Assembly: GCA_944322725.1 (NCBI GenBank)
Contig: CALUPU010000001.1
Span: 1-64,000, forward strand
DNA length: 64,000 nt
Direction of reading: 5' to 3'
Origin: Candidatus Gastranaerophilales bacterium
GTDB taxonomy: Bacteria > Cyanobacteriota > Vampirovibrionia > Gastranaerophilales > Gastranaerophilaceae
The translations under genes and the position numbers were made by a program. A model generated the notes under the pieces. It was given only the letters and a program-made list of their open reading frames with translations, was not told the origin of the DNA and ran no database searches. Positions 1 to 64,000 of this stretch are shown here, piece after piece. Positions within the stretch are counted from its first letter, which is position 1, and each line of letters starts with the position of its first letter.

Positions 1-195
1 TCGAACCTGTTTCCGTTTCTACCTCTCGTAAAACCTGACATTTAGTCAGCTTTTACTCGGCAGAGTGGCCAACGGCACCATTTAAAAGACTTCGTAAGAG
101 GTCTTTTTTTGTCCGGAGTCGAACCTGTTCCCGTTTCTACCTCTCGTAAAACCTGACATTTAGTCAGCTTTTACTCGGCAGAGTGGCCAACGGCA
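1..195. repeat. Two tandem copies of a 77-bp structured, tRNA-like repeat (118-bp period)
   Basis: Positions 1-77 and 119-195 are identical except for one base (ttt versus tcc near position 11). Each copy holds a long hairpin: GTAAAA, a C/C mismatch, CTGAC, loop ATTTA, GTCAG, TTTTAC. On the minus strand each copy ends in a T-arm-like GGTTCGA, and copy 2 runs on as CTCCGGAC. It looks like a class II tRNA, but the T-stem and acceptor arm do not pair, so I do not call it a tRNA. The left copy is cut by the window edge. A related sequence lies beside tRNA-Lys near 54.4 kb (shared TCAGG, 5 nt, CGAGAGG, TAGAA, GTTCGAC). Confidence 0.8.
84..110 (+). terminator. Rho-independent terminator-like hairpin inside the repeat unit
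   Basis: AAAAGAC (84-90) pairs with GTCTTTT (101-107) around a 10-nt loop and is followed by more T. It lies between the two repeat copies, so each unit seems to carry its own terminator, as expected if the unit is transcribed. Confidence 0.6.
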
Positions 196-204
196 TTTTT
201 TTTA

Positions 205-227
205 ACTCTCTTCGGAGAATTTTTTTC
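205..227 (+). terminator. Short UUCG hairpin plus T-run after the second repeat copy
   Basis: TCTC, TTCG loop, GAGA, then seven T. The stem is short (4 bp plus an outer A-T), but the UUCG tetraloop and the T-run make a terminator plausible. Confidence 0.5.
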
Positions 228-442
228 TTATAATAGTCATTTCTATGAATTTTTGTAAAAACGAAAATAAAGTTATTTCTTTTTGAAAATGTAGTTGTAA
301 TCGAGATTTCAAGAATTTAACGATTTTATTCTTTTGTTCTGCTATTTACCCAATCTCCTGATTGGTTCTGAATTTAAAATATAGCGATTTTTATTGCTAT
401 ATCGATGATTTAGCACCATAGCAAAACGAAAGGAGAAAAATT
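228..442. other. Intergenic leader upstream of the XRE regulator
   Basis: AT-rich, with no open frame I trust. Near 381-400 there is an imperfect inverted repeat, ATAGC about ten bases from GCTAT, with a further ATAGC at 419-423. These could be operators for the regulator that follows, but the arms are short. Nothing else was recognised here. Confidence 0.35.
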
Positions 443-883
443 ATGGTAAACTTCAAAACCGCTGTTGGTACAAACATTAAAATTTTCAGAAAACTTGCAA
501 ATCTTACTCAAGAACAACTTGCAGAAATGATTGAAATCGATTCAAGGCAATTATCAAAAATCGAGAACGGTATTCATTTTCCTTCTTGTAAAACTCTTGA
601 AAAGATTTGTATTGCACTGAATCTCAAACCCGCAGAGTTATTTGATTTTGAGTTCAATGCAAATGACGAAATATCTTTAACTCAAAATGTCAAGGTAAGC
701 AAGCATTCTGTGGATAAAGAAACAGAAAAGAATCTTTTATTCATATTAGATGAATTTAAGAAAATATCTCACAATCCATATTGTATAGAGTTTATAAAAT
801 GTTCTTTTGCTGCAATCAAAAATAAGAAAGAACTGCAAAAACTTGAAAATATGATAACAGGATTAAAACTTTCAGGAAAATAG
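443..883 (+). CDS. XRE-family helix-turn-helix transcriptional regulator
   Basis: A DNA-binding regulator of 146 aa. Residues 8-66 form a classic Cro/CI-type HTH: an RKLANLTQEQLAE helix pair, then the recognition-helix stretch IDSRQLSKIENG and the tail PSCKTLEKICIALN typical of the HTH_3 family. The C-terminal 75 residues are charged and helical and match nothing I know. A good ribosome site (AAAGGAG) sits about 7 bases before the ATG. It is monocistronic. Its target is unknown; the short inverted repeats in its own leader fit autoregulation, which is an inference only. Such small regulators often sit near mobile or variable DNA, and the structured repeats just upstream fit that. Confidence 0.85.
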   Translation: MVNFKTAVGTNIKIFRKLANLTQEQLAEMIEIDSRQLSKIENGIHFPSCKTLEKICIALNLKPAELFDFEFNANDEISLTQNVKVSKHSVDKETEKNLLFILDEFKKISHNPYCIEFIKCSFAAIKNKKELQKLENMITGLKLSGK

Positions 884-927
884 CTAACAGTTAATTAATG
901 GAATATGGAGGCATAGGTTATTTTACT

Positions 928-1527
928 CTATGCCTCAAACCATTCTATCAATGGTTTCATCTGTCCGAACTTCAAGTTGAATTGTGCTTCAAAAGCCGAA
1001 CCTGTTAAAAATTCATAACTTATGTTGAAGCCCAGAGGTTCTTCTTTGACATTTAACTTTTTGAATTTTCTTATTGAAATGGTTTTTTGTCTCAGGTTTA
1101 ATACATTGGAATAATTTAAACCCTTATGCGCACAGAACGGAGATTTAATTGTTCCGTTTTCATACTGTGTAATAAGTCCGAATGTACGGCAGATAACACC
1201 TCTGTATTTATATACAGCGCATTCATCATTAATCAAAAACGGACAATCATATAAGAATTTTTTACCTTTGAATTTTTGTTTTCTTGTTAGTATGTTTGCA
1301 AGGTTCTGTTCAATTTTATTCAGCGTTTTTTTGTCCAAATTATGCAGACCTGCAAGCACATACTGCATTTCTAAAAGAGAATAAGGAAACTGCGCATGCC
1401 GGCAGCATTTTGTGCAGCCCTTTTTACAAAATATATAAGGCTCTTGTGATTTAAAAAATTTTTCCAACCTTGAATCTAAAAAACTCAGGTAATTTTCATA
1501 TGCAATCAGCATTTCTTGTATCTCCAA
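928..1527 (-). CDS. YkgJ-type cysteine-cluster protein (putative metal or Fe-S binding)
   Basis: 199 aa. The Cys pattern is that of the YkgJ / CxxCxxCC family: C34, C38, C41-C42 in CKKGCTKCCRH, then C95 in YDCPFLIN, C103 in DECAVY and C113 in RGVICRTFG, with C132 further on. The family is thought to bind zinc or an iron-sulfur cluster; its biochemical role is poorly defined. The rest of the protein is helical with no signal peptide, so it is probably cytoplasmic. Its start overlaps the end of the upstream gene by 22 nt, so the two are probably co-translated. Confidence 0.8.
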   Translation of the reverse strand: MEIQEMLIAYENYLSFLDSRLEKFFKSQEPYIFCKKGCTKCCRHAQFPYSLLEMQYVLAGLHNLDKKTLNKIEQNLANILTRKQKFKGKKFLYDCPFLINDECAVYKYRGVICRTFGLITQYENGTIKSPFCAHKGLNYSNVLNLRQKTISIRKFKKLNVKEEPLGFNISYEFLTGSAFEAQFNLKFGQMKPLIEWFEA

Positions 1528-1757
1528 TACAATGTCATATCAATAATCAAAAACAGCATATTCAAAAGATACAGCCATATAACCCAGTCCATATAAAAGA
1601 AAAGTTTGTGTATAATACCGCAAATATATCCTGTTAAAATCAGACATGAAAAAGCAAAACTTTTTCCCTGAACACATTTTGCCTTGTATGTTTTGTATGC
1701 TGCAATCGGCCAGCTGACACCGAAGCAAACCATCATCCCTGCTTCAAAAATACTCAT
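1506..1757 (-). CDS. Small SWEET/PQ-loop-like membrane protein
   Basis: 83 aa with three hydrophobic segments (about residues 5-20, 33-50, 58-77). The layout and the sequence FGVSWPIAAYKTYKAK followed by GKSFAF resemble half-size SemiSWEET/PQ-loop transporters, which have three helices and work as dimers. The substrate cannot be read from the sequence. It overlaps the next gene (YkgJ-like) by 22 nt and shares its strand, so they form a two-gene operon. A ribosome site (AGGAGAG) lies just before the ATG. Assignment to the SemiSWEET family is probable, not certain. Confidence 0.65.
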   Translation of the reverse strand: MSIFEAGMMVCFGVSWPIAAYKTYKAKCVQGKSFAFSCLILTGYICGIIHKLFFYMDWVIWLYLLNMLFLIIDMTLYWRYKKC

Positions 1758-1863
1758 GTGACTCTCCTTTAGTATATTACTTTAGTATAATTTTAACTCT
1801 AAAATTATCTTTATATTAAAATTAAAAATAAAAATATTCTTATTATTTTGAGGGCTAAAACTA

Positions 1864-2973
1864 ATGAACAATGAAGATTTTTCAACAAAAGTTACCTTGC
1901 TTAAAGCTTTAGCTATTCTGCTTGTTGTGTCGGGACATCTGGAGTTTTCTCTTATGGGTATGTTTACTCCGTATTCTTTTCAACTTGCATTGTTTTTCTT
2001 TATTTCAGGATATTTGTTCAAAGAAAAATACCTTGATGAGGCGGCAACATTTATAGAGAGACGTTTTAAGAGCCTTCTTGTTCCTTACTTCTGGTATAAT
2101 CTGTTTTATCTGGGGGTAACTGTTTTGATTTTTCATCTTACGGGTAAATTCTGGGGTGAACCGGTTTCTTTAAAAAACTTTTTTATAACACCGTTTTTAA
2201 ACGGTCATCAATTTAATCTTGCTTGTCCTTTGTGGTTTGTTACACAACTTTTTATGACAATGATTACTTTTTTATTTTTATTCAGGATGCTAAGAACTAT
2301 AAAAGACAACAGATATTTTCACCTTGCAGTGTTTGGTATACTGGGAATCCTTGCTATTCCTGTTTCTAAAGTGGTAAAAGTTGATCCCTTTATGCTTATT
2401 GTAATAAGAACTATGTTTTCGGTGTTTTTTGTTTATCTTGGATATTATTACAGACATTTTATTGAAGACAGGATAAATATATTTACGGCAAAATGGCTGG
2501 GTTGTATTATCGTAATTCAGTCGATTTTGTGGCTTTTTAACAGAGATTTTGACCCTGTACACGGAATAGGCTTGAGTTATGTGCTTGTGTGGGCAAGGTT
2601 CGACCAGCAGTTGATTGTGCCTGTATTAACGGCACTAACGGGTATATGGGCATCATTGTTCGTTGTTAAAATAACATACCCTTATCTTAAAGATGTGAAG
2701 TTTGTACGTTTGATGGGTGAAAATACCTACCATATTATGGCAAATCATTTGCTTGTAATGTTTATTATTACTGCTGTACTACTTCATATTCATAACATAC
2801 CGATAACAGAAAGAGCAAATCATAACATCTACTGGATTTACAACCCTGTTCAGACAACGTATCTTTATTTTGTCCTTACAATGGTAATTTCTACCTATAT
2901 AGGCGTTGGTTTAAAATATTTAAAGAAAAGATTCTTTACTTTCGGTGAAAATAAAAAACTATCTAAAGCTTAA
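1864..2973 (+). CDS. Acyltransferase family 3 integral membrane protein
   Basis: 369 aa with about ten hydrophobic segments. The N-terminus matches the acyltransferase-3 (OafA/NodX/WecH-like) family: a first helix LLKALAILLVVSGHLEF with the conserved His (H25), then FFFISGYLFKEKY and a basic loop ERRFKSLLVPYFWYN. These enzymes move acetyl or other acyl groups to sugars of surface glycans or to other small molecules across the inner membrane. The acceptor is unknown. The gene stands alone, and its 3' end overlaps the convergent GH13 gene by 11 nt. Confidence 0.85.
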   Translation: MNNEDFSTKVTLLKALAILLVVSGHLEFSLMGMFTPYSFQLALFFFISGYLFKEKYLDEAATFIERRFKSLLVPYFWYNLFYLGVTVLIFHLTGKFWGEPVSLKNFFITPFLNGHQFNLACPLWFVTQLFMTMITFLFLFRMLRTIKDNRYFHLAVFGILGILAIPVSKVVKVDPFMLIVIRTMFSVFFVYLGYYYRHFIEDRINIFTAKWLGCIIVIQSILWLFNRDFDPVHGIGLSYVLVWARFDQQLIVPVLTALTGIWASLFVVKITYPYLKDVKFVRLMGENTYHIMANHLLVMFIITAVLLHIHNIPITERANHNIYWIYNPVQTTYLYFVLTMVISTYIGVGLKYLKKRFFTFGENKKLSKA

Positions 2974-4987
2974 GCCACATTGCATCATACGGGTTGAGTC
3001 GTACTGTAAGTTTTTTATTTTGAACCCTTGTTCTGACCATTTTATCAGTTAAGAGGTCTTTCATATATACATCTTTGCTTTTTTTACCAAAGTTGTCATT
3101 GGTAAATAATACAGTTGCTTTGATTTTGTCATTGGAAAGATTGTTTATTACAACAATCCTGTCATTTTTGTATTCTCTGACATAAGCAAAGACCTCCGGG
3201 GATTCTGTTTTTATTTCAGTAAATGTACCGCGTGTCATTACAGGGTATTGCTTTCTGATTTTAATAAGTTTTTGAACCCTTGCAAATACCTTGTGATTAT
3301 ATGTATCTGTATTTTTTATTGCATCATAAAATACTTTTTGTTTAATTGGTCCTCTGTTAATATCTCTGCTGTCAAAGTAGCTAAGCATTTTTGTTTTGTT
3401 TTTCTTATCAGCTTTCTGTTTTGCTTCGCGTTTCTTTGCTGATTGTTTTGCATTTGCAAAATTGTTTGGCATACCTATTTCATCGCCGTAGTAGATTATT
3501 GGTACACCGGGTAAAGAAAGCAGTATTGAAAAAGCCATACCTATTCTGTCAGGATCCTTGTCAAGGAAACTTGCAAGTCTGCCCGAGACTCCATAGCCTT
3601 TTCTAAATGCTGCACCTTTAGGGGAAAGTCCGTCGTAAAGTAATTCTCTTGTTTTTTCATTGACCATTTCAAGAGTTAATTCATCATGAACTCTTAAAAA
3701 CATTGCCCATGCGGAAGAATCCGGAATCTTAGGAGTATTTCTGTATGCCTTCCAGAAATATGAATTGTCTGCAGTTACAAGCGATGCCCAGATTGCAGGC
3801 ATATACGGGAAGTGATAGCAAAGCTGTACTTCATCAGTTCTTGTTATTTCTTTAAGGCTGCCTTTAATGTTGTGTTCAACTTTTCTTTCCGTACCAAAGT
3901 AAGGGAGAATTTTTTTTGGCTGCTGACAGGCTTCTGCCTGTATTACTGAACGGGGAGCTATAGTCTGCAGATATGCACTTATAAGTTGTATTACATAATG
4001 TGTTTTAGGCAGGTTTTCTGCACTTGTGCCCTCTTCCTTGCTAAGATACGGTATTGCATCCATCCTGAAAATATCTACACCCATATTTGCCCAGAATGTT
4101 ACTGCATCAAGCATATAGTATAAAACTTGAGGGTTTTCCCAGTTTACATCCAGCTGGAACGGGTAGAAGGTATGATATACATAGTAGTCTTTACCTTTTA
4201 TAGTAACTTTTCTGTAGTGGTTATCAGTTATTTCAGGAAAGATTAATCTTCTTTTGGTTGTTGTTCCGTCTGGTTCTTTGTATTCTACCATATAACCGAG
4301 TTTTTCATCTTTATACTGCCGGTATTCAGGTAAATCTTCACGTGCAATGAAATAATGGAGTTTGTTAATATCTCCTTTCAATGCCTGCTGGAACCATTCA
4401 TGCTGATCGGAAAAGTGATTTAATATCAAATCAGCCTTGATTTTAAATCCTTTTTCTCTTGCTGCTGTCATAAACTCACTGAATTCCTGCATTCCTCCAA
4501 GGTCCTGACGGACATTCTTTGGGTCTCGCACATCAAAACCAGAATCTCCCATCGGTGAATCTGCAAAAGGCAATATATAAATAGTTGTTACACCGAGTGT
4601 TTTCAGATAATCCAGCATTCCAATCAGTGTTTTGAATGTTGCCGGCTTTCCTGACTCATCTACTCCAAACTGGTCAGGATAAAACATATAAACTACTTCA
4701 TCTTTATACCAGTCAGAGTCTCTTTTTAAATCGTCCTCATATAAGTCCGGACGTCTTTCAAACTTGGCTTGTTTTATCATTAATTCTATATGGCTGTATA
4801 TTCTTTCGACATTTTCTTTACCGTATATGTGAGCAATGGCATCTTTCATGGATGTCTCGAGTTTATTTGGAACAAGTGATTCATAGCCGTTGTTTGTTTG
4901 TGTTTGTACCGGTGCTGCAATGACAGTACCGGTGCTGCTAAGAATCATTGAGCATATCAAAAATACGGAAATAATGTGTTTATACAT
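2963..4987 (-). CDS. Secreted glycoside hydrolase family 13 enzyme, trehalose-synthase/alpha-amylase-like
   Basis: 674 aa. An N-terminal signal peptide (hydrophobic 7-24, AxA before residue 26) sends it to the periplasm or outside. The four GH13 regions are visible: LILNH (N190, H191), FRMDA with nucleophile D310, IQAEA with acid/base E352, and FLRVHDELTLEMV with H434-D435. The last motif, together with LSLPGVPIIYYGDEIG, is close to trehalose synthase and related glucosyltransferases rather than classical amylases. Substrate is probably an alpha-glucan or maltose-like sugar. A short Lys-rich insert (AKQSAKKREAKQKADKK, about residue 525) is unusual. It may work with glycogen metabolism (see the GT5-like protein at the right end), but that is inference. 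Confidence 0.85.
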   Translation of the reverse strand: MYKHIISVFLICSMILSSTGTVIAAPVQTQTNNGYESLVPNKLETSMKDAIAHIYGKENVERIYSHIELMIKQAKFERRPDLYEDDLKRDSDWYKDEVVYMFYPDQFGVDESGKPATFKTLIGMLDYLKTLGVTTIYILPFADSPMGDSGFDVRDPKNVRQDLGGMQEFSEFMTAAREKGFKIKADLILNHFSDQHEWFQQALKGDINKLHYFIAREDLPEYRQYKDEKLGYMVEYKEPDGTTTKRRLIFPEITDNHYRKVTIKGKDYYVYHTFYPFQLDVNWENPQVLYYMLDAVTFWANMGVDIFRMDAIPYLSKEEGTSAENLPKTHYVIQLISAYLQTIAPRSVIQAEACQQPKKILPYFGTERKVEHNIKGSLKEITRTDEVQLCYHFPYMPAIWASLVTADNSYFWKAYRNTPKIPDSSAWAMFLRVHDELTLEMVNEKTRELLYDGLSPKGAAFRKGYGVSGRLASFLDKDPDRIGMAFSILLSLPGVPIIYYGDEIGMPNNFANAKQSAKKREAKQKADKKNKTKMLSYFDSRDINRGPIKQKVFYDAIKNTDTYNHKVFARVQKLIKIRKQYPVMTRGTFTEIKTESPEVFAYVREYKNDRIVVINNLSNDKIKATVLFTNDNFGKKSKDVYMKDLLTDKMVRTRVQNKKLTVRLNPYDAMWLKL

Positions 4988-5109
4988 AATGTTTGTCTTT
5001 CTTAACTTTTATAATTTGTATTCAATTTTAATTATCTTTTTTAAGTATTTCTAAGTCAATAACTGTTAAGACAATGTTAATATATGCTTTAAAACTAATT
5101 ACATATAAC

Positions 5110-5150
5110 AAAAAGGAGAACAAGAATTAATCCGTTCTCCTTTTTGTTTA
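5110..5150 (-). terminator. Strong terminator after the SLH-protein gene
   Basis: AAAAAGGAGAAC and GTTCTCCTTTTT form a 12-bp stem with a 12-nt loop. The A-run on the left and T-run on the right allow termination in both directions. On the minus strand it follows the SLH gene and separates it from the GH13 gene. Confidence 0.9.
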
Positions 5151-5165
5151 TTATATGGATGCAAA

Positions 5166-6602
5166 TTAGAAAATAATTTTCAACTCTTCTCCGGGATTTA
5201 GGCTTGAAGCATTAGAGTACTGAGGTACGATTAAATATCTCACTTCGTCTGTTACTTCATAAAGAACGCCGAATGTACCGCTCACTGCGAGTTTGCAAAT
5301 ATCAAAAATTCCTTTACCTACAGTAACTACTGCATTACCGACATTTTTAATACCTGCAACTGGTTTGAGTGACAATGTGTCAACAAATACATTAGAAAGA
5401 TTGTCACCGAATTGTTCAAGACCGTTTCCTACAACATTAACACCTGATGATGCAGTTCTTCCTGCTACACCCACTATTCTTGCTGCGCCGCTGAACGGGA
5501 AGCCGAAGAGTCTTGCAATGAAGTTTGGATTTTTCATCATATCAGCCTGTGCTTCTGATATGTTTTTAGGGAAGCATACACAGTTGTCGCCGTCTTTAAT
5601 TTTTATAAATTTAACTTTTATATAGCCCGGGTTGTTTACACCAGGTCTTACAACTTCAACCACTTCACCTTTTACTAATGAACCTGCTTTGAAGCATTTG
5701 CCAGCAATAGTAACATCCTTGGTTGTTTTGGCACTGAATTTATCACCGACATTTGATTGTCTTGCTGATAATCTGTCTTCGAGTTTAATGTTAATCACAG
5801 TCGGTGTGTAGTTTTTAATGCAGTCAGAAGCTGCACAGTCTCTGCCGATAGTGTTTTTACCTGCCCAGTTTACTCTTAAAGCACCTACCAGATATGCAAC
5901 CTGTTCTTTTGAGAGGTATTCATCGTTGTTAACTTTGTCAGGATTTGGTACTTCATTTAGGAGTTTTGATGCAACAACTTCTTTTGTAGGAGTGATTGCC
6001 CATCTCGGGATATATTTCAGTTCTTTACCGTTAAAATCAGGAACAATGAGGCTTCTGTCAATCGGTACTTCTATTAATTGAGCGATTGTTGCAAAAACTT
6101 CCGCTTTTGTAACCGGCTGGTCAGGTCTGAATTTGTTATCAGGATAACCAATCATTACACCTGAATTTAGTGCACCGTAAATCCAATTTTTTGCCCAGTA
6201 GTCTGATGCAATATCAGAGTATGTTTTTGATGTGTTTGTATCTTTTAAATTAAAACCTTCTGAAAGTATTACAGCAAGTTCTGAACGAAGAACGGGCATT
6301 TTTTCGTTGAAGCCGCTGTTGTTTTGATTATTTTTGATTAAAGACATTACATCTTTCACCCATGAATCAACAAGAACTTTGTCTTTGCCCTTTAATGTAA
6401 TTTGATTGCAGGGCTTAAGAATTTTTCCCCCTGTAATATAAACTGCATCAGCTGCTACAGTTTCCTGCGCCTGAGAACCGAACATTGTCGGATGCGCATA
6501 TGCTTCTGCTTTGGGTGTTTGTGCTTTATCCGCAGCAAATGCTGATGCTGCAACAGCAAAAACTACCAACACTGAAGCAAAAAGTGTTTTTACGTTTTTC
6601 AT
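5166..6602 (-). CDS. Exported SLH-domain protein with a GxxFxA/AGSxVxG beta domain
   Basis: 478 aa. Signal peptide 1-23 (ends SAFA). One clear SLH domain spans about 104-175: VLRSELAVIL, then SDIASDYWAKNWIYGAL and GYPDNKFRPDQPVTKAEV. SLH domains bind peptidoglycan-linked polymers; in cyanobacteria they anchor outer-membrane proteins to the wall. Residues 268-350 hold a second domain (VGDKFSAKT, KAGSLVKGEV) that recurs in two other secreted proteins here (10796-11584 and 27297-27986). A Gly/Val-rich stretch (365-430) follows. No porin barrel is obvious, so this is more likely a wall-associated lipid- or membrane-contacting protein than a porin. Ribosome site AGGAG lies before the ATG. Monocistronic, with its own terminator. 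Confidence 0.8.
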   Translation of the reverse strand: MKNVKTLFASVLVVFAVAASAFAADKAQTPKAEAYAHPTMFGSQAQETVAADAVYITGGKILKPCNQITLKGKDKVLVDSWVKDVMSLIKNNQNNSGFNEKMPVLRSELAVILSEGFNLKDTNTSKTYSDIASDYWAKNWIYGALNSGVMIGYPDNKFRPDQPVTKAEVFATIAQLIEVPIDRSLIVPDFNGKELKYIPRWAITPTKEVVASKLLNEVPNPDKVNNDEYLSKEQVAYLVGALRVNWAGKNTIGRDCAASDCIKNYTPTVINIKLEDRLSARQSNVGDKFSAKTTKDVTIAGKCFKAGSLVKGEVVEVVRPGVNNPGYIKVKFIKIKDGDNCVCFPKNISEAQADMMKNPNFIARLFGFPFSGAARIVGVAGRTASSGVNVVGNGLEQFGDNLSNVFVDTLSLKPVAGIKNVGNAVVTVGKGIFDICKLAVSGTFGVLYEVTDEVRYLIVPQYSNASSLNPGEELKIIF

Positions 6603-6762
6603 ACTTTTCTCCTAATTCCATTTTTCTAATTTTCATTTCAGAAAACTTTTATATCTTATTATGCATTTGAATATGCAGTATCGTCAAGAGTTTTTTACCT
6701 CAATATTACTTTTTTTATAAAACATGGGCTAAATTGTTGTCAGAAATATTGGAGGTTTTTTT

Positions 6763-7737
6763 ATGTTGACTGTTGAAGATTGCATTAATGATTTAAATAA
6801 AGCGGACTGGTATGAAAAAGAAGTGTCGAAAACAGGTATTTTGCAAAGTTTTCAAACAGTAAAGAAGTATGAAAGTTTGTTTTATCAAACGCATTCCTGC
6901 TACAGCAGGCATGAAAATCATGAGATAATTTCTGAATTGAGAAACAGAATTAAAAGCATACGGTTGAAAACACCTGATAATAATTATATTGATATATGGG
7001 ATATAAATCCGTATAAAGAAAAAAGATACATAATTTTCTGTCAGGGTATAAGCAGTGAAAAGAGCAATTTATACCAGCAAAAAGCGTATTTTTCATTTGT
7101 AGAAAACGGGTGGGGGGTAATAGCATTTGATTACAGAGGAAGAGGACGAAGCGAGGGCGAATTTTCTCAAGACGGAGCGCTTGATGATGTTAAGACAGTG
7201 TATAACTATTTAATATCAAAAGGGATAAAACCTGCAGATATAGGAATAATAGGACATTCAATGGGAACAGGTGTTGCTGTTGATTTTTCTTGCAGGATTA
7301 ACACTGCTTTTACAATACTTATCAACCCTTTTTCTAAAGCCTCGGATATGGCTAAAAATATAGCCAGGAAGGTAAAAATGCCTGCGTTGATTAAAAAAGT
7401 TCTTATGTTAATGCCGTCATTTTTGTTTCCTCTAAAAAATAAATTTGATAATGTTTCAGCACTTGCAAAAATAAAATCACCTGTGCTTATCCTCCATACC
7501 AGAAGAGACAGAACAATACCTGTTCAGCTTGCAAGAAAATTGTATAACAGTAACCAGAACTTTAATATTACATATCTTGAGATAGATGGAGACGACCATG
7601 AAATCAATCCCGAAAAAATTGATATATGTCTTGATTTTCTTCATCATGTTTATACAAGAATAAGCAAGTTTGTATTTTCGAATGTCTTATTGGGCACACA
7701 GCGAAAATGTCGAACAAGGCATTTTTTCTCTTTTTAA
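6763..7737 (+). CDS. Alpha/beta hydrolase (serine hydrolase, S33/BAAT-like)
   Basis: 324 aa, no signal peptide, cytoplasmic. The fold signals are clear: strand plus turn AFDYRGRGRSEG (about 121-132), nucleophile elbow GHSMG with S166, acid D249 in HTRRDRTIP, and catalytic H279 in GDDHE. The N-terminal 80 residues are an extra cap-like segment. Substrate is unknown; related proteins cleave acyl esters or thioesters or act as peptidases. Ribosome site GGAGG lies 8 bases before the ATG. The last 25 residues after the catalytic His are basic and atypical, so the native end may be poorly conserved. Confidence 0.85.
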   Translation: MLTVEDCINDLNKADWYEKEVSKTGILQSFQTVKKYESLFYQTHSCYSRHENHEIISELRNRIKSIRLKTPDNNYIDIWDINPYKEKRYIIFCQGISSEKSNLYQQKAYFSFVENGWGVIAFDYRGRGRSEGEFSQDGALDDVKTVYNYLISKGIKPADIGIIGHSMGTGVAVDFSCRINTAFTILINPFSKASDMAKNIARKVKMPALIKKVLMLMPSFLFPLKNKFDNVSALAKIKSPVLILHTRRDRTIPVQLARKLYNSNQNFNITYLEIDGDDHEINPEKIDICLDFLHHVYTRISKFVFSNVLLGTQRKCRTRHFFSF

Positions 7738-7767
7738 AATTTTTTATTTTCATTTCGTATATGTTTT

Positions 7768-7776
7768 TGCTATAAT
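7768..7776 (+). promoter_or_regulatory. Extended -10 promoter for the SNF2 gene
   Basis: TGCTATAAT: a consensus TATAAT (7771-7776) preceded by TGn, the extended -10 form. No good -35 is seen. It lies about 40 bases before the ATG of the helicase gene. Confidence 0.6.
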
Positions 7777-7816
7777 TTTCCATTGATAAATTTATATAGC
7801 GAAGCATTGGGTTTTT

Positions 7817-10774
7817 ATGAGTTTAAATATAAAAAAGAATAATATTGATGAACTTTTTCTGAATCTTACGGAAAATCCTGCAGGGATGGAAAATAAAGAT
7901 TTTCGTCTGCAGTTAAGTACTATTTATCAGTTGTTTGAAGACGAATTTGAAGATGCTTTTGTAGGCAAAAATACCCCTTTAAGGAATACAAATTTTTATC
8001 TTCTTGATAACGGTGATTTTTTTGTAACACCTACCAATAACTTTGATTTTTATGCTAAGTCAAAAGGTTCTCTTTTTAGATTTCGTTCAGAAATAAAAGA
8101 AATTGACGTAAATGGCGTAAAGCAGGATATGATAGGCTATGTAATCAAACAGGATATTATTTTTGATTATTTTACAAGTTTTAATGAAATACTTAATTTT
8201 GAAGACGGTTCTGAAACCTTTAATTATTTAAACAGATTTTCTTACACAATAATGAAGATAGTTGAAAAACTTCATTTTATACCGGTTGTGAAACAAACGG
8301 AAAACCTGTTTCAAATAAAATATGAAATATACAAAAACAGCAAAGACGTAACTCTTGCCATAAATTCTATTAAAAATGAAATCCCCGAGGATTTTATTAC
8401 AAATCCGGAAAAATACGATTTTGCAAAGCTGCTTGATTCCTGCCTGAACTATGTAATCTTTAAATTTTTGCATATTAAATCAACTAAATTTAAAGACGCT
8501 AAATCAGCTGTCTATTTTATTAAAGATGCCTTTAACAAAAGATTTTTCAGAGGCAATGACCTTGCTCTGGCTATTTCCGAATGGCTTGATGAAATATATA
8601 TCGGTAAATACAATATTCTTCCCGAGTTTGAAATATTGAAGCTTACGGATGAGGACTATCAATTAAAAATTAATGTAAAAAACATTCACACTGATGAAAA
8701 ATACCGTATTGAAGATGTTTATGCCGAAACAGTTCATTTTGTCAATTATACCAATCAGGAAATAGTTGACCTGATTGAAAAACAATTGACTTATGTGGCC
8801 AGATATTATCCCGAACTTGAAGAATTTTTTGAAGAAGAAAATCAGTTTGCACTCAATATGAATCTAAATGAAGTGTATAAAATTATCGCACAGATTTCAT
8901 ATTATCTTCAAAAGGCATCTATTGACGTAATTCTTCCTGAAGGTATTGATAATATTGTAACTCCACGAGCTTCTATTAATGCAAGGGTTAAAGCCTCCAG
9001 AATGGCTGAATTGCGAGACATTATTACGTCTAACGGTGCATCAGCAACCGCGTTAAATGATTTATTTGAATTTTCATACACTATCGCAATAGGTGATGAT
9101 AAACTTTCTGTTGAAGAGTACGAGGCTCTTACAAAAGATGCTCAGGGCTTGATTAAATACAAGGATCATTATGTATTAATAGACAAAGAAGAAAATGCAA
9201 AGCTTATAGATAAAGTTAAAAATCCTAAAATTACAGAGAAAAATAAAATGGAGATTCTCCATGCTGCTCTTTCTTCACAGATGGATGACTATGATTTTGA
9301 CTATGACGAAGCTTTTGCAAACATATTGAAAGATTTGACAAAAACAGAAGATGTTCCTCCTCCGGAAAGCCTCAAAGGGGTATTAAGACCTTATCAGGAA
9401 AGAGGTTTTAAATGGCTTCATACCAACATAAAAAAAGGCTTTGGCTGCTGTATGGCCGATGATATGGGGCTTGGTAAAACTATTCAGGTTATAAGCTTTA
9501 TCCTTAAACAAAAAGAAACAGGATGCCTTAAACAGCCGGCTCTGGTTGTTTGTCCGACAACACTTCTGGGTAACTGGGTAAAAGAAATTAAAAACTTTGC
9601 TCCTGCGTTAAAAACTTCTATCTATCATGGCATAGACAGAGAACTTGATACAAAGGCTGATGTAATAATTACAACATATGCAATTTTAAGAATTGATATA
9701 GAAAAAGTAAAAAAACAAAAATGGTCGATGCTGATTATTGATGAAGCCCAAAATATCAAAAATCCGGATACGTCTCAGACTCAGGCTGTTAAGCAGATTA
9801 AAGCTGATACAAAAATAGCAATGACAGGTACTCCTGTTGAAAATAAACTTACAGAACTCTGGAGTATATTTGATTTTATAAACCGCGGCTATCTCGGCTC
9901 TATCAGAGATTTTCAAAAAGGTTATGCAATTCCTATTGAGAAATTTAAGCAGACAAACAGAGCGGAAAAATTGCGCCTTGCTATTTCTCCATTTATATTG
10001 AGACGTTTGAAAACAGACAAATCTATTATTTCAGATTTACCGGATAAGGTTGTGCTCAACGAATACTGCTATTTGACAAAGACACAGGCTGCGTTGTATC
10101 AGAGTGTGCTTGATAACCTGATGTCTGATATCTCTAAGCTTAACGGTATAAACAGACGCGGTATGATATTTAAGCTTATTACCGCACTAAAACAAATTTG
10201 CAACCATCCTTATCAGTACCTGAAAACAGGTGATATTTCAAAGGATGTTTCCGGCAAAGCAGACAAACTTGTTTCTATTACAAAACAGATTCTTGAAAAT
10301 GATGAAAAGACCCTGATTTTTACCCAGTATAAAGAGATGGGCAATATATTGACAACTATTCTGAATGAAGAACTCGGTGTTAATCCTCTGTTCTTCCACG
10401 GGTCGTTGAACAGAACCCAACGTGAAGATTTGATAAAGGATTTTCAGGATAACAAGGACTCAAACGTAATGATTCTTTCTCTGAAAGCCGGCGGTACAGG
10501 GCTGAACCTTACTGCTGCAACAAACGTAATACACTACGACCTGTGGTGGAATCCTGCTGTTGAAGATCAGGCAACCGACAGAACTTATCGTATTGGTCAG
10601 GACAAAAATGTTATGGTGCATCGTTTTATTACTCTCGGAACATTTGAAGAAAAGATTGATGAGATGATTAATAACAAAAAAGACCTTGCCAATGTTGCAG
10701 TATTTGAAGGTGAAAAAATAATTACAGAACTGTCTGACGAAGAAATCTACAAAATTTTCTCGCTTGGTATTTAA
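7817..10774 (+). CDS. SNF2-family ATP-dependent helicase/translocase
   Basis: 985 aa. The C-terminal half is a full SNF2 motor: ADDMGLGKTIQ (Walker A, about residue 547), IIDEAQN (DExx box, about 641), MTGTPVENK (motif III), FHGSLNRTQR, and DRTYRIGQ (motif VI, about 920). Such proteins move along double-stranded DNA using ATP and remodel protein-DNA complexes; bacterial members of the RapA/HepA-like superfamily act in transcription recycling or DNA repair. The first 500 residues do not match a SWIM or other domain I can name and are rich in acidic and aromatic residues. It stands alone with its own promoter; no methylase or nuclease neighbours that would make it a defence gene. Confidence 0.88.
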   Translation: MSLNIKKNNIDELFLNLTENPAGMENKDFRLQLSTIYQLFEDEFEDAFVGKNTPLRNTNFYLLDNGDFFVTPTNNFDFYAKSKGSLFRFRSEIKEIDVNGVKQDMIGYVIKQDIIFDYFTSFNEILNFEDGSETFNYLNRFSYTIMKIVEKLHFIPVVKQTENLFQIKYEIYKNSKDVTLAINSIKNEIPEDFITNPEKYDFAKLLDSCLNYVIFKFLHIKSTKFKDAKSAVYFIKDAFNKRFFRGNDLALAISEWLDEIYIGKYNILPEFEILKLTDEDYQLKINVKNIHTDEKYRIEDVYAETVHFVNYTNQEIVDLIEKQLTYVARYYPELEEFFEEENQFALNMNLNEVYKIIAQISYYLQKASIDVILPEGIDNIVTPRASINARVKASRMAELRDIITSNGASATALNDLFEFSYTIAIGDDKLSVEEYEALTKDAQGLIKYKDHYVLIDKEENAKLIDKVKNPKITEKNKMEILHAALSSQMDDYDFDYDEAFANILKDLTKTEDVPPPESLKGVLRPYQERGFKWLHTNIKKGFGCCMADDMGLGKTIQVISFILKQKETGCLKQPALVVCPTTLLGNWVKEIKNFAPALKTSIYHGIDRELDTKADVIITTYAILRIDIEKVKKQKWSMLIIDEAQNIKNPDTSQTQAVKQIKADTKIAMTGTPVENKLTELWSIFDFINRGYLGSIRDFQKGYAIPIEKFKQTNRAEKLRLAISPFILRRLKTDKSIISDLPDKVVLNEYCYLTKTQAALYQSVLDNLMSDISKLNGINRRGMIFKLITALKQICNHPYQYLKTGDISKDVSGKADKLVSITKQILENDEKTLIFTQYKEMGNILTTILNEELGVNPLFFHGSLNRTQREDLIKDFQDNKDSNVMILSLKAGGTGLNLTAATNVIHYDLWWNPAVEDQATDRTYRIGQDKNVMVHRFITLGTFEEKIDEMINNKKDLANVAVFEGEKIITELSDEEIYKIFSLGI

Positions 10775-10795
10775 ATTTTTGTATTTGCGAATTAT

Positions 10796-11584
10796 TTAGA
10801 ATTGTTGTTTTGCTGTATTGGCTTCAACTTCTTTTAAAACATCTTCCGGATTATCGATTTTTATAGTGCCTGTCTGTGTTTTTGTTTCTTGCGTTTGTGC
10901 AGGTGCAGGCATGTTTTGTTCCTTTCCAGATTTGGCAGCCGGTGTTTGTTGATTTACCGGTGTAACATTGTTTGGTGCCGGTTCATCAAGGTCTTCATGC
11001 TTTGATGATTTAAATTTCAGAATGAACATTGTATTTTCTTTTATTTCAATGTCTTTACCTTCTTCTATGTACGAAAGAGGTGAATCTTTATAAAGCTGTA
11101 ATCCTGCAGATTTTATACGATTGTTTTCAGTGTTTTTCCAAGCTCCTTTTACTAGAGACACTCCTTGTGAAAGAAGCGGTATATGGAAAATCATGCTGCC
11201 TGCGGTTGTTGCTGCGGATGTCGCCAGTCCTGCTTTATCGAGTTCTTTGTATTCAGCATATTTTGCAATGAATTCTTCATCCTCTATTTTTGTTGTTTTT
11301 CCGTTGTATGTGTATGATGTAGGCTGAAATTTAAATGATGCATTCAATTTACCTCTTTTGGGCTGTTTTACATCAATAATGTTACCGCTTATTACAGTAC
11401 CGTCTTCAAATATCATACCGTTTTTAAATTCTGTTTTTTCAAGAGTAACAACTTTCATTGTTTTTGCTGGGCGGAGAGAATTAAACTCAGTGAGAGCGGA
11501 AACTTTTACACTCTGTGCTGCATAAGCGGGAGTAGTAACCAAAAGAATCAACAAAACTGTATAAATTTTTAAAATATTTTTCAT
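10796..11584 (-). CDS. Secreted protein of unknown function, paralogue of two others in this window
   Basis: 262 aa. Signal peptide 1-22 (ends AYA). Residues 30-110 form a beta-rich domain with the pattern NGMIFEDGTVISGNIIDV, which lines up with KAGSLVKGEVVEV of the SLH protein and LPAGSIIRGTINKI of the protein at 27297. A Gly/Ala-rich hydrophobic stretch (118-145) and a C-terminal strand IKENTMFILKF follow. The last 65 residues are a low-complexity Pro/Gln/Thr tail. I do not recognise a biochemical function; location should be periplasm or envelope. It is convergent with the SNF2 gene, 21 bases away. Confidence 0.7.
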   Translation of the reverse strand: MKNILKIYTVLLILLVTTPAYAAQSVKVSALTEFNSLRPAKTMKVVTLEKTEFKNGMIFEDGTVISGNIIDVKQPKRGKLNASFKFQPTSYTYNGKTTKIEDEEFIAKYAEYKELDKAGLATSAATTAGSMIFHIPLLSQGVSLVKGAWKNTENNRIKSAGLQLYKDSPLSYIEEGKDIEIKENTMFILKFKSSKHEDLDEPAPNNVTPVNQQTPAAKSGKEQNMPAPAQTQETKTQTGTIKIDNPEDVLKEVEANTAKQQF

Positions 11585-11672
11585 AATATCCTCATTTTAA
11601 TGTGTTTTATAAGATTATAGCTATGCTTTTATGAATTGACAATAAAAAAAATTTTTATTTTAATAAAAATTG

Positions 11673-11701
11673 TTGAAAATAAAAAATCAGCATATTATAA
11701 T
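11673..11701 (+). promoter_or_regulatory. Sigma-70-type promoter of tRNA-Asp
   Basis: -35 TTGAAA (11673-11678), 17-base spacer, -10 TATAAT (11696-11701). The expected start is near 11708, about 40 bases before the tRNA. Confidence 0.8.
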
Positions 11702-11746
11702 TTCTTTACGGACATGGAAATGTCGTTTGAAAACTAAATAATAATT

Positions 11747-11824
11747 GGGATCGTAGCTCAGTTTGGTTAGAGTGCCTGCCTGTCACGCAGGAGGTCGCGA
11801 GTTCGAGCCTCGTCGGTCCCGCCA
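11747..11824 (+). tRNA. tRNA-Asp (GUC)
   Basis: A complete cloverleaf: acceptor GGGATCG/CGGTCCC with one G-U, D arm AGCTC...GAGT, anticodon stem CCTGC/GCAGG around loop CTGTCAC (anticodon GTC), T loop GTTCGAGCC, discriminator G at 11821, and CCA encoded (11822-11824). Its last bases plus flank (GTCCCGCCATTAAAA) are repeated 1.29 kb downstream. Confidence 0.97.
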
Positions 11825-11830
11825 TTAAAA
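11816..11830 (+). repeat. Left direct repeat (tRNA-Asp 3' end), att-like
   Basis: GTCCCGCCATTAAAA, identical to 13110-13124. It covers the last acceptor bases, the discriminator, CCA and the 3' flank of tRNA-Asp. Duplicated tRNA 3' ends are the usual scar of site-specific integration. Confidence 0.75.
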
Positions 11831-11857
11831 GAAGCCACCTTGTGTGGCTTTTTTGTT
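11829..11857 (+). terminator. Terminator of tRNA-Asp
   Basis: AAGCCAC, loop CTTGT, GTGGCTT, then T-run. It starts five bases after the CCA. Confidence 0.85.
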
Positions 11858-11885
11858 TAATAAGAGGAAAGTGAATGTATTTTAA

Positions 11886-11942
11886 CAGGTAGTTTAGGAA
11901 TAATAGAAACGAGGAATAAAATCTTCCTCGTTTCTATTATTT
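11886..11942. repeat. Perfect 18-bp inverted repeat and outer inverted motif at the left end of the insert
   Basis: AATAATAGAAACGAGGAA (11900-11917) and its exact complement (11925-11942) are separated by 7 bases. The RNA would be a very stable hairpin, 18 bases before the start of the 318-aa gene. Just outside, ACAGGTAGTTT (11886-11896) recurs inverted as AAACTACCTGT at 13024-13034. It has no T-run suited to termination, so it may be an element end, an operator or an mRNA leader structure. Confidence 0.75.
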
Positions 11943-11960
11943 AATTTAAAGAATGGATAA

Positions 11961-12917
11961 ATGCAAATGGATCAGGTTACTTTTGTTAAAAATTTTGCTT
12001 TATGTAAAGAAGTTGGCATCGCGGGCAAATTTATTTATGACGGAATGCGAGATTTAAACATAATACGCAATTATGTAGATACCGATAACATTTTTGGATT
12101 TTTATATAAAATATCAGTTGGAATTGAAAGATTACAGAAAATAGCATATATTTTATTAAAAAATCCTACCGAAGAAGAATTTGCAAATATTGAAAAGGAA
12201 ATAATTACACATTCTCATACAGGGCTGCAAGACAAAATAAACTCTTTAACAAAAGTGAAACTTAATAAACATCAAATTTCGTTTTTGCATCTTTTAACCA
12301 GATTTTATAACTCTAGTCGCTATGACAGATTTAACCTTTCCACAAGTTTGTACAATGAACAAGATTTACTTATTGAATATATACAAGAACGTTTAAATAT
12401 AGAAATTGAAATTCATAGTTTTTTTGTTCCACATATTGATAATAATGTTAAAAAGTTTTTAGGTAAGGTTATAATTGGATTAACTGGTTTGTTGTATGAC
12501 ATAATTTCTAAAGAAGCGCGTAAAATAGGAATTTATACGCACGAATTAAATTCTGATTCCAAAAGTCTAAAAGTTTTTTTAGCCTCTGACGGCAAAAATA
12601 GTTTGCAAGAACAAATAATAGATGAGCAGATTGCATTTAAAGAATTTTTAATATTTCTTATGAATACAAAAGAAACTTCTGGAATTTTTAATTTTATAAA
12701 AGAAATTCCACCTTTAGACATTGATATTGCAATGATTCAGGAATATCTTTCAGAAATTATAAAAGCTGAAATACCGCAACAATTAATTGATGAAATTGAA
12801 TATTTATATGAAGATGTGGATATTAAAGAAAGATTAAATATGCTTGAATGCGTTGGCAATCCTTATTTTTATATTTCAGAAGATGACGATTTTGAAGAAT
12901 TTGAACCTTTTGATTAA
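11961..12917 (+). CDS. Unknown all-helical protein in the tRNA-Asp insert (HEPN-like?)
   Basis: 318 aa, not recognised with certainty. It is helical, AT-rich and acidic at the end (EDDDFEEFEPFD). Striking stretches are GKFIYDGMRDLN (21-32), KISVGIERLQKIAYILL (about 51-67), ITHSHTGLQDKI (about 82-93) and SRYDRFNLS (about 119-127). The second and fourth remind me of HEPN-type proteins (a helical pair with polar catalytic residues, common in RNases of toxin and defence systems), but I cannot confirm an Rx4-6H site. No signal peptide or membrane helix. No RBS of quality is visible (GAATGGATAA before ATG at 11961). The gene is the only cargo between two copies of the tRNA-Asp 3' end, and base use is more AT-rich than the flanks, so it was probably acquired. 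Confidence 0.6.
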   Translation: MQMDQVTFVKNFALCKEVGIAGKFIYDGMRDLNIIRNYVDTDNIFGFLYKISVGIERLQKIAYILLKNPTEEEFANIEKEIITHSHTGLQDKINSLTKVKLNKHQISFLHLLTRFYNSSRYDRFNLSTSLYNEQDLLIEYIQERLNIEIEIHSFFVPHIDNNVKKFLGKVIIGLTGLLYDIISKEARKIGIYTHELNSDSKSLKVFLASDGKNSLQEQIIDEQIAFKEFLIFLMNTKETSGIFNFIKEIPPLDIDIAMIQEYLSEIIKAEIPQQLIDEIEYLYEDVDIKERLNMLECVGNPYFYISEDDDFEEFEPFD

Positions 12918-13023
12918 AATGCATCATCTTAATTGAAAAATTAATTAATTTTTTAACAATATTTTTATTAATTTAATATCAGATTAATGTCGTTTTATTA
13001 AATATATTTTGCATAAAATAATC

Positions 13024-13034
13024 AAACTACCTGT
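13024..13034. repeat. Right inverted motif of the tRNA-Asp insert
   Basis: AAACTACCTGT, exact reverse complement of 11886-11896. With the left copy it brackets the 318-aa gene. Confidence 0.6.
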
Positions 13035-13067
13035 CCTAAATAATCATTGTATGTGTCCATTTACAGC

Positions 13068-13124
13068 CTCGTTGACCTCAGCCCTAGACGAAGAATGAGC
13101 CTTCGGGCTGTCCCGCCATTAAAA
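13068..13124 (+). repeat. Right end of the insert: hairpin plus att-like direct repeat
   Basis: A hairpin with outer arms CAGCCC/GGGCTG and inner arms CGAAG/CTTC (13078-13110) runs straight into GTCCCGCCATTAAAA (13110-13124), the copy of the tRNA-Asp 3' end. The bases before it (GCCTCGTTGACC) also echo the tRNA T-arm (GCCTCGTCGG), so a decayed second tRNA tail is possible. Confidence 0.65.
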
Positions 13125-13151
13125 AAAGAGTCAATTATGGACTCTTTTTTG
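13121..13151 (+). terminator. Terminator after the right direct repeat
   Basis: AAAAAGAGTC, loop AATTATG, GACTCTTTTT. It follows the second tRNA-3'-end copy at the same distance as the first terminator follows tRNA-Asp, so this may be the original tRNA terminator displaced by the insertion. Confidence 0.85.
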
Positions 13152-13164
13152 TTATGCTGTAATC

Positions 13165-13563
13165 ATGATAAAAAATAACGATATAAAAAAACAGAGCATA
13201 AAATATTTGATAACCGGATGCTGGAATACCATTTTCGGTATATTTCTTTATACCTGCCTTATTAAATTGTTCGGAGAAAAATATTATCTCCCGCTTGTTG
13301 TTCTGTCTAACATAATATCCATAACAAATGCATATATCTGTTACAAAATCTTTGTATTTAAAACAAAAGGCAATATTTTTAAAGAATATGTTAAATGCTA
13401 TACGGTTTATGGCGTTTCAATGTTATGCTCAATAGTGCTTATGTATATTTTTGTTGATTTGTTTAAAATTAATGCGATTGCAAGCAATATTGTAATTACA
13501 TTGCTACTTACAATCATAAGTTTTTTCGGACATAAATATTTTTCATTTAATAAAAGATTTTAG
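13165..13563 (+). CDS. GtrA-like membrane protein
   Basis: 132 aa with four transmembrane helices (about 14-34, 42-62, 75-95, 104-124) and the GtrA family start QSIKYLITGCWNTIFGIFLY, the mid motif NAYICYKIFVFK and the end FFGHKYFSFNKRF. GtrA-like proteins are thought to flip or present polyprenyl-linked sugars for modification of surface glycans. No glycosyltransferase partner is adjacent. Its stop overlaps the convergent dehydrogenase gene by 4 nt. Confidence 0.88.
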   Translation: MIKNNDIKKQSIKYLITGCWNTIFGIFLYTCLIKLFGEKYYLPLVVLSNIISITNAYICYKIFVFKTKGNIFKEYVKCYTVYGVSMLCSIVLMYIFVDLFKINAIASNIVITLLLTIISFFGHKYFSFNKRF

Positions 13564-14492
13564 ATTTTATTTAATGAATTTTTCTCATCAACAGCTTTTA
13601 TTAATTCAAGAAACATATCGTTATAGGGTGTAGCTATACCGAGTTTTTTGCCGTATTTGCTTATGTAGCCGGCAAAAATGTCAACTTCAGTTTGCCTTTT
13701 GGCATCTACGTCCTGCAGCATTGATGTTCTGGTATCGGGAAGCATTGTCTTAATAACCTCCAGAACTTGAGGAATAAGATTGTCTGTGTTCCTCACGCCC
13801 TGTGCTTTAGCTATTTGTGCAGCTTCTTGCATCAATTTTATTGCGAAAGCATTAACTTTTTTACATCTCTGAAAATCACCGTATGAAGCATTGAGCACGG
13901 CAGATGCCTGATTGTATCCTACGTTTACAAGAAATTTCCACCATCTGGAATAATCCATATCTTCCGGGATTTCATATGGTATACCTGTTAAGTCAAAAAA
14001 CTTCTTTACTTTTTTTACATTCTCAGACAAAGCAGTGTTTAGTTTTTCCCCGAAAACTGTTGTAAATATGCCGTCATGAGTGATATTTCTGCCTTTGCGT
14101 GTGCTTGTATGTCCGATATAATAAGAATATAAAACCCTTGATTCACCGTAAACAGATGCAATCCTTTCCTCGCTTTCTATGCCGTTAAGCAACGAAAGGA
14201 TAATTGTATCTTCTTTAACGAAGTTTTTTATTGAAGCAATCGCTTCATCAAGGTTATTGCTTTTTGTTGCAATAATAATTAAATCAGCACTAAAGTCTTT
14301 TGTGTCAGGTGTTATATAGTCAAATTTATATTCTTTACCGTTAAAAACAGTCGGATCTTTTTCGTATCGTTTAATACGTTGTTCATCAGTAAGTATTCTG
14401 AGCGAAATACTGTGATTTTGTGATATTTTTACTGCATAAACAGAGCCTATTGCGCCAAGTCCGCATATTAATACATTTTTTATCTCAACCAT
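13560..14492 (-). CDS. 2-dehydropantoate 2-reductase family protein
   Basis: 310 aa. N-terminal NADP-binding motif GLGAIGSVYA (11-20), then ATKSNNLDEA and LLNGIESEE, and the C-terminal helical domain with NVGYNQASAVLNASYGDF and DVDAKRQTEVD, all typical of PanE/ApbA. The enzyme would reduce ketopantoate to pantoate for coenzyme A; panD is also in this window (44.1 kb), which fits, but PanE-like paralogues with other substrates are common. It follows the SIMPL gene by 4 bases on the same strand and is probably co-transcribed. Symbol withheld because paralogy cannot be excluded. Confidence 0.85.
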   Translation of the reverse strand: MVEIKNVLICGLGAIGSVYAVKISQNHSISLRILTDEQRIKRYEKDPTVFNGKEYKFDYITPDTKDFSADLIIIATKSNNLDEAIASIKNFVKEDTIILSLLNGIESEERIASVYGESRVLYSYYIGHTSTRKGRNITHDGIFTTVFGEKLNTALSENVKKVKKFFDLTGIPYEIPEDMDYSRWWKFLVNVGYNQASAVLNASYGDFQRCKKVNAFAIKLMQEAAQIAKAQGVRNTDNLIPQVLEVIKTMLPDTRTSMLQDVDAKRQTEVDIFAGYISKYGKKLGIATPYNDMFLELIKAVDEKNSLNKI

Positions 14493-14496
14493 ATTA

Positions 14497-15252
14497 TTAT
14501 TTTATTGTAAAAGTAGCATTAACTACAGCATTAATTTTTTTGTCTTTTGCATTAGTGTTGTATATACCGTAGTCTGAAACATCTGTGGAATCTTTAGCAA
14601 CAATTTGGAATACACCCATTTTTGCGGAACTCATTGCTCCAATATGACCGCCTGTACTTTTTGCCATACTCTGTGCTCTTTGTTTTGCATCTTTCGTAGC
14701 AGCAGCAAGCATTTGGATTTTTAATTCATCAAGATTGGATACAAAGTACTCTACTGTGTTTGATGTTACTTCGACATTTTTGTCTACCAGTTTTACTACG
14801 TCCTGTGATATTTTTGTTACGGTTTCCACATCTTTTGAAGATACTTCTACATTTTGAGAAAGTCTGTAACCGTCAACATCATTGGAATCATAGCCGTTAG
14901 ACAATTTTTTGTATACAGGATAAGATGATACGGGAGTAAATCTGATATCTTCTTCTTTCATTCCGTTTGTTGTGAGAAATTCTTTTACTGCAATTTTGTC
15001 AGCATTAATTTTGTCATATCCTGATTTTAAATCTTTGCTTCTGACTTCATAGTAGGCTTTCCATACTGCAATATCAGATTTTATCTTCTGAGAGGCAGAG
15101 CCTGTTACAGTAAGGGTTTGATTTTGCAGTTTCTGATAGGATACAACTGCATGTGAAAGTATAAATGTGGATAAAACTGCACCAAGTGCAATTATTATTC
15201 CCAGTAATACAATCTGATAATCCTTTATTTCTCTTATGTCTTTCATATTCAC
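14497..15252 (-). CDS. SIMPL-domain (DUF541) exported or membrane-anchored protein
   Basis: 251 aa. One N-terminal membrane segment (about 12-34), uncleaved or signal-like, then a SIMPL domain: LTVTGSASQKIKSDIAVWKA, PVSSYPVY, YRLSQNVEV and AKQRAQSMAKSTGG. The family is widespread in envelopes and has no firm biochemical role; some members are linked to oxidative stress. The body should face the periplasm. It is the first gene of a two-gene unit with the PanE-like gene. Confidence 0.85.
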   Translation of the reverse strand: MNMKDIREIKDYQIVLLGIIIALGAVLSTFILSHAVVSYQKLQNQTLTVTGSASQKIKSDIAVWKAYYEVRSKDLKSGYDKINADKIAVKEFLTTNGMKEEDIRFTPVSSYPVYKKLSNGYDSNDVDGYRLSQNVEVSSKDVETVTKISQDVVKLVDKNVEVTSNTVEYFVSNLDELKIQMLAAATKDAKQRAQSMAKSTGGHIGAMSSAKMGVFQIVAKDSTDVSDYGIYNTNAKDKKINAVVNATFTIK

Positions 15253-15316
15253 TCCTTATTAACACAATTTTAAACATAGTATAAATCATTTATCTATTTT
15301 TTGCTATCATAAAATT

Positions 15317-15658
15317 ATGTTAAACAAATTTGCTCCGATAATACTTTTAACAATATCAAATATTTTTATGACTTTTGCCTGGTACGGTCATTTAAAATAT
15401 AAGAACACAGCTTTATGGGCGGTTATTCTGATTAGCTGGGGCATTGCATTTTTTGAATATTGTTTTCAGGTACCGGCAAATCGTATCGGGCATGGATATT
15501 ATGATGCTGCTCATTTAAAAACTATTCAGGAAGTAATAACACTTGTCGTATTTTGTTTCTTTTCCGTTTTTTATCTTAAAGAAGATTTGAAATGGAATTA
15601 TATTGTCGGTTTTTTATTTATAATTCTTGCTGTATTTTTTATATTTAAAAAATGGTAA
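15317..15658 (+). CDS. DUF486 small membrane protein (DMT superfamily)
   Basis: 113 aa with four membrane helices. Motifs match the DUF486 family closely: IFMTFAWYGHLKY, ISWGIAFFEYCFQVPANR and GHGYYDAAHLKTIQEVITL. Members belong to the drug/metabolite transporter superfamily, but no substrate is known. Monocistronic with a terminator immediately after the stop. Confidence 0.9.
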   Translation: MLNKFAPIILLTISNIFMTFAWYGHLKYKNTALWAVILISWGIAFFEYCFQVPANRIGHGYYDAAHLKTIQEVITLVVFCFFSVFYLKEDLKWNYIVGFLFIILAVFFIFKKW

Positions 15659-15686
15659 CTCCGTTATATCTGAGTTACCATTTTTG
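15651..15686 (+). terminator. Terminator shared by DUF486 and the convergent Spy-like gene
   Basis: An 11-bp stem AATGGTAACTC/GAGTTACCATT, loop about 10, then T-run. The left arm overlaps the DUF486 stop codon. Confidence 0.88.
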
Positions 15687-15705
15687 TTATTAAAGAGTAA
15701 TATTT

Positions 15706-16299
15706 TTATTTTTTAACGGGCTGCTTGTGGCAGGGGCATTTGCAATCAGCTGGCTCTGCATTTTTTGTATCGTGGCACTTGCATTTGCAGTCAGGAGGAC
15801 ACATCGGTTTAGGACCGAATTTCGGATTAGGGAATGTATGCGGTGTCATCTTTTCCATTTCCTCTTTTACTTCTGATTTTATTTTTTCGAGTTCTTCCTT
15901 CTGCTTGGCTGTCAATGTAGCCTCGAATTGCTTCATGCTTTGTTCTCTGATTTCTCTTTCTTTTGCAAACAAAGAATTTAATTTTTCCTGTTCTTTATTG
16001 ATTTTTTCCCTGTATGGTTCAAGTGCCTTTTTCTCATCTGCTTTAATTTTTTCCAGCTTTGCTTTTTGAGATTCTGTCAGCTGCAGTCTTGCCTCAAATT
16101 CTGCTTTCTTTGCTTCTCTAAATTTAATATGTTCTTCAGGTGTCATCGGCTTTTTCCAATCCATAGGCGGAGCCGGTCTGTCACAAGCAGGTTTTTCTGT
16201 ATTTAAAGGACAATTTGCAAGTGCTGGTATACAGAATACTGCACTAATCGTAAACGCCATTGCCCCTGCAATTAATGCTGAAAATAGAGTTTTTTTCAT
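15706..16299 (-). CDS. Secreted Spy/CpxP-like protein with Cys/His-rich tail (metal binding?)
   Basis: 197 aa. Signal peptide about 1-28 (ends ALA). The middle is a long charged helix pair with two LTxxQ motifs (LQLTESQKAKL about 75-85 and ATLTAKQKEEL about 129-139), the signature of the Spy/CpxP periplasmic chaperone family. The C-terminus is unlike Spy: it holds CPPDCKCKCHD and DCKCPCHKQ, seven Cys and two His in about 25 residues, which looks like a soft-metal binding tail. The ribosome site AAAGGAGG is strong. The upstream region carries a CsoR-like inverted repeat, which would fit copper or sulfide stress control; this is inference. Confidence 0.75.
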   Translation of the reverse strand: MKKTLFSALIAGAMAFTISAVFCIPALANCPLNTEKPACDRPAPPMDWKKPMTPEEHIKFREAKKAEFEARLQLTESQKAKLEKIKADEKKALEPYREKINKEQEKLNSLFAKEREIREQSMKQFEATLTAKQKEELEKIKSEVKEEMEKMTPHTFPNPKFGPKPMCPPDCKCKCHDTKNAEPADCKCPCHKQPVKK

Positions 16300-16621
16300 T
16301 GTTTTTGCCTCCTTTTGTTATTTTGACATTAAAACTGTCTCATAATATTAAGTTTTTTAACACCTATAAGTATATTAATTAATATTTGGTTTGGGATAAT
16401 ACATTTAAGTATAATAGAGGTTTTGTTCCTGTCAATGGCTCCAAGATAATGCACTTACATACATGTAATTCTGCTAAACGGAAAATATGATAATTAAATG
16501 ATAAAAATCACTGGTATTATTAAAAATAATATACCCAGTTGGGGTATATGCAATAAAAACAGCTACTAATATATTTAGGTAATAAACCTGAATACACAAA
16601 AAGAATCAATGAGGATACACG
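16300..16621. promoter_or_regulatory. 322-bp divergent intergenic region with CsoR-like operator
   Basis: It separates the Spy-like gene (minus) from a histidine kinase (plus). ATATACCC (16529-16536), spacer AGTTG, GGGTATAT (16542-16549) resembles the operator of CsoR/CstR-type copper or persulfide sensors (A/T-ACCC...GGGT-A/T). A second short palindrome, TTACAT-AC-ATGTAA, lies at 16455-16468. A TATAAT is at 16410-16415 on the plus strand without a good -35. No gene is seen here. Confidence 0.5.
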
Positions 16622-18271
16622 GTGAAAGTTCAAATTAATTTAAAAACCATATTGTTTTACTGTATTTTGTCTGTAGTTATATTTTGTGTTGTGAAAATTA
16701 CACATATTCCTTTTAGCTTGAAAGACAGTTTTCTAATACTTTTATTTGTAATTTTAATGCATTCGCTTGTTGATAAAAGAGCACTGCTAAAAAAACTTTC
16801 TTTAAAATATATGAATCAGAATAAACTTATTGATAATTTATTCAGCAACTGTCCGAGTTTGATATATATAAAAGATGAAAATCTTGACTATATTGATTGT
16901 AATCTTCAGATGAAAAAGCTTTTAAATATCGATGAAAATACAAGTGTCTCAGGAAAGAACGACTTTGATTTATTTCCTTCAGAAACAGCTAAAATACTAA
17001 CATCATATGACAAAATAGTTATTCAAAAAGGGCAGGTAGTATCTTATAAACTTGAGAAAAAGCTTATCACCGGTGAGACAAAAATATATGATACTATTCT
17101 TGCTCCTACAGTTCAAAATAATAAAATATCGGGTGTTCTGGGTATAATGACTGATATCACACAGACAGAATTTCTAAAAGAGAAAATACTTGTAAAAAAT
17201 GCTCAGCTTAACAGTATTCTGGATAATATTCCATTTATAATTTATCTAAAAGATATCGAAGGAAGATTGATAACCTGTAATAAAATACTGGAGAAAAAGC
17301 TTGACGCACCTGTTGATTCACTTATAGGCACAAATCTTACTGAAACATACTTTAATGAGTTTTTGGAGGAAATAAAAGCAGAAGATGCGAGAGTTATTAA
17401 TGAAAAAAGAACAATAACCTTTGAGCGTAGTATTACATTCGGTTCAGATATAAAATCCTGGTATTTCATTACAAAATCACCCATTTTTAATCTGGATAAC
17501 GATGTAATCGGTATAATTGTGCATTTTGAAAATATTGATGCGGACAAAAAGCTTCAATCACAAAAAGAAACTCTTGTTGCTACACTTACTCATGACCTCA
17601 AGACTCCAACTACTGCACAGATGAATTCAATGAAACTGCTGTTAAACGGAACAATGGGGCTGTTAAATGATGATCAGAAAGAAATGGTCAAGCTTACGCT
17701 GGATTCTAATATTTATATGTCCAATATGATATCAACAATTCTTGCTACATATAAATCAGAAGACGGCAAAACTGTTTTAAAGCCGGAGAGTTTTGATTTT
17801 GCAGAACTTGTTAATGCAACATGTAAAGAGGTTGCTAATCTGGCGACTACTAAAGGTCAGAATATTATTATGAGTTCCAATGCGGAATCTCCTTTAATTT
17901 CTGCGGATAAACTTCAAATAAAAAGAGCTGTTGTAAATCTTGTTTCAAATGCGATTACATACGGGTTCGAAAAGACGGATATTGAGGTGTCGATTTCAGA
18001 TACTGATAAGGAAATTATTATGGAGGTTAAAAATTCTGGTCGTTATATTCCACCCAAAATTCTTGATGAAATTTTTGAAAAATATAAGTCAAGTGAAAAT
18101 GCAAAATTCAATAAAGCCAGTACAGGTCTCGGTTTATATCTATCAAAACAAATTATAAAGGAACATTTTGGCGAAATATATGCAAGCAGTACAAAAGACG
18201 AAGTCTGTGTTTTCGGATTTCGTATTCCCAAAATATTTAAACCTTCCGCAAAACAGTCAAAGGTTAATTAA
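16622..18271 (+). CDS. Orphan membrane-bound sensor histidine kinase with two PAS domains
   Basis: 549 aa, GTG start with GAGGA 6 bases upstream. Two hydrophobic segments (about 9-27, 35-50) anchor it. PAS 1 (about 72-185) and PAS 2 (about 195-308) both show the IYIKD / IYLKDIEGR opening. A HisKA domain follows with phospho-accepting His in LTHDLKTP (about 323), then HATPase_c with NLVSNAITYG (N box), a partly degenerate D box (MEVKNSGRYIP) and STGLGLYLSKQI (G box). No response regulator is adjacent, so the partner lies elsewhere. The divergent Spy-like gene and the operator-like palindrome between them make envelope or metal stress a reasonable guess for the signal. Confidence 0.9.
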   Translation: MKVQINLKTILFYCILSVVIFCVVKITHIPFSLKDSFLILLFVILMHSLVDKRALLKKLSLKYMNQNKLIDNLFSNCPSLIYIKDENLDYIDCNLQMKKLLNIDENTSVSGKNDFDLFPSETAKILTSYDKIVIQKGQVVSYKLEKKLITGETKIYDTILAPTVQNNKISGVLGIMTDITQTEFLKEKILVKNAQLNSILDNIPFIIYLKDIEGRLITCNKILEKKLDAPVDSLIGTNLTETYFNEFLEEIKAEDARVINEKRTITFERSITFGSDIKSWYFITKSPIFNLDNDVIGIIVHFENIDADKKLQSQKETLVATLTHDLKTPTTAQMNSMKLLLNGTMGLLNDDQKEMVKLTLDSNIYMSNMISTILATYKSEDGKTVLKPESFDFAELVNATCKEVANLATTKGQNIIMSSNAESPLISADKLQIKRAVVNLVSNAITYGFEKTDIEVSISDTDKEIIMEVKNSGRYIPPKILDEIFEKYKSSENAKFNKASTGLGLYLSKQIIKEHFGEIYASSTKDEVCVFGFRIPKIFKPSAKQSKVN

Positions 18272-18836
18272 TAAGTTCTGTAATCTTTTCAAGATAAGGA
18301 TTATGTTTGTGTAAAGTCTGCAAAGTTTTTTTTACATCAGCCAGAATATCATTTTTTTCAGGCAATTTCCCCTGGAAGGATAAAAAGTATAAATCCATTG
18401 GAAATCCGCCTGAGCGGGCAGGGTAGATATAATTTATCGGACATAATTTCGCACCGTTATTTTTATAGAATTTGATTCTTCTGAATGTGTTATGGTTATT
18501 TTTATCAGGTTTTTCAACTTCAAGGTAAATTCCTTCATGTGTAGGAAACTCGTTTTTTAACAGGTCTAAAATTTTACGTCCGTAACCTTGAGAATGAAAC
18601 TCTCTATATACTGCAAAATAATCAAGCCAGAGTTTGTTTTGTGTTTTATTGTTATAAATCAGTACATACCCGATATCAGTATCGGCGTCTATGATTTTAT
18701 ATGCTTGATAATAACCGGTCTCTAAAAGATTCATAAAATATTCGTAACTTTTTAATTCATGCTCGGGAAACTGTAATTTCATATCAGCATAAATTAAATT
18801 GAATCCAGATAGTTCTGTTATTTTGAGTGTAAGCAT
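18264..18836 (-). CDS. GNAT-family N-acetyltransferase
   Basis: 190 aa. GNAT fold signals: DTDIGYVLIYN (strand 4), WLDYFAVYREFHSQGYGRKIL (acetyl-CoA pyrophosphate loop, Q/RxxGxG-like at QGYGRK) and FRRIKFYKNNGAKL near the end of the core. The acceptor is unknown. It is convergent with the kinase gene (8-nt overlap) and divergent from gyrB. Confidence 0.82.
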   Translation of the reverse strand: MLTLKITELSGFNLIYADMKLQFPEHELKSYEYFMNLLETGYYQAYKIIDADTDIGYVLIYNNKTQNKLWLDYFAVYREFHSQGYGRKILDLLKNEFPTHEGIYLEVEKPDKNNHNTFRRIKFYKNNGAKLCPINYIYPARSGGFPMDLYFLSFQGKLPEKNDILADVKKTLQTLHKHNPYLEKITELIN

Positions 18837-18948
18837 ATTTAAAATACCTTATTATATATAATTATAGTATATCATTTCCAAAGTAACTTTATTAACGTTA
18901 CAAACTGGTTAATAAACTTTGTTTATAGTAAAATATTGTAGTGAATAG

Positions 18949-21420
<2,472 letters not shown>

Positions 21421-21421
21421 T

Positions 21422-21452
21422 AACAAAACCGGTTTTAGACCGGTTTTGTTCT
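21422..21452 (+). terminator. gyrB terminator
   Basis: AACAAAACCGGT, loop TTTAG, ACCGGTTTTGTT: a perfect 12-bp stem two bases after the gyrB stop. Confidence 0.93.
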
Positions 21453-21703
21453 ATGTCGATATTACTTAATACAGAAGTACAAGAATAATTTGATTAAACA
21501 AATTTATATGAAAAAGGCAAATCAGTAGCAGGTTTTATATAATTATCGTCCAAATAGTTAACTTTTGTATCATACACAAAAATATGTAGCAAAAAATATT
21601 TTTAGAAGTTTTAAAGCTATTGGACAGTTTTTTCTGTTTACATGCCCTTTTAAAAATTTTTTTAGCAGGGTAAAATAAGATTTTCAAAGGTACTGGATTA
21701 AAA

Positions 21704-24286
21704 GTGATAATAACCGGACACAGTGGCACAAAACATCAATACGGTTTGAAGCGAAAAGATTTCCGCCATCGAGATTATGCGGCAGTTGGTTCGCTCCACT
21801 CGGACAAACAGTATAATAGTATACAAAATAATATTTCTACAAAACCCTTGCAGGGAAGCGCATACGCGCAGGTTTCCTTCAAGGGTTTTAACTTAGGCAA
21901 TATAAATAAGGCGCTAAAGCCGGTTGTAAAAACAGTACCTGACAACTTAAAACAAAAAGTTTTCAATTCTCTTAAGCACATTAGTGTAGAACAGTACAAC
22001 AAGTATCTTGAGATAAAAGACCGCTTTATCAATTATATTATTGACCCTAAAAATTCTGCTTTCAGCAGGAAGAATGGCATTTCGGAAGCACTGTTGAATG
22101 AACTCCGCGAAGCAAATGGTGAAAAATTGATTTATCTGCCTAAAAAAACTGTTGCAAGCAAGTTTGTCAATCAACTGCTTTCTCCATTTAAGGCGTTGTA
22201 CAGATGGGGAGAGAAGCTGGTACTGCCGTCAGATTCCGAGATACTTATAAAAAGAAAAGAAAGACAGCAGATTTTTAAAGATTATGCTGCACTTGAAGGA
22301 TTGATAAAATCTCATGAAATCTGGGAAAACGGATACCGAAAGATGGCAGGTCTTCCCAAATTAACAGATAAAAATAATTTTATTATTCCTGATGATGTTC
22401 TGTACAGCAAAATTAACAGAAGAAGAAATAAAGTTGTTGACCCTAACAAGGGGAAATATTCATCAAATTCATTGATGATAGGCAACAGACTTATTTCAGG
22501 GATAGTTTATTCATATTTTCTCGGGACAGATGCGTATAACACCACCATGAGATACTCTAATGACAGGCATGAAGCGTCTAATCAAAGAACATCTCGTATT
22601 GCACAGGAGTTTTCCCGTATCGGTTTGAATATGTATATCCAGAATCTTCTTTTTGGTACATTTGAAACTGCTGTCAACAGAAGTCTGCCGACAGCTATGT
22701 TTGTATCCGCTTCAACTGTTGCGTTTTCTGAAATACTCGGAAGAAAACTTGTAGGTAAGCCTATTATGCCTTCTGATAAAGAAAAACTGGATAAACTTGA
22801 AAAAGAAATGTATGAGAAAAAAGGCATTTTGCCGGCTATTGGCAGACTTCTTACGACAGTAAAAAAGAAAGAAGTAAAACTGCAGGCTCATTCTCCGTCA
22901 AAAAACAATACCTACACTACCGGCTTTAATAAAACTAAGGCAAATAATGTTTTGTTCAGTGCTTTTGCACAGCAAAAAACACCTGCATCCGATACTTCTC
23001 TAAGGTCGGAAGCACATATTTCATTTAAAGGAATACCTTTTGTAAACGGCAGCGGATTTAAGAAATTTTTTGTTGTAGATAAATTAATAGATAAAGAAAA
23101 AATTTCGAAGGTATACAAAATTATAAATGAGGCCGATGCTCGAACAGCAGAAAATATAAAAGATACTGTTATGAAGTCAGTAAGAAAATCAGAATATTTT
23201 GATAAAATCAATGCTCAAAGACCTTCAACTTTTGAAGAACTTCTTGAATCAAAATTTGAACAAATCCCTGTTGGTAAAAAAGAAACTATCTGGGGCAAGC
23301 TTGTAACAAGTATACTTGTACCTGTAAGATTTGCTGTAAATCTTTCTAAATCTACAGGCAAAATGTTTAAAAAAGCTTTCTTTGCGATAACAGGTAAAAA
23401 AAATAACGAACTTTTGAATGAATTTAATAGACTTAAAGAAAGTGAAAATCCTGCTGATATAAAAAAACTTGCAAAATTTAATGACTTTTATAAAAACAGA
23501 TTAAAACTGGAAGCCTGGGCAAAATCTCCGTATTCCGACGATAAAAAATTATTGAAAATATTTGCTGAGTTTAAAAGTATTAAGGGCAAAGACAAAGAAG
23601 ACATTGCAGGTGTAAAAAACATTCTTCTCTGGCTCGATAAACAGCTTTCAAAAGAAGGCATTCAAATAAGAGAAGACGGCACATTAAACGAATATGACAA
23701 AAAAAGAGTTAAAGAAATCCTCATGGAATCAGTTAAAAGAGCGGACGGTGAGAAACAGCTGGAATATGACGGTAATACCCTTGCTCAGACGAATATAAAT
23801 CTCTCAAGAGCCATTACTACATTGTTCCTTGTAACTGATGCTTACAACCTGACAATGCAGTACAGCAACGACAATAGAAAAGATGCCAATAAAAGTGCTA
23901 AAAACAGGGCTGCTCAGGAAATTTCCAGAATAAGTGTTTCTGCTTATATTATGGCATTTGTACACAATCTGTTGTCCAAGCTTTGCAATTCAAGCCTTGC
24001 AGGTGCGTTCACTCTTACCGCATTGACATCATCTATCAATGATTCAATATCAAGAGAAGTCGTTGGTGTGCCTTTGACTGCTAAATCACAGGAGGAACTT
24101 GAAGAAATAGATAAAAAGAATGCTGATTCTAAAAATCCTATAAAAAAAGCTCTGGCATATTCTATCGGTAAAAAAAGTGTTGCAAATGCAATGAAAGTTT
24201 CTGATTCTGATAAAAAATCATCTGCTTTATCTGCGGACATTAATTATTTCTCCAATGATTTTTTTATCACTCCTGAAATATCATAA
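21704..24286 (+). CDS. Large duplicated SFKG-motif protein of unknown function
   Basis: 860 aa, unrecognised; GTG start. It is built from two related halves. Each begins with a SFKG motif (AQVSFKGFN about residue 57, AHISFKGIP about 440) and each contains TDAYNTTMRYSND / TDAYNLTMQYSND (about 275 and 711), followed by AQE-SRI and a Gly/Ala hydrophobic helix (LFGTFETAVNRSL.. / LLSKLCNSSLAGAF..) and VGKPIMPSDKE / VGVPLTAKSQE. The rest is Lys-rich and helical. Hydrophobic segments in each half could be membrane helices. No signal peptide. The same N-terminal motif occurs on a GT5-like enzyme (60.9 kb) and a 119-aa protein (44.6 kb). It lies between gyrB and rsmH with no operon partner clear; rsmH starts 29 bases after its stop. 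Confidence 0.75.
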   Translation: MIITGHSGTKHQYGLKRKDFRHRDYAAVGSLHSDKQYNSIQNNISTKPLQGSAYAQVSFKGFNLGNINKALKPVVKTVPDNLKQKVFNSLKHISVEQYNKYLEIKDRFINYIIDPKNSAFSRKNGISEALLNELREANGEKLIYLPKKTVASKFVNQLLSPFKALYRWGEKLVLPSDSEILIKRKERQQIFKDYAALEGLIKSHEIWENGYRKMAGLPKLTDKNNFIIPDDVLYSKINRRRNKVVDPNKGKYSSNSLMIGNRLISGIVYSYFLGTDAYNTTMRYSNDRHEASNQRTSRIAQEFSRIGLNMYIQNLLFGTFETAVNRSLPTAMFVSASTVAFSEILGRKLVGKPIMPSDKEKLDKLEKEMYEKKGILPAIGRLLTTVKKKEVKLQAHSPSKNNTYTTGFNKTKANNVLFSAFAQQKTPASDTSLRSEAHISFKGIPFVNGSGFKKFFVVDKLIDKEKISKVYKIINEADARTAENIKDTVMKSVRKSEYFDKINAQRPSTFEELLESKFEQIPVGKKETIWGKLVTSILVPVRFAVNLSKSTGKMFKKAFFAITGKKNNELLNEFNRLKESENPADIKKLAKFNDFYKNRLKLEAWAKSPYSDDKKLLKIFAEFKSIKGKDKEDIAGVKNILLWLDKQLSKEGIQIREDGTLNEYDKKRVKEILMESVKRADGEKQLEYDGNTLAQTNINLSRAITTLFLVTDAYNLTMQYSNDNRKDANKSAKNRAAQEISRISVSAYIMAFVHNLLSKLCNSSLAGAFTLTALTSSINDSISREVVGVPLTAKSQEELEEIDKKNADSKNPIKKALAYSIGKKSVANAMKVSDSDKKSSALSADINYFSNDFFITPEIS

Positions 24287-24315
24287 TTTAAGCAAATTTA
24301 TATTTGATATAGAAT

Positions 24316-25293
24316 ATGACAATGGATAATAAATCTAATAATTTTAATAAAGCAGAATTTCAGCACTACACTGTTATGGCGAACGAAGCGGTAGATGCAC
24401 TTGATTGCAAACCCGGCAAGATTTATGTGGATGCAACACTTGGCGGCGGAGGTCACAGTGAACTTATCCTCAAAAAAATTCAGCCTGACGGCAGGTTAAT
24501 ATCTTTTGACATCGACAGCGATGCAATTGATTTTGCATCAAACAGATTAAAAGATTACAAAAATTTAACAATAATTAAGGAGTCTTACTCCAATATTAAA
24601 AAAGTGTTACAAGATTTGGGCATAAAAGAAATCACAGGAGGAATTGTTTTTGACCTTGGTGCATCATATCATCAACTGACAAAGCAGGAACGGGGATTCA
24701 GCTTTATGAAAGATGCCCCCTTAGATATGCGTTTTAACAGGGATTCGGACTTTAGTGCTTATGATGTTGTTAATGGCTACAGTGAAGAAGACTTGATTCG
24801 CATAATAAGTGAATACGGCGAAGAAAGATTCACGAAAAGAATTGTAAAAAATATTGTAAATTATCGTAAACTTCAAAACATAGAAACCACGGGCGAATTG
24901 GCAGAAATCATAATAAATGCTGTTCCGAAAACAAAAGAAAAAATACACCCTGCAACCCGCACCTTCCAGGCGATTCGGATAGAAGTTAACAACGAATTAC
25001 AAAATATTAAAAATACATTAAACGAAGTGCTTACTTTATTATCTGTTGGTGCTATAATTAGTGTAATAAGTTTTCACTCGTTAGAGGACAGACTTGTTAA
25101 ACAGTGTTTCAAGTATTATGCGTCAAAATGTCGCTGCAAGCCGAATGAGCCGGTTTGTCACTGCAAGCCTCCAATGCTTGAGTTAATTAACAAAAAACCA
25201 ATATTGGCTACAGAATTAGAAATTAAGGAGAACCCTCCGTCCAGATCGGCGAAGTTGAGGGCAGCAAAAAAAATAACGTCATGGGAGAAATAA
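24316..25293 (+). CDS. rsmH: 16S rRNA (cytosine-1402 N4)-methyltransferase
   Basis: 325 aa. RsmH/MraW methylates C1402 in the ribosomal decoding centre using S-adenosylmethionine. Motifs: YVDATLGGGGHSELIL (SAM loop), DLGASYHQL, ERGFSFMKDAPLDMRF, HPATRTFQAIRIEVN and ISFHSLEDRLVK, all diagnostic. A Cys cluster (CRCKPNEPVCHCKPP) near 275-290 matches the family's variable zone. ATG at 24316 is used; a second ATG two codons on is also possible. The next gene begins one base after its stop, the mraW-ftsL arrangement of the division cluster. Confidence 0.96.
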   Translation: MTMDNKSNNFNKAEFQHYTVMANEAVDALDCKPGKIYVDATLGGGGHSELILKKIQPDGRLISFDIDSDAIDFASNRLKDYKNLTIIKESYSNIKKVLQDLGIKEITGGIVFDLGASYHQLTKQERGFSFMKDAPLDMRFNRDSDFSAYDVVNGYSEEDLIRIISEYGEERFTKRIVKNIVNYRKLQNIETTGELAEIIINAVPKTKEKIHPATRTFQAIRIEVNNELQNIKNTLNEVLTLLSVGAIISVISFHSLEDRLVKQCFKYYASKCRCKPNEPVCHCKPPMLELINKKPILATELEIKENPPSRSAKLRAAKKITSWEK

Positions 25294-25294
25294 A

Positions 25295-25771
25295 TTGACA
25301 AGACCTGTAATTGATCCGAAGAATAATCACTATAATTATTACAATTCACATTACAAAAATGTTCAGAACCCTATAAATCCCGTTATTGACGGTTACTTCC
25401 CCACTCATAAAACTTATAAAGAAATGGCTATTGCACGCGTGAATAAAACATTATGCTCCATACTTATTATGTTTATTTTAATTTCTGCAGTAAGCTACTA
25501 TTTTGTTACGGCAAGTGAAATTACTCTTAATAAATACAGAAAACAGGCTTTGTCATTAAATGATGAAAATGTTGAACTTCAAAACAAGCTTGACTATTTA
25601 AAATCTTATTACAATGTGGACAAAGCAATGCAAAAACAGCACCTTTTGCAAAAAGCAAAAAATGTTATTGAAGTTAAAGATGCGCCTGCATCAGCACCTG
25701 TTAACACAAAGGCTGTTACAAAAACAGCAGATGCTTCTCAAAAAGCTATACAATGGTCACTCGGCTTTTAA
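25295..25771 (+). CDS. FtsL-like division protein
   Basis: 158 aa. A basic, Tyr/Asn-rich cytoplasmic N-terminus (1-48), one membrane helix (about 50-70) and a coiled coil (72-110, LNDENVELQNKLDYLKS) are the shape of FtsL/DivIC. FtsL has low sequence identity across bacteria; the position directly after rsmH is the strongest evidence. FtsL forms a complex with FtsB and FtsQ at the septum. The start is TTG (25295) with GGGAG upstream. The rest of the division cluster (ftsI, mur genes) does not follow; the next gene is convergent. Confidence 0.65.
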   Translation: MTRPVIDPKNNHYNYYNSHYKNVQNPINPVIDGYFPTHKTYKEMAIARVNKTLCSILIMFILISAVSYYFVTASEITLNKYRKQALSLNDENVELQNKLDYLKSYYNVDKAMQKQHLLQKAKNVIEVKDAPASAPVNTKAVTKTADASQKAIQWSLGF

Positions 25772-25772
25772 T

Positions 25773-26768
25773 TTAAAGATTTTTTATTATTACTTTGGTA
25801 AATTCTTCAGTTGTTGCATTGCCGCCGAGGTCACACGTTAAGACACTGCCTTGTTCAATTACTGTATATAATGCTTTTTCAATTTTTTGTGCAGCTTCTT
25901 CTTCTCCTATATATTTGAGCATATTAACCGCACAAATCAATAAAGCCGTAGGATTTGCCTTATTTTGTCCTTTTATGTCAGGTGCAGAACCGTGAACCGG
26001 CTCAAATACCGCACAATCCGTGCCAATGTTTGCTCCCTGTGCTACACCTAATCCGCCTATAAGACCTGCAGTAAGGTCTGAGACTATATCACCATATAAA
26101 TTAGGTAAAACAAGTACATCAAACTTTTGAGGGTTTTGTACAAGCTGCATGCAAAGATTGTCTACAAGTATTTCCTTGTAGTCGATTTGAGGATAATTTT
26201 TGGCTGTTTCTCTCGTACATTCGAGGAATAAACCGTCAGAAAGTTTGCAAATATTTGCTTTTGTGACAGCATGTACTGTTTTTCTTCCATGTTTTAGCGC
26301 ATATTCGAATGCATATTTTGCTATACGCATTGATGCTTTGCGTGTAATTATCTTTATAGATTCTGCAGAATCTTTATCTATTTGGCGCTCAATACCCGCG
26401 TATAAATCCTCTGTATTTTCTCTAACAACTACTAAGTCTACACCGTCAAAAGGTGTTTTTATTCCATTTATATTCTTGCAGGGGCGTATATTTGCATAAA
26501 GATCCAGTTCTTTTCTTAATGCTACATTTACACTTCGAAACCCTTTGCCTATAGGTGTTGTAACTGGTGCTTTCAGTGCAACTTTATTTTTCTTTATTGA
26601 TTCTATTACTCTTTGCGGCAGTGGAGAACCTTCTTTTTCTGCGACTTGTGCTCCTGCTGTTTGAATGTCCCAGTCTATATCCGCTCCTGCGGCTTTAATT
26701 ATCTCTTTTACAGACTCAGAAATCTCAGGTCCTATACCGTCTCCGGGAATTAATGTTACTTTTTTCAT
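25773..26768 (-). CDS. NAD-dependent isocitrate dehydrogenase-type enzyme
   Basis: 331 aa, the short NAD-dependent form of the isocitrate/isopropylmalate dehydrogenase family. Motifs: LIPGDGIGPEI, FRSVNVALRKELDLYANIRP (substrate loop), VRENTEDLYAGIE, VTKANICK (catalytic Lys), LYGDIVSDLTAGLIGGLG (metal-binding Asp) and EPVHGSAPDIKGQNKANP. The FRSVNVALRKELDLYAN stretch favours isocitrate over isopropylmalate. It would make 2-oxoglutarate for glutamate. Last of a three-gene operon: its start overlaps the PncC-like gene by 4 nt. Confidence 0.9.
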   Translation of the reverse strand: MKKVTLIPGDGIGPEISESVKEIIKAAGADIDWDIQTAGAQVAEKEGSPLPQRVIESIKKNKVALKAPVTTPIGKGFRSVNVALRKELDLYANIRPCKNINGIKTPFDGVDLVVVRENTEDLYAGIERQIDKDSAESIKIITRKASMRIAKYAFEYALKHGRKTVHAVTKANICKLSDGLFLECTRETAKNYPQIDYKEILVDNLCMQLVQNPQKFDVLVLPNLYGDIVSDLTAGLIGGLGVAQGANIGTDCAVFEPVHGSAPDIKGQNKANPTALLICAVNMLKYIGEEEAAQKIEKALYTVIEQGSVLTCDLGGNATTEEFTKVIIKNL

Positions 26769-27295
26769 TTTATCTGTCCTTTTAAAAATTCAACAAGCAT
26801 TCTGACTGCCTGTTTTGCAAACATATATTTTATAAGCAATCTGGGATATTTAGGATTTACATTATATTTTTGAACTATTTTATTTTCTTTGCTGCCTATG
26901 CCGATATAAACAAGCCCAACCGGTTTTTCTTCCGTACCTCCGGTAGGACCTGCAATTCCGGTTGTTGCTATAGCTATATCTGAGCCGGTTTTCGACAGCA
27001 ATCCGTCGACCATTTCTTCTGCTGTTTGTATACTTACTGCACCGTGCTGCAAGAGTGTTTCTTCTTTGACATCAAGATATTGCATTTTGGCTTCATTTGC
27101 ATAGGTTACAAAATTTGCTTTTATGTAAGCAGAACTGCCGGAAACATCAGTTAACAAAGAACTTAGCAGTCCTCCTGTACACGATTCAGCAACAGATAAT
27201 GTCAAATTGTTGTCAATAAGTATTGTACCTGCTGTATTTTCATTGCGGGTATTAACTATTAGTCTGAAAAGTTTTATGTAATCTAATATAAACAT
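26765..27295 (-). CDS. CinA C-terminal / PncC nicotinamide-nucleotide amidase
   Basis: 176 aa with the start at 27295 (MFILDYIK), chosen because this ATG comes one base after the stop of the upstream gene. An in-frame ATG 15 codons earlier would lie inside that gene. Motifs LSVAESCTGGLLSSLLTDVSG, FVTYANEAKMQYLDV and IATTGIAGPTGGTEEKPVGL are diagnostic of CinA_C/PncC, which deamidates NMN for NAD recycling. Here the domain stands alone, without the N-terminal molybdopterin-like part of full CinA. It sits in an operon before isocitrate dehydrogenase. Confidence 0.92.
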   Translation of the reverse strand: MFILDYIKLFRLIVNTRNENTAGTILIDNNLTLSVAESCTGGLLSSLLTDVSGSSAYIKANFVTYANEAKMQYLDVKEETLLQHGAVSIQTAEEMVDGLLSKTGSDIAIATTGIAGPTGGTEEKPVGLVYIGIGSKENKIVQKYNVNPKYPRLLIKYMFAKQAVRMLVEFLKGQIK

Positions 27296-27296
27296 T

Positions 27297-27986
27297 TTAG
27301 TGTAAAGGTATATCAAGAGGCTGTGTGAGCATAATTTCAAATTCTTTGCCCTGAGTCCAGTTTACATCATTACCTTTTTTGAATAAATCAGCTACAGCCA
27401 TACCGGCATAGTATGCTCCGCCGCCAAATACTCCGCCTACTGCGCCGATAGGAACACAAAGATATTGCATATTGTCGCCTGTACCTTTGCCCCATTGAAT
27501 TGTGTTATTAAATATCTTTTTGGTTTTTTTCCAATTTTGTTTGATTGCATAACCGTAGTTGCCGCCCTGGTATACTCCTCCGTCAAGCGTCAGTTCTCTG
27601 TAGTCAAAAAGACCTGCGCTTAGGGGGATTTGTCTGCCTGTGGGGGTTACAACGTGATCAAAATTGAAGTATACAACCGCACTTCTTGAAAGTCTTTTGC
27701 TCGGATTAATTTTGTTAATTGTTCCTCTTATAATTGAACCTGCAGGAAGTGCAATCTGTCCGTTTACTATTTTGTCTGCTTTCAGCATTGCCGAAAACTG
27801 GTCACCCACACTTCCTGTACGTGTAGACAAAGGCTCTATTAACTCCAGCTTCATTGTTGAACCGGCAGGTATTCTTATTGCCTGTACATCTGCTTTCATT
27901 GTTTTGTTAACTGCTGCATCTGCAGAGATATTCATACCAAAAGCAAGACCGGCAACCAGTAAGCCCAATGTAATATATTTTTTCAT
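27297..27986 (-). CDS. Secreted protein of unknown function with AGSxIxG beta domain
   Basis: 229 aa. Signal peptide 1-24 (ends ADA). Residues 38-115 carry VGDQFSAML, LPAGSIIRGTINKI and VVYFNFDHVV, the same domain as in the SLH protein (VGDKFSA, KAGSLVKGEV) and the 262-aa protein at 10796. A Gly-rich hydrophobic stretch (GAVGGVFGGGAYYAG, about 180-195) and a last strand GKEFEIMLTQPLDIPL follow. Envelope location likely; function unknown. It is the first gene of the operon with the PncC-like and dehydrogenase genes, although its role gives no obvious link. Confidence 0.75.
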   Translation of the reverse strand: MKKYITLGLLVAGLAFGMNISADAAVNKTMKADVQAIRIPAGSTMKLELIEPLSTRTGSVGDQFSAMLKADKIVNGQIALPAGSIIRGTINKINPSKRLSRSAVVYFNFDHVVTPTGRQIPLSAGLFDYRELTLDGGVYQGGNYGYAIKQNWKKTKKIFNNTIQWGKGTGDNMQYLCVPIGAVGGVFGGGAYYAGMAVADLFKKGNDVNWTQGKEFEIMLTQPLDIPLH

Positions 27987-28050
27987 AAAAATCTCCTCTA
28001 ATATGTTCTGTTACATATTATTTTAAATATTGGCGTAATAAAATGCAATA

Positions 28051-28296
28051 TTATTTTATTTCTTCATATAATGATGCAGCTTCCTGAACGGAAATATTAC
28101 CGGAAGGTATACGAAGAATTTTTACGCTAACGGATTTGTTAAAATGTTCTATACGTATGATATCTCCTTCTTTTAGCTGTTTAGAAGGCTTTGCCGGACT
28201 GTTGTTGACAAATACTCGTCCTTGGTCTGAAACATCATTGGCAACTGTGCGTCTTTTTATTAATCTCGATACTTTTAAAAATTTATCCAATCTCAT
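28051..28296 (-). CDS. Small S4-domain RNA-binding protein (RqcP/Hsp15-like)
   Basis: 81 aa from ATG 28296. An upstream in-frame ATG at 28386 gives an AT-rich hydrophobic extension that the family lacks, so the shorter start is preferred. MRLDKFLKVSRLIKRRTVA, DQGRVFVNN and LKEGDIIRI are the S4 fold. Small S4 proteins of this size bind stalled 50S-peptidyl-tRNA complexes (RqcP in Bacillus, Hsp15 in Escherichia). Monocistronic. Confidence 0.88.
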   Translation of the reverse strand: MRLDKFLKVSRLIKRRTVANDVSDQGRVFVNNSPAKPSKQLKEGDIIRIEHFNKSVSVKILRIPSGNISVQEAASLYEEIK

Positions 28297-28454
28297 AATG
28301 TTTATTTTACTAAAAATACTTAATAATTTAAACACTATGTTTGTAATATAATAGTTATAGAGAAAGACTGTTAAAATATTTAACAATAAATTAAACTATA
28401 CGGCAAAAATTTTTTTTAGATGTTTTAAATAATTGTATAGAATTTGAGATTACA

Positions 28455-29186
28455 ATGGCACCGTTAATTAATACAATAAATTATAATCCGTCACATAGTA
28501 GTGTAAATCTTGCGGGAACATATAAAAAACACGAAGAACATTCTCATAAACATGTGAAAAAAAATGTGGATGCCCGTGTAAAGTTTGCTGCAATTGGAGG
28601 TAGTGTATTGTTTACGGCAGCTTATCTTTTTGCTCTTGCAAAGTATGCTAAAAAAGGCAGTTTTAAGATTTTTGACATGTTTAATATAGATTTTGAAAAC
28701 ATGTTTAAAGTAATGGGACTTGCTACATCTGCAGTTGCGGGCGGTTTGTTTGGCGGTCTGGCTGCGGACAAAAAAGAAAACAGACATCCTAAATTAAAAG
28801 AAGCTGTGCATCAGTTTCTCGGCAATGTTGTTACTCCTATTTCAATAGTAGGTGTTGCAGGACAGCAGATTAAAAAGCGTAATTTGTCACGTGCCAATGA
28901 AATAATAATGAGCGGACTTGCAGCGATTGCCGGTGTTGGAGCAGGTGTTACTGGAGGAAACTGGCTTGCATCAAAAGTCAATAAATTTATTTTTAAAGAA
29001 AATGATGACAGACGATTATCAGTAAAAGATTTTGGTATACATGTTGATGATCTTTTGACTGTTGCTGCGCTTACCCCAATCGGTGACAGTATAAAGGGCT
29101 TTATTTCAAAGGCTCTTCCTGCAATATTCCTTATCTGCGGATATGAAGCAGGTACAAAATCCGCTTCGGATAAAAGAAAAGATTAG
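28455..29186 (+). CDS. Unknown membrane protein with glycine-rich helices
   Basis: 243 aa, not recognised. A His/Lys-rich N-terminus (KKHEEHSHKHVKKN, 24-37) could bind metal. Hydrophobic segments lie at about 44-64, 88-104, 121-135, 148-166 and 200-230, several with GxxxG (AVAGGLFGGLAADK, AGVGAGVTGGNW). No signal peptide. The start SSVNLAGTYKK is loosely like the SFKG-type N-terminus of other proteins in this window, without the Phe. It stands alone between an S4 gene and a phosphoesterase. Confidence 0.6.
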   Translation: MAPLINTINYNPSHSSVNLAGTYKKHEEHSHKHVKKNVDARVKFAAIGGSVLFTAAYLFALAKYAKKGSFKIFDMFNIDFENMFKVMGLATSAVAGGLFGGLAADKKENRHPKLKEAVHQFLGNVVTPISIVGVAGQQIKKRNLSRANEIIMSGLAAIAGVGAGVTGGNWLASKVNKFIFKENDDRRLSVKDFGIHVDDLLTVAALTPIGDSIKGFISKALPAIFLICGYEAGTKSASDKRKD

Positions 29187-29245
29187 TATTTCGTCTATGT
29201 TTTGATATACTTATTTATAGGATTTATAACAGCGGAGTCGGATAT

Positions 29246-30100
29246 ATGAATTTTATAAAAGGTATTTGTTATACTTTATTGCTGGTCAGCGCAATATTTT
29301 TTTCAAACGGCAGAATATATGCAAAGACTTTGAACTTTGCGGTTGCATCAGATGTGCATTATTCGCCGGCTGTGAATGCGGAAAATGCAAAATCCGATAT
29401 TTCGGCAAAGGCATTGCGCGGATTTGTAGACAGGGTAAATGAAAATGACTATGATTTTGTCATTTTCCTCGGGGATAATATTGATAAATCAAAACCTCAA
29501 AATCTTAAACGCTTTTTTAATGTTATAAAAAATATGAAAACACCTTATTATCTTGTTCTCGGAAACAGTGATGCTCATAAGATTTCAGGGATGTCAAAAC
29601 CCGATTATCTCAAAATTGTTTCACAAAATAATAAATCACAGAAAAAAGCACAGTCTTCTTATTATTTCTGTCCGACTTCAGACGTTATTGTGATAGTGCT
29701 CGATAACGTATCCTCGGGAATGCCCAGCAGCCACGGTATGTTTACAGAAAAAACTCTTAAATGGCTGGATGAAGTTTTAACTAAAAATAAAAACAAAAAA
29801 GCCGTTATTTTTCAGCATGTTCCATACATTGAACCTTATGAAAAAGATTCTTATAACATACTGGAACGCCATGAATACGGGGCTGTCATAAGAAGACATA
29901 AAAATATTGTTATGATTTGTTCCGGTCACTATCATAAATATGCGCTGACACAGGATGACAGAGGAATCTACCATTTGTCGGCACCGGCTCTGTATGAACA
30001 TCCTTATAAATATCTTGACATAAAATTGGATTACAATAAAAAACCATTAACAAAGGCAAAAAATTTCAAACTTGATGTAATACAAAAACCTGCTATTTAG
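29246..30100 (+). CDS. Exported calcineurin-like metallophosphoesterase
   Basis: 284 aa. Signal peptide about 1-25 (ends YAK/T). Metal-binding motifs in order: ASDVHYSP (DxH), FLGDNIDKS (GDxx), LGNSDAHK (GNxD/H), FQHVPY and CSGHYHKYAL (GHxH). The substrate (phosphoester of nucleotides, lipids or wall polymers) cannot be read. Periplasmic location. Its 3' end overlaps the convergent 130-aa gene by 8 nt. Confidence 0.88.
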   Translation: MNFIKGICYTLLLVSAIFFSNGRIYAKTLNFAVASDVHYSPAVNAENAKSDISAKALRGFVDRVNENDYDFVIFLGDNIDKSKPQNLKRFFNVIKNMKTPYYLVLGNSDAHKISGMSKPDYLKIVSQNNKSQKKAQSSYYFCPTSDVIVIVLDNVSSGMPSSHGMFTEKTLKWLDEVLTKNKNKKAVIFQHVPYIEPYEKDSYNILERHEYGAVIRRHKNIVMICSGHYHKYALTQDDRGIYHLSAPALYEHPYKYLDIKLDYNKKPLTKAKNFKLDVIQKPAI

Positions 30101-30485
30101 TAAGATATTTTTGTAATTTGTCCATTTCTCGGGCAAGCGTTTCTACAGTTTGTTTAAGATCTTCTATCTTGCGTTTTTGAATACAGTTATTTATCCACAA
30201 ATATGTCACAGCCGCACCAATCGCAAAGAGTTTTAAAATAAGATTTTGAGCGTTTTTTATGCTCTGTGATTTGTTTTTTGGGTCTGTAGAATCTGTGTTT
30301 GCAAAAGAGTCTGTCCGATTTGTACTTTTCGGCATTGGAATATTTTTAACCATTGAAGACATAGGAAAAATTTTGTCTGATTCTCCGTAAAAAGACAAAA
30401 ATCTGTTGCTGTATAATGCTTTAAAATCGGCTGAGTGCAATTTGGAATCTTCCTCCTTATAAATTGTATATACATTATAACTCAC
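30093..30485 (-). CDS. Unknown small protein with one membrane helix and coiled coil
   Basis: 130 aa. The first 75 residues are polar and poorly ordered; a hydrophobic segment (about 82-101) and a coiled coil (RKIEDLKQTVETLAREM, about 105-122) follow. No family recognised. A stretch of Ser/Thr/Asn/Asp (56-72) is low complexity. Start ATG 30485 has GGAGGAAG in the frame downstream, so a later start (for example at M42) cannot be excluded. Confidence 0.5.
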   Translation of the reverse strand: MSYNVYTIYKEEDSKLHSADFKALYSNRFLSFYGESDKIFPMSSMVKNIPMPKSTNRTDSFANTDSTDPKNKSQSIKNAQNLILKLFAIGAAVTYLWINNCIQKRKIEDLKQTVETLAREMDKLQKYLTK

Positions 30486-30557
30486 TTCGACTACACTTGT
30501 AATACTTTTGCGTTTTTATATTACAAAAACGGCATGGTGTTGTAATAAATTGTAAGA

Positions 30558-33500
30558 CTATTCAATCCACCTGAAGTTTTTAACGTATTTATCTTCGTCG
30601 ATTTTTCCGTCAATTTTTACTGTAAATACGCGATATTGCATGTCATTGAATTCTACACCGGGGATTTTGTTCAAATCTTGAATGAGTTTTGCCTTGTCGT
30701 CTTTGTCAAGTCTGAATCCGGGAATTTGTGAAATGAGAGAGTTGAATGAAAGATTGCCTATTTTTCCCAGAATATTTTTAGCACGTTTTGTCAGTCTGCC
30801 GTACACTCTCATGTTTGCATACTGCTGCAGAACATCGTATTCACCGTTAATGTATATGTTCAGGTTGTCTCCTTTTGAATATACTTCAATATTTTGTGCA
30901 ACTCCGTTTTTGAGAGCAAAGTTTCCTTTAATAGATTCAAAATGACCTGTTTTTATAGGTGTAATAAGGTCTAAGAAATTACTTATACTTGCTCCAGTAA
31001 TTCCGCTTTTTATAAAATTGCCTGCTCTTAAAAGATATTCCACTGAACCGAGTTTAGGCATTTTTCCGTCTGCAATCTCAAAATAGACATACCCTGTCAT
31101 ATTTTTCAAACGTTCTGTTTCGGAGTTGCCTCGTGTAGTTATGACAATACTTCCGTTTGCATTACCGAAAATTTGGTCCTTGAATTCAAATAACGATGTT
31201 GCGACTTTATTTGAATCTACGTTGAAGGCAGACACATTAGCTTTGATTTTGCCGGTTTGAAATTCATAAGATGCACTGCCTGACATTTCTCCTGTTGTCA
31301 CATCAAAGCCAAGCTTGTCTATTTTTAGTATCATATCGTTTCCGAGTTGGAAAGATGATTCATAATTATTTGCGTTGAGATTACGAATAGCTATATCATC
31401 AGCTGTCATTGAGCCTTTTTTTATCCGGAAATCGGATATGTTTAAAGGCAGTTTTGCATTATTATCAGGTGCACCTACCAGTCTCAGGGTACTGTTAGGC
31501 ATAGGAATCAACGTTAGGGAGTCAATCAATGAGTCTATATTCAATTTTTTCGATTTGATATCCAGTCTGTCTATTATAATAGGAGGTTTCAATCTGTTTT
31601 CAATTACCGAGTTGAGATTGAAATCCGAGTTTAATATTTCTCCTGCGGCAGCAAGGTCGATTGTTTTTTCTTTAAATTTTAATGAGGCATTTTTTATAAC
31701 TGTGTTATACAAAGGCATATCAAGATTTTCCATTGATAATACGCCGAGTATTACAGGACTGTTAATATTGCCTTTTATGTTCAATTTGCAGTTAAACATT
31801 CCGTTTTTTAGGACTGATTTTTTAAATATCACATTGAATATTTTTACGTTTGCATTGTTTAACGTTTCGACATTTATATTTCTGATAAAAATATTTTTTT
31901 TGCCTGCCTGTACTATTCCGTTTAAATGGAGAACAGGCAGAGGATATGACCTGTCATTCTGGGATATCATATACCTTATGTAGTCGAGTTTTTTTATATG
32001 GTAGACATTGTTATCCGTAATATTTATGTCTGCTGAAATTTCTCTCTCTTCATTTTCATCGCCAAGATTTGCGCCCATATAATAAATGTCAGCATTTTGT
32101 GCAAGTTTAATTTTGGGACGAAGTCTCAGATTGTACGCATTTCCGCTTATATCTGTTGTTACGGTAATATCGCCTCGGGGCTTAACCGGATATGTAAGAC
32201 GGCTGTTAATATATTTGTTTACAAATGATTCGTTGAGTTTTGTTGTAAAATAGCCGTTTATTTTGGCTGTTTTATCCAAATCCCATATAGAAATGTTTAA
32301 AAAGACGGGAGTGTTATCAATTTGGGCTATAAAGGAGTTTAAAGTTGCTTTTTCTCCGTCAAGAACAACTTTGCCAGTATCAATAGATACCGGAGTCTTG
32401 AAATAACCGTGATTAAATTTGATATCTTTAAAGTCAATAGAACCCTTAAGCCGGTTATTTTTACATGTTACATTTACATTTGCTCTGCCTTGATAATTTT
32501 CATATGCATTCAGCAGTTTTGATATGTAATCAGGAAGTACGTTGAGATTTTTGAGTTTATTCAGAAGGCTTACATCAAATTCTGATACATGTATATGTCC
32601 GTCTGCTTTGTAATTTTTTGAGAAAACATCACTTATTTTTCCGTCCATATATATGTCAGAATTCATCAGTGTTGATTTGAAATTATGAACAGACAGTATT
32701 CCGTTTTGCAGATTAAAATTACCTGAATATATTTTAAATTCAGTATTCTCTTGAGTATTGGCTTCTGGCAAAAAATATCCTTTTGCACTTAATTTATTAA
32801 GGTCAAAATTGTCGTTATTTGATTTATATTCTGCATTTATCGTTATAAGAGAATGAGTTTTAGGCAGTTTTGATATTTGCGGCAGTTTTGTTTTTTCATT
32901 TTCCGCAATCAGCAATAAAAGTTCATCTGTTTTGAGGGTATTGCCGGAGATTTTTATATCTGTTCTTTGCTCTTTGCAGCCTCCTTTTACTGTTATGGGC
33001 GAAGAGCCTGCCAATCCTTTTAAATCTGCTTTCCAATCTTTATCATTAAATTCTATTTTGCCTTTAAGATTTTTTGCTGAGACAGGCAGTCCTTTTATTT
33101 TAGCATTGCTGTTTTTTAGGTCAATTTTGCCTGAAATCAGCAGGGTTTGGTTTTTCAAAACTTCCCCGAAATCCTTTGCAAACCCTTTTATTTTTATTGC
33201 AGTGCTGACTTTTCCTGAAATTGCTTCAACCGGAGCAACCATGGATTTTTTGTTGTCCAGCATCGGGCTTGTTTTTAAGATTTCAAACAGGTCTGCTATA
33301 TCAATGGATGGTGAAGTTACATCAAAATCTATATTACCTGATAAATCTGCTTTTCCGTCAACTTTTACAGGCTGCTTTTTAATATAAGCATTTGTTGTAT
33401 AAAAATGCATGTCTCTGTGGTCAAATACAAGAGCTCCGTTAGCATTGTGAAGCTGTGTATTTAGACCTTGAAGAGATGCAGTAGTGTTCTTAAAGTTAAA

Positions 33501-35039
33501 TTGACCGGTTACTTCACCGTCCAGAACAGTACCGATTGTATGTATATCAATGTTGCCTTTACCTTTTATTTTCATATAAGGAACAGGACCTATGTCAAAT
33601 CCGACTACTTCATGAATAGGAACAAGCATATATTCTGCTGTTGCTAGGTCTACATTCGGCGAGGATTTTACTTTGAAATCACCTGCTCCGTAGACTTTCA
33701 TTTCGGCAATGCCTTCTACATCTACATACTCTCCGTATCCTGCAAATACACGTGTTTTTACCTTTACTTTATCTTTTAGAAACTCTGCAAAGATTTTGCA
33801 ATGAGGAACCAGCGGGTTATCCTTGACTATGTATACATCTTGCGCCTGTAGGCTTCCGTATATCTCAGGTAAGTCTGCCCGTCCTTTTATTTCCAGTTTT
33901 CCGTTAGCAATACCCCAGGCACCGTACTTTTTGAATTTTTGCATTACATTTAAAGGGTCGCCCTGTATTGAAGGTATAAGGTGATACAAAGAATGTATAC
34001 TTGAATCTTTTACTTCTGCTTTTAAATCCAATAAAGGATTCTTTGTGTCAAATTTTTTTATCAGACCAGTGATTAAGATATTCCAGTTGTCTGCCTGAAT
34101 TTGCGTGTGTCTTGTATTTATATTGCTGTTATCAAATGACAGTACAGAGTTAAATTTTATTTCGCTGTCGGATTTGACTGAATCCAGCGGGTTTTTCATA
34201 TTAACGGCAAAGTTTTTAACAGATGCCTTTAATTCTATTTCACTTTTTTGTGTGCATGAAGTTTGCGCATTTATTATACCGGATGCAGAGACAATTTCTT
34301 TGTCAAGCAAATATGACAGATATTTCGAATAGTCAGAAAGATTCAGGTTTTTGATATTGAGAGCACATTTTGCTGAAGAACTGCTCAAACCTTTTGATAA
34401 AGGCATTTTTGAGTAAAAATCCGCATCAATTTGGGATTTTTCTATGTTGTTGATATTTATTGCCGCATCAAGCACAAGCTTTATAAATTTATTCTTTTTG
34501 TATGAAATATCTGAATTGTTTACATAAAATACGGATTTTTGATTTATATATTTGTCATCAAAAATAATCCTTGAATTTAATATATTAATCTTTTTTATAT
34601 CTAAATCAATGTCTTGTTTAGGGTCAAATTTAATGTTTAACGGGTAATTGCCCAGATACATTTTTTTATCTGCGTGACGTGATACTGTGAGGTTAAAACC
34701 TTTTGCCTCCAATGCTTTTATTTTAATTTTTTTTAAAAGCAATGAGGGCAGGCCTACGGCTGCATTAAAGTTTTCTGCCGAGGCAATTGCAGAGTTGCCG
34801 GAGTCTGTTAATTCAAAATTATTTACAAATATTTTTATTGCAAAAGCAGGATATGTCTTTATATATGCGCTTTTGTAGTTTAAGTTCAGACCTGTTTTGT
34901 TTTTTAAGGCAAAGGTTAATTTTTCAGATTTAAGCGCATTGTTAATCAATGCCGGAAATGCCCATAAATATAAAGCCTCTACTCCCGCAAATATTATGAC
35001 TGCTGTTATTAAAAATATTTTTAATATCTTTATTTTCAT
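30558..35039 (-). CDS. Giant AsmA/TamB-like envelope protein
   Basis: 1493 aa. One N-terminal membrane helix (about 7-28) and then a very long beta-rich body with repeated short strands, ending in an AsmA-like C-terminal region (LKNMTGYVYFEIADGKMPK, then FESIKGNFALKNGVAQN, about 1330-1410). This is the layout of the AsmA superfamily (AsmA, TamB, YhdP), inner-membrane-anchored periplasmic bridges that carry phospholipids to the outer membrane. Its presence says the cell has two membranes. It is divergent from the Skp/OmpH-like gene over 126 bases, fitting shared control of outer-membrane building. Which subfamily it belongs to cannot be settled by eye. Confidence 0.85.
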   Translation of the reverse strand: MKIKILKIFLITAVIIFAGVEALYLWAFPALINNALKSEKLTFALKNKTGLNLNYKSAYIKTYPAFAIKIFVNNFELTDSGNSAIASAENFNAAVGLPSLLLKKIKIKALEAKGFNLTVSRHADKKMYLGNYPLNIKFDPKQDIDLDIKKINILNSRIIFDDKYINQKSVFYVNNSDISYKKNKFIKLVLDAAININNIEKSQIDADFYSKMPLSKGLSSSSAKCALNIKNLNLSDYSKYLSYLLDKEIVSASGIINAQTSCTQKSEIELKASVKNFAVNMKNPLDSVKSDSEIKFNSVLSFDNSNINTRHTQIQADNWNILITGLIKKFDTKNPLLDLKAEVKDSSIHSLYHLIPSIQGDPLNVMQKFKKYGAWGIANGKLEIKGRADLPEIYGSLQAQDVYIVKDNPLVPHCKIFAEFLKDKVKVKTRVFAGYGEYVDVEGIAEMKVYGAGDFKVKSSPNVDLATAEYMLVPIHEVVGFDIGPVPYMKIKGKGNIDIHTIGTVLDGEVTGQFNFKNTTASLQGLNTQLHNANGALVFDHRDMHFYTTNAYIKKQPVKVDGKADLSGNIDFDVTSPSIDIADLFEILKTSPMLDNKKSMVAPVEAISGKVSTAIKIKGFAKDFGEVLKNQTLLISGKIDLKNSNAKIKGLPVSAKNLKGKIEFNDKDWKADLKGLAGSSPITVKGGCKEQRTDIKISGNTLKTDELLLLIAENEKTKLPQISKLPKTHSLITINAEYKSNNDNFDLNKLSAKGYFLPEANTQENTEFKIYSGNFNLQNGILSVHNFKSTLMNSDIYMDGKISDVFSKNYKADGHIHVSEFDVSLLNKLKNLNVLPDYISKLLNAYENYQGRANVNVTCKNNRLKGSIDFKDIKFNHGYFKTPVSIDTGKVVLDGEKATLNSFIAQIDNTPVFLNISIWDLDKTAKINGYFTTKLNESFVNKYINSRLTYPVKPRGDITVTTDISGNAYNLRLRPKIKLAQNADIYYMGANLGDENEEREISADINITDNNVYHIKKLDYIRYMISQNDRSYPLPVLHLNGIVQAGKKNIFIRNINVETLNNANVKIFNVIFKKSVLKNGMFNCKLNIKGNINSPVILGVLSMENLDMPLYNTVIKNASLKFKEKTIDLAAAGEILNSDFNLNSVIENRLKPPIIIDRLDIKSKKLNIDSLIDSLTLIPMPNSTLRLVGAPDNNAKLPLNISDFRIKKGSMTADDIAIRNLNANNYESSFQLGNDMILKIDKLGFDVTTGEMSGSASYEFQTGKIKANVSAFNVDSNKVATSLFEFKDQIFGNANGSIVITTRGNSETERLKNMTGYVYFEIADGKMPKLGSVEYLLRAGNFIKSGITGASISNFLDLITPIKTGHFESIKGNFALKNGVAQNIEVYSKGDNLNIYINGEYDVLQQYANMRVYGRLTKRAKNILGKIGNLSFNSLISQIPGFRLDKDDKAKLIQDLNKIPGVEFNDMQYRVFTVKIDGKIDEDKYVKNFRWIE

Positions 35040-35165
35040 TAGAAATATTATTTTCTTTATTTATTAATTATATATCAATTAGAAATTTTTTCACTTGTCT
35101 TTACATTTAATTATTGCTAAAATTATTAAATTAGAGGCTTAAATCGGATGAGGAGAGTATAAATT

Positions 35166-35642
35166 ATGAAGAATCTAAAAGGTTTGTTTGTTGCAGCAGC
35201 AGCTTTATTCGTTTTAGGAACTGTAAATGTACAGGCTGATGCCCAAACAATAGGTTATGTAAATTACAAGACAGTTGAGTCAAATTATGAATTCGCCAAA
35301 CAGGCATATAAAGAGATTGATACTAAATATCTTGAACTGCAGCAGTATTTGATGGATAAAGAGAAACAGTATAAAAATATCGAATCTCCCATAAATAAAA
35401 AGAATTTTGAAGATCAAGTTCAAAAAGATTTTAAACTCAAAAATGACGAATTTGACAAACTTAAATTAAAAAGAGCACAGGAAGTAGAAAACAATATACT
35501 TCAAGCAACAAAAGCAGTTGCTGCTGATAAAAAAATTGATATAGTTCTTGACTATAGAGTAATATTTACTGGCGGTGTTGATATTTCTCAGGATGTAATC
35601 AACTATCTCAATTCTTCAAAGTTTAAACCTGCAAAAAAATAA
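35166..35642 (+). CDS. OmpH/Skp-like periplasmic chaperone
   Basis: 158 aa. Signal peptide about 1-25 (VQADA). The start of the mature part, TIGYVNYKTVESNYEFAKQA, is the OmpH-family opening (IgyVd...v...), followed by a long charged coiled coil (about 45-120) and the closing strand KIDIVLDYRVIFTGGVDIS. Skp holds unfolded outer-membrane proteins in the periplasm. Ribosome site GAGGAGAG before ATG. Divergent from the AsmA-like gene. Confidence 0.9.
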   Translation: MKNLKGLFVAAAALFVLGTVNVQADAQTIGYVNYKTVESNYEFAKQAYKEIDTKYLELQQYLMDKEKQYKNIESPINKKNFEDQVQKDFKLKNDEFDKLKLKRAQEVENNILQATKAVAADKKIDIVLDYRVIFTGGVDISQDVINYLNSSKFKPAKK

Positions 35643-35649
35643 AAGTGAT

Positions 35650-35677
35650 AAAAAAACGTCATATGACGTTTTTTTTA
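35650..35677. terminator. Bidirectional terminator between skp-like and nucleoside phosphorylase genes
   Basis: AAAAAACGTCAT/ATGACGTTTTTT is a perfect palindrome with A-run and T-run, right between two convergent stops. Confidence 0.9.
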
Positions 35678-36997
35678 TTAAATTATACAATATATCATTG
35701 ATGACCTGTTAGGTTCATAGTGTTCTATTGTAATGGCTTCTTTCAAGTATTCGCAAGCAGAGTCGATTTTTTCCTGATTATTGGCATATAGTGTTGCAAC
35801 AACCTCGCCCGTATGAACATATTCTCCAAATATTTTATTTAGATATATGCCTGCTGAATAATCGATATCATCGGATTTTCTTTCTCTGCCTGCGCCTAGC
35901 AGTTTGCAGGCATAAGCTGTTTTATATGCATCTATATTTTGAATAAATCCTTCTTTTTCCGCTTTAATCTGAAATGCATAAGAAGGTTGTGTAAAAAGTC
36001 TGTAATTATCAACAACAAAAGGATTTCCTCCCTGTGATTGAATGAGACGTTTAAAGTATTCAAGTGCTCTGCCCGAAGTAATTGCTTCATTAATTTTTGA
36101 ATATGCTTCTTCCTGATTTTGAGCAAGACCTACCTCACACAGAGTCAGCGCAGACATCTGATATGTTAACTCTTTTATGTCTGCAGTCATATTTCCTTTT
36201 AAGAATTCAATGGATTCAATAACTTCAATAGCGTTACCGACTGCTCTTCCAAGCGGCTGCTCCATTGATGTTATTACTGCATGGAATTTTTTGCCGAGTT
36301 TTGCTGCAATATTTACCATCCATTGAGCAAGTTCACAGGCTTCTTCAGGTGTTTTCAAAAATGCACCCGATCCGTATTTTACATCAAGTACCACATAATC
36401 AGCGCCTGAGGCAATTTTTTTTGAAACAACAGAAGAAGCTATTAGAGGTATTGCGTCAACGGTTGCTGTTACATCACGCAATGCATACAATTTGCCGTCT
36501 GCAGGGGTAAGGCGTTTTGTCTGGGCTCCTATTGCTAGCCCTGTGTCTTTGACTTTTTTTATTAGTTCTTCTATATCCAAATCTGTTTTAAATCCAGGTA
36601 TGGATTCAAGCTTATCAATTGTTCCTCCTGTGTGACCGAGCCCTCTGCCCGAGAGTTTTGCAATAGGAACACCGCATGAAGCAAGAAGCGGTATCAATAT
36701 CAGTGTTATTTTGTCGCCTACTCCGCCTGTTGAATGTTTGTCTGCGATATGACCGCAGCCGTTGTTCATATTTCTGATAGGGGAAAGGTCAATAACTTCG
36801 CCTGAATTTATAATGGCTTGTGTGAGATTGGCTGTCTCGTCCAGTGTCATACCTTGAAAATAAACAGCCATAAGCCACGCAGAAACCTGATAATCTTCTG
36901 CGCTGTTGTTCATTATGCTGTCAATTATAAATTGTATTTCTTCTTTAGTATGTTCAAGACCTTTTTTCTTTTTTTCTATTAAATCTACAAATCTCAC
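35678..36997 (-). CDS. Pyrimidine-nucleoside (thymidine) phosphorylase
   Basis: 439 aa. It splits thymidine or uridine with phosphate into base and (deoxy)ribose-1-phosphate. Motifs: KKKGLEHTKEEIQFII (N-terminal helix), DKHSTGGVGDKITL (phosphate and base binding), KLSGRGLGHTGGTIDKLESI and LDVKYGSGAF. Length and the C-terminal PYNP domain (about 345-435) match Pdp/DeoA. Whether it prefers thymidine only or both pyrimidines cannot be told. Single gene with terminators on both sides. Confidence 0.93.
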   Translation of the reverse strand: MRFVDLIEKKKKGLEHTKEEIQFIIDSIMNNSAEDYQVSAWLMAVYFQGMTLDETANLTQAIINSGEVIDLSPIRNMNNGCGHIADKHSTGGVGDKITLILIPLLASCGVPIAKLSGRGLGHTGGTIDKLESIPGFKTDLDIEELIKKVKDTGLAIGAQTKRLTPADGKLYALRDVTATVDAIPLIASSVVSKKIASGADYVVLDVKYGSGAFLKTPEEACELAQWMVNIAAKLGKKFHAVITSMEQPLGRAVGNAIEVIESIEFLKGNMTADIKELTYQMSALTLCEVGLAQNQEEAYSKINEAITSGRALEYFKRLIQSQGGNPFVVDNYRLFTQPSYAFQIKAEKEGFIQNIDAYKTAYACKLLGAGRERKSDDIDYSAGIYLNKIFGEYVHTGEVVATLYANNQEKIDSACEYLKEAITIEHYEPNRSSMIYCII

Positions 36998-37049
36998 TCT
37001 GACTGCCTTTATTTGTACTGCATAACAAATATTAAAATAACATAAATTA

Positions 37050-37088
37050 AAAAAAGAGGCATCCTGTAAACAGGATACCTCTTTTTAA
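37050..37088 (-). terminator. Terminator of the PFOR gene
   Basis: AAAAAGAGG, one mismatch, ATCCTG, loop TAAA, CAGGAT, CCTCTTTTT. It follows the PFOR stop on the minus strand and can work both ways. Confidence 0.88.
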
Positions 37089-37101
37089 GAGTTTATTTGG
37101 C

Positions 37102-40100
37102 TTACTTAAGCAATTCGCCCACTGCCTTGAATACAGCCATTCTCTTAGCAGCATCTTCTTCAGCTTTTTCGTAAAGGAGTTCTGCAGCTTCAGGGTTAGT
37201 TTTTTGAAGCTGTTTGTAACGTCCTTCACTTCTGATGAATTCTTGATAGCTGCCTTTAGGATCTTTAGCATCCCAGCTGAACGGTTGTTCATTTGCAGGA
37301 TTGTATCTGTAAAGCGGGAAGTATCCGGCTTCAACAGCACGTTTTTGTTCTGTTTGAGTTTTACTCATGTCGATACCGTGAGCGATACAAGGTGCATAAG
37401 CAAAGATGATAGATGGTCCATCGTATGCTTCAGCTTCTTGGAATGCTTTCAGAGTTTGTGCTCTGTCAGCACCGAGAGCAACTGATGCAACATATACGTA
37501 ACCGTATGACATACTCATCAAGCCCATGTTTTTCTTGTAAGTTTTCTTACCGCCTGTAGCAAACTTCGCAACAGCACCTGTAGGTGTTGATTTTGAAGCT
37601 TGACCGCCTGTGTTGGAGTAAACTTCTGTATCGAGTACGAGGATGTTTACGTTTTTGTTTTGAGCAAGAACGTGGTCAATACCGCCGTACCCGATATCGT
37701 TAGCCCAGCCGTCACCGCCGATAATCCATATGGATTTGTCAGTGAAGTAGTCTTGAAGTTCTCTTACTTTAGCGAGGTCAGGGCAGTCAACGTCAGCATA
37801 TTTTGCAAGAACTTCTTTAGCTTTGTTCTGTGCAGCAACTGCTTCGTCTGTTTTTGAGTTATCAAAGTGAGACAATGCTTCTGTTAATGCTTCTTTTAAG
37901 TCAGAAGGAGTTTTGTCATTTTCAATAACTTTTTGTGCATATGTTTGCAATGTATCTCTATTCTGATCTACAGCAAGTCTCATACCAAAGCCAAACTCAG
38001 CATTGTCTTCGAACAATGAGTTAGCCCATGCCGGACCTCTTCCTTCTTTTGTTTTTGTGTAAGGAATTGTCGGGAATGTACCTGAGTAGATTGAAGAACA
38101 GCCTGTTGCGTTAGCAACAATAGCGTTTTCACCGAATAATTGAGAAACAAGCTTAACGTAAGGTGTTTCACCGCAGCCTGCGCATGCGCCTGAGAACTCG
38201 AATAACGGTTTTCTGAGCATTGCGCCTTTGATTGTTTTTGTAGTGTTTTTACCCATTACGTTGTCAGGCAGTTCGTCAAAGAATTTTTCGTTTACGCATT
38301 CGCACATTTCTTCTTCTTTTTCAACTGTTGACCATGTAAGAGCCTGTTTTTCAGGATTTTTGTTTGCAGGACACTGGTCTACGCAAACACCGCAGCCTGT
38401 ACAATCTTTGCAATATATCTGAACTTTGAACTGTTCATCAGCCAGAGCCGGTTTTGCAGGGATTGTGTTGAAGGATTCAGGTGCATCTTTAAGGTCTTTA
38501 GCTTCAATCAATTTTGTTCTGATTGCAGCGTGAGGACAAGCAGAAGCACAGATACCGCATTGAATACAAGCTTCTGAATTCCAGTGAGGAACACGGGGTG
38601 CGATTGCACGTTTTTCAAGGCAGGATGTACCTGTGGGGATAACACCGTCTACAGACATTGCTGATACAGGGATATCGTCACCTTTTTGTCTCATTGAAGG
38701 TTCAATGATTTTCTTAGCAAAGTCTGATGCATCATCAGAGATGAATTTAACGGGGTCTGCTGCGCAAACACCGTCTAATGAAGCAGGTACAACAACTTCT
38801 TCACAAGCATCTACTGCTGCGTCAATCAAGGCTAAGTTCATGTTAACAACATCATCGCCTTTTTTCTTAAAGGTTTTCTTAGTCATTTCTCTCATACCTT
38901 CAAGAGCCTGTTCAAACGGAATGATGCCTGAAACTTTGAAGTAAGCAACCATCATTACAGTGTTAGCACCTTTACCGCGTAAGCCGGGTTGTTTTTCAAT
39001 AAGAGATTCTGCATCGATGTTGTAGAATTTGATTTTCTTATTGATGATAGTTTCCTGCATATCTCTTGTTAAATGAGAGAAAGCTTCTTCTTTTGACCAC
39101 GGGCTGTTAAGAAGGAATACACCGCCTTCTTTGATACCTTTTAACAGGTCGTATCTGCCTATGTATGAGTGAGCAGAGCAAGAAACAAAGTCCGGTGCTG
39201 TGATTAAGTATGTAGATTTAATCGGTTTGTCGCCGAATCTAAGGTGAGAAACAGTTACACCGAAAGATTTTTTAGAGTCATAAGCAAAGTAAGCTTGTGC
39301 ATCTTTGTTTGTGTACTGACCGATGATTTTGATTGAGTTTTTGTTAGCACCTACAGTACCGTCAGAACCTAAGCCCCAGAACATGCAGTTTGTTGTTCCT
39401 TCGGGTTCTGTAACGATGTGTTCTGTTACTTTCAATGATTTATTTGTAACGTCATCTTCGATACCTACTGTGAAACCGTGGAATCCGTTACTTTCAGAGT
39501 GTTTGTATACAGCGTAAATCATTGAAGGAGTGAATTCTTTAGAAGACAAACCGTAACGTCCGCCGATTACTCTGATGTCTTTGTTTTCAAGAGCGGCTAC
39601 AACGTCCATAAACAAAGGTTCACCGATAGAGCCGGGTTCTTTTGTTCTGTCAAGAACAACTATACGTTTTGTTGATGAAGGAAGTGCTGCATTGAAGCGT
39701 TTTGTATCAAACGGTCTGTATAGTCTTACTTTTACTAAGCCGTATTTTTTACCTTCTTTAGCATTGAGGTATTCTATAGTTTCTTCAATAGCTTCACAGC
39801 CTGAACCCATAGCAACAATAACATCTGTAGCATCAGGAGCACCAACATAATCAAACGGGTGATACTGTCTGCCTGTTACTGCTGCAACTTTGTCCATGTA
39901 TTCCTGAACAATGTCAGGTACTGCATCATAGTATTTGTTAACAGTTTCACGACCCTGAAAGTAAACGTCTGTGTTTTGTGCGCCGACTTTACAAACAGGT
40001 GCTTCAGGTCTCATTGCTCTTTTTCTGAACTCTTCAATATATTTAGGTTCAACTAATTTAGCAATATCTTCGTAAGAGATTTCTTCGATTTTGTGGATTT

Positions 40101-40635
40101 CGTGAGAAGTTCTGAAACCGTCAAAGAACTGTAAGAAAGGAACTTTTGCTTTGTATGTTGAAAGGTGAGCAACGAGTGCTAAATCCATTTCTTCCTGAAC
40201 AGAGTTAGCTGCTAACATTGCGTAACCAGTGTTGCGGCAGCCCATAACGTCTGTATGGTCGCCAAAAATAGCAAGTGACTGTGCAGCCAGTGCACGAGCA
40301 GATACGTGGATTACGTGAGGAAGCATTTCCCCTGCTACTTTGTGCATTACAGGAATCATCAAGAGCAAACCTTGCGATGCTGTATATGTAGAAGTCAAAG
40401 CACCTGCTGCAAGTGAGCCGTGTACAGCACCTGCTGCACCTGCTTCTGATTGCATTTCTGCAACTCTTACTTCTTTGCCCCAGATGTTTTTCTTGTGTTG
40501 TGAAGCCCATTCATCAACCCATTCACCCATTGTAGATGAAGGAGTGATAGGATAAATTGCTGATACTTCGCTTAATGCATACGCAACGTGCGCTGCAGCG
40601 TAGTTACCATCAACAGTTATTGTTTTAGCTGGCAT
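37102..40635 (-). CDS. nifJ: Pyruvate:ferredoxin (flavodoxin) oxidoreductase
   Basis: 1177 aa, the full single-chain form. It converts pyruvate and CoA to acetyl-CoA and CO2, passing electrons to ferredoxin or flavodoxin, the core step of anaerobic fermentation. Domains in order: pyruvate-binding domain with YPITPSSTMGEWVDEW (about 25-40), CoA and linker parts, two 4Fe-4S clusters CIQCGICASACP (about 690) and CKDCTGCGVCVDQCP (about 748), another Cys site CAGCGETPY, and the thiamine diphosphate domain with GDGWANDIGYGG and NTGGQASKSTPTGA (about 1005-1030). Strong ribosome site GGAGG. The codon use looks biased to highly expressed codons. Single gene with a terminator. Confidence 0.97.
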   Translation of the reverse strand: MPAKTITVDGNYAAAHVAYALSEVSAIYPITPSSTMGEWVDEWASQHKKNIWGKEVRVAEMQSEAGAAGAVHGSLAAGALTSTYTASQGLLLMIPVMHKVAGEMLPHVIHVSARALAAQSLAIFGDHTDVMGCRNTGYAMLAANSVQEEMDLALVAHLSTYKAKVPFLQFFDGFRTSHEIHKIEEISYEDIAKLVEPKYIEEFRKRAMRPEAPVCKVGAQNTDVYFQGRETVNKYYDAVPDIVQEYMDKVAAVTGRQYHPFDYVGAPDATDVIVAMGSGCEAIEETIEYLNAKEGKKYGLVKVRLYRPFDTKRFNAALPSSTKRIVVLDRTKEPGSIGEPLFMDVVAALENKDIRVIGGRYGLSSKEFTPSMIYAVYKHSESNGFHGFTVGIEDDVTNKSLKVTEHIVTEPEGTTNCMFWGLGSDGTVGANKNSIKIIGQYTNKDAQAYFAYDSKKSFGVTVSHLRFGDKPIKSTYLITAPDFVSCSAHSYIGRYDLLKGIKEGGVFLLNSPWSKEEAFSHLTRDMQETIINKKIKFYNIDAESLIEKQPGLRGKGANTVMMVAYFKVSGIIPFEQALEGMREMTKKTFKKKGDDVVNMNLALIDAAVDACEEVVVPASLDGVCAADPVKFISDDASDFAKKIIEPSMRQKGDDIPVSAMSVDGVIPTGTSCLEKRAIAPRVPHWNSEACIQCGICASACPHAAIRTKLIEAKDLKDAPESFNTIPAKPALADEQFKVQIYCKDCTGCGVCVDQCPANKNPEKQALTWSTVEKEEEMCECVNEKFFDELPDNVMGKNTTKTIKGAMLRKPLFEFSGACAGCGETPYVKLVSQLFGENAIVANATGCSSIYSGTFPTIPYTKTKEGRGPAWANSLFEDNAEFGFGMRLAVDQNRDTLQTYAQKVIENDKTPSDLKEALTEALSHFDNSKTDEAVAAQNKAKEVLAKYADVDCPDLAKVRELQDYFTDKSIWIIGGDGWANDIGYGGIDHVLAQNKNVNILVLDTEVYSNTGGQASKSTPTGAVAKFATGGKKTYKKNMGLMSMSYGYVYVASVALGADRAQTLKAFQEAEAYDGPSIIFAYAPCIAHGIDMSKTQTEQKRAVEAGYFPLYRYNPANEQPFSWDAKDPKGSYQEFIRSEGRYKQLQKTNPEAAELLYEKAEEDAAKRMAVFKAVGELLK

Positions 40636-40741
40636 AGTTAAAATATCCTCCTTTTCAATACCATAACTCTATTCTAATTATGCCAACATGGTAATACAAA
40701 CAGATATTTAATACAAATCAATTTATTATAAATTTAAACCG

Positions 40742-41968
40742 TTATTTTGTACGAGAAGCAAGGTTGTTTAATATATCCTGCGGGGTTACATTATGCATTG
40801 CCATAAATGTAAGCATAAAATATGTTAAATCAGCAGCTTCCCATTCAAGTCCGTCACCGTTTTCAAAGTTTACGGATTCAAAAGCTTCTTCCATTATTTT
40901 TCTTTTTAAGTAAAACTCGTCTTTAAAAAGCTTTGTTGTAAAAGAATTGTCCGGCAGCAGCCTCTTTCTGTCTATTAAAAGATTGTACAATTCGTTTATT
41001 GTAAAGTCTTTATCCCCGAAGCAGGAATAACGTCCGAGATGGCAGGCATTGCCTTTTTGTTTGACGATAAACAAAAGTGCATCCATATCACAGTCAAAAC
41101 GCGCTGTTACAAGTTCCTGAGTGTTGCCGGAAGTTTCGCCTTTTACCCAGATTTGTTTTCTTGAACGGCTAAAATAAGTTCCTTTGCCTGTTTTTAAAGC
41201 CTGAAAGACTGATTCAGGTGTTGAGTAAGCAAGTGTTAAAACCTGTTTTGTATCGTAATCCTGCACGATTGTAGGTAAATACCCGAATCTTTTTTCAAAA
41301 TCCAGACACTTAACAAATGCCTCCTCGAGGGCAACTTTGCCTGTATAAATGCACATTCCGAGTTGTGTCGATACATTCATTTTTTGAAGTTCAACAATTT
41401 CTTCAACAGTAGAAATCCCGCCTGCTGCTACTAGTTCTTTTGTTGTTGCGCTTCTAATTTGCTTGATGGCTTCAATATCTGTGCCTGCCATCATTCCTTC
41501 TTTTTCAACAATTGTGTACAAAAATCCCGAGCAGTAATTGTTGAATCTTCTGACAAATTCCATAGGTGTCGCAGAAACGGTCTTTGTCCAGCCGTGTGTT
41601 GCCACAAGACCGTCTTTTGCGTCTATTGCTACAATGACTCTGTCTTTAGGAAGTTTTGATAAGAACTCTTCGTTTGCTGCTGTTCCGATGATTATTTTTT
41701 TTGCACCGAGCGCCAGCATTTTTTTAGCTTTGTCTACATCTCTTATACCGCCTCCTACGCGGCAGGAAGCTATTTTACAGATTTTTGCAATCAGTTCTTC
41801 GTTATTTCCGTTGCCTACTGCGGCATCTAAATCTATAACCGCAATTTCGCCGAACCTTCCGTAATATCTGGCAAGTTCAAGAACGTCTTCTCTTTCAAGA
41901 ACTTTTTCCATACCCTGGCGTAATTGTACGGCTTTGCCGTTCATCAAATCTATACTTGGAATTATCAT
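40742..41968 (-). CDS. HisA-HisI-HisE trifunctional histidine biosynthesis fusion
   Basis: 408 aa combining three enzymes. Residues 1-222 are HisA (ProFAR isomerase barrel: MIIPSIDLMNGKAVQLRQG, VIDLDAAVGNG, CRVGGGIRD, ELVAAGGIST). Residues 228-318 are HisI, phosphoribosyl-AMP cyclohydrolase (LPTIVQDYDTKQVLTLAY, FSRSRKQIWVKGETSG, metal site FDCDMDALL, ACHLGRYSCF). Residues 321-405 are HisE, phosphoribosyl-ATP pyrophosphatase (INELYNLL, EEAFESVNF, WEAADLTYFMLTFM). HisIE fusions are common; a HisA added in front is rare in my experience. The three steps are consecutive (2, 3 and 4 of the pathway), so the fusion makes sense. No other his gene is in the window. Last of an operon with yqeK, nadD and a uridine-kinase-like gene. 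Confidence 0.93.
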   Translation of the reverse strand: MIIPSIDLMNGKAVQLRQGMEKVLEREDVLELARYYGRFGEIAVIDLDAAVGNGNNEELIAKICKIASCRVGGGIRDVDKAKKMLALGAKKIIIGTAANEEFLSKLPKDRVIVAIDAKDGLVATHGWTKTVSATPMEFVRRFNNYCSGFLYTIVEKEGMMAGTDIEAIKQIRSATTKELVAAGGISTVEEIVELQKMNVSTQLGMCIYTGKVALEEAFVKCLDFEKRFGYLPTIVQDYDTKQVLTLAYSTPESVFQALKTGKGTYFSRSRKQIWVKGETSGNTQELVTARFDCDMDALLFIVKQKGNACHLGRYSCFGDKDFTINELYNLLIDRKRLLPDNSFTTKLFKDEFYLKRKIMEEAFESVNFENGDGLEWEAADLTYFMLTFMAMHNVTPQDILNNLASRTK

Positions 41969-41980
41969 ATTATTAAATCC

Positions 41981-42574
41981 TTATTCTGCTGTTTTTTCTA
42001 ATAACTCATTGTAGACATCTATTGTTATATGGCATATTGCCAGATGTCTGTCTACAAGGCTTTTTATGGTGGCTTCAAAGCACTTGAACAATGCTTTGTT
42101 CAGACCGTTATTTTCTTTTAACAATTCCAAGCATTGATGTCGAAATTCAGCGTCACGTGTTCTTGCTTCTATTTTATCGGCAAGAAAAATTATTTTTTCA
42201 AAATCTGTCATACTGCAGCGCCCCAGAGTGTGCCACCTGATTGCATTCAGAATTTCGGTATCCGTGATACCAAAATTTTTTCTTGCAAGATATGCGCTTA
42301 CGGGAGCGTGAAGTGTTTTGTAGTTCAATAGTTCACAGTCCTGCACTTCGGGAATATTTTTGTGGATAATATCAAGCAGTTTTTCATTGGAAAAACACTT
42401 TGCCGCATCATGCAAAAGACCTGTTATTCTTGCTTTTTCAATATCCATTTTAAACATCTGAGCAAGTTCGACAGACGATTCCATTACTCCGAGTGAGTGA
42501 ATATATCTTTCCTCGTTTAAGTTGTCTTTAAGCCAGGTTTGTATTTCTTCTATTCTATTTTTTGTATAAGCCAT
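41981..42574 (-). CDS. yqeK: YqeK-type HD-domain hydrolase (Ap4A hydrolase)
   Basis: 197 aa from ATG 42574 (MAYTKNRIEE); an earlier ATG at 42610 lies deep inside nadD and is less likely. HD motif residues: H in RYIHSLGV, LLHDAAK (HD pair), HAPVSAYLARKNFG and IRWHTLG, with D in FLADKIE. YqeK cleaves diadenosine tetraphosphate symmetrically. It almost always follows nadD, as here (overlap about 20 nt). Next gene is the his fusion, 12 bases on. Confidence 0.92.
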   Translation of the reverse strand: MAYTKNRIEEIQTWLKDNLNEERYIHSLGVMESSVELAQMFKMDIEKARITGLLHDAAKCFSNEKLLDIIHKNIPEVQDCELLNYKTLHAPVSAYLARKNFGITDTEILNAIRWHTLGRCSMTDFEKIIFLADKIEARTRDAEFRHQCLELLKENNGLNKALFKCFEATIKSLVDRHLAICHITIDVYNELLEKTAE

Positions 42575-43157
42575 ATTTATTAATGTATTTTTCCACTTCA
42601 ACAGGCACAAGTGATTTAATGGGCACGCTGTTGTGTATGTTAGTTCTAATCTGTGTTGAAGAAATGTCTACAAAAGGCATTTTCATCATTTTGTAATTAT
42701 ATCCTTTTTCTTTAAGTTTTTGCAAATATGTTTCATCTTCTTTCAGGCTTTGTTCATCTTCTCTGACAAAAAGGATAAAATCCAGCATATTTTTTAATTT
42801 TTCTGATTCATACCAGCTTTCAATATTTTTGAAGGCATCTGTACCGATAATGAAATTTATCATTCCGTCAACAGGATATTTTTCATAGATTTCCTCAACA
42901 GTGGGTACGGTATAGGAAAGACCGCTTCTCCTGTATTCAATATCGCTGACTTCGATATAGTCAATATCCTGTGCGGCAAGTTCTGCCATTTTTAGTCTAT
43001 GGACAGAAGCTGATTCATCAAAGTCCTTATGGGGAGGACGTGCTGCCGGAATCAGAATAATTCTGTCAAAATCGAATTTATTTTTTGCGTATTCACAGAT
43101 TTTTAAGTGAGCATTATGTATAGGGTTAAATGTCCCTTGAAATAAGCATAATTTCAT
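42555..43157 (-). CDS. nadD: Nicotinate-nucleotide adenylyltransferase
   Basis: 200 aa. It joins nicotinate mononucleotide and ATP to deamido-NAD. Nucleotidyl-transferase motifs: GTFNPIHNAHL (12 or so residues in; the second His pair is HNAH), PAARPPHKDF, IGTDAF and ISSTQIR. These match NadD well. Operon: uridine-kinase-like gene 14 bases upstream, yqeK overlapping downstream. With the PncC-like protein (26.8 kb) it gives the window two NAD-related steps. Confidence 0.95.
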   Translation of the reverse strand: MKLCLFQGTFNPIHNAHLKICEYAKNKFDFDRIILIPAARPPHKDFDESASVHRLKMAELAAQDIDYIEVSDIEYRRSGLSYTVPTVEEIYEKYPVDGMINFIIGTDAFKNIESWYESEKLKNMLDFILFVREDEQSLKEDETYLQKLKEKGYNYKMMKMPFVDISSTQIRTNIHNSVPIKSLVPVEVEKYINKYGLYKK

Positions 43158-43171
43158 ATATCAGACCTTGT

Positions 43172-44038
43172 TTAAAGATTCTTAGAATGGATTTCTTCAG
43201 TGAGTGCAATGAGTTTATTAATAAATCTTTTATAAGCTGCCCTGTCTGCTTCGCCTGAAAGCACAATATCTGCTATCATTGCTGTTGGATGAATGTGTAT
43301 TTTTGCTTTTGAAGAGGCATTTTCATATACTTCGTCCGCAGAATCTCCGAGACCTCTTGCCTGTGCTCTTTCGTAGAATCTGTCTTTTTGCACCTTGTGT
43401 GATACATCAACATAGATTTTAAAATCGAAAGCATCTGCAATTTTTTCTGTAAGTGTGAACAGCCCTTCCGAAATAATAATTTTTGAGGGAACTGCTTTTG
43501 TAGCATTATCGCGTCGGATAGCAGTGCCTGACATATCGTATTTGGGGAGATACACAGTATCTCCGAAAAGCAGTTGTTTGATATGCTTTTTCATAAGTTC
43601 CAGTTCAAGCGCTTCCGGTACATCAAGGTCATAATGCTTTGCAAATTCTGCAAAACTTCCCGCTGCTTTTACCATTTCTGAACGGTCATAATAGTAATCG
43701 TCGGTATTTATTCTTGTGATTACATTTTCCAGACAGTATTCCCGTGCAAAGGCTTCGATAGTATTAATAATATCGTATGCAATAGTTGATTTACCGCTTG
43801 CTGTTTCGCCGGCAATACCTATTGAGCAGGATCTTGTAATATGTCCCGATAAAAACAACGCCATCTTATAGACGGCATTATTACTCACTTTTTTAAAAAT
43901 AGAATCAGATGAATTAATTTCATCAAAGAAAATTTTATTAAGTCTTTTTTCAACATATTGAAGAAGAATTTTATCCGGGGATTTTGTATAGCCCTGCTTG
44001 GGTTGTGTTATGAATTCCTGTGTTATTGTGTTTTGCAC
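43172..44038 (-). CDS. Uridine kinase / phosphoribulokinase family protein
   Basis: 288 aa. P-loop GETASGKST (about 76-84), then RINTDDYYYDR (substrate Asp), KYDMSGTAIR and IISEGLFTLTEKIADAFDFKIYVDV (Walker B-like). This is the P-loop kinase family of uridine kinase; the longer N-terminus (first 70 residues) and C-terminus differ from classical Udk, so the substrate (nucleoside or other) is not certain. First gene of the operon with nadD, yqeK and the his fusion. A nucleoside salvage role would fit the pyrimidine phosphorylase nearby. Confidence 0.82.
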   Translation of the reverse strand: MQNTITQEFITQPKQGYTKSPDKILLQYVEKRLNKIFFDEINSSDSIFKKVSNNAVYKMALFLSGHITRSCSIGIAGETASGKSTIAYDIINTIEAFAREYCLENVITRINTDDYYYDRSEMVKAAGSFAEFAKHYDLDVPEALELELMKKHIKQLLFGDTVYLPKYDMSGTAIRRDNATKAVPSKIIISEGLFTLTEKIADAFDFKIYVDVSHKVQKDRFYERAQARGLGDSADEVYENASSKAKIHIHPTAMIADIVLSGEADRAAYKRFINKLIALTEEIHSKNL

Positions 44039-44070
44039 GTTTTGAATCCTTTTACTTTGTTTTAGTAAAT

Positions 44071-44107
44071 TAAAAACCGGACAAAATATTTTTTGCCGGT
44101 TTTTTTA
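44071..44107 (-). terminator. panD terminator
   Basis: AAAAACCGG and CCGGTTTTTT with a 15-nt loop, followed by T-run on either strand. It separates panD from the downstream operon. Confidence 0.8.
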
Positions 44108-44113
44108 TTAAGT

Positions 44114-44470
44114 TCAAATTTTCTTAACAATATTATTTTTGTCGTCAACCATAACAACCGTGGGGTTAAATTGAGCCTTTTCTTCGAGTGTCATCATTGC
44201 ATAAGAAACGATGATAACTTTGTCGCCTGCTGCAACTTTGCGTGCTGCGGCACCGTTGAGACATATATCTTTGTTTCCTCGTTTGCCTTTGATTACATAA
44301 GTCTGAAAACGTTCGCCGTTATTTACATCGAGGATTTCAACTTTCATACCTTCAAGAAGGTTTGCTGCTTCCATCAATTCTTCATCAATGGTTATTGATC
44401 CTACGTACTCTAAATTTGCGTCCGTAACAGTGGCTCTGTGTATTTTTGAGTATAAAAATTCTATTTGCAT
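44114..44470 (-). CDS. panD: Aspartate 1-decarboxylase (proenzyme)
   Basis: 118 aa. PanD makes beta-alanine for pantothenate. It cleaves itself between G24 and S25 in EYVGSITID, leaving a pyruvoyl group; both residues are present. Other motifs: [36 protein letters not shown]. The length is right. Single gene with its own terminator. With the PanE-like protein (14 kb) it gives two steps towards coenzyme A. Confidence 0.97.
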
Positions 44471-44586
44471 ACTTTCCTCATTTGTTATTCTATCAAAAAA
44501 AATCTGCTGTGGTATAAAATTTTTATAAAGATGTTAACATTGTTAAATTTAATTAATGTTCTTTTCCTCTCTAAAGGTCTAAATAT

Positions 44587-44594
44587 GTTATAAT
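44587..44594 (+). promoter_or_regulatory. Extended -10 promoter
   Basis: TATAAT at 44589-44594 preceded by TGT. It lies about 22 bases before the ATG of the 119-aa gene. Confidence 0.55.
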
Positions 44595-44615
44595 CAGGAT
44601 AGAAAAGGAGGGCTT

Positions 44616-44975
44616 ATGATAAATAAAATTTCAATGGCTACACCGCTAAAAATGAATTTTAAAGCACAGACTAAGATTACTGCTCCTGAAGAATTTTTGA
44701 GCAAAGAAGAAAAAGAATATTTTGAAGAACTAGGTTCAAAAATAGGTACTGACAAAGACATCATAGAAATCACAATAAGTGATTTACATGATAGTAAATT
44801 TAACCCTGATGTAAAACTGTATACTGCAGAGAAAAAATATATTATCCAAAAAGAAAACGGTGTTTCTAAAATTGACACAAAAATGGATATACCTTATATA
44901 AAAGACGGAGAAGTTATAGAAAAAAATTCTCCGCTTAAATACATAAACAAAATTTTTGAAAGATTGACAGACTGA
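44616..44975 (+). CDS. Unknown 119-aa protein with N-terminal NFKA motif
   Basis: Unrecognised. LKMNFKAQTKI (11-21) resembles the SFKG/SFTG motif near the start of two larger proteins here. The rest is hydrophilic: EEFLSKEEKEYFEELGSK, then beta-like stretches (VKLYTAEKKYII, VSKIDTKMDIPYI). No signal peptide or membrane helix. A strong ribosome site AAGGAGGG lies 8 bases before the ATG and an extended -10 lies upstream, so it is a real gene. uvrA follows 76 bases later. Confidence 0.7.
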   Translation: MINKISMATPLKMNFKAQTKITAPEEFLSKEEKEYFEELGSKIGTDKDIIEITISDLHDSKFNPDVKLYTAEKKYIIQKENGVSKIDTKMDIPYIKDGEVIEKNSPLKYINKIFERLTD

Positions 44976-45051
44976 TTGTCAAATTGAATAACTTTAAATG
45001 TTGTGGAATAATGTCTTTGTAATTGATTTACAAGGACATTATTTTGATATT

Positions 45052-47892
45052 ATGAACGATAAAATTATTATAAAAGGTGCAAATCAGCATAATTTAAGAA
45101 ACATAGATTTAGAACTGCCAAAAAACGAATTGATAGTTTTTACGGGTGTGTCAGGTTCAGGTAAAAGTTCACTTGCATTTGACACTATTTTTGCCGAAGG
45201 TCAAAGACGCTATGTAGAGAGTCTTTCGACTTATGCAAGACAATTCCTGGGGCAGATGGATAAGCCTGATGTTGAGTATATTGAAGGGCTGTCTCCGGCG
45301 ATTTCCATTGACCAGAAATCAACTTCTAATAATCCCCGTTCTACTGTAGGTACAGTTACGGAAATATATGATTATTTGAGACTTTTGTTTGCTCGTATAG
45401 GTACTCCGCATTGTCCCGAATGCGGTGATGAGATAAAACCCCAGTCTATTGATGAAATTGTAGATAAAATTATGAAATTGCCTGAAGGAACGAAAATTCA
45501 AATTATTGCTCCTGTTGTAAGAGGCAAAAAAGGCGAGTATGCTTCGTTGCTGAATGAATTGAAGCAGGATGGTTTTATCAGAGTAAAGGTTGACGGCGAA
45601 ACATACAATCTTGATGAAGATGATATTGCTGATATTAAACTTGAAAAAAATAAAAAACATAATATTGATGTTGTTGTAGATAGAATTGTCGTCAAAGAAA
45701 GTGCAAAATCAAGGCTTGCGGACAGTGCCCAGATTGCTCTGAAAAAAGCAGGCGGCTTAATGACAGTAGATGTTATAGGAGGAAAAGAACTTATTTTTTC
45801 TGAAAAGCTTGCCTGCCCTAAATGCGGTTTGAGTTTTGAAGAACTGGCTCCGAGAAGTTTCAGTTTTAACAGTCCTTACGGCGCCTGTCCGACCTGTTCC
45901 GGTCTTGGGTATGACTTTGTTATTGACCCTGATTTAGTTGTTCCGGACAGAAAAAAATCTATAAAAGAGGGCGCAATTTATCCCTGGAGCAAAACTACAA
46001 CATCCTATTACGATGATGTTCTCAATTCTGTTTCTGCTCATTACAACATTGATTTGAACAAGCCTTTTGAAGAACTCTCCAAAGACGAACAGGACTTGAT
46101 TCTCTATGGCGGAAAAGAAATTATCAACATACGGGTAAAACACTTTGGTACAAATCGTTATGAAAATCATAAGATGAAGTTCTGGGGGGTAATTCCTTTC
46201 CTTGAAAAACGCTATAATGAAGCAGGCGGTGAATACTGGAGAGAAGAAATTCAAAAGTATATGAAGCTTACGCCGTGTAAAGACTGCCATGGCGCAAGGC
46301 TTAAGCCGTATATTCTTGCTGTTACCATAAACGGTAAAAATATTTACGAAGTCTGTGAAATGCCCGTAACGGAAAGCTTTAAGTTTTTCTCTGATTTGTT
46401 TTTGGAACTTTCTGACTACCAGATGAAGATTGCAAAACAGGTTCTGGAAGAAGTTCGAGCACGTTTGAAGTTTCTGCTGGAGGTTGGTCTTGGTTATTTA
46501 AACCTCAGCAGAATGTCTTTGACATTATCAGGCGGCGAAGCCCAGAGAATAAGGCTTGCTACGCAGATAGGGAGCGGACTCACAGGTGTTCTGTATGTTC
46601 TTGATGAACCTTCAATCGGTCTGCACCAGCGAGATAATGATATGCTGATAAAAACTCTGCTTCGTCTGAGAAATCTCGGCAACACCTTGATTGTTGTTGA
46701 ACATGATGAAGATACAATGAAAAATGCTGATTATATCGTTGATATAGGCCCGAGAGCAGGTGTTCACGGAGGCAAAATTGTTGCCAAAGGTACTCTCGAT
46801 GAAATAAAGCAGGTAAAAGAGTCCATAACAGGTCAATATCTCAGCGGAAGCAAAAAAATTCCAGTGCCTTCCAAAAGAAGAGAAGGCAACGGTGAATTTT
46901 TAAAAGTCAGAAACGCTCATTTAAACAACCTGAAAAATATCAATGTTGATATTCCTTTAGGTAAAATAGTTGCTTTGACAGGTGTTTCCGGTTCCGGTAA
47001 ATCAACGCTCATGCAGGATTTAATACACGAATATGCTATTCATAAGCTAAGGGGCAACAAGCCAAAACCTCAAGGGGTAGACGAAATTCTGGGCTTTGAA
47101 AATATTGATAAAATCATTGATATTGACCAGTCGCCTATTGGTCGAACTCCCCGTTCAAATCCTGCGACTTACACAGATGTATTTACTTACATTAGAGAAC
47201 TATACTCAATGACAAATGAGGCAAAAGTCAGAGGGTATAAGCCCGGCAGGTTCAGTTTTAACGTAAAAGGCGGACGCTGTGAGGCGTGCAAGGGTGATGG
47301 TCTGTTAAAGATAGAGATGAACTTTCTGTCTGATGTGTACGTAAAATGTGATGTGTGCAAAGGTCAGCGCTACAATAGAGAGACACTTGAAGTTAAATAC
47401 AAAGGTGCAACAATAGCAGATGTTTTAAATATGACTGTTGCAGAGGCTTATGTTTTCTTTGAAAATATTCCCAAAATTAAAAGTCGTCTGAAAACATTGT
47501 ATGATGTAGGCCTTGGCTATATAAAACTCGGTCAAAGTGCAACAACACTTTCAGGCGGTGAGGCGCAGAGAATAAAACTTGCTTCCGAACTTAACAAAAA
47601 GGCTACCGGAAAAACGCTTTATCTTCTTGATGAGCCGTCAGTAGGTCTTCACTGGTATGATTTGGATAAACTTATTAAGATTATCAACAAACTCGCTGAT
47701 GCAGGCAACACAATACTTATTATTGAACATAATATGGATTTGATAAAGATAGCAGACCATATAATAGACCTTGGACCCGAAGGCGGAGATGCCGGCGGTA
47801 ATGTGGTATTTGAAGGTACACCGGAAGATATTATCAAGTGCAAGACTTCATATACAGGTCTGTATTTAAAAAATATTATTTATAATAAGTAA
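45052..47892 (+). CDS. uvrA: Excinuclease ABC subunit A
   Basis: 946 aa from ATG 45052 (MNDKIIIKGANQHNLRNI), which matches the family start; the in-frame ATG at 44998 adds 18 atypical residues. UvrA finds bulky DNA lesions and loads UvrB for nucleotide excision repair. Two ABC ATPase halves: GVSGSGKSSL (Walker A1), the Cys zinc sites CPECG and CPKCG..CPTCSG, LTLSGGEAQRIRLAT (signature 1), then GVSGSGKSTL (Walker A2), CEACKGDGLLKIEMNF, CDVCKGQRYN and TLSGGEAQRIKLA (signature 2). Its end overlaps the convergent glycosyltransferase by 27 nt. Confidence 0.97.
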   Translation: MNDKIIIKGANQHNLRNIDLELPKNELIVFTGVSGSGKSSLAFDTIFAEGQRRYVESLSTYARQFLGQMDKPDVEYIEGLSPAISIDQKSTSNNPRSTVGTVTEIYDYLRLLFARIGTPHCPECGDEIKPQSIDEIVDKIMKLPEGTKIQIIAPVVRGKKGEYASLLNELKQDGFIRVKVDGETYNLDEDDIADIKLEKNKKHNIDVVVDRIVVKESAKSRLADSAQIALKKAGGLMTVDVIGGKELIFSEKLACPKCGLSFEELAPRSFSFNSPYGACPTCSGLGYDFVIDPDLVVPDRKKSIKEGAIYPWSKTTTSYYDDVLNSVSAHYNIDLNKPFEELSKDEQDLILYGGKEIINIRVKHFGTNRYENHKMKFWGVIPFLEKRYNEAGGEYWREEIQKYMKLTPCKDCHGARLKPYILAVTINGKNIYEVCEMPVTESFKFFSDLFLELSDYQMKIAKQVLEEVRARLKFLLEVGLGYLNLSRMSLTLSGGEAQRIRLATQIGSGLTGVLYVLDEPSIGLHQRDNDMLIKTLLRLRNLGNTLIVVEHDEDTMKNADYIVDIGPRAGVHGGKIVAKGTLDEIKQVKESITGQYLSGSKKIPVPSKRREGNGEFLKVRNAHLNNLKNINVDIPLGKIVALTGVSGSGKSTLMQDLIHEYAIHKLRGNKPKPQGVDEILGFENIDKIIDIDQSPIGRTPRSNPATYTDVFTYIRELYSMTNEAKVRGYKPGRFSFNVKGGRCEACKGDGLLKIEMNFLSDVYVKCDVCKGQRYNRETLEVKYKGATIADVLNMTVAEAYVFFENIPKIKSRLKTLYDVGLGYIKLGQSATTLSGGEAQRIKLASELNKKATGKTLYLLDEPSVGLHWYDLDKLIKIINKLADAGNTILIIEHNMDLIKIADHIIDLGPEGGDAGGNVVFEGTPEDIIKCKTSYTGLYLKNIIYNK

Positions 47893-48785
47893 TAAAATAA
47901 TTAAAAGCAATGCCACTGTTGTAATTATGAAGGCTATGCATACTCTTTTGAATCTTTTTTTCAGTTTTCGTAATGCAATTTTATTATTCAGATAAAAAGA
48001 GTGCTTTTCTTTAAAATATGCTTCATTTTTGTAAAAAAGTTCTTTGCCTTGTTCAGTTGAAATAAGTTTACCTGAGGTTTGCGAATGATTGTGGAAGATA
48101 AAAATATTTTTGGCAATTGCCGGTTTGTATCCCTGATATAATAATCGCAGGGTATAATCATCATCTTCAAACCATGCGAGGCCGAAATTTTCATCTAATA
48201 AACCTGTTTTTTCGAAAACTTCTCTTCTTATACCCCAACAGAAAAATATGATTTTATCAACAAACTCGAGTTTGTTATCTAGATTTGCATTAACATACAA
48301 ATCTAGATAACAAACTCGAGTTTGTTATCTAGATTTGCATTAACATACAAATCTAGATAATTAAAAACTGTATAAAGGTTGCTGTCTTTTATTTTCTGAC
48401 GCGGTTGTCCGCACATATTTGTCATAGTGGACAGAATACCTACTTCTTTATTGTTTTCCAAAATTTCTATCATATTTTCGAGCCAGCCCGGGGTAAACAA
48501 TAAATCATTATTGAGTATAAACAGAAAGTCATTATTAGCAAGCTTTAGGCCCTGATTGCAACCCTTTGCATATCCTAAATTTTCGGTGTTGTTTACAACT
48601 TGTATATTATCGTATATTTTTTGAATTTTATTTAAATAATGGTCTGTTCCGTCGGAAGAATTATTATTTATTATAATCAGTTCAAATAACTCTTTATTTG
48701 TATGTTTGTAGAGACTTTCAATAAAAGGCTTTGTGGCATTTTCTAACTGGTTATAACAAAGAACTATCAATGATGCTTTTTTCAT
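47866..48785 (-). pseudogene. Family 2 glycosyltransferase, reading frame split by a 50-bp tandem duplication
   Basis: Two frames that belong to one gene. The 5' part (48785 to 48303) has the GT-A start ASLIVLCYNQLENATKPFIE, IINNNSSDGTDHYL, LGYAKGCNQGLKLANND and the DxD-like ILNNDLLFTPGW; it stops at ATC TAG inside the repeat. The 3' part (48300 to 47866) continues with CWGIRREVFEKTGLLDENFG, WFEDDDYTLRLLYQGY and a C-terminal membrane helix. Both contain YVNANLDNKLEFV. Taking out one 50-bp copy joins them into one frame of 289 aa. The enzyme would add a sugar to the surface polysaccharide. As read, the gene is off; it may be a phase-variable gene rather than a dead one. Last gene of the polysaccharide operon. 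Confidence 0.88.
48261..48360. repeat. Perfect 50-bp tandem duplication with internal palindromes
   Basis: 48261-48310 equals 48311-48360. Each unit includes AAACTCGAGTTT (at the junction extended to AACAAACTCGAGTTTGTT, an 18-bp perfect palindrome) and a hairpin TATCTAGATTTG / CAAATCTAGATA with a 10-base loop. 50 is not a multiple of 3, so gain or loss of one copy shifts the reading frame of the glycosyltransferase. Confidence 0.95.
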
Positions 48786-48803
48786 ATAATAACTTATCCT
48801 TTT

Positions 48804-49772
48804 TTATATAATACTTTTTGATTTTTTATAGATAATCTTCCCTAAAAGACTATAAATATAAGTTTTGTGCTTTAAATACATATAAACATCTCTTTTGAAT
48901 AAATTTAAAATGTTAAGCTTCTTATAACAGCTGCCTTTTTCACAAAACTCTTTTACCTCGGGGCGCATAGTTGATAAGTCGGAGTTCTCTAAAATATGAT
49001 TTTCATAAATGCGTGTAAGGTTAATATAATTACCGATTCTATCTTTTTGTTTAATAGTATTAGTGTTGTGCCATCTGTATAAAAACAGTGTTTCATCAAG
49101 ATATTTCATTTTTGCATATTTTGAAATTTGCAACATAAGATAATAATCTTCAAGAGGTGCTTCTTTTTTCAAAAGACCTGTTTTTTCAAATATTGATTTT
49201 CTGATTAAATATCCGTTAGGGATGTAGTTCCTGGGGTAAATCGTATTGTAAGTGCCAAAATAATCTGCATTAAAATCAAGATTTTGAGTTTTTTGAAGGT
49301 ATTCGCCGAAAGTTTTGTAAGCAGCTTTAGCCTTATTGTATACAATATTTCTTTTTTTATCCCAGTAACAAATCTTTGATTCGGAATCCATAATTGCATT
49401 GTCACCTACACATAAAGCATAGTCGGGCTTCTGCGACAAAAATGCATGTAACTTTTCTATTGCCTGCGGTTCGGCTTTATCATCAGATGCAATAATGTAT
49501 ATAAATTCACCGTTTGATTTTTCTATGAGTTCGTTATTTGTCTCGCATAGCCCCTTATTTTGTCTGCTTATCAAAATTGTGTTTGAGAAGCGATTTTCGC
49601 AAATCTCTTTCATTTCATTGATTTTATTCCAGGTGTCATCCTTTGAGCCGTCATCAATTACAATAAGTTCAATATTTTGATAGGTTTGATTAATTATGGA
49701 TTTTATGGTTTCCTGAACATAATTTTCATGATTGTATGCAGGAATTAATACAGATATAAGAGGTTTGTTCAT
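48804..49772 (-). CDS. Family 2 glycosyltransferase
   Basis: 322 aa. GT-A fold: LISVLIPAYNHENYVQETI (start), IELIVIDDGSKDDTW, and the IIASDDKAEPQAIEK DxD-type motif (about 92-106), then GYLIRKSIFEKTGLL and APLEDYYLM. It would transfer a nucleotide-sugar unit to a lipid-linked oligosaccharide at the inner face of the membrane. Basic C-terminus. Its start overlaps the preceding acetyltransferase gene by 47 nt; the split glycosyltransferase follows 18 bases on. Confidence 0.9.
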   Translation of the reverse strand: MNKPLISVLIPAYNHENYVQETIKSIINQTYQNIELIVIDDGSKDDTWNKINEMKEICENRFSNTILISRQNKGLCETNNELIEKSNGEFIYIIASDDKAEPQAIEKLHAFLSQKPDYALCVGDNAIMDSESKICYWDKKRNIVYNKAKAAYKTFGEYLQKTQNLDFNADYFGTYNTIYPRNYIPNGYLIRKSIFEKTGLLKKEAPLEDYYLMLQISKYAKMKYLDETLFLYRWHNTNTIKQKDRIGNYINLTRIYENHILENSDLSTMRPEVKEFCEKGSCYKKLNILNLFKRDVYMYLKHKTYIYSLLGKIIYKKSKSII

Positions 49773-50328
49773 TATTTTCTATCCTTTTAATGAGTTTTGC
49801 CGGGTTCCCTCCTATAACCGAATCCTCGGGAAAAGATTTTGTCACAACAGAACCTGCTCCTATTATAGAACCGCAGCCTATTTTTACATTTTTTAAAATA
49901 GTTACATTATTACCTATAAATACATTATCTCCGATTTCAATATCTTGTGAAATAATTTTTTCCGGGTCGTTTCGTTCGCTGATTTTCACTCCGTGAAAAT
50001 CACTGTTAAACAGTGATAAATTTGTTCCGATTACGCAATTCTTTCCGATAGTGATTTTACCTGAATTTGCTATTATGGAACAATTATTGTTTATATGTGT
50101 ATTATCTCCTATTGAGATATACGCATCATTCATTCTTGCTTCGATATGGTTATAACCATTGTAGAAATAAGGTGAAGGAAAGTATCCGAAATGAACCCTA
50201 TTACCCAACTTTATCTGACCTTTACCTAGAAAAAGGGTAGGGATTTTGATTTTTACTTTTCCTTTTATTTTTATATTAGATAATATAAACCTGAACCATA
50301 AGATTTTTATTATTTGTATTAATTTCAT
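49726..50328 (-). CDS. Left-handed beta-helix acetyltransferase (hexapeptide repeat)
   Basis: 200 aa. Many hexapeptide turns: ISIGDNTHINNNCSII, ITIGKNCVIGTNLSL, IEIGDNVFIGNNVTIL, VKIGCGSIIGAGSVVTK, and the closing IGGNPAKLIKRI. These mark an O- or N-acyltransferase acting on a sugar. Its role next to an aminosugar aminotransferase could be the acetylation of the amino group, or O-acetylation of the polymer; a second LbH enzyme (53343-53765) competes for the first role. The last 18 residues run into the next gene. Confidence 0.88.
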   Translation of the reverse strand: MKLIQIIKILWFRFILSNIKIKGKVKIKIPTLFLGKGQIKLGNRVHFGYFPSPYFYNGYNHIEARMNDAYISIGDNTHINNNCSIIANSGKITIGKNCVIGTNLSLFNSDFHGVKISERNDPEKIISQDIEIGDNVFIGNNVTILKNVKIGCGSIIGAGSVVTKSFPEDSVIGGNPAKLIKRIENNEQTSYICINSCIQS

Positions 50329-50344
50329 TTTATACCCTAATTAT

Positions 50345-51430
50345 TTAAAATTTATTTATTACCTTACATACAGTTGCTGTTTCTTCCATTGTCATAACAG
50401 GAGATATAGGCAAGGATAAAATTTCATTGTGTATCTTTTCTGTTATAGGGAAGGACAGATTATTCCATTCTTTGTAACATTCCTGTTTATGAGGAGGAAT
50501 AGGATAGTGGATAAGCGTCTGAATACCGTTGTCTTTTAAATATTCCTGTAGCCTGTTTCTGTCTTTTGTCCTTATTGCAAATATATGCCAAACATGTGCG
50601 TCTTTATCATATGTTTCAGGCAATATAATTTCCGGATTTTTGATGTTATCAATATAATATTTCGCAATTTTTCTTCTGTGATTGTTGTCATTATCCAATT
50701 CTTTTAGCTTCACATCAAGCACGGCTGCTTGTATTTCGTCAAGTCTTGAGTTTATGCCTTTATAGATATTGTGATATTTAATATGAGAGCCGTAATTTCG
50801 GATTGCTCTTATTTTTTGTGCAAGTTCAGCATCATTTGTTGTTACGCAGCCGCCATCACCCAGACATCCCAGGTTTTTGCCCGGATAGAAGGAAAATCCG
50901 CTTGCATCTGAGAGATTTCCTGTTCTTTTACCTTGATAAATTGCACCGTGTGCCTGTGCTGAGTCTTCAATAACTTTCAAGTTGTATTTTTCTGCAAGAT
51001 TCCAAATCTTTTCCATTTCAACAGCCTGTCCGTACAAATGCACAACCATAATCGCCTTTGTTTTAGGTGTGATTTTTTCTTCTATCAAATCAGGGTCTAT
51101 ATTGTATGTTTTTATATCTGGCTCAACAAGCACAGGAGTACAACCATTTTCACTAATAGCAAGTATTGATGCAATATAAGTGTTCGCTGGAACAATTATC
51201 TCATCACCCTTGTTAAATCCCATTGCTCGGATAATTAACGTAAGTGCTTCTAATCCGTTTGCACAGCCAATACAGTGCTTTGTTCCGCAATATGCCGCAA
51301 AATTTTTCTCGAAATTTTCGTCTTCTTTTCCCAGAAGATACCATCCTGAGTCAAGCACTTGCTTGATTCTTGTATCTATTTCTTTTCTGTGTCTTTCGTT
51401 GATTTTATATAAGTCTAAAAATTTAATCAT
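50345..51430 (-). CDS. Sugar 3-aminotransferase, DegT/DnrJ family (FdtB-like)
   Basis: 361 aa, PLP enzyme. [16 protein letters not shown] (start), [44 protein letters not shown] and [18 protein letters not shown], where the Lys of PGKN forms the Schiff base. Long [14 protein letters not shown] stretch. It would transfer an amino group to a dTDP-3-keto-6-deoxyhexose. The presence of an FdtA-like isomerase in the same operon points to a 3-amino-3,6-dideoxyhexose. It overlaps its neighbour (51430) by one base. Confidence 0.92.
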
Positions 51431-52320
51431 TATCTTATTCCTACTTTGTCTTTTATTAAATTTGTTAGTTTGACTGCTCCATTATAGTTTAGGTGGTCGT
51501 AGTCTCCAAAATCTTCATCTGAAAAACTATTATTTTCTATAAAAAATAAAATTTCAGGTGTGTTTTTTAGCTTATATAAGTCATCAAATAATAAGCTTAA
51601 ATCAGGCAATAATTTATAGTAATCTTTTCTAACTGGTGGGATAATTATTGTAAAACTTATATTGTTGTCATTACATTCATCTATAATTTTCTGTAAATAA
51701 TCCATTTGGTCATTTTTACGACTATTTTCTCTCAAATGAGTGTAAACTCTTTTTTCAACTGGATAGCTATTATCTAAAAAGTTTTTTTGTTCTATATAAC
51801 CATTAGTTGAAATAGTTGAAGAAAAATTTTTATAGTACTTAGAGGCTTGCTTGTAGTATTTTTTGAGTTCATTATCAGGCTCATATTTGTATGGAATATC
51901 AAATAAATATTTATAAAATGCACATCTTTGTTTTTCTTTCGTTTTTTGTAGCTCAAATCCAGGAGAAAATATTGAAAAGAATAAATATATTTTCTTTAAG
52001 TTTTTTATCTCTTTTCTGCAGTATTTATATATCTGATATGAATAATATAAATCTTGAGAAGCACAAGCTAAATTAAAACAACTTTCTGAATAGTTACGTG
52101 AAACAAACCCACCTGCTCCATGTGAACTGCCTATGACGATTGTTTGGATATTGTCTTTTTGGATTTGTAATTCTTTGTATTTTAATATAATCTCGTTAAA
52201 AAATTCTTTATTGATGTTTTGATAAATATCTAAAAGTTTGTTTCTTAACTGCTTTCTAATAGACTTAAGCGGTATCCAAAAAGTTATTATTTTTATAATT
52301 ATTTTATATGCTTTTCCCAT
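51430..52320 (-). CDS. SGNH-hydrolase-like protein of the polysaccharide operon
   Basis: 296 aa, not assigned with certainty. A hydrophobic N-terminus (about 5-20), then [11 protein letters not shown] (about 62-72), reminiscent of the block I of SGNH/GDSL enzymes with the Ser in SSH, and [17 protein letters not shown] at the end, like block V (DxxH). Between them lie long charged helices. Such proteins often add or remove acyl groups of polysaccharides or act in polymer export. AT-rich and unlike the core genome, so probably acquired with the cluster. Confidence 0.6.
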
Positions 52321-52443
52321 TTTTATAGTTTACCTTTTCATGATTATATCTAAATTGTTTAGTGTAATTTCATTACAATTTTTCTTGTTATTCATAAGGA
52401 ACTACTATTTTACTTTTTAGCTTGAGTTTAAATGGTTTTATAA

Positions 52444-53328
52444 TCAATCTGGCTCGAAGAATTTAACAACTTGTCTATTTGTCATAGCAGTACCGTTCTT
52501 GTATTCATTATAATCTTTGATTGCGTGTCCGAGATCGAGAACTCTGTAACCTGACAAGTATAAGTCGTATGCTAAGGCTTTGCCGCAAGGACCAAGCGCA
52601 AATATTAAAATATTGTCTTTATCAACCTTCTCAATGCTTTTCTTTAGTTCGTCAAAATTTTTGTATGCGTGCATTGTTGGTCCATAAATGTAATTTATTT
52701 TCTTTGCATTATCAAGGATGTTATGTTCGATGTTGTTAAGTACTCTATCTCCGGTAACAACAGTTACAGGCTTATTATTCCATATTTCTCGCATAAGGCT
52801 GAAATGTTTGTCAAAATCATAATTTTTGTATAATGCATAGACTTGTGATATGGTTGCGGAATAATAAATCTTTTGCGGTTCTATCATTTTAGAAATAATT
52901 TTGTATAAGTTAGGTATGCTTGTATACATTGCTCGTTTGGAGAAATCTCTTGTGTTATCTACACTATGATAATACTCCCAAGAAAGACCTATAAGTAAAC
53001 TATTATAGTTGTTTTTCAATATTTCTAGTAATTTTAGTTTTAATCTTTCATCATAATATTGAAATGGGATATCTCTTCCTTCTATAATTGTGAATTCTCC
53101 ATCACCAAATCTTATAAAACTTTTGTTTGTATCTTTAAGTTCGTAAAGTGTGGAAAAACTATCTTTTATTTTGGGTACTATTATCTCATCCCATTCGGCT
53201 TTTGTTTCATGCTTAATGCGTTTACTAATATTATCTAAGTTAGAAATATATGTATTAAAATCTTTTAAGTTGTATTTGCATAGGTATCTAAGGTTTTTAA
53301 AAAACAGGCTAAATGGCTTTATTGACAT
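52444..53328 (-). CDS. GT-D fold glycosyltransferase (DUF1792-type)
   Basis: 294 aa. FIRFGDGEFTIIEGR (about 65-80) is the hallmark of the GT-D glycosyltransferase domain first seen in streptococcal adhesin glycosylation. Other parts match: GLSWEYYH, KIYYSATISQVYALY, PVTVVTGDRVL and IFALGPCGKALAYDL, ending DLGHAIKDYNEY. It would use a UDP- or dTDP-sugar. Codon use is very AT-rich. It lies 15 bases after the acetyltransferase gene. Confidence 0.85.
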   Translation of the reverse strand: MSIKPFSLFFKNLRYLCKYNLKDFNTYISNLDNISKRIKHETKAEWDEIIVPKIKDSFSTLYELKDTNKSFIRFGDGEFTIIEGRDIPFQYYDERLKLKLLEILKNNYNSLLIGLSWEYYHSVDNTRDFSKRAMYTSIPNLYKIISKMIEPQKIYYSATISQVYALYKNYDFDKHFSLMREIWNNKPVTVVTGDRVLNNIEHNILDNAKKINYIYGPTMHAYKNFDELKKSIEKVDKDNILIFALGPCGKALAYDLYLSGYRVLDLGHAIKDYNEYKNGTAMTNRQVVKFFEPD

Positions 53329-53342
53329 AATATTTTCCTTTT

Positions 53343-53765
53343 TTATTTATAAATTATATTTGCAGGGACATCTTTTGTAACAATAGCACCAGCTGCAACT
53401 AAAGCATTCTCTCCAATTGTAACTCCTGGCAATAAAGTTGCATTTGCACCTACTGATGCGCCCTTTTTAATAATAACTTTTTCCAATTTAAAATTATTAT
53501 TTTTTGACTTTGGATATCTATCATTGCAGAAAGTAACATTAGGGCCTATAAAAACGTTATCTTCCAGCTCAACACCATCCCACAACTGTACGCCACATTT
53601 TACCGTAACGTTGTTACCTATTTTTACATCATTTTCTATAAAGCAGTGTGAGCATATGTTGCAATTATCTCCAATCTGAGCATTCGGTAATACAACACAA
53701 AATTGCCAAATATTTGTATCTTTGCCAATATTTTTACTCTGTACATCTGAAAGTGGATGTATCAT
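53343..53765 (-). CDS. Sugar N-acetyltransferase, left-handed beta-helix (FdtC/WxcM-like)
   Basis: 140 aa. [20 protein letters not shown] (start) and hexapeptide turns [60 protein letters not shown]. The start and the NDRYPKS motif match acetyltransferases that act on dTDP-3-amino-3,6-dideoxyhexoses. Its ORF begins on the last base of the isomerase gene (one-base overlap), so the two work together. Product would be the 3-acetamido sugar. Confidence 0.88.
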
Positions 53766-54160
53766 TATTCAACCCCTTTCAAAAAATCGTCATAATTTCT
53801 GATATATTCTTTCTCATCATAATATTGGCTTGCAAGGACCATTAGTTTACATCCGTATGAGAAATGATGCATTTCTCTCCACATGTTTTTTCCAATATAA
53901 AGTCCTATGTCTGGCCTATTTAGCCAAACAGTTTCTCTTGTTTTTCCATCATCAAGAATAAATTGACACGCACCATCCATTGCTACGATAATTTGCTCCA
54001 TGTTTTTATGCGCGTGCATTCCTCTATTTTGATCAGGTAATGTATCGTAAATGTAATAAACTCTTTTAATATCAAATGGGACGTTTTTGTTACCTTCAAG
54101 CGAGATTAGCTTACCTCTTTCGTCCCCGAATACTTTCATATTTATTAGTTTGTAATTCAT
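53765..54160 (-). CDS. dTDP-4-keto-6-deoxyhexose 3,4-ketoisomerase (FdtA-like cupin)
   Basis: 131 aa. RmlC-like cupin: [41 protein letters not shown] (metal or base His in HAH), [26 protein letters not shown]. This is the WxcM/FdtA family, which moves the keto group of dTDP-4-keto-6-deoxyglucose to C3. First gene of the polysaccharide operon. rmlA/rmlB, which would supply the substrate, are not in the window. Confidence 0.9.
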
Positions 54161-54290
54161 TATTTACTCCTGAACAATATTTATACTTAGTTTATATCAA
54201 AAGTTTGTTAAATGCGAAGTATCTCTTTAAATTTAACATAATTTAATATATGCCATATAATCTCGTTATTCAGATTTAATTTGTTTAGAG

Positions 54291-54333
54291 TCGCGGCAAA
54301 AAGGAATACAAATAATAAAAAATGCGTCACCCG
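54291..54333 (-). repeat. Duplicated tRNA-Lys 3' end, distal copy
   Basis: A 43-base copy of the sequence at 54437-54480. It covers the last 10 bases of tRNA-Lys (CGGGTGACGC on the minus strand), the discriminator A, a T-run and about 30 bases of flank. The copies differ by one A in the run. Confidence 0.9.
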
Positions 54334-54436
54334 GCTTCTCTTGAGTCGTAGGCGAGATACAGAAGCCGTACGAATCAGGATACCCGAGAGGGTAGAACGC
54401 GGATTGTTCGACCAACGGGAGAACAATTGCGGAGAA
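54334..54436. other. 103-bp structured insert between the tRNA-Lys 3'-end copies
   Basis: Three hairpins: GGCTTCT/AGAAGCC (around 54332-54375), TACCC-GAGA-GGGTA (around 54390-54404) and ATTGTTC/GAACAAT (around 54410-54430). The stretch TCAGG, five bases, CGAGAGG, then TAGAA and GTTCGAC is shared with the minus strand of the window-start repeat at the same spacing. No coding frame. It may be a small RNA or a non-coding mobile element. Confidence 0.6.
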
Positions 54437-54480
54437 TCGCGGCAAAAAGGAATACAAATAATAAAAAAATGCGTCACCCG
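54437..54480 (-). repeat. tRNA-Lys 3' end, native copy
   Basis: A 44-base match to 54291-54333 that runs into the complete tRNA-Lys gene. Confidence 0.9.
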
Positions 54481-54542
54481 CGATTCGAACGCGGGACCTA
54501 TCCCTTAAAAGGGGAGTGCTCTACCTGCTGAGCTAGTGACGC
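54470..54542 (-). tRNA. tRNA-Lys (UUU)
   Basis: Minus-strand cloverleaf: acceptor GCGTCAC/GTGACGC, D arm AGCTCAGCAGGTAGAGC, anticodon loop CTTTTAA (anticodon TTT) on stem TCCC/GGGA, T arm CGCGTTCGAATCGCG, discriminator A. CCA is not encoded; a T-run follows at once. In contrast, tRNA-Asp in this window encodes CCA. Confidence 0.97.
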
Positions 54543-54675
54543 ATTTTTTTATTAAATTTTCAATATGTTTCGGTTTTTATTCTTACGATAGAAACTGTCA
54601 TTTCCGAACCGCTTATTTAATGTAACAGGAACAAAAATTTCAGTCAACAGTTTTTTAAAAAATTCAATTACTCTA

Positions 54676-55992
<1,317 letters not shown>

Positions 55993-56021
55993 TTATAAAA
56001 CAAAAACAAAATTTTATGCAG

Positions 56022-56118
56022 AGTATATACTCATCTAAAAAAATGAAAAGCTTAATATAATTGAATTATAGCGATTTATAAATTGAATTGTAACGAAATG
56101 TTAAGCAAAGTATATACT
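56022..56118. promoter_or_regulatory. Two copies of the palindrome AGTATATACT between purA and the 130-aa gene
   Basis: AGTATATACT at 56022-56031 and 56109-56118. The first overlaps a possible minus-strand -10 (TATACT) about 65 bases before purA. The second overlaps a possible plus-strand -10, with TTGTAA (56088-56093) as -35. They may be operators or just paired -10 elements. No riboswitch shape recognised. Confidence 0.45.
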
Positions 56119-56190
56119 AAAAAGGCAATTTTTATATACTATTTTACTTTATATATATACAAGAGGTAAATGATAAAAGAGGACAAAAAA

Positions 56191-56583
56191 ATGGGCTTAG
56201 CAATTTCACAATTAACATCACAAAATTTAATGAATGTTCAATCTGATTGCGAATATCAATTAACATTAATTATGAATACATTACAGAGATTGGCTAATGA
56301 ACAAGCTGCAATCACTACAGAACAAATGACAGCAAGCCAAACTTATCTGGCTCAGTTTGATAAAGATAGTGAAGAATATGATGTTGCAATTGAATGGGTT
56401 AACAGCGAAGCATTTAACGCAAGATTTAACGCAAAACTTGCTGAAATTCAAGCAAAAGAACAGCAGCTTGATATTCAGAAACAACAGGTAGAAACCAGAC
56501 AGAAAATGGCATCCAACCAGAGAGACGGCTGGGAAAAGAACACAACTTCCTGCATCGAAAAAATGTTCAAATACGGTAACTAA
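56191..56583 (+). CDS. Unknown small coiled-coil protein
   Basis: 130 aa from ATG 56191 (MGLAISQL), with AGAGGA 8 bases upstream; an in-frame ATG at 56170 also has a ribosome-site-like AGAGG, so the start is open. Almost fully helical: NLMNVQSDCEYQLTLIM, EQMTASQTYLAQFDKD and a coiled coil KLAEIQAKEQQLDIQKQQVE (80-115). No membrane helix or signal. Codon use is that of a well-expressed gene. The shape recalls small secreted or structural helical proteins, but no family is recognised. Confidence 0.7.
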   Translation: MGLAISQLTSQNLMNVQSDCEYQLTLIMNTLQRLANEQAAITTEQMTASQTYLAQFDKDSEEYDVAIEWVNSEAFNARFNAKLAEIQAKEQQLDIQKQQVETRQKMASNQRDGWEKNTTSCIEKMFKYGN

Positions 56584-56615
56584 ATAAAAAAATTATTGCA
56601 TAAGCCTAAATAATA

Positions 56616-56646
56616 AATAGCCTGTTTGATATTCAAACAGGTTATT
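56616..56646. terminator. Terminator between the 130-aa gene and mini-RNase III
   Basis: AATAGCCTGTTTGA, short loop TAT, TCAAACAGGTTATT (one G-T). It lies between convergent genes and overlaps the mrnC stop. Confidence 0.75.
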
Positions 56647-57025
56647 CTATTACTATATGATCTTTTGAATCAATGTAATCAGATATTAATTTAAAAATAT
56701 ATAAAAGCCGCTCTCTGTCATTAAGGTGCAGATAGCCTATGAGAACCTCAAATCCTGTTGCAATGCGATGAAGTGATTGATTATGTTTTCTTGATGAGTT
56801 TTGCGGAAGGTTTCTTCCGCGTCTTATAAGATCTTTTTCTGTTTCTGTTAAATATGAACCTATGACATTTAATAATTCACATTGAAAAGATGCTCTTACA
56901 AGAGATGTATTAATTTTATGCATACGAGCCATATTGGTCGTTAAAAGAATAATTTTTTCTCTTACAAAAAGTTCGTATACCGCATCACCAAGGTGTGCAT
57001 AGCATTTTAAGTTCAAGTCTTCCAT
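56642..57025 (-). CDS. mrnC: Mini-ribonuclease III
   Basis: 127 aa from ATG 57025 (MEDLNLKCYAHLGDAVYE); the upstream ATG at 57064 would add a hydrophobic tail that the family lacks. It is the RNase III catalytic domain without the RNA-binding domain: AHLGDAVYELFVREKI (metal-binding Asp and Glu), KHNQSLHRIATGFEVLIGYLHL (second Glu). Mini-III matures 23S rRNA ends in Firmicutes and cyanobacteria. Single gene. Confidence 0.93.
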   Translation of the reverse strand: MEDLNLKCYAHLGDAVYELFVREKIILLTTNMARMHKINTSLVRASFQCELLNVIGSYLTETEKDLIRRGRNLPQNSSRKHNQSLHRIATGFEVLIGYLHLNDRERLLYIFKLISDYIDSKDHIVIE

Positions 57026-57121
57026 ATACAAAATTATAATATTTGTTTTAAGTTTTGTAAACATAATATGTATTTACGTTTGATTTTTTGACTAATAAAA
57101 ATAAATCCTTATACAGGAAGT

Positions 57122-57397
57122 ATGAGCAATACAAATATGATAAATCCCGCAAACTATTACAATCCGTTTGCCAAATACAATTATGTAAGCAAGACAAGAG
57201 GCGTGTATATTCCCAGAGACACCAAACCCTTGCTTAGCAATACCGATGCTTCATTAAAATCAGCCAGCATCTATTCGGAAAATTATGATGCTGAAACTGA
57301 TATTATGCAGAGCATGGACTCTTTTGAAAAAAGTTCTGTTACTCGTAACGGCTTGATTGGTTTTATACACAAATTTTTTGATTCTCCGCAAAGTTAA
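57122..57397 (+). CDS. Unknown 91-aa protein upstream of gyrA
   Basis: Unrecognised. Asn/Tyr-rich N-terminus (NPANYYNPFAKYNYVS), then a hydrophilic middle and a short hydrophobic-aromatic end (GLIGFIHKFFDSP). No membrane helix. Ribosome site AGGAAG lies just before the ATG. gyrA begins 69 bases after its stop, so a short operon is possible. Confidence 0.6.
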   Translation: MSNTNMINPANYYNPFAKYNYVSKTRGVYIPRDTKPLLSNTDASLKSASIYSENYDAETDIMQSMDSFEKSSVTRNGLIGFIHKFFDSPQS

Positions 57398-57465
57398 CAA
57401 AATTTGCACCGCTCCTTGTTTATGCTAAAATCTTGTTATGGATATATTAAAGTAGGGGTGGAGAA

Positions 57466-60048
57466 TTGAGCCAGCAAAATTTATTTGAAGACGGTAAAAT
57501 TGTACCGGTTAATATAAGAGATGAGATGAAACGTTCTTACATAGACTATGCCATGTCCGTAATTGTCGGTCGTGCGCTGCCTGATGTAAGAGATGGTCTG
57601 AAACCCGTTCACAGACGTATTCTATTTGCGATGAACGAACTTGGTATGACACCGGACAAACCTTTTAAGAAAAGTGCCAGAATTGTCGGTGAAGTACTCG
57701 GTAAGTATCACCCGCACGGTGACTCTGCTGTTTATGAATCTTTGGTTCGTATGGCTCAGGATTTTTCTACCCGTTATCAGACAATTGACGGGCATGGCAA
57801 CTTTGGTTCAGTTGACGGTGACTCTGCAGCTGCTATGCGTTATACAGAAGCAAGAATGCATAAAATTACGCAATCTATGCTTGCAGATATTGATTGTGAA
57901 ACAGTGGATTTTACACCGAACTTTGACGGTTCATTGCAAGAACCCGCTGTTTTGCCGGTAAGATTACCTATGCTTTTGTTAAACGGTGTTTCCGGTATTG
58001 CTGTAGGTATGGCAACAAATATTCCTCCGCATAACCTGGCTGAAGTTGTAGACGGTACTATTGCATTAATTGATAATCCTGATATTACTGTTGAAGGATT
58101 AATGGAACATATCAAAGGTCCTGATTTTCCGACAGCGGCTACTATTGTTGGTTTAAGCGATATAAAACAGGCTTACATGACAGGCAGAGGCTCTATCAAA
58201 ATGAGAGCGGTCGCACAGTTTGAAGAAATCCCGGGCGGCGGCGGTCGTCAGGCAAGAACTGCTATTATTGTTACCGAAATTCCTTATCAGGTTAACAAAG
58301 CAATGCTTATTGAAAAGATTGCAGAACTTGTACGTGACAAGAAAATTGACGGTATTTCCGACCTTAGAGATGAATCTGACCGTGACGGCATGAGAATTGT
58401 TATTGAACTCAAACGTGATGCAAAGCCCGAAGTTGTTAAAAATAATCTGTTTAAATATACACAGCTTGCAACAACATTCGGCGTAAATATGGTTGCACTT
58501 GTCGGCAAGCAGCCCAGATTGATGAATTTGTACGAAGTACTTAATGAATTTGTTGAGCACAGGGTTGAGGTTGTTACAAGAAGAACAATATTCTTTTTGA
58601 AAAAAGCTAAAATCAGAGCGCATATCTTGGCAGGTTTGATGATTGCACTGGGCAGCCTTGATGAAGTAATCGAACTTATCAAAAAATCTAAAACTACAGA
58701 TGAAGCAAGAGTCGGGTTGATGAGCAGATTCGGTCTTGATGTTGATCAGGCAAATGCTATCCTTGAAATGCAATTGAGACGTTTAACGGGATTGGAACAG
58801 GATAAAATTAAATCCGAATACGAAGAACTCAAAAAGAAAATTGCTGAATATGAAGCTATCCTTGCTGACAGACAAAAAGTTCTTAATATTATTAAAGAAG
58901 AATTAACAGAAGATAAAGAAAAATATGGCGATGACAGAAGAACACAGATTGTTCCCGAAGCTGATGAAATGACTATCGAGGATTTGACTCCTAATGTTCC
59001 GATGGCTGTATTTATCACACGGCAGGGCTACTTAAAGAGAATCTCTCTTGATACATTTGAACGCCAGAATCGTGCTACAAGAGGCAAAGGCGGTATAAAA
59101 ACTAAAGAAGATGATGACGTTGACCAGTTCTTTACAGCTATGATGCATGACAAAGTTCTGTTCTTCTCTTCAAAAGGTACTGTTTACAGCCTAAATGTAT
59201 ACGAGTTTCCAGAAGGCGGAAGACAGGCAAAAGGTCTGCCTATTATCAACGTATTGCCTTTAGAACAGGATGAACAGATTACAGCAGTTGTACCTGTAAG
59301 CGATTTTAAATCAGCTTCTAACCTGATTATGCTTACACAAAAAGGTTATATTAAGAGAATTTCTCTTGATAACTTTGAAAACATCAGAAAAAGCGGCATA
59401 ATTGCAATCGGATTGGAAGAAGGCGATACTCTTTGCTGGGTTAAACAGGCTCAGGATAATGATGAGGTAATCATCGGAACTTCCTGCGGTATGGCCATTA
59501 GATTCCCGCTCAGTGATATGAGACCTCTGGGAAGAAGTGCGAGAGGCGTTAACTCGATGAAACTGCGTGCAGGCGACAAATTAATCGGCTGTGATATAGT
59601 TCCGCGTGATTATGACGCTGATTTGCTTGTTGTAACATCGGACGGATTCGGTAAACGTTCCAAATTATCGGAATTCAGACCTCAAAACAGAGGCGGCATA
59701 GGTCTTATTGCAACGAAATTCAAAACAGCTTCATCGAGACTTGTGGCATTGACAATTGTCGAAGAATCTGATGAAATTATGGTTGTAACACAAAACGGTG
59801 TTGTCTCCAGAATTAAAGCAGATTGTATCTCCCGTCAGGGCAGACCTGCAACCGGTGTAAAAATTCAGAACCTCATGGAGGGCGATACTGTTTGTACTAT
59901 CAATAAAATAGTAGATCCGGATTCTGATGAAGAGACAGAATGCAATGTTCCTGCTCCTGCAGAACAGGTTGAAGATAACTCTGTTCAACAGAGCATACTC
60001 GGAGATTTGCAGATAGAGTCTTATAACGAAGAAAATAGCGAAGAATAA
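57466..60048 (+). CDS. gyrA: DNA gyrase subunit A
   Basis: 860 aa. GyrA cuts and rejoins DNA in the gyrase cycle. TTG start (57466) with GGTGGAG 2-8 bases upstream. Motifs: [47 protein letters not shown] with the catalytic Tyr (about 127), the helical tower and the C-terminal beta-pinwheel ([11 protein letters not shown] is a GyrA-box-like start at about 533). The quinolone-site residues are Ser (S87, Escherichia S83) and Glu (E91, Escherichia D87), a wild-type-like pair common outside enterobacteria. Followed by the DUF561 gene 25 bases on, probably co-transcribed. Confidence 0.98.
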
Positions 60049-60073
60049 GAATTAAATAAGAAAGGTTTTTAAG

Positions 60074-60832
60074 ATGAAAAGAATTAATTCATTTAAAAGA
60101 GATTTAGACGCTAAAAAAGCCGTAAAAATCATTGCAGGTATTGATAACTTTGATATGGACAAAGTAAGAAGCGTTGTTATTGCTGCTGACAGAGCCGGTG
60201 CTTCTGCTGTGGATATCTGTGCTAACGAAGAAATTATTAAAATGGCAAAAGAAACAACTTCACTGCCGGTATTTGTTTCTTCAATTGTTCCGGAAGATTT
60301 AGCTATGGCTGTTAAAGCAGGTGCAGACGCTATTGAAATCGGCAACTTTGATGCTCTTTATAAAAAAGGTATGAGAATGTCCGCTATGGAAATTCTGGAT
60401 ATTGTTAAAGAAACAATGGCTTTAATCGGTAAATCAAATGTGTTTGTTTGTGTAACAATTCCGGGGCATATTGAAGTTGCTTCTCAAATTGCACTTGCTA
60501 AAGAATTGGAAGCTTTGAATATTGACCTGATTCAAACAGAAGGTGCTGCTACTGTTGATGCTCAATCAGAAGGTGCAAGAGGTCTTTTGGAAACAGCACA
60601 GGTTTCTATTGCAAACACAATTGAACTTGCAAGAAATGTTGAAATACCTGTTATGACAGCATCAGGATTGACAACAACAACTGTTCCTATGGCGTTTGCT
60701 GCTGGTGCATCTGCTGTTGGCGTAGGTTCTTGTGTAAACAAACTTCACTCTGAAATAGAAATGATTGCAACAGCAACAGCTATTGTTGAATCTGTTAAGG
60801 GGTCAAGAGTTGAAGAATCAGTTAAAGCTTAA
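60074..60832 (+). CDS. DUF561 (Ycf23-like) protein
   Basis: 252 aa, TIM-barrel-like. AVKIIAGIDNFDMDKVRSVV, AGASAVDICANEE, PVFVSSIVPEDLAMAVKAGADAIEIGNFD, IQTEGAATVD and VGVGSCVNKL match the DUF561/Ycf23 family, which is typical of cyanobacteria and red-algal plastids and has no proven reaction. Its presence is my best hint that the genome belongs to the cyanobacterial neighbourhood. Ribosome site AAAGG lies before the ATG. It follows gyrA. Confidence 0.88.
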   Translation: MKRINSFKRDLDAKKAVKIIAGIDNFDMDKVRSVVIAADRAGASAVDICANEEIIKMAKETTSLPVFVSSIVPEDLAMAVKAGADAIEIGNFDALYKKGMRMSAMEILDIVKETMALIGKSNVFVCVTIPGHIEVASQIALAKELEALNIDLIQTEGAATVDAQSEGARGLLETAQVSIANTIELARNVEIPVMTASGLTTTTVPMAFAAGASAVGVGSCVNKLHSEIEMIATATAIVESVKGSRVEESVKA

Positions 60833-60854
60833 TTGTAATAATAATTATGAAAAG

Positions 60855-60882
60855 AAAAAGTTCTTAATTTAAGGACTTTTTT
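60855..60882 (+). terminator. Terminator after the DUF561 gene
   Basis: AAAAAGTTCTT, loop AATTT, AAGGACTTTTTT, with one G-T pair, then T-run. Confidence 0.75.
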
Positions 60883-60888
60883 CTTTTT

Positions 60889-60936
60889 TAATAACAAAAA
60901 AACTCCCGTTTTAATAATGGGAGTTTTTTGTTATTA
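60889..60936 (-). terminator. Strong terminator of the glycogen-synthase-like gene
   Basis: TAATAACAAAAAAACTCCC and its complement GGGAGTTTTTTGTTATTA around an AT loop, overlapping the stop of the minus-strand gene and usable on both strands. Confidence 0.88.
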
Positions 60937-63861
60937 AGCGGATTTTTGAAATTTTACAGCTTTAATGTCTTTTATATTAGTAGAACTTTGAAGCACTTCT
61001 GGTTTAAAAACTTTCATCTTTACAAATACTTCTGCATATTTGTCCATAGCACCATCAGGTACAAGCCAGCTATGTTCTGCTGCTTGAGACTCTTTTAGAC
61101 CTTTAGCAAATGATTCTTTATCTGCCATCCATTCGCAAGCTCTGTTTAATCCTTTAGCAAATGATTTTGCATTGAAATCTAATGCTTTTTCATATCCGTT
61201 GTATTTTGGCATAAATTCAAGCACAATTGCATTTACATTGTCTTTTAATCCTGATTTTAGTCCCCCTACATCAAATACAATAGGAATAGCACCCGAATAT
61301 TTTGCTATTTCTTTGTGTGAAAGCCCACAAGGCTCAAACCAGCTGGGCATTGCAGCAAAATCAGACATCAATTTGCAACCGTTAAATCTTCCAGCTTCGG
61401 AGAATAATTCGGCAAATACAATCCTGTTCGCTGCAGTTGGATTTGTCGCAGCAAGTTCTCTTTTGATATCCATAAGTGCTTTTTTGATTTTTGGCGCGTC
61501 TGTTCCGACTCCTTGTACGTAGAATACAGGATAATTTGTACCTTTAAATTCTCTATAGAATTCTTTTATACTTTCTGCAAATATGTCCAGACCTTTTTGA
61601 TCTACAATTCTTCCTGCGCTGGATATTATTGGGGTATCAGCATTTACACCTGTCAAATCTGTTAATTCGGGCAGTGCAATTTTCATTGGGTTCTTTTCAC
61701 CTTTAGTATTTCTTGCCAGATTTATATCTTCTATTGCTTTTTTCAAATATGCAGACTTATTTTTGCGATGCCATTCTAATACATCAACATTAGCTGTAAA
61801 TTTTTGGAATGAGCCGCTTGGCAGATTGAGGTCAATTTCCAATTGTTTTGCTTCTGCTGCGCTGAATGTATTGTTCATTGCGTCACATCCGTTAGTGATA
61901 CCTTTTAAAGTCGGCTCTTTTGTTATCAGTTCAGGATTGACCATATTTTGTTTAGCAATTTCTTTAATAGTAGATTCATCAGCAAATTCAAACATCCTTG
62001 CTCTTATTTTAAAGATGTCGTGTGCTGCTTTCCCAAAACCACCATGAGATGCAATTTCCATACCATATTGTTCTGATACTGGAATCAACATATCGGAATA
62101 ATTTGCTGCCATCAGTTGAGGATGTATATTCTGACCGTCCATCAAAGCGTTCCAAAGATTGCCGGGCAATCCTTGGGCTTTTAATACTTTTGAATCAGTT
62201 GCCGCATTGTAGACTTCTAGATGTGTATTAGGCATATGCGCATTTTCTACTATTCTTGCAGCATGTTCCCCAAACATTATATTAAATAATTTTTCATGAG
62301 AATGGTCTACGCTTCCGGCAAGTTCTGCATTATGCATTAGTGTTACAATTGGTGTGTTATGCAGTTTATCCGCGAGTTCGGGATTCATTCCGTATGCCTT
62401 TTTCACGGTTGTTAGTTGTCTAAGTATTGCGGAAATAGGGCCTGTCTGCCAATCATTACCTATTATCAAGTCTGCTTTTAAAGGTGTTTTTGCAGATTCG
62501 TTCATCAAACTTTCTGTAAAGAATTTTGAAAAATATATAAACCTTTCTGTTTCACCTGTTGCTATTGCATCATTTCTGTATATGTTTATATTTCTGTCTT
62601 CAACTATTCTTCCGTTCATATTAAATTTGGGTGAATCATAAAATACAGCTTTATATTTTGCTTTTGCAACTATGTCGCCAACTTCTTCTTTGATTACAAC
62701 TTTTTCAGGATCTTTGCCGTGAGATTTTGCATTATTTCTGGCGTTTGCAAGCATAAGGTCATATTCTTCTTTTGTGATTTTATGAATTTCAATCAAATCA
62801 CTTTCAAAAGTTTTATTTTCTGCCAGAGTTTTTTCTACTTCCGCCCGAACTTCAGGTGTTAACCTTTTAGAAAGAAGATTGTAATCTATACGGTCTTTAA
62901 TCACATTGGACATATACATTGTTACTTCTTCATTTTGAACACCTTTATCCGTATAAATAGGAATATGCATTTTTTCAATTTCTTTGATGATTGTGGCAGG
63001 ACCTGCATCTTTGTATACACCATTATCAAATGTTCTTTTTACATATTTGTATGTTCCGTCAAATACCCCTTTTTCGTTCAGGTTTGCAATTTTGCTGTAA
63101 GTTGTATTGTTGGCTGCATTGCCGAGATACAAAGGGGTATCAAGGAACAAGTTTGCTTTTTGTTTTGTGTTAATCATCGCTGCAATGTTTGCAATAAGTT
63201 CTTTAGGTACAATAGCCATACCTCCAGTACTTGAGAATGGTTTTACTTCAGAGGTTGGTACTCTTATTGTTATTTTTTCAGGTACAGGCTGTTTTCTTTC
63301 TATTGCTCCGAGTATCCTTATGGCTGCTTCTTTTCTTAGAGAGGCATTCAATTTTTCTTCCTTTGCTCCGTAAACTTCGTTATAAACAGAAGCAAGCTTC
63401 ATTTTCTTTCCATTTACATCAACTATTTTGGTAATGAAGTTATCCGTCTTATTGTTCGCTGCAGCAGCAATAGAAAGAATTTCTCCATGCAGGTCTTTCT
63501 TTACACCGTCTATTACTCCATCGTGAAATTTCCCCAAATCTTTTATCTGTGTATCAAGTTTGTTGTTAGTTGCCTTGAGGTTTTCATTAAGTATATTTAA
63601 TGTGTTTTCAAGCTTATTGATTTGTTTAAAGGATGTCTTACCTCTACGCAAAGCAATACCGGCTACTCCTAAAGATGCCAGTGCTATTGCAGAGGATATG
63701 TATATTGCACTTTTAAGTTTTTGAGGTTTTTTTAATTTGGGCTGTTTTTCCAGATTTGCAGTTTGTGCGTTAGTGATTGTCGGAGTGCTTGAAGTATTGT
63801 TGTAGAATCCGGTTTTTAATAAACTTTCTCCTGTAAATGAGATTCTTTTAATTGCACACAT
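60934..63861 (-). CDS. Membrane-anchored glycogen/starch-synthase-like enzyme (GT5) with SFTG N-terminus
   Basis: 975 aa, about twice the length of normal glycogen synthase. N-terminus IKRISFTGESLL (4-15) carries the SFKG-type motif; then a membrane helix (about 50-68), a coiled coil (78-115) and about 80 unknown residues. GT5 signals: TSEVKPFSSTGGMAIVPKEL (ADP-sugar site, about 205), IIGNDWQTGPISAIL, LMHNAELAG, SSAGRIVDQKGLDIF (about 745) and PSWFEPCGLSHKEIAKYSG (about 860, E..x7..E pair), GAIPIVFDVGGLKSG. It would build alpha-1,4-glucan from ADP- or UDP-glucose. A membrane tie and extended insert are unusual. No glg genes are adjacent. Confidence 0.85.
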   Translation of the reverse strand: MCAIKRISFTGESLLKTGFYNNTSSTPTITNAQTANLEKQPKLKKPQKLKSAIYISSAIALASLGVAGIALRRGKTSFKQINKLENTLNILNENLKATNNKLDTQIKDLGKFHDGVIDGVKKDLHGEILSIAAAANNKTDNFITKIVDVNGKKMKLASVYNEVYGAKEEKLNASLRKEAAIRILGAIERKQPVPEKITIRVPTSEVKPFSSTGGMAIVPKELIANIAAMINTKQKANLFLDTPLYLGNAANNTTYSKIANLNEKGVFDGTYKYVKRTFDNGVYKDAGPATIIKEIEKMHIPIYTDKGVQNEEVTMYMSNVIKDRIDYNLLSKRLTPEVRAEVEKTLAENKTFESDLIEIHKITKEEYDLMLANARNNAKSHGKDPEKVVIKEEVGDIVAKAKYKAVFYDSPKFNMNGRIVEDRNINIYRNDAIATGETERFIYFSKFFTESLMNESAKTPLKADLIIGNDWQTGPISAILRQLTTVKKAYGMNPELADKLHNTPIVTLMHNAELAGSVDHSHEKLFNIMFGEHAARIVENAHMPNTHLEVYNAATDSKVLKAQGLPGNLWNALMDGQNIHPQLMAANYSDMLIPVSEQYGMEIASHGGFGKAAHDIFKIRARMFEFADESTIKEIAKQNMVNPELITKEPTLKGITNGCDAMNNTFSAAEAKQLEIDLNLPSGSFQKFTANVDVLEWHRKNKSAYLKKAIEDINLARNTKGEKNPMKIALPELTDLTGVNADTPIISSAGRIVDQKGLDIFAESIKEFYREFKGTNYPVFYVQGVGTDAPKIKKALMDIKRELAATNPTAANRIVFAELFSEAGRFNGCKLMSDFAAMPSWFEPCGLSHKEIAKYSGAIPIVFDVGGLKSGLKDNVNAIVLEFMPKYNGYEKALDFNAKSFAKGLNRACEWMADKESFAKGLKESQAAEHSWLVPDGAMDKYAEVFVKMKVFKPEVLQSSTNIKDIKAVKFQKSA

Positions 63862-64000
63862 AACTTTCCCTCTTTTTCTATAAATAAATGCAGAATTTTA
63901 CACGTACTAAAACGCGTAATTTATTATTTTTGCTGTTTCCCCAAAGAAAATATATAAATATTTACATTAGTGTAATATGCAGTAAAATAATAAATATTAA
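63862..64000. other. Upstream region of the GT5-like gene, window end
   Basis: 139 AT-rich bases. A ribosome site GAGGGAAA precedes the minus-strand ATG. I see no RNA gene, operator or further coding frame here; the window ends in it. Confidence 0.4.

Follow-up and report, generated by a model that had tools for sequence, protein, structure and literature searches.

Short palindromic repeats with bulged stems, dispersed in many intergenic copies and combined into mosaics of several types, are known in bacteria as the REP, BIME and REPIN sequences with their RAYTs (Y1/HUH REP-associated tyrosine transposases). The repeat described here, a hairpin that we term E, shares these properties, and its host family, from a bacterial group whose members are known almost entirely through metagenomes (Candidatus Gastranaerophilales), possesses RAYTs; however, the RAYTs of this family have a different cognate GTAG repeat, and E is present in genomes without a RAYT and targets tRNA arms and hairpin tips. 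A second comparison is with the miniature elements derived from IS200/IS605 (PATEs), in that an element of ~250 bp, which has subterminal hairpins but lacks obvious terminal repeats, carries E in one of those hairpins. Unlike PATEs, E also occurs without any host element, and it sits inside a hairpin tip rather than defining ends. The palindromic elements of Rickettsia are hairpin-forming repeats able to enter genes, whereas E targets tRNA arms, is accompanied by a partial and partly inverted tRNA duplicate, and belongs to an unrelated lineage. Finally, integrative elements that use tyrosine integrases to target tRNA genes resemble E in that the insert lies between direct repeats of the tRNA end and an intact tRNA persists, but the E insert is gene-free and only ~90-130 bp long, and both ends of tRNA genes, as well as hairpins outside tRNAs, are hit.

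The stretch analysed (64,000 nucleotides, hereafter the window) starts at the first base of its contig, and its positions 1-77 and 119-195 match at 76 of 77 bases with a period of 118 bases, the sole mismatch being T/C at base 12. The tandem 77-base repeat reported in the preliminary description is therefore real, and the hairpin and T run that it placed after each copy are visible at 84-110 and 207-226; a consensus terminator scan listed neither of these, choosing instead the E hairpin itself. In each repeat unit, a 45-base E hairpin is embedded in an incomplete and partly inverted second copy of the tRNA-Leu(CAA) 3' end. The first E copy (22..66, minus strand), which reads ACTCTGCCGA, a 12-bp stem closed by TAAAT, and GAGAGG, scores 71.1 bits with the R1 covariance model, itself built in part from this very sequence; the second (140..184, minus strand) has the same sequence. 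The remaining pieces lie on the plus strand. A direct repeat of the tRNA-Leu 3' end (GGCCAACGGCACCA, 67..80) has the letters of the end of the intact gene at L021:6848-6934, and a duplicate of the tRNA-Leu terminator (AAAAGAC...GTCTTTTTTT, 84..110) is identical to the stretch after that gene on contig C4. A T-arm piece (GTCCGGAGTCGAACC, 111..125), which is supported by the inverted-copy test described below and by a comparison of loci, is inverted relative to the tRNA-Leu gene, being the reverse complement of the tRNA sense strand and part of a foldback around the insertion site; its counterpart in the first copy (TCGAACC, 1..7) is cut by the contig start and completed by contig C4. The second and outermost 3'-end repeat (GGCCAACGGCA, 185..195) is followed by a different terminator, a hairpin (TCTCTTCGGAGA) with a T run (207..226), and this is probably the original downstream flank of tRNA-Leu.

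The first 77 bases of the window are also the last 77 of contig C4, on which the intact tRNA-Leu(CAA) precedes the array. Because the end of C4 coincides with the window start, tRNA-Leu is likely to be followed in turn by its terminator, repeats 1 and 2, the other terminator, and the flank. To the left there is thus one intact tRNA-Leu(CAA) and not the long array of intact tRNA genes that was to count against the preliminary description. A further type of element stands upstream of tRNA-Leu(CAA) in most congeners (L243-L258, and also L021 at about 6765-6845), and in it an incomplete tRNA runs into CTGACCGTAGCGAAGCGGAGAA and then a D-arm in inverted orientation (CTACCAATTTCATCAC).

Because its minus strand carries tRNA-like letters, the repeat had been taken for a decayed or non-canonical class II tRNA. 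ARAGORN recognised only a tRNA-Asp and a tRNA-Lys in the window, and a search of several element types against Rfam 15 reached the gathering score for the tRNA family alone, with no family for E. The conserved part is a hairpin without tRNA features, and the tRNA-like letters (GTTCGAC, TAGAAC) come from the adjoining tRNA-Leu, in forward and inverted orientation. With an intact tRNA-Leu adjacent, and with copies of E remote from any tRNA, the tRNA interpretation is refuted and retains almost no probability.

The same description had tied the repeat to an insert at tRNA-Lys, and here the two parts of the proposal diverge. The five-motif order on which it relied is indeed found at a single place on each strand, from 118 on the minus strand and, with one additional base following CGAGAGG, at 54375 on the plus strand. 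In the orthologous tRNA-Lys inserts of three congeners, however, CGAGAGG is replaced (the hairpin being ACCCTTTAGGGTA, GCCCCAACGGGGTA or ACTCGAACGAGTA) and GTTCGAC is lost as well, the sole persisting motif being TCAGGAT...GTAGAACGCGGATTG. Since these motifs are not kept, and since the GAAC of TAGAAC derives from a tRNA T-arm at both loci, the resemblance is mostly coincidence plus common T-arm letters, and homology on the basis of the quoted motifs was rejected. The two loci are alike in their architecture, each having a structured insert placed 11-12 nt inside the 3' end of a tRNA gene and a direct repeat of the same tRNA end. The insert at tRNA-Lys (type 3; 54335..54438, plus strand) contains three hairpins and belongs to a different sequence family from E. 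It lies between direct repeats that comprise the tRNA end together with the flank downstream of it (about 54293-54334 and 54439-54480), beside an intact tRNA-Lys(TTT) detected by ARAGORN (54469..54543, minus strand), and the orthologous site is empty in six congeners and clearly filled by the type 3 insert in four. Within this insert (window 54293-54480), a core of ~60 nt (GAGTCGTAGGCGAG...GCCGTACGAATCAGGAT) is a dispersed repeat in congeners.

The suggestion that the window holds members of a family of small structured elements targeting the surroundings of tRNA genes has held up, and the family is far larger than the window could reveal. With the window repeat as query, the genome of origin yielded additional copies at further tRNA genes; it contains 16 occurrences of the core TGACTAAATGTCA, and all E copies but one lie within arrays that abut a tRNA gene. 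Exact core copies number 8-41 in each of 23 genomes of the genus, against 0-1 per strand for a reversed-pattern control. Within the order, 169 of 192 genomes have a match to the R1 model. E is present in ~165 of 170 genomes of the Gastranaerophilales family to which the window belongs, with zero copies in only 5 of the family genomes listed, and other families of the order yield weak matches in 4 genomes. In a search of the phylum, a match outside this family was seen in only one genome, and the hosts recovered in a scan of sequence collections were Candidatus Gastranaerophilales plus a few stray records (one Candidatus Caenarcanum and one labelled Acinetobacter). Model-based copy numbers per genome are to be read as 'at least' values, as scoring covered at most ~32 candidates per genome in the order search and 16 in the phylum search. 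The family is apparently undescribed: we found no account of it in the open literature, though subscription journals and preprints could still hold one.

Across 159 distinct type 1 copies, ACTCTGCCGA and GAGAGG are common to all and enclose a stem of variable sequence, giving an element of 41-49 nt. The pairing is supported by covariation in the 12-bp stem, where 55 distinct sequences contained 130 double-change cells as opposed to 39.5 in shuffles (0/500), and it collapses when the partner strand is slid. Loops are TAAAT, TAAGT, TGAGT, TGATA or triloops, and their apparent conservation is inflated, partly by construction, because both the regular expression and the model were seeded on copies with one core and loop sequence. 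Mismatches within the stem are strongly asymmetric (G-A/A-G 71 and G-G 45, versus C-T/T-C 3 and C-C 0), and this excess of purine-purine over pyrimidine mismatches (116 to 3) indicates that one strand is the structural one. Judging from these sequence patterns, selection seems to act on that strand as a folded molecule, either RNA or single-stranded DNA. By eye, the E consensus contains no attC-type boxes (RYYYAAC / GTTRRRY).

Copies of E are concentrated at tRNA genes. Among the 141 distinct copies with at least 200 bases of flank on each side, 88 (~62%) lie within 200 bp of a tRNA gene, against a rough estimate of ~1% for chance proximity from the number and size of tRNA genes. The association is polar: the 3' side of E points toward the intact tRNA in 100 of the 104 tRNA-near copies (all flanks included), 83 of these lying upstream of the tRNA in the sense orientation and 17 at its 3' end in antisense. 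Followed inward from either end of the gene, the unit opens with about 11 nt of the tRNA end and then E; next come a tRNA-arm piece in forward orientation and an inverted copy of the sequence across the insertion point, after which a duplicated leader or terminator leads to the intact tRNA. A test of the inverted copy at 92 copies of E gave scores of at least 20 in 33% of cases compared to 1.5% of controls, and a mean score of 15.9 at the element's own locus versus 10.8 at other loci. Direct repeats at tRNAs range from 11 nt to ~60 nt, and at many of these genes E replaces about 5-6 nt, namely the last bases of one stem strand together with some of the loop; the arm concerned is the D-arm when the sense strand is read and the T-arm when the antisense strand is. 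Most tRNA genes in these genomes are also preceded, at 10-30 nt from the tRNA 5' end, by a conserved TTGAAAATTNAATA motif (e.g., L213-L226), which apparently belongs to the pre-tRNA leader and not to a promoter.

Such proximity raises the possibility that the units are functional RNAs or attenuators of the neighbouring tRNA, with the partial tRNA, hairpin and inverted piece forming a cloverleaf-like switch. Units do fold better than their shuffles (z -3.4 to -6.1), those on the 5' side lie within the tRNA leader in sense, and tRNA-Leu(CAA) bears an E in most congeners. But the 3'-side units, including those of the window, are antisense to the tRNA and beyond its terminator, occupancy varies among congeners, some genomes of the family have no E, and many copies are situated far from tRNAs within dispersed miniature elements, all of which make a regulatory role for these units unlikely.

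Comparisons of orthologous sites reveal E as an insertion, as expected of a transposable element. At tRNA-Thr(GGT), five congeners are empty and others hold type 1 E, type 2 or a third type of hairpin in the same D-arm, the insertion point being after GCCTTTGTGGC and, for type 1, six bases further on. The leader of ssb-rpsR is empty in the form GTTAGTYYGGGC|GCAAACGCC, a small hairpin with GGGC at the junction, and when filled it contains a type 2 hairpin with a direct repeat of ~16 nt. The miniature element mentioned above (~250 bp, dispersed, TGTTCGAGAAAAATTCGTGATAAGGAGC ... CACTAGATTARAT, with subterminal hairpins; L551-L590) has the empty hairpin GATAAGGAGCAAAGCGACGTG and the filled forms GATAAGGAGC[E]AAGACGTG, GATAAG[E]TAAGTGACGTG and GATAAG[E]GAAATGACGTG, such that E enters at two or three points of the tip with few nucleotides changed and no target-site duplication. 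Recent bursts of this miniature element were found in G018, G006, G017, G007 and G002, which are mostly genomes without a match to a Y1 transposase. One further copy lies between tail and baseplate genes on a phage contig (L436:3448-3493), and it is the only credible viral copy that we found: other matches to a loose pattern in viral contigs were attributable to chance, the more demanding core-plus-GGYAG pattern had zero matches in these contigs, and collections of plasmids and annotated phages held no match to E.

A constant target duplication or terminal repeats, which a transposable element would also be expected to show, are not seen, since duplications amount to none in the miniature element, ~16 nt at ssb-rpsR and 11 to ~60 nt at tRNAs. 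We know of no transposase that yields target duplications varying from none to ~60 nt. It is conceivable that no enzyme is involved and that E spreads by microhomology-mediated template switching at forks stalled by hairpins, being copied into other stalled hairpins. The variable or absent duplications, the small deletions, the inverted target copies beside E, the hairpin-tip targets and the lack of any gene linked to E all suit such a process; yet it predicts ragged ends, and the same two ends of E recur whether it sits in a tRNA arm, a miniature element, a leader or a phage, so we regard enzyme-free spread as doubtful.

No open reading frame recurs beside E, whose neighbours are mostly ordinary genes; a phage-type integrase lies near E at 5 loci, as expected beside tRNAs. 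An autonomous relative with a transposase was encountered neither beside E nor by correlation with RAYTs or reverse transcriptases. The size of the unit (90-130 bp) excludes an integrase gene between the tRNA attachment sites. A larger element with E at both ends was rejected because inserts inside E are ~100-250 bp, too short for genes of note, and a reverse transcriptase was rejected given its presence in 6 of 15 E-rich versus 4 of 12 E-poor genomes, with none in the genome of origin.

A candidate that looked promising is a RAYT acting in trans on E as its REP-type repeat, as in REPINs. E is a bulged-stem hairpin in many interspersed copies; RAYT/Y1 genes are present in 123 of 383 family genomes, and in 8 of 15 E-rich versus 0 of 12 E-poor genomes; and several RAYT starts have an E, facing away from them, within the preceding 300 bp. 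However, most of the RAYTs examined have a classical GTAG-type palindrome of their own (GTAGGTTGGGC...GCCCAAC) directly at the gene, several of the RAYT-near copies are merely members of tRNA-side arrays, and a Y1 match is lacking in 15 of the 23 genomes of the genus, each of which has 8-41 core copies, so that neither a RAYT in the same genome nor flanking by the cognate repeat is a feature of E. We therefore rejected the RAYT as its cognate transposase, and consider movement of this kind improbable. Among the RAYT genes of the family, those at L303-L307 and L333-L356 carry at the gene a GTAG repeat of the classical kind, for example GTAGGTTGGGCATACCTGCCCAAC.

Because E departs in these respects from the repeat of a RAYT and from a constant duplication, and because it has neither an Rfam family nor a description that we could find, it is classed as a small structured interspersed repeat, REP/MITE-like in its working but with an unusual target rule. 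The explanation that we favour, to which we assign a probability of roughly 60%, is that E is a small non-coding mobile repeat that invades the tips of hairpins and whose functional form is a single-stranded hairpin. It draws direct support from the family and its distribution, structure, polar association with tRNA genes, target copies, empty and filled sites, and phage copy. Its targets have in common a short hairpin, with E in the 5' arm close to the loop. E would enter the 5' arm of a short pre-existing hairpin at or near its loop, replacing or displacing a few bases, and the form that moves may be a folded single strand. That its ends are the same everywhere makes a trans-acting enzyme likely, and tRNA genes would be the main targets because the D-arm (on the tRNA strand) and the T-arm (on the opposite strand) form short hairpins. 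At sites that must stay intact, such as tRNAs and the ssb-rpsR leader, survivors would be those holding a whole copy beside the broken one, leaving E in a truncated pseudo-copy next to a working gene, and recombination could then expand the unit into tandem arrays. The occurrence of duplications at tRNAs and ribosomal leaders and not in the miniature element fits this selection for survivors with an intact target, which may account for the duplications.

Several observations sit less comfortably with a mobile repeat: neither RAYT nor reverse transcriptase tracks E and no adjacent open reading frame recurs, the target duplications vary from none to ~60 nt, and some loci persist genus-wide (tRNA-Leu CAA), which could mean lengthy retention or a function instead of activity. 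A bolder version, which we offer only tentatively, is that E represents a distinct class of mobile DNA that swaps hairpin tips, defined by a loop-replacing hairpin, no constant duplication, no classical transposase and a niche in tRNA arms.

If E is mobile in this manner, it would constitute a family-wide and largely tRNA-directed repeat whose preference for hairpin tips is unlike that of described repeats, and it gives the search for an enzyme that acts on it a well-defined substrate. Units of this kind should not be called tRNA pseudogenes or sRNAs. The arrays also offer a reason for the breaks of contigs at tRNA genes in these genomes. In the genome of origin (G000), contigs end in or near tRNA-side E arrays at C1:1, C4:167049, C15:39871 and C17:1, and their presence at several contig ends indicates that the arrays are probably the cause of the assembly breaks.
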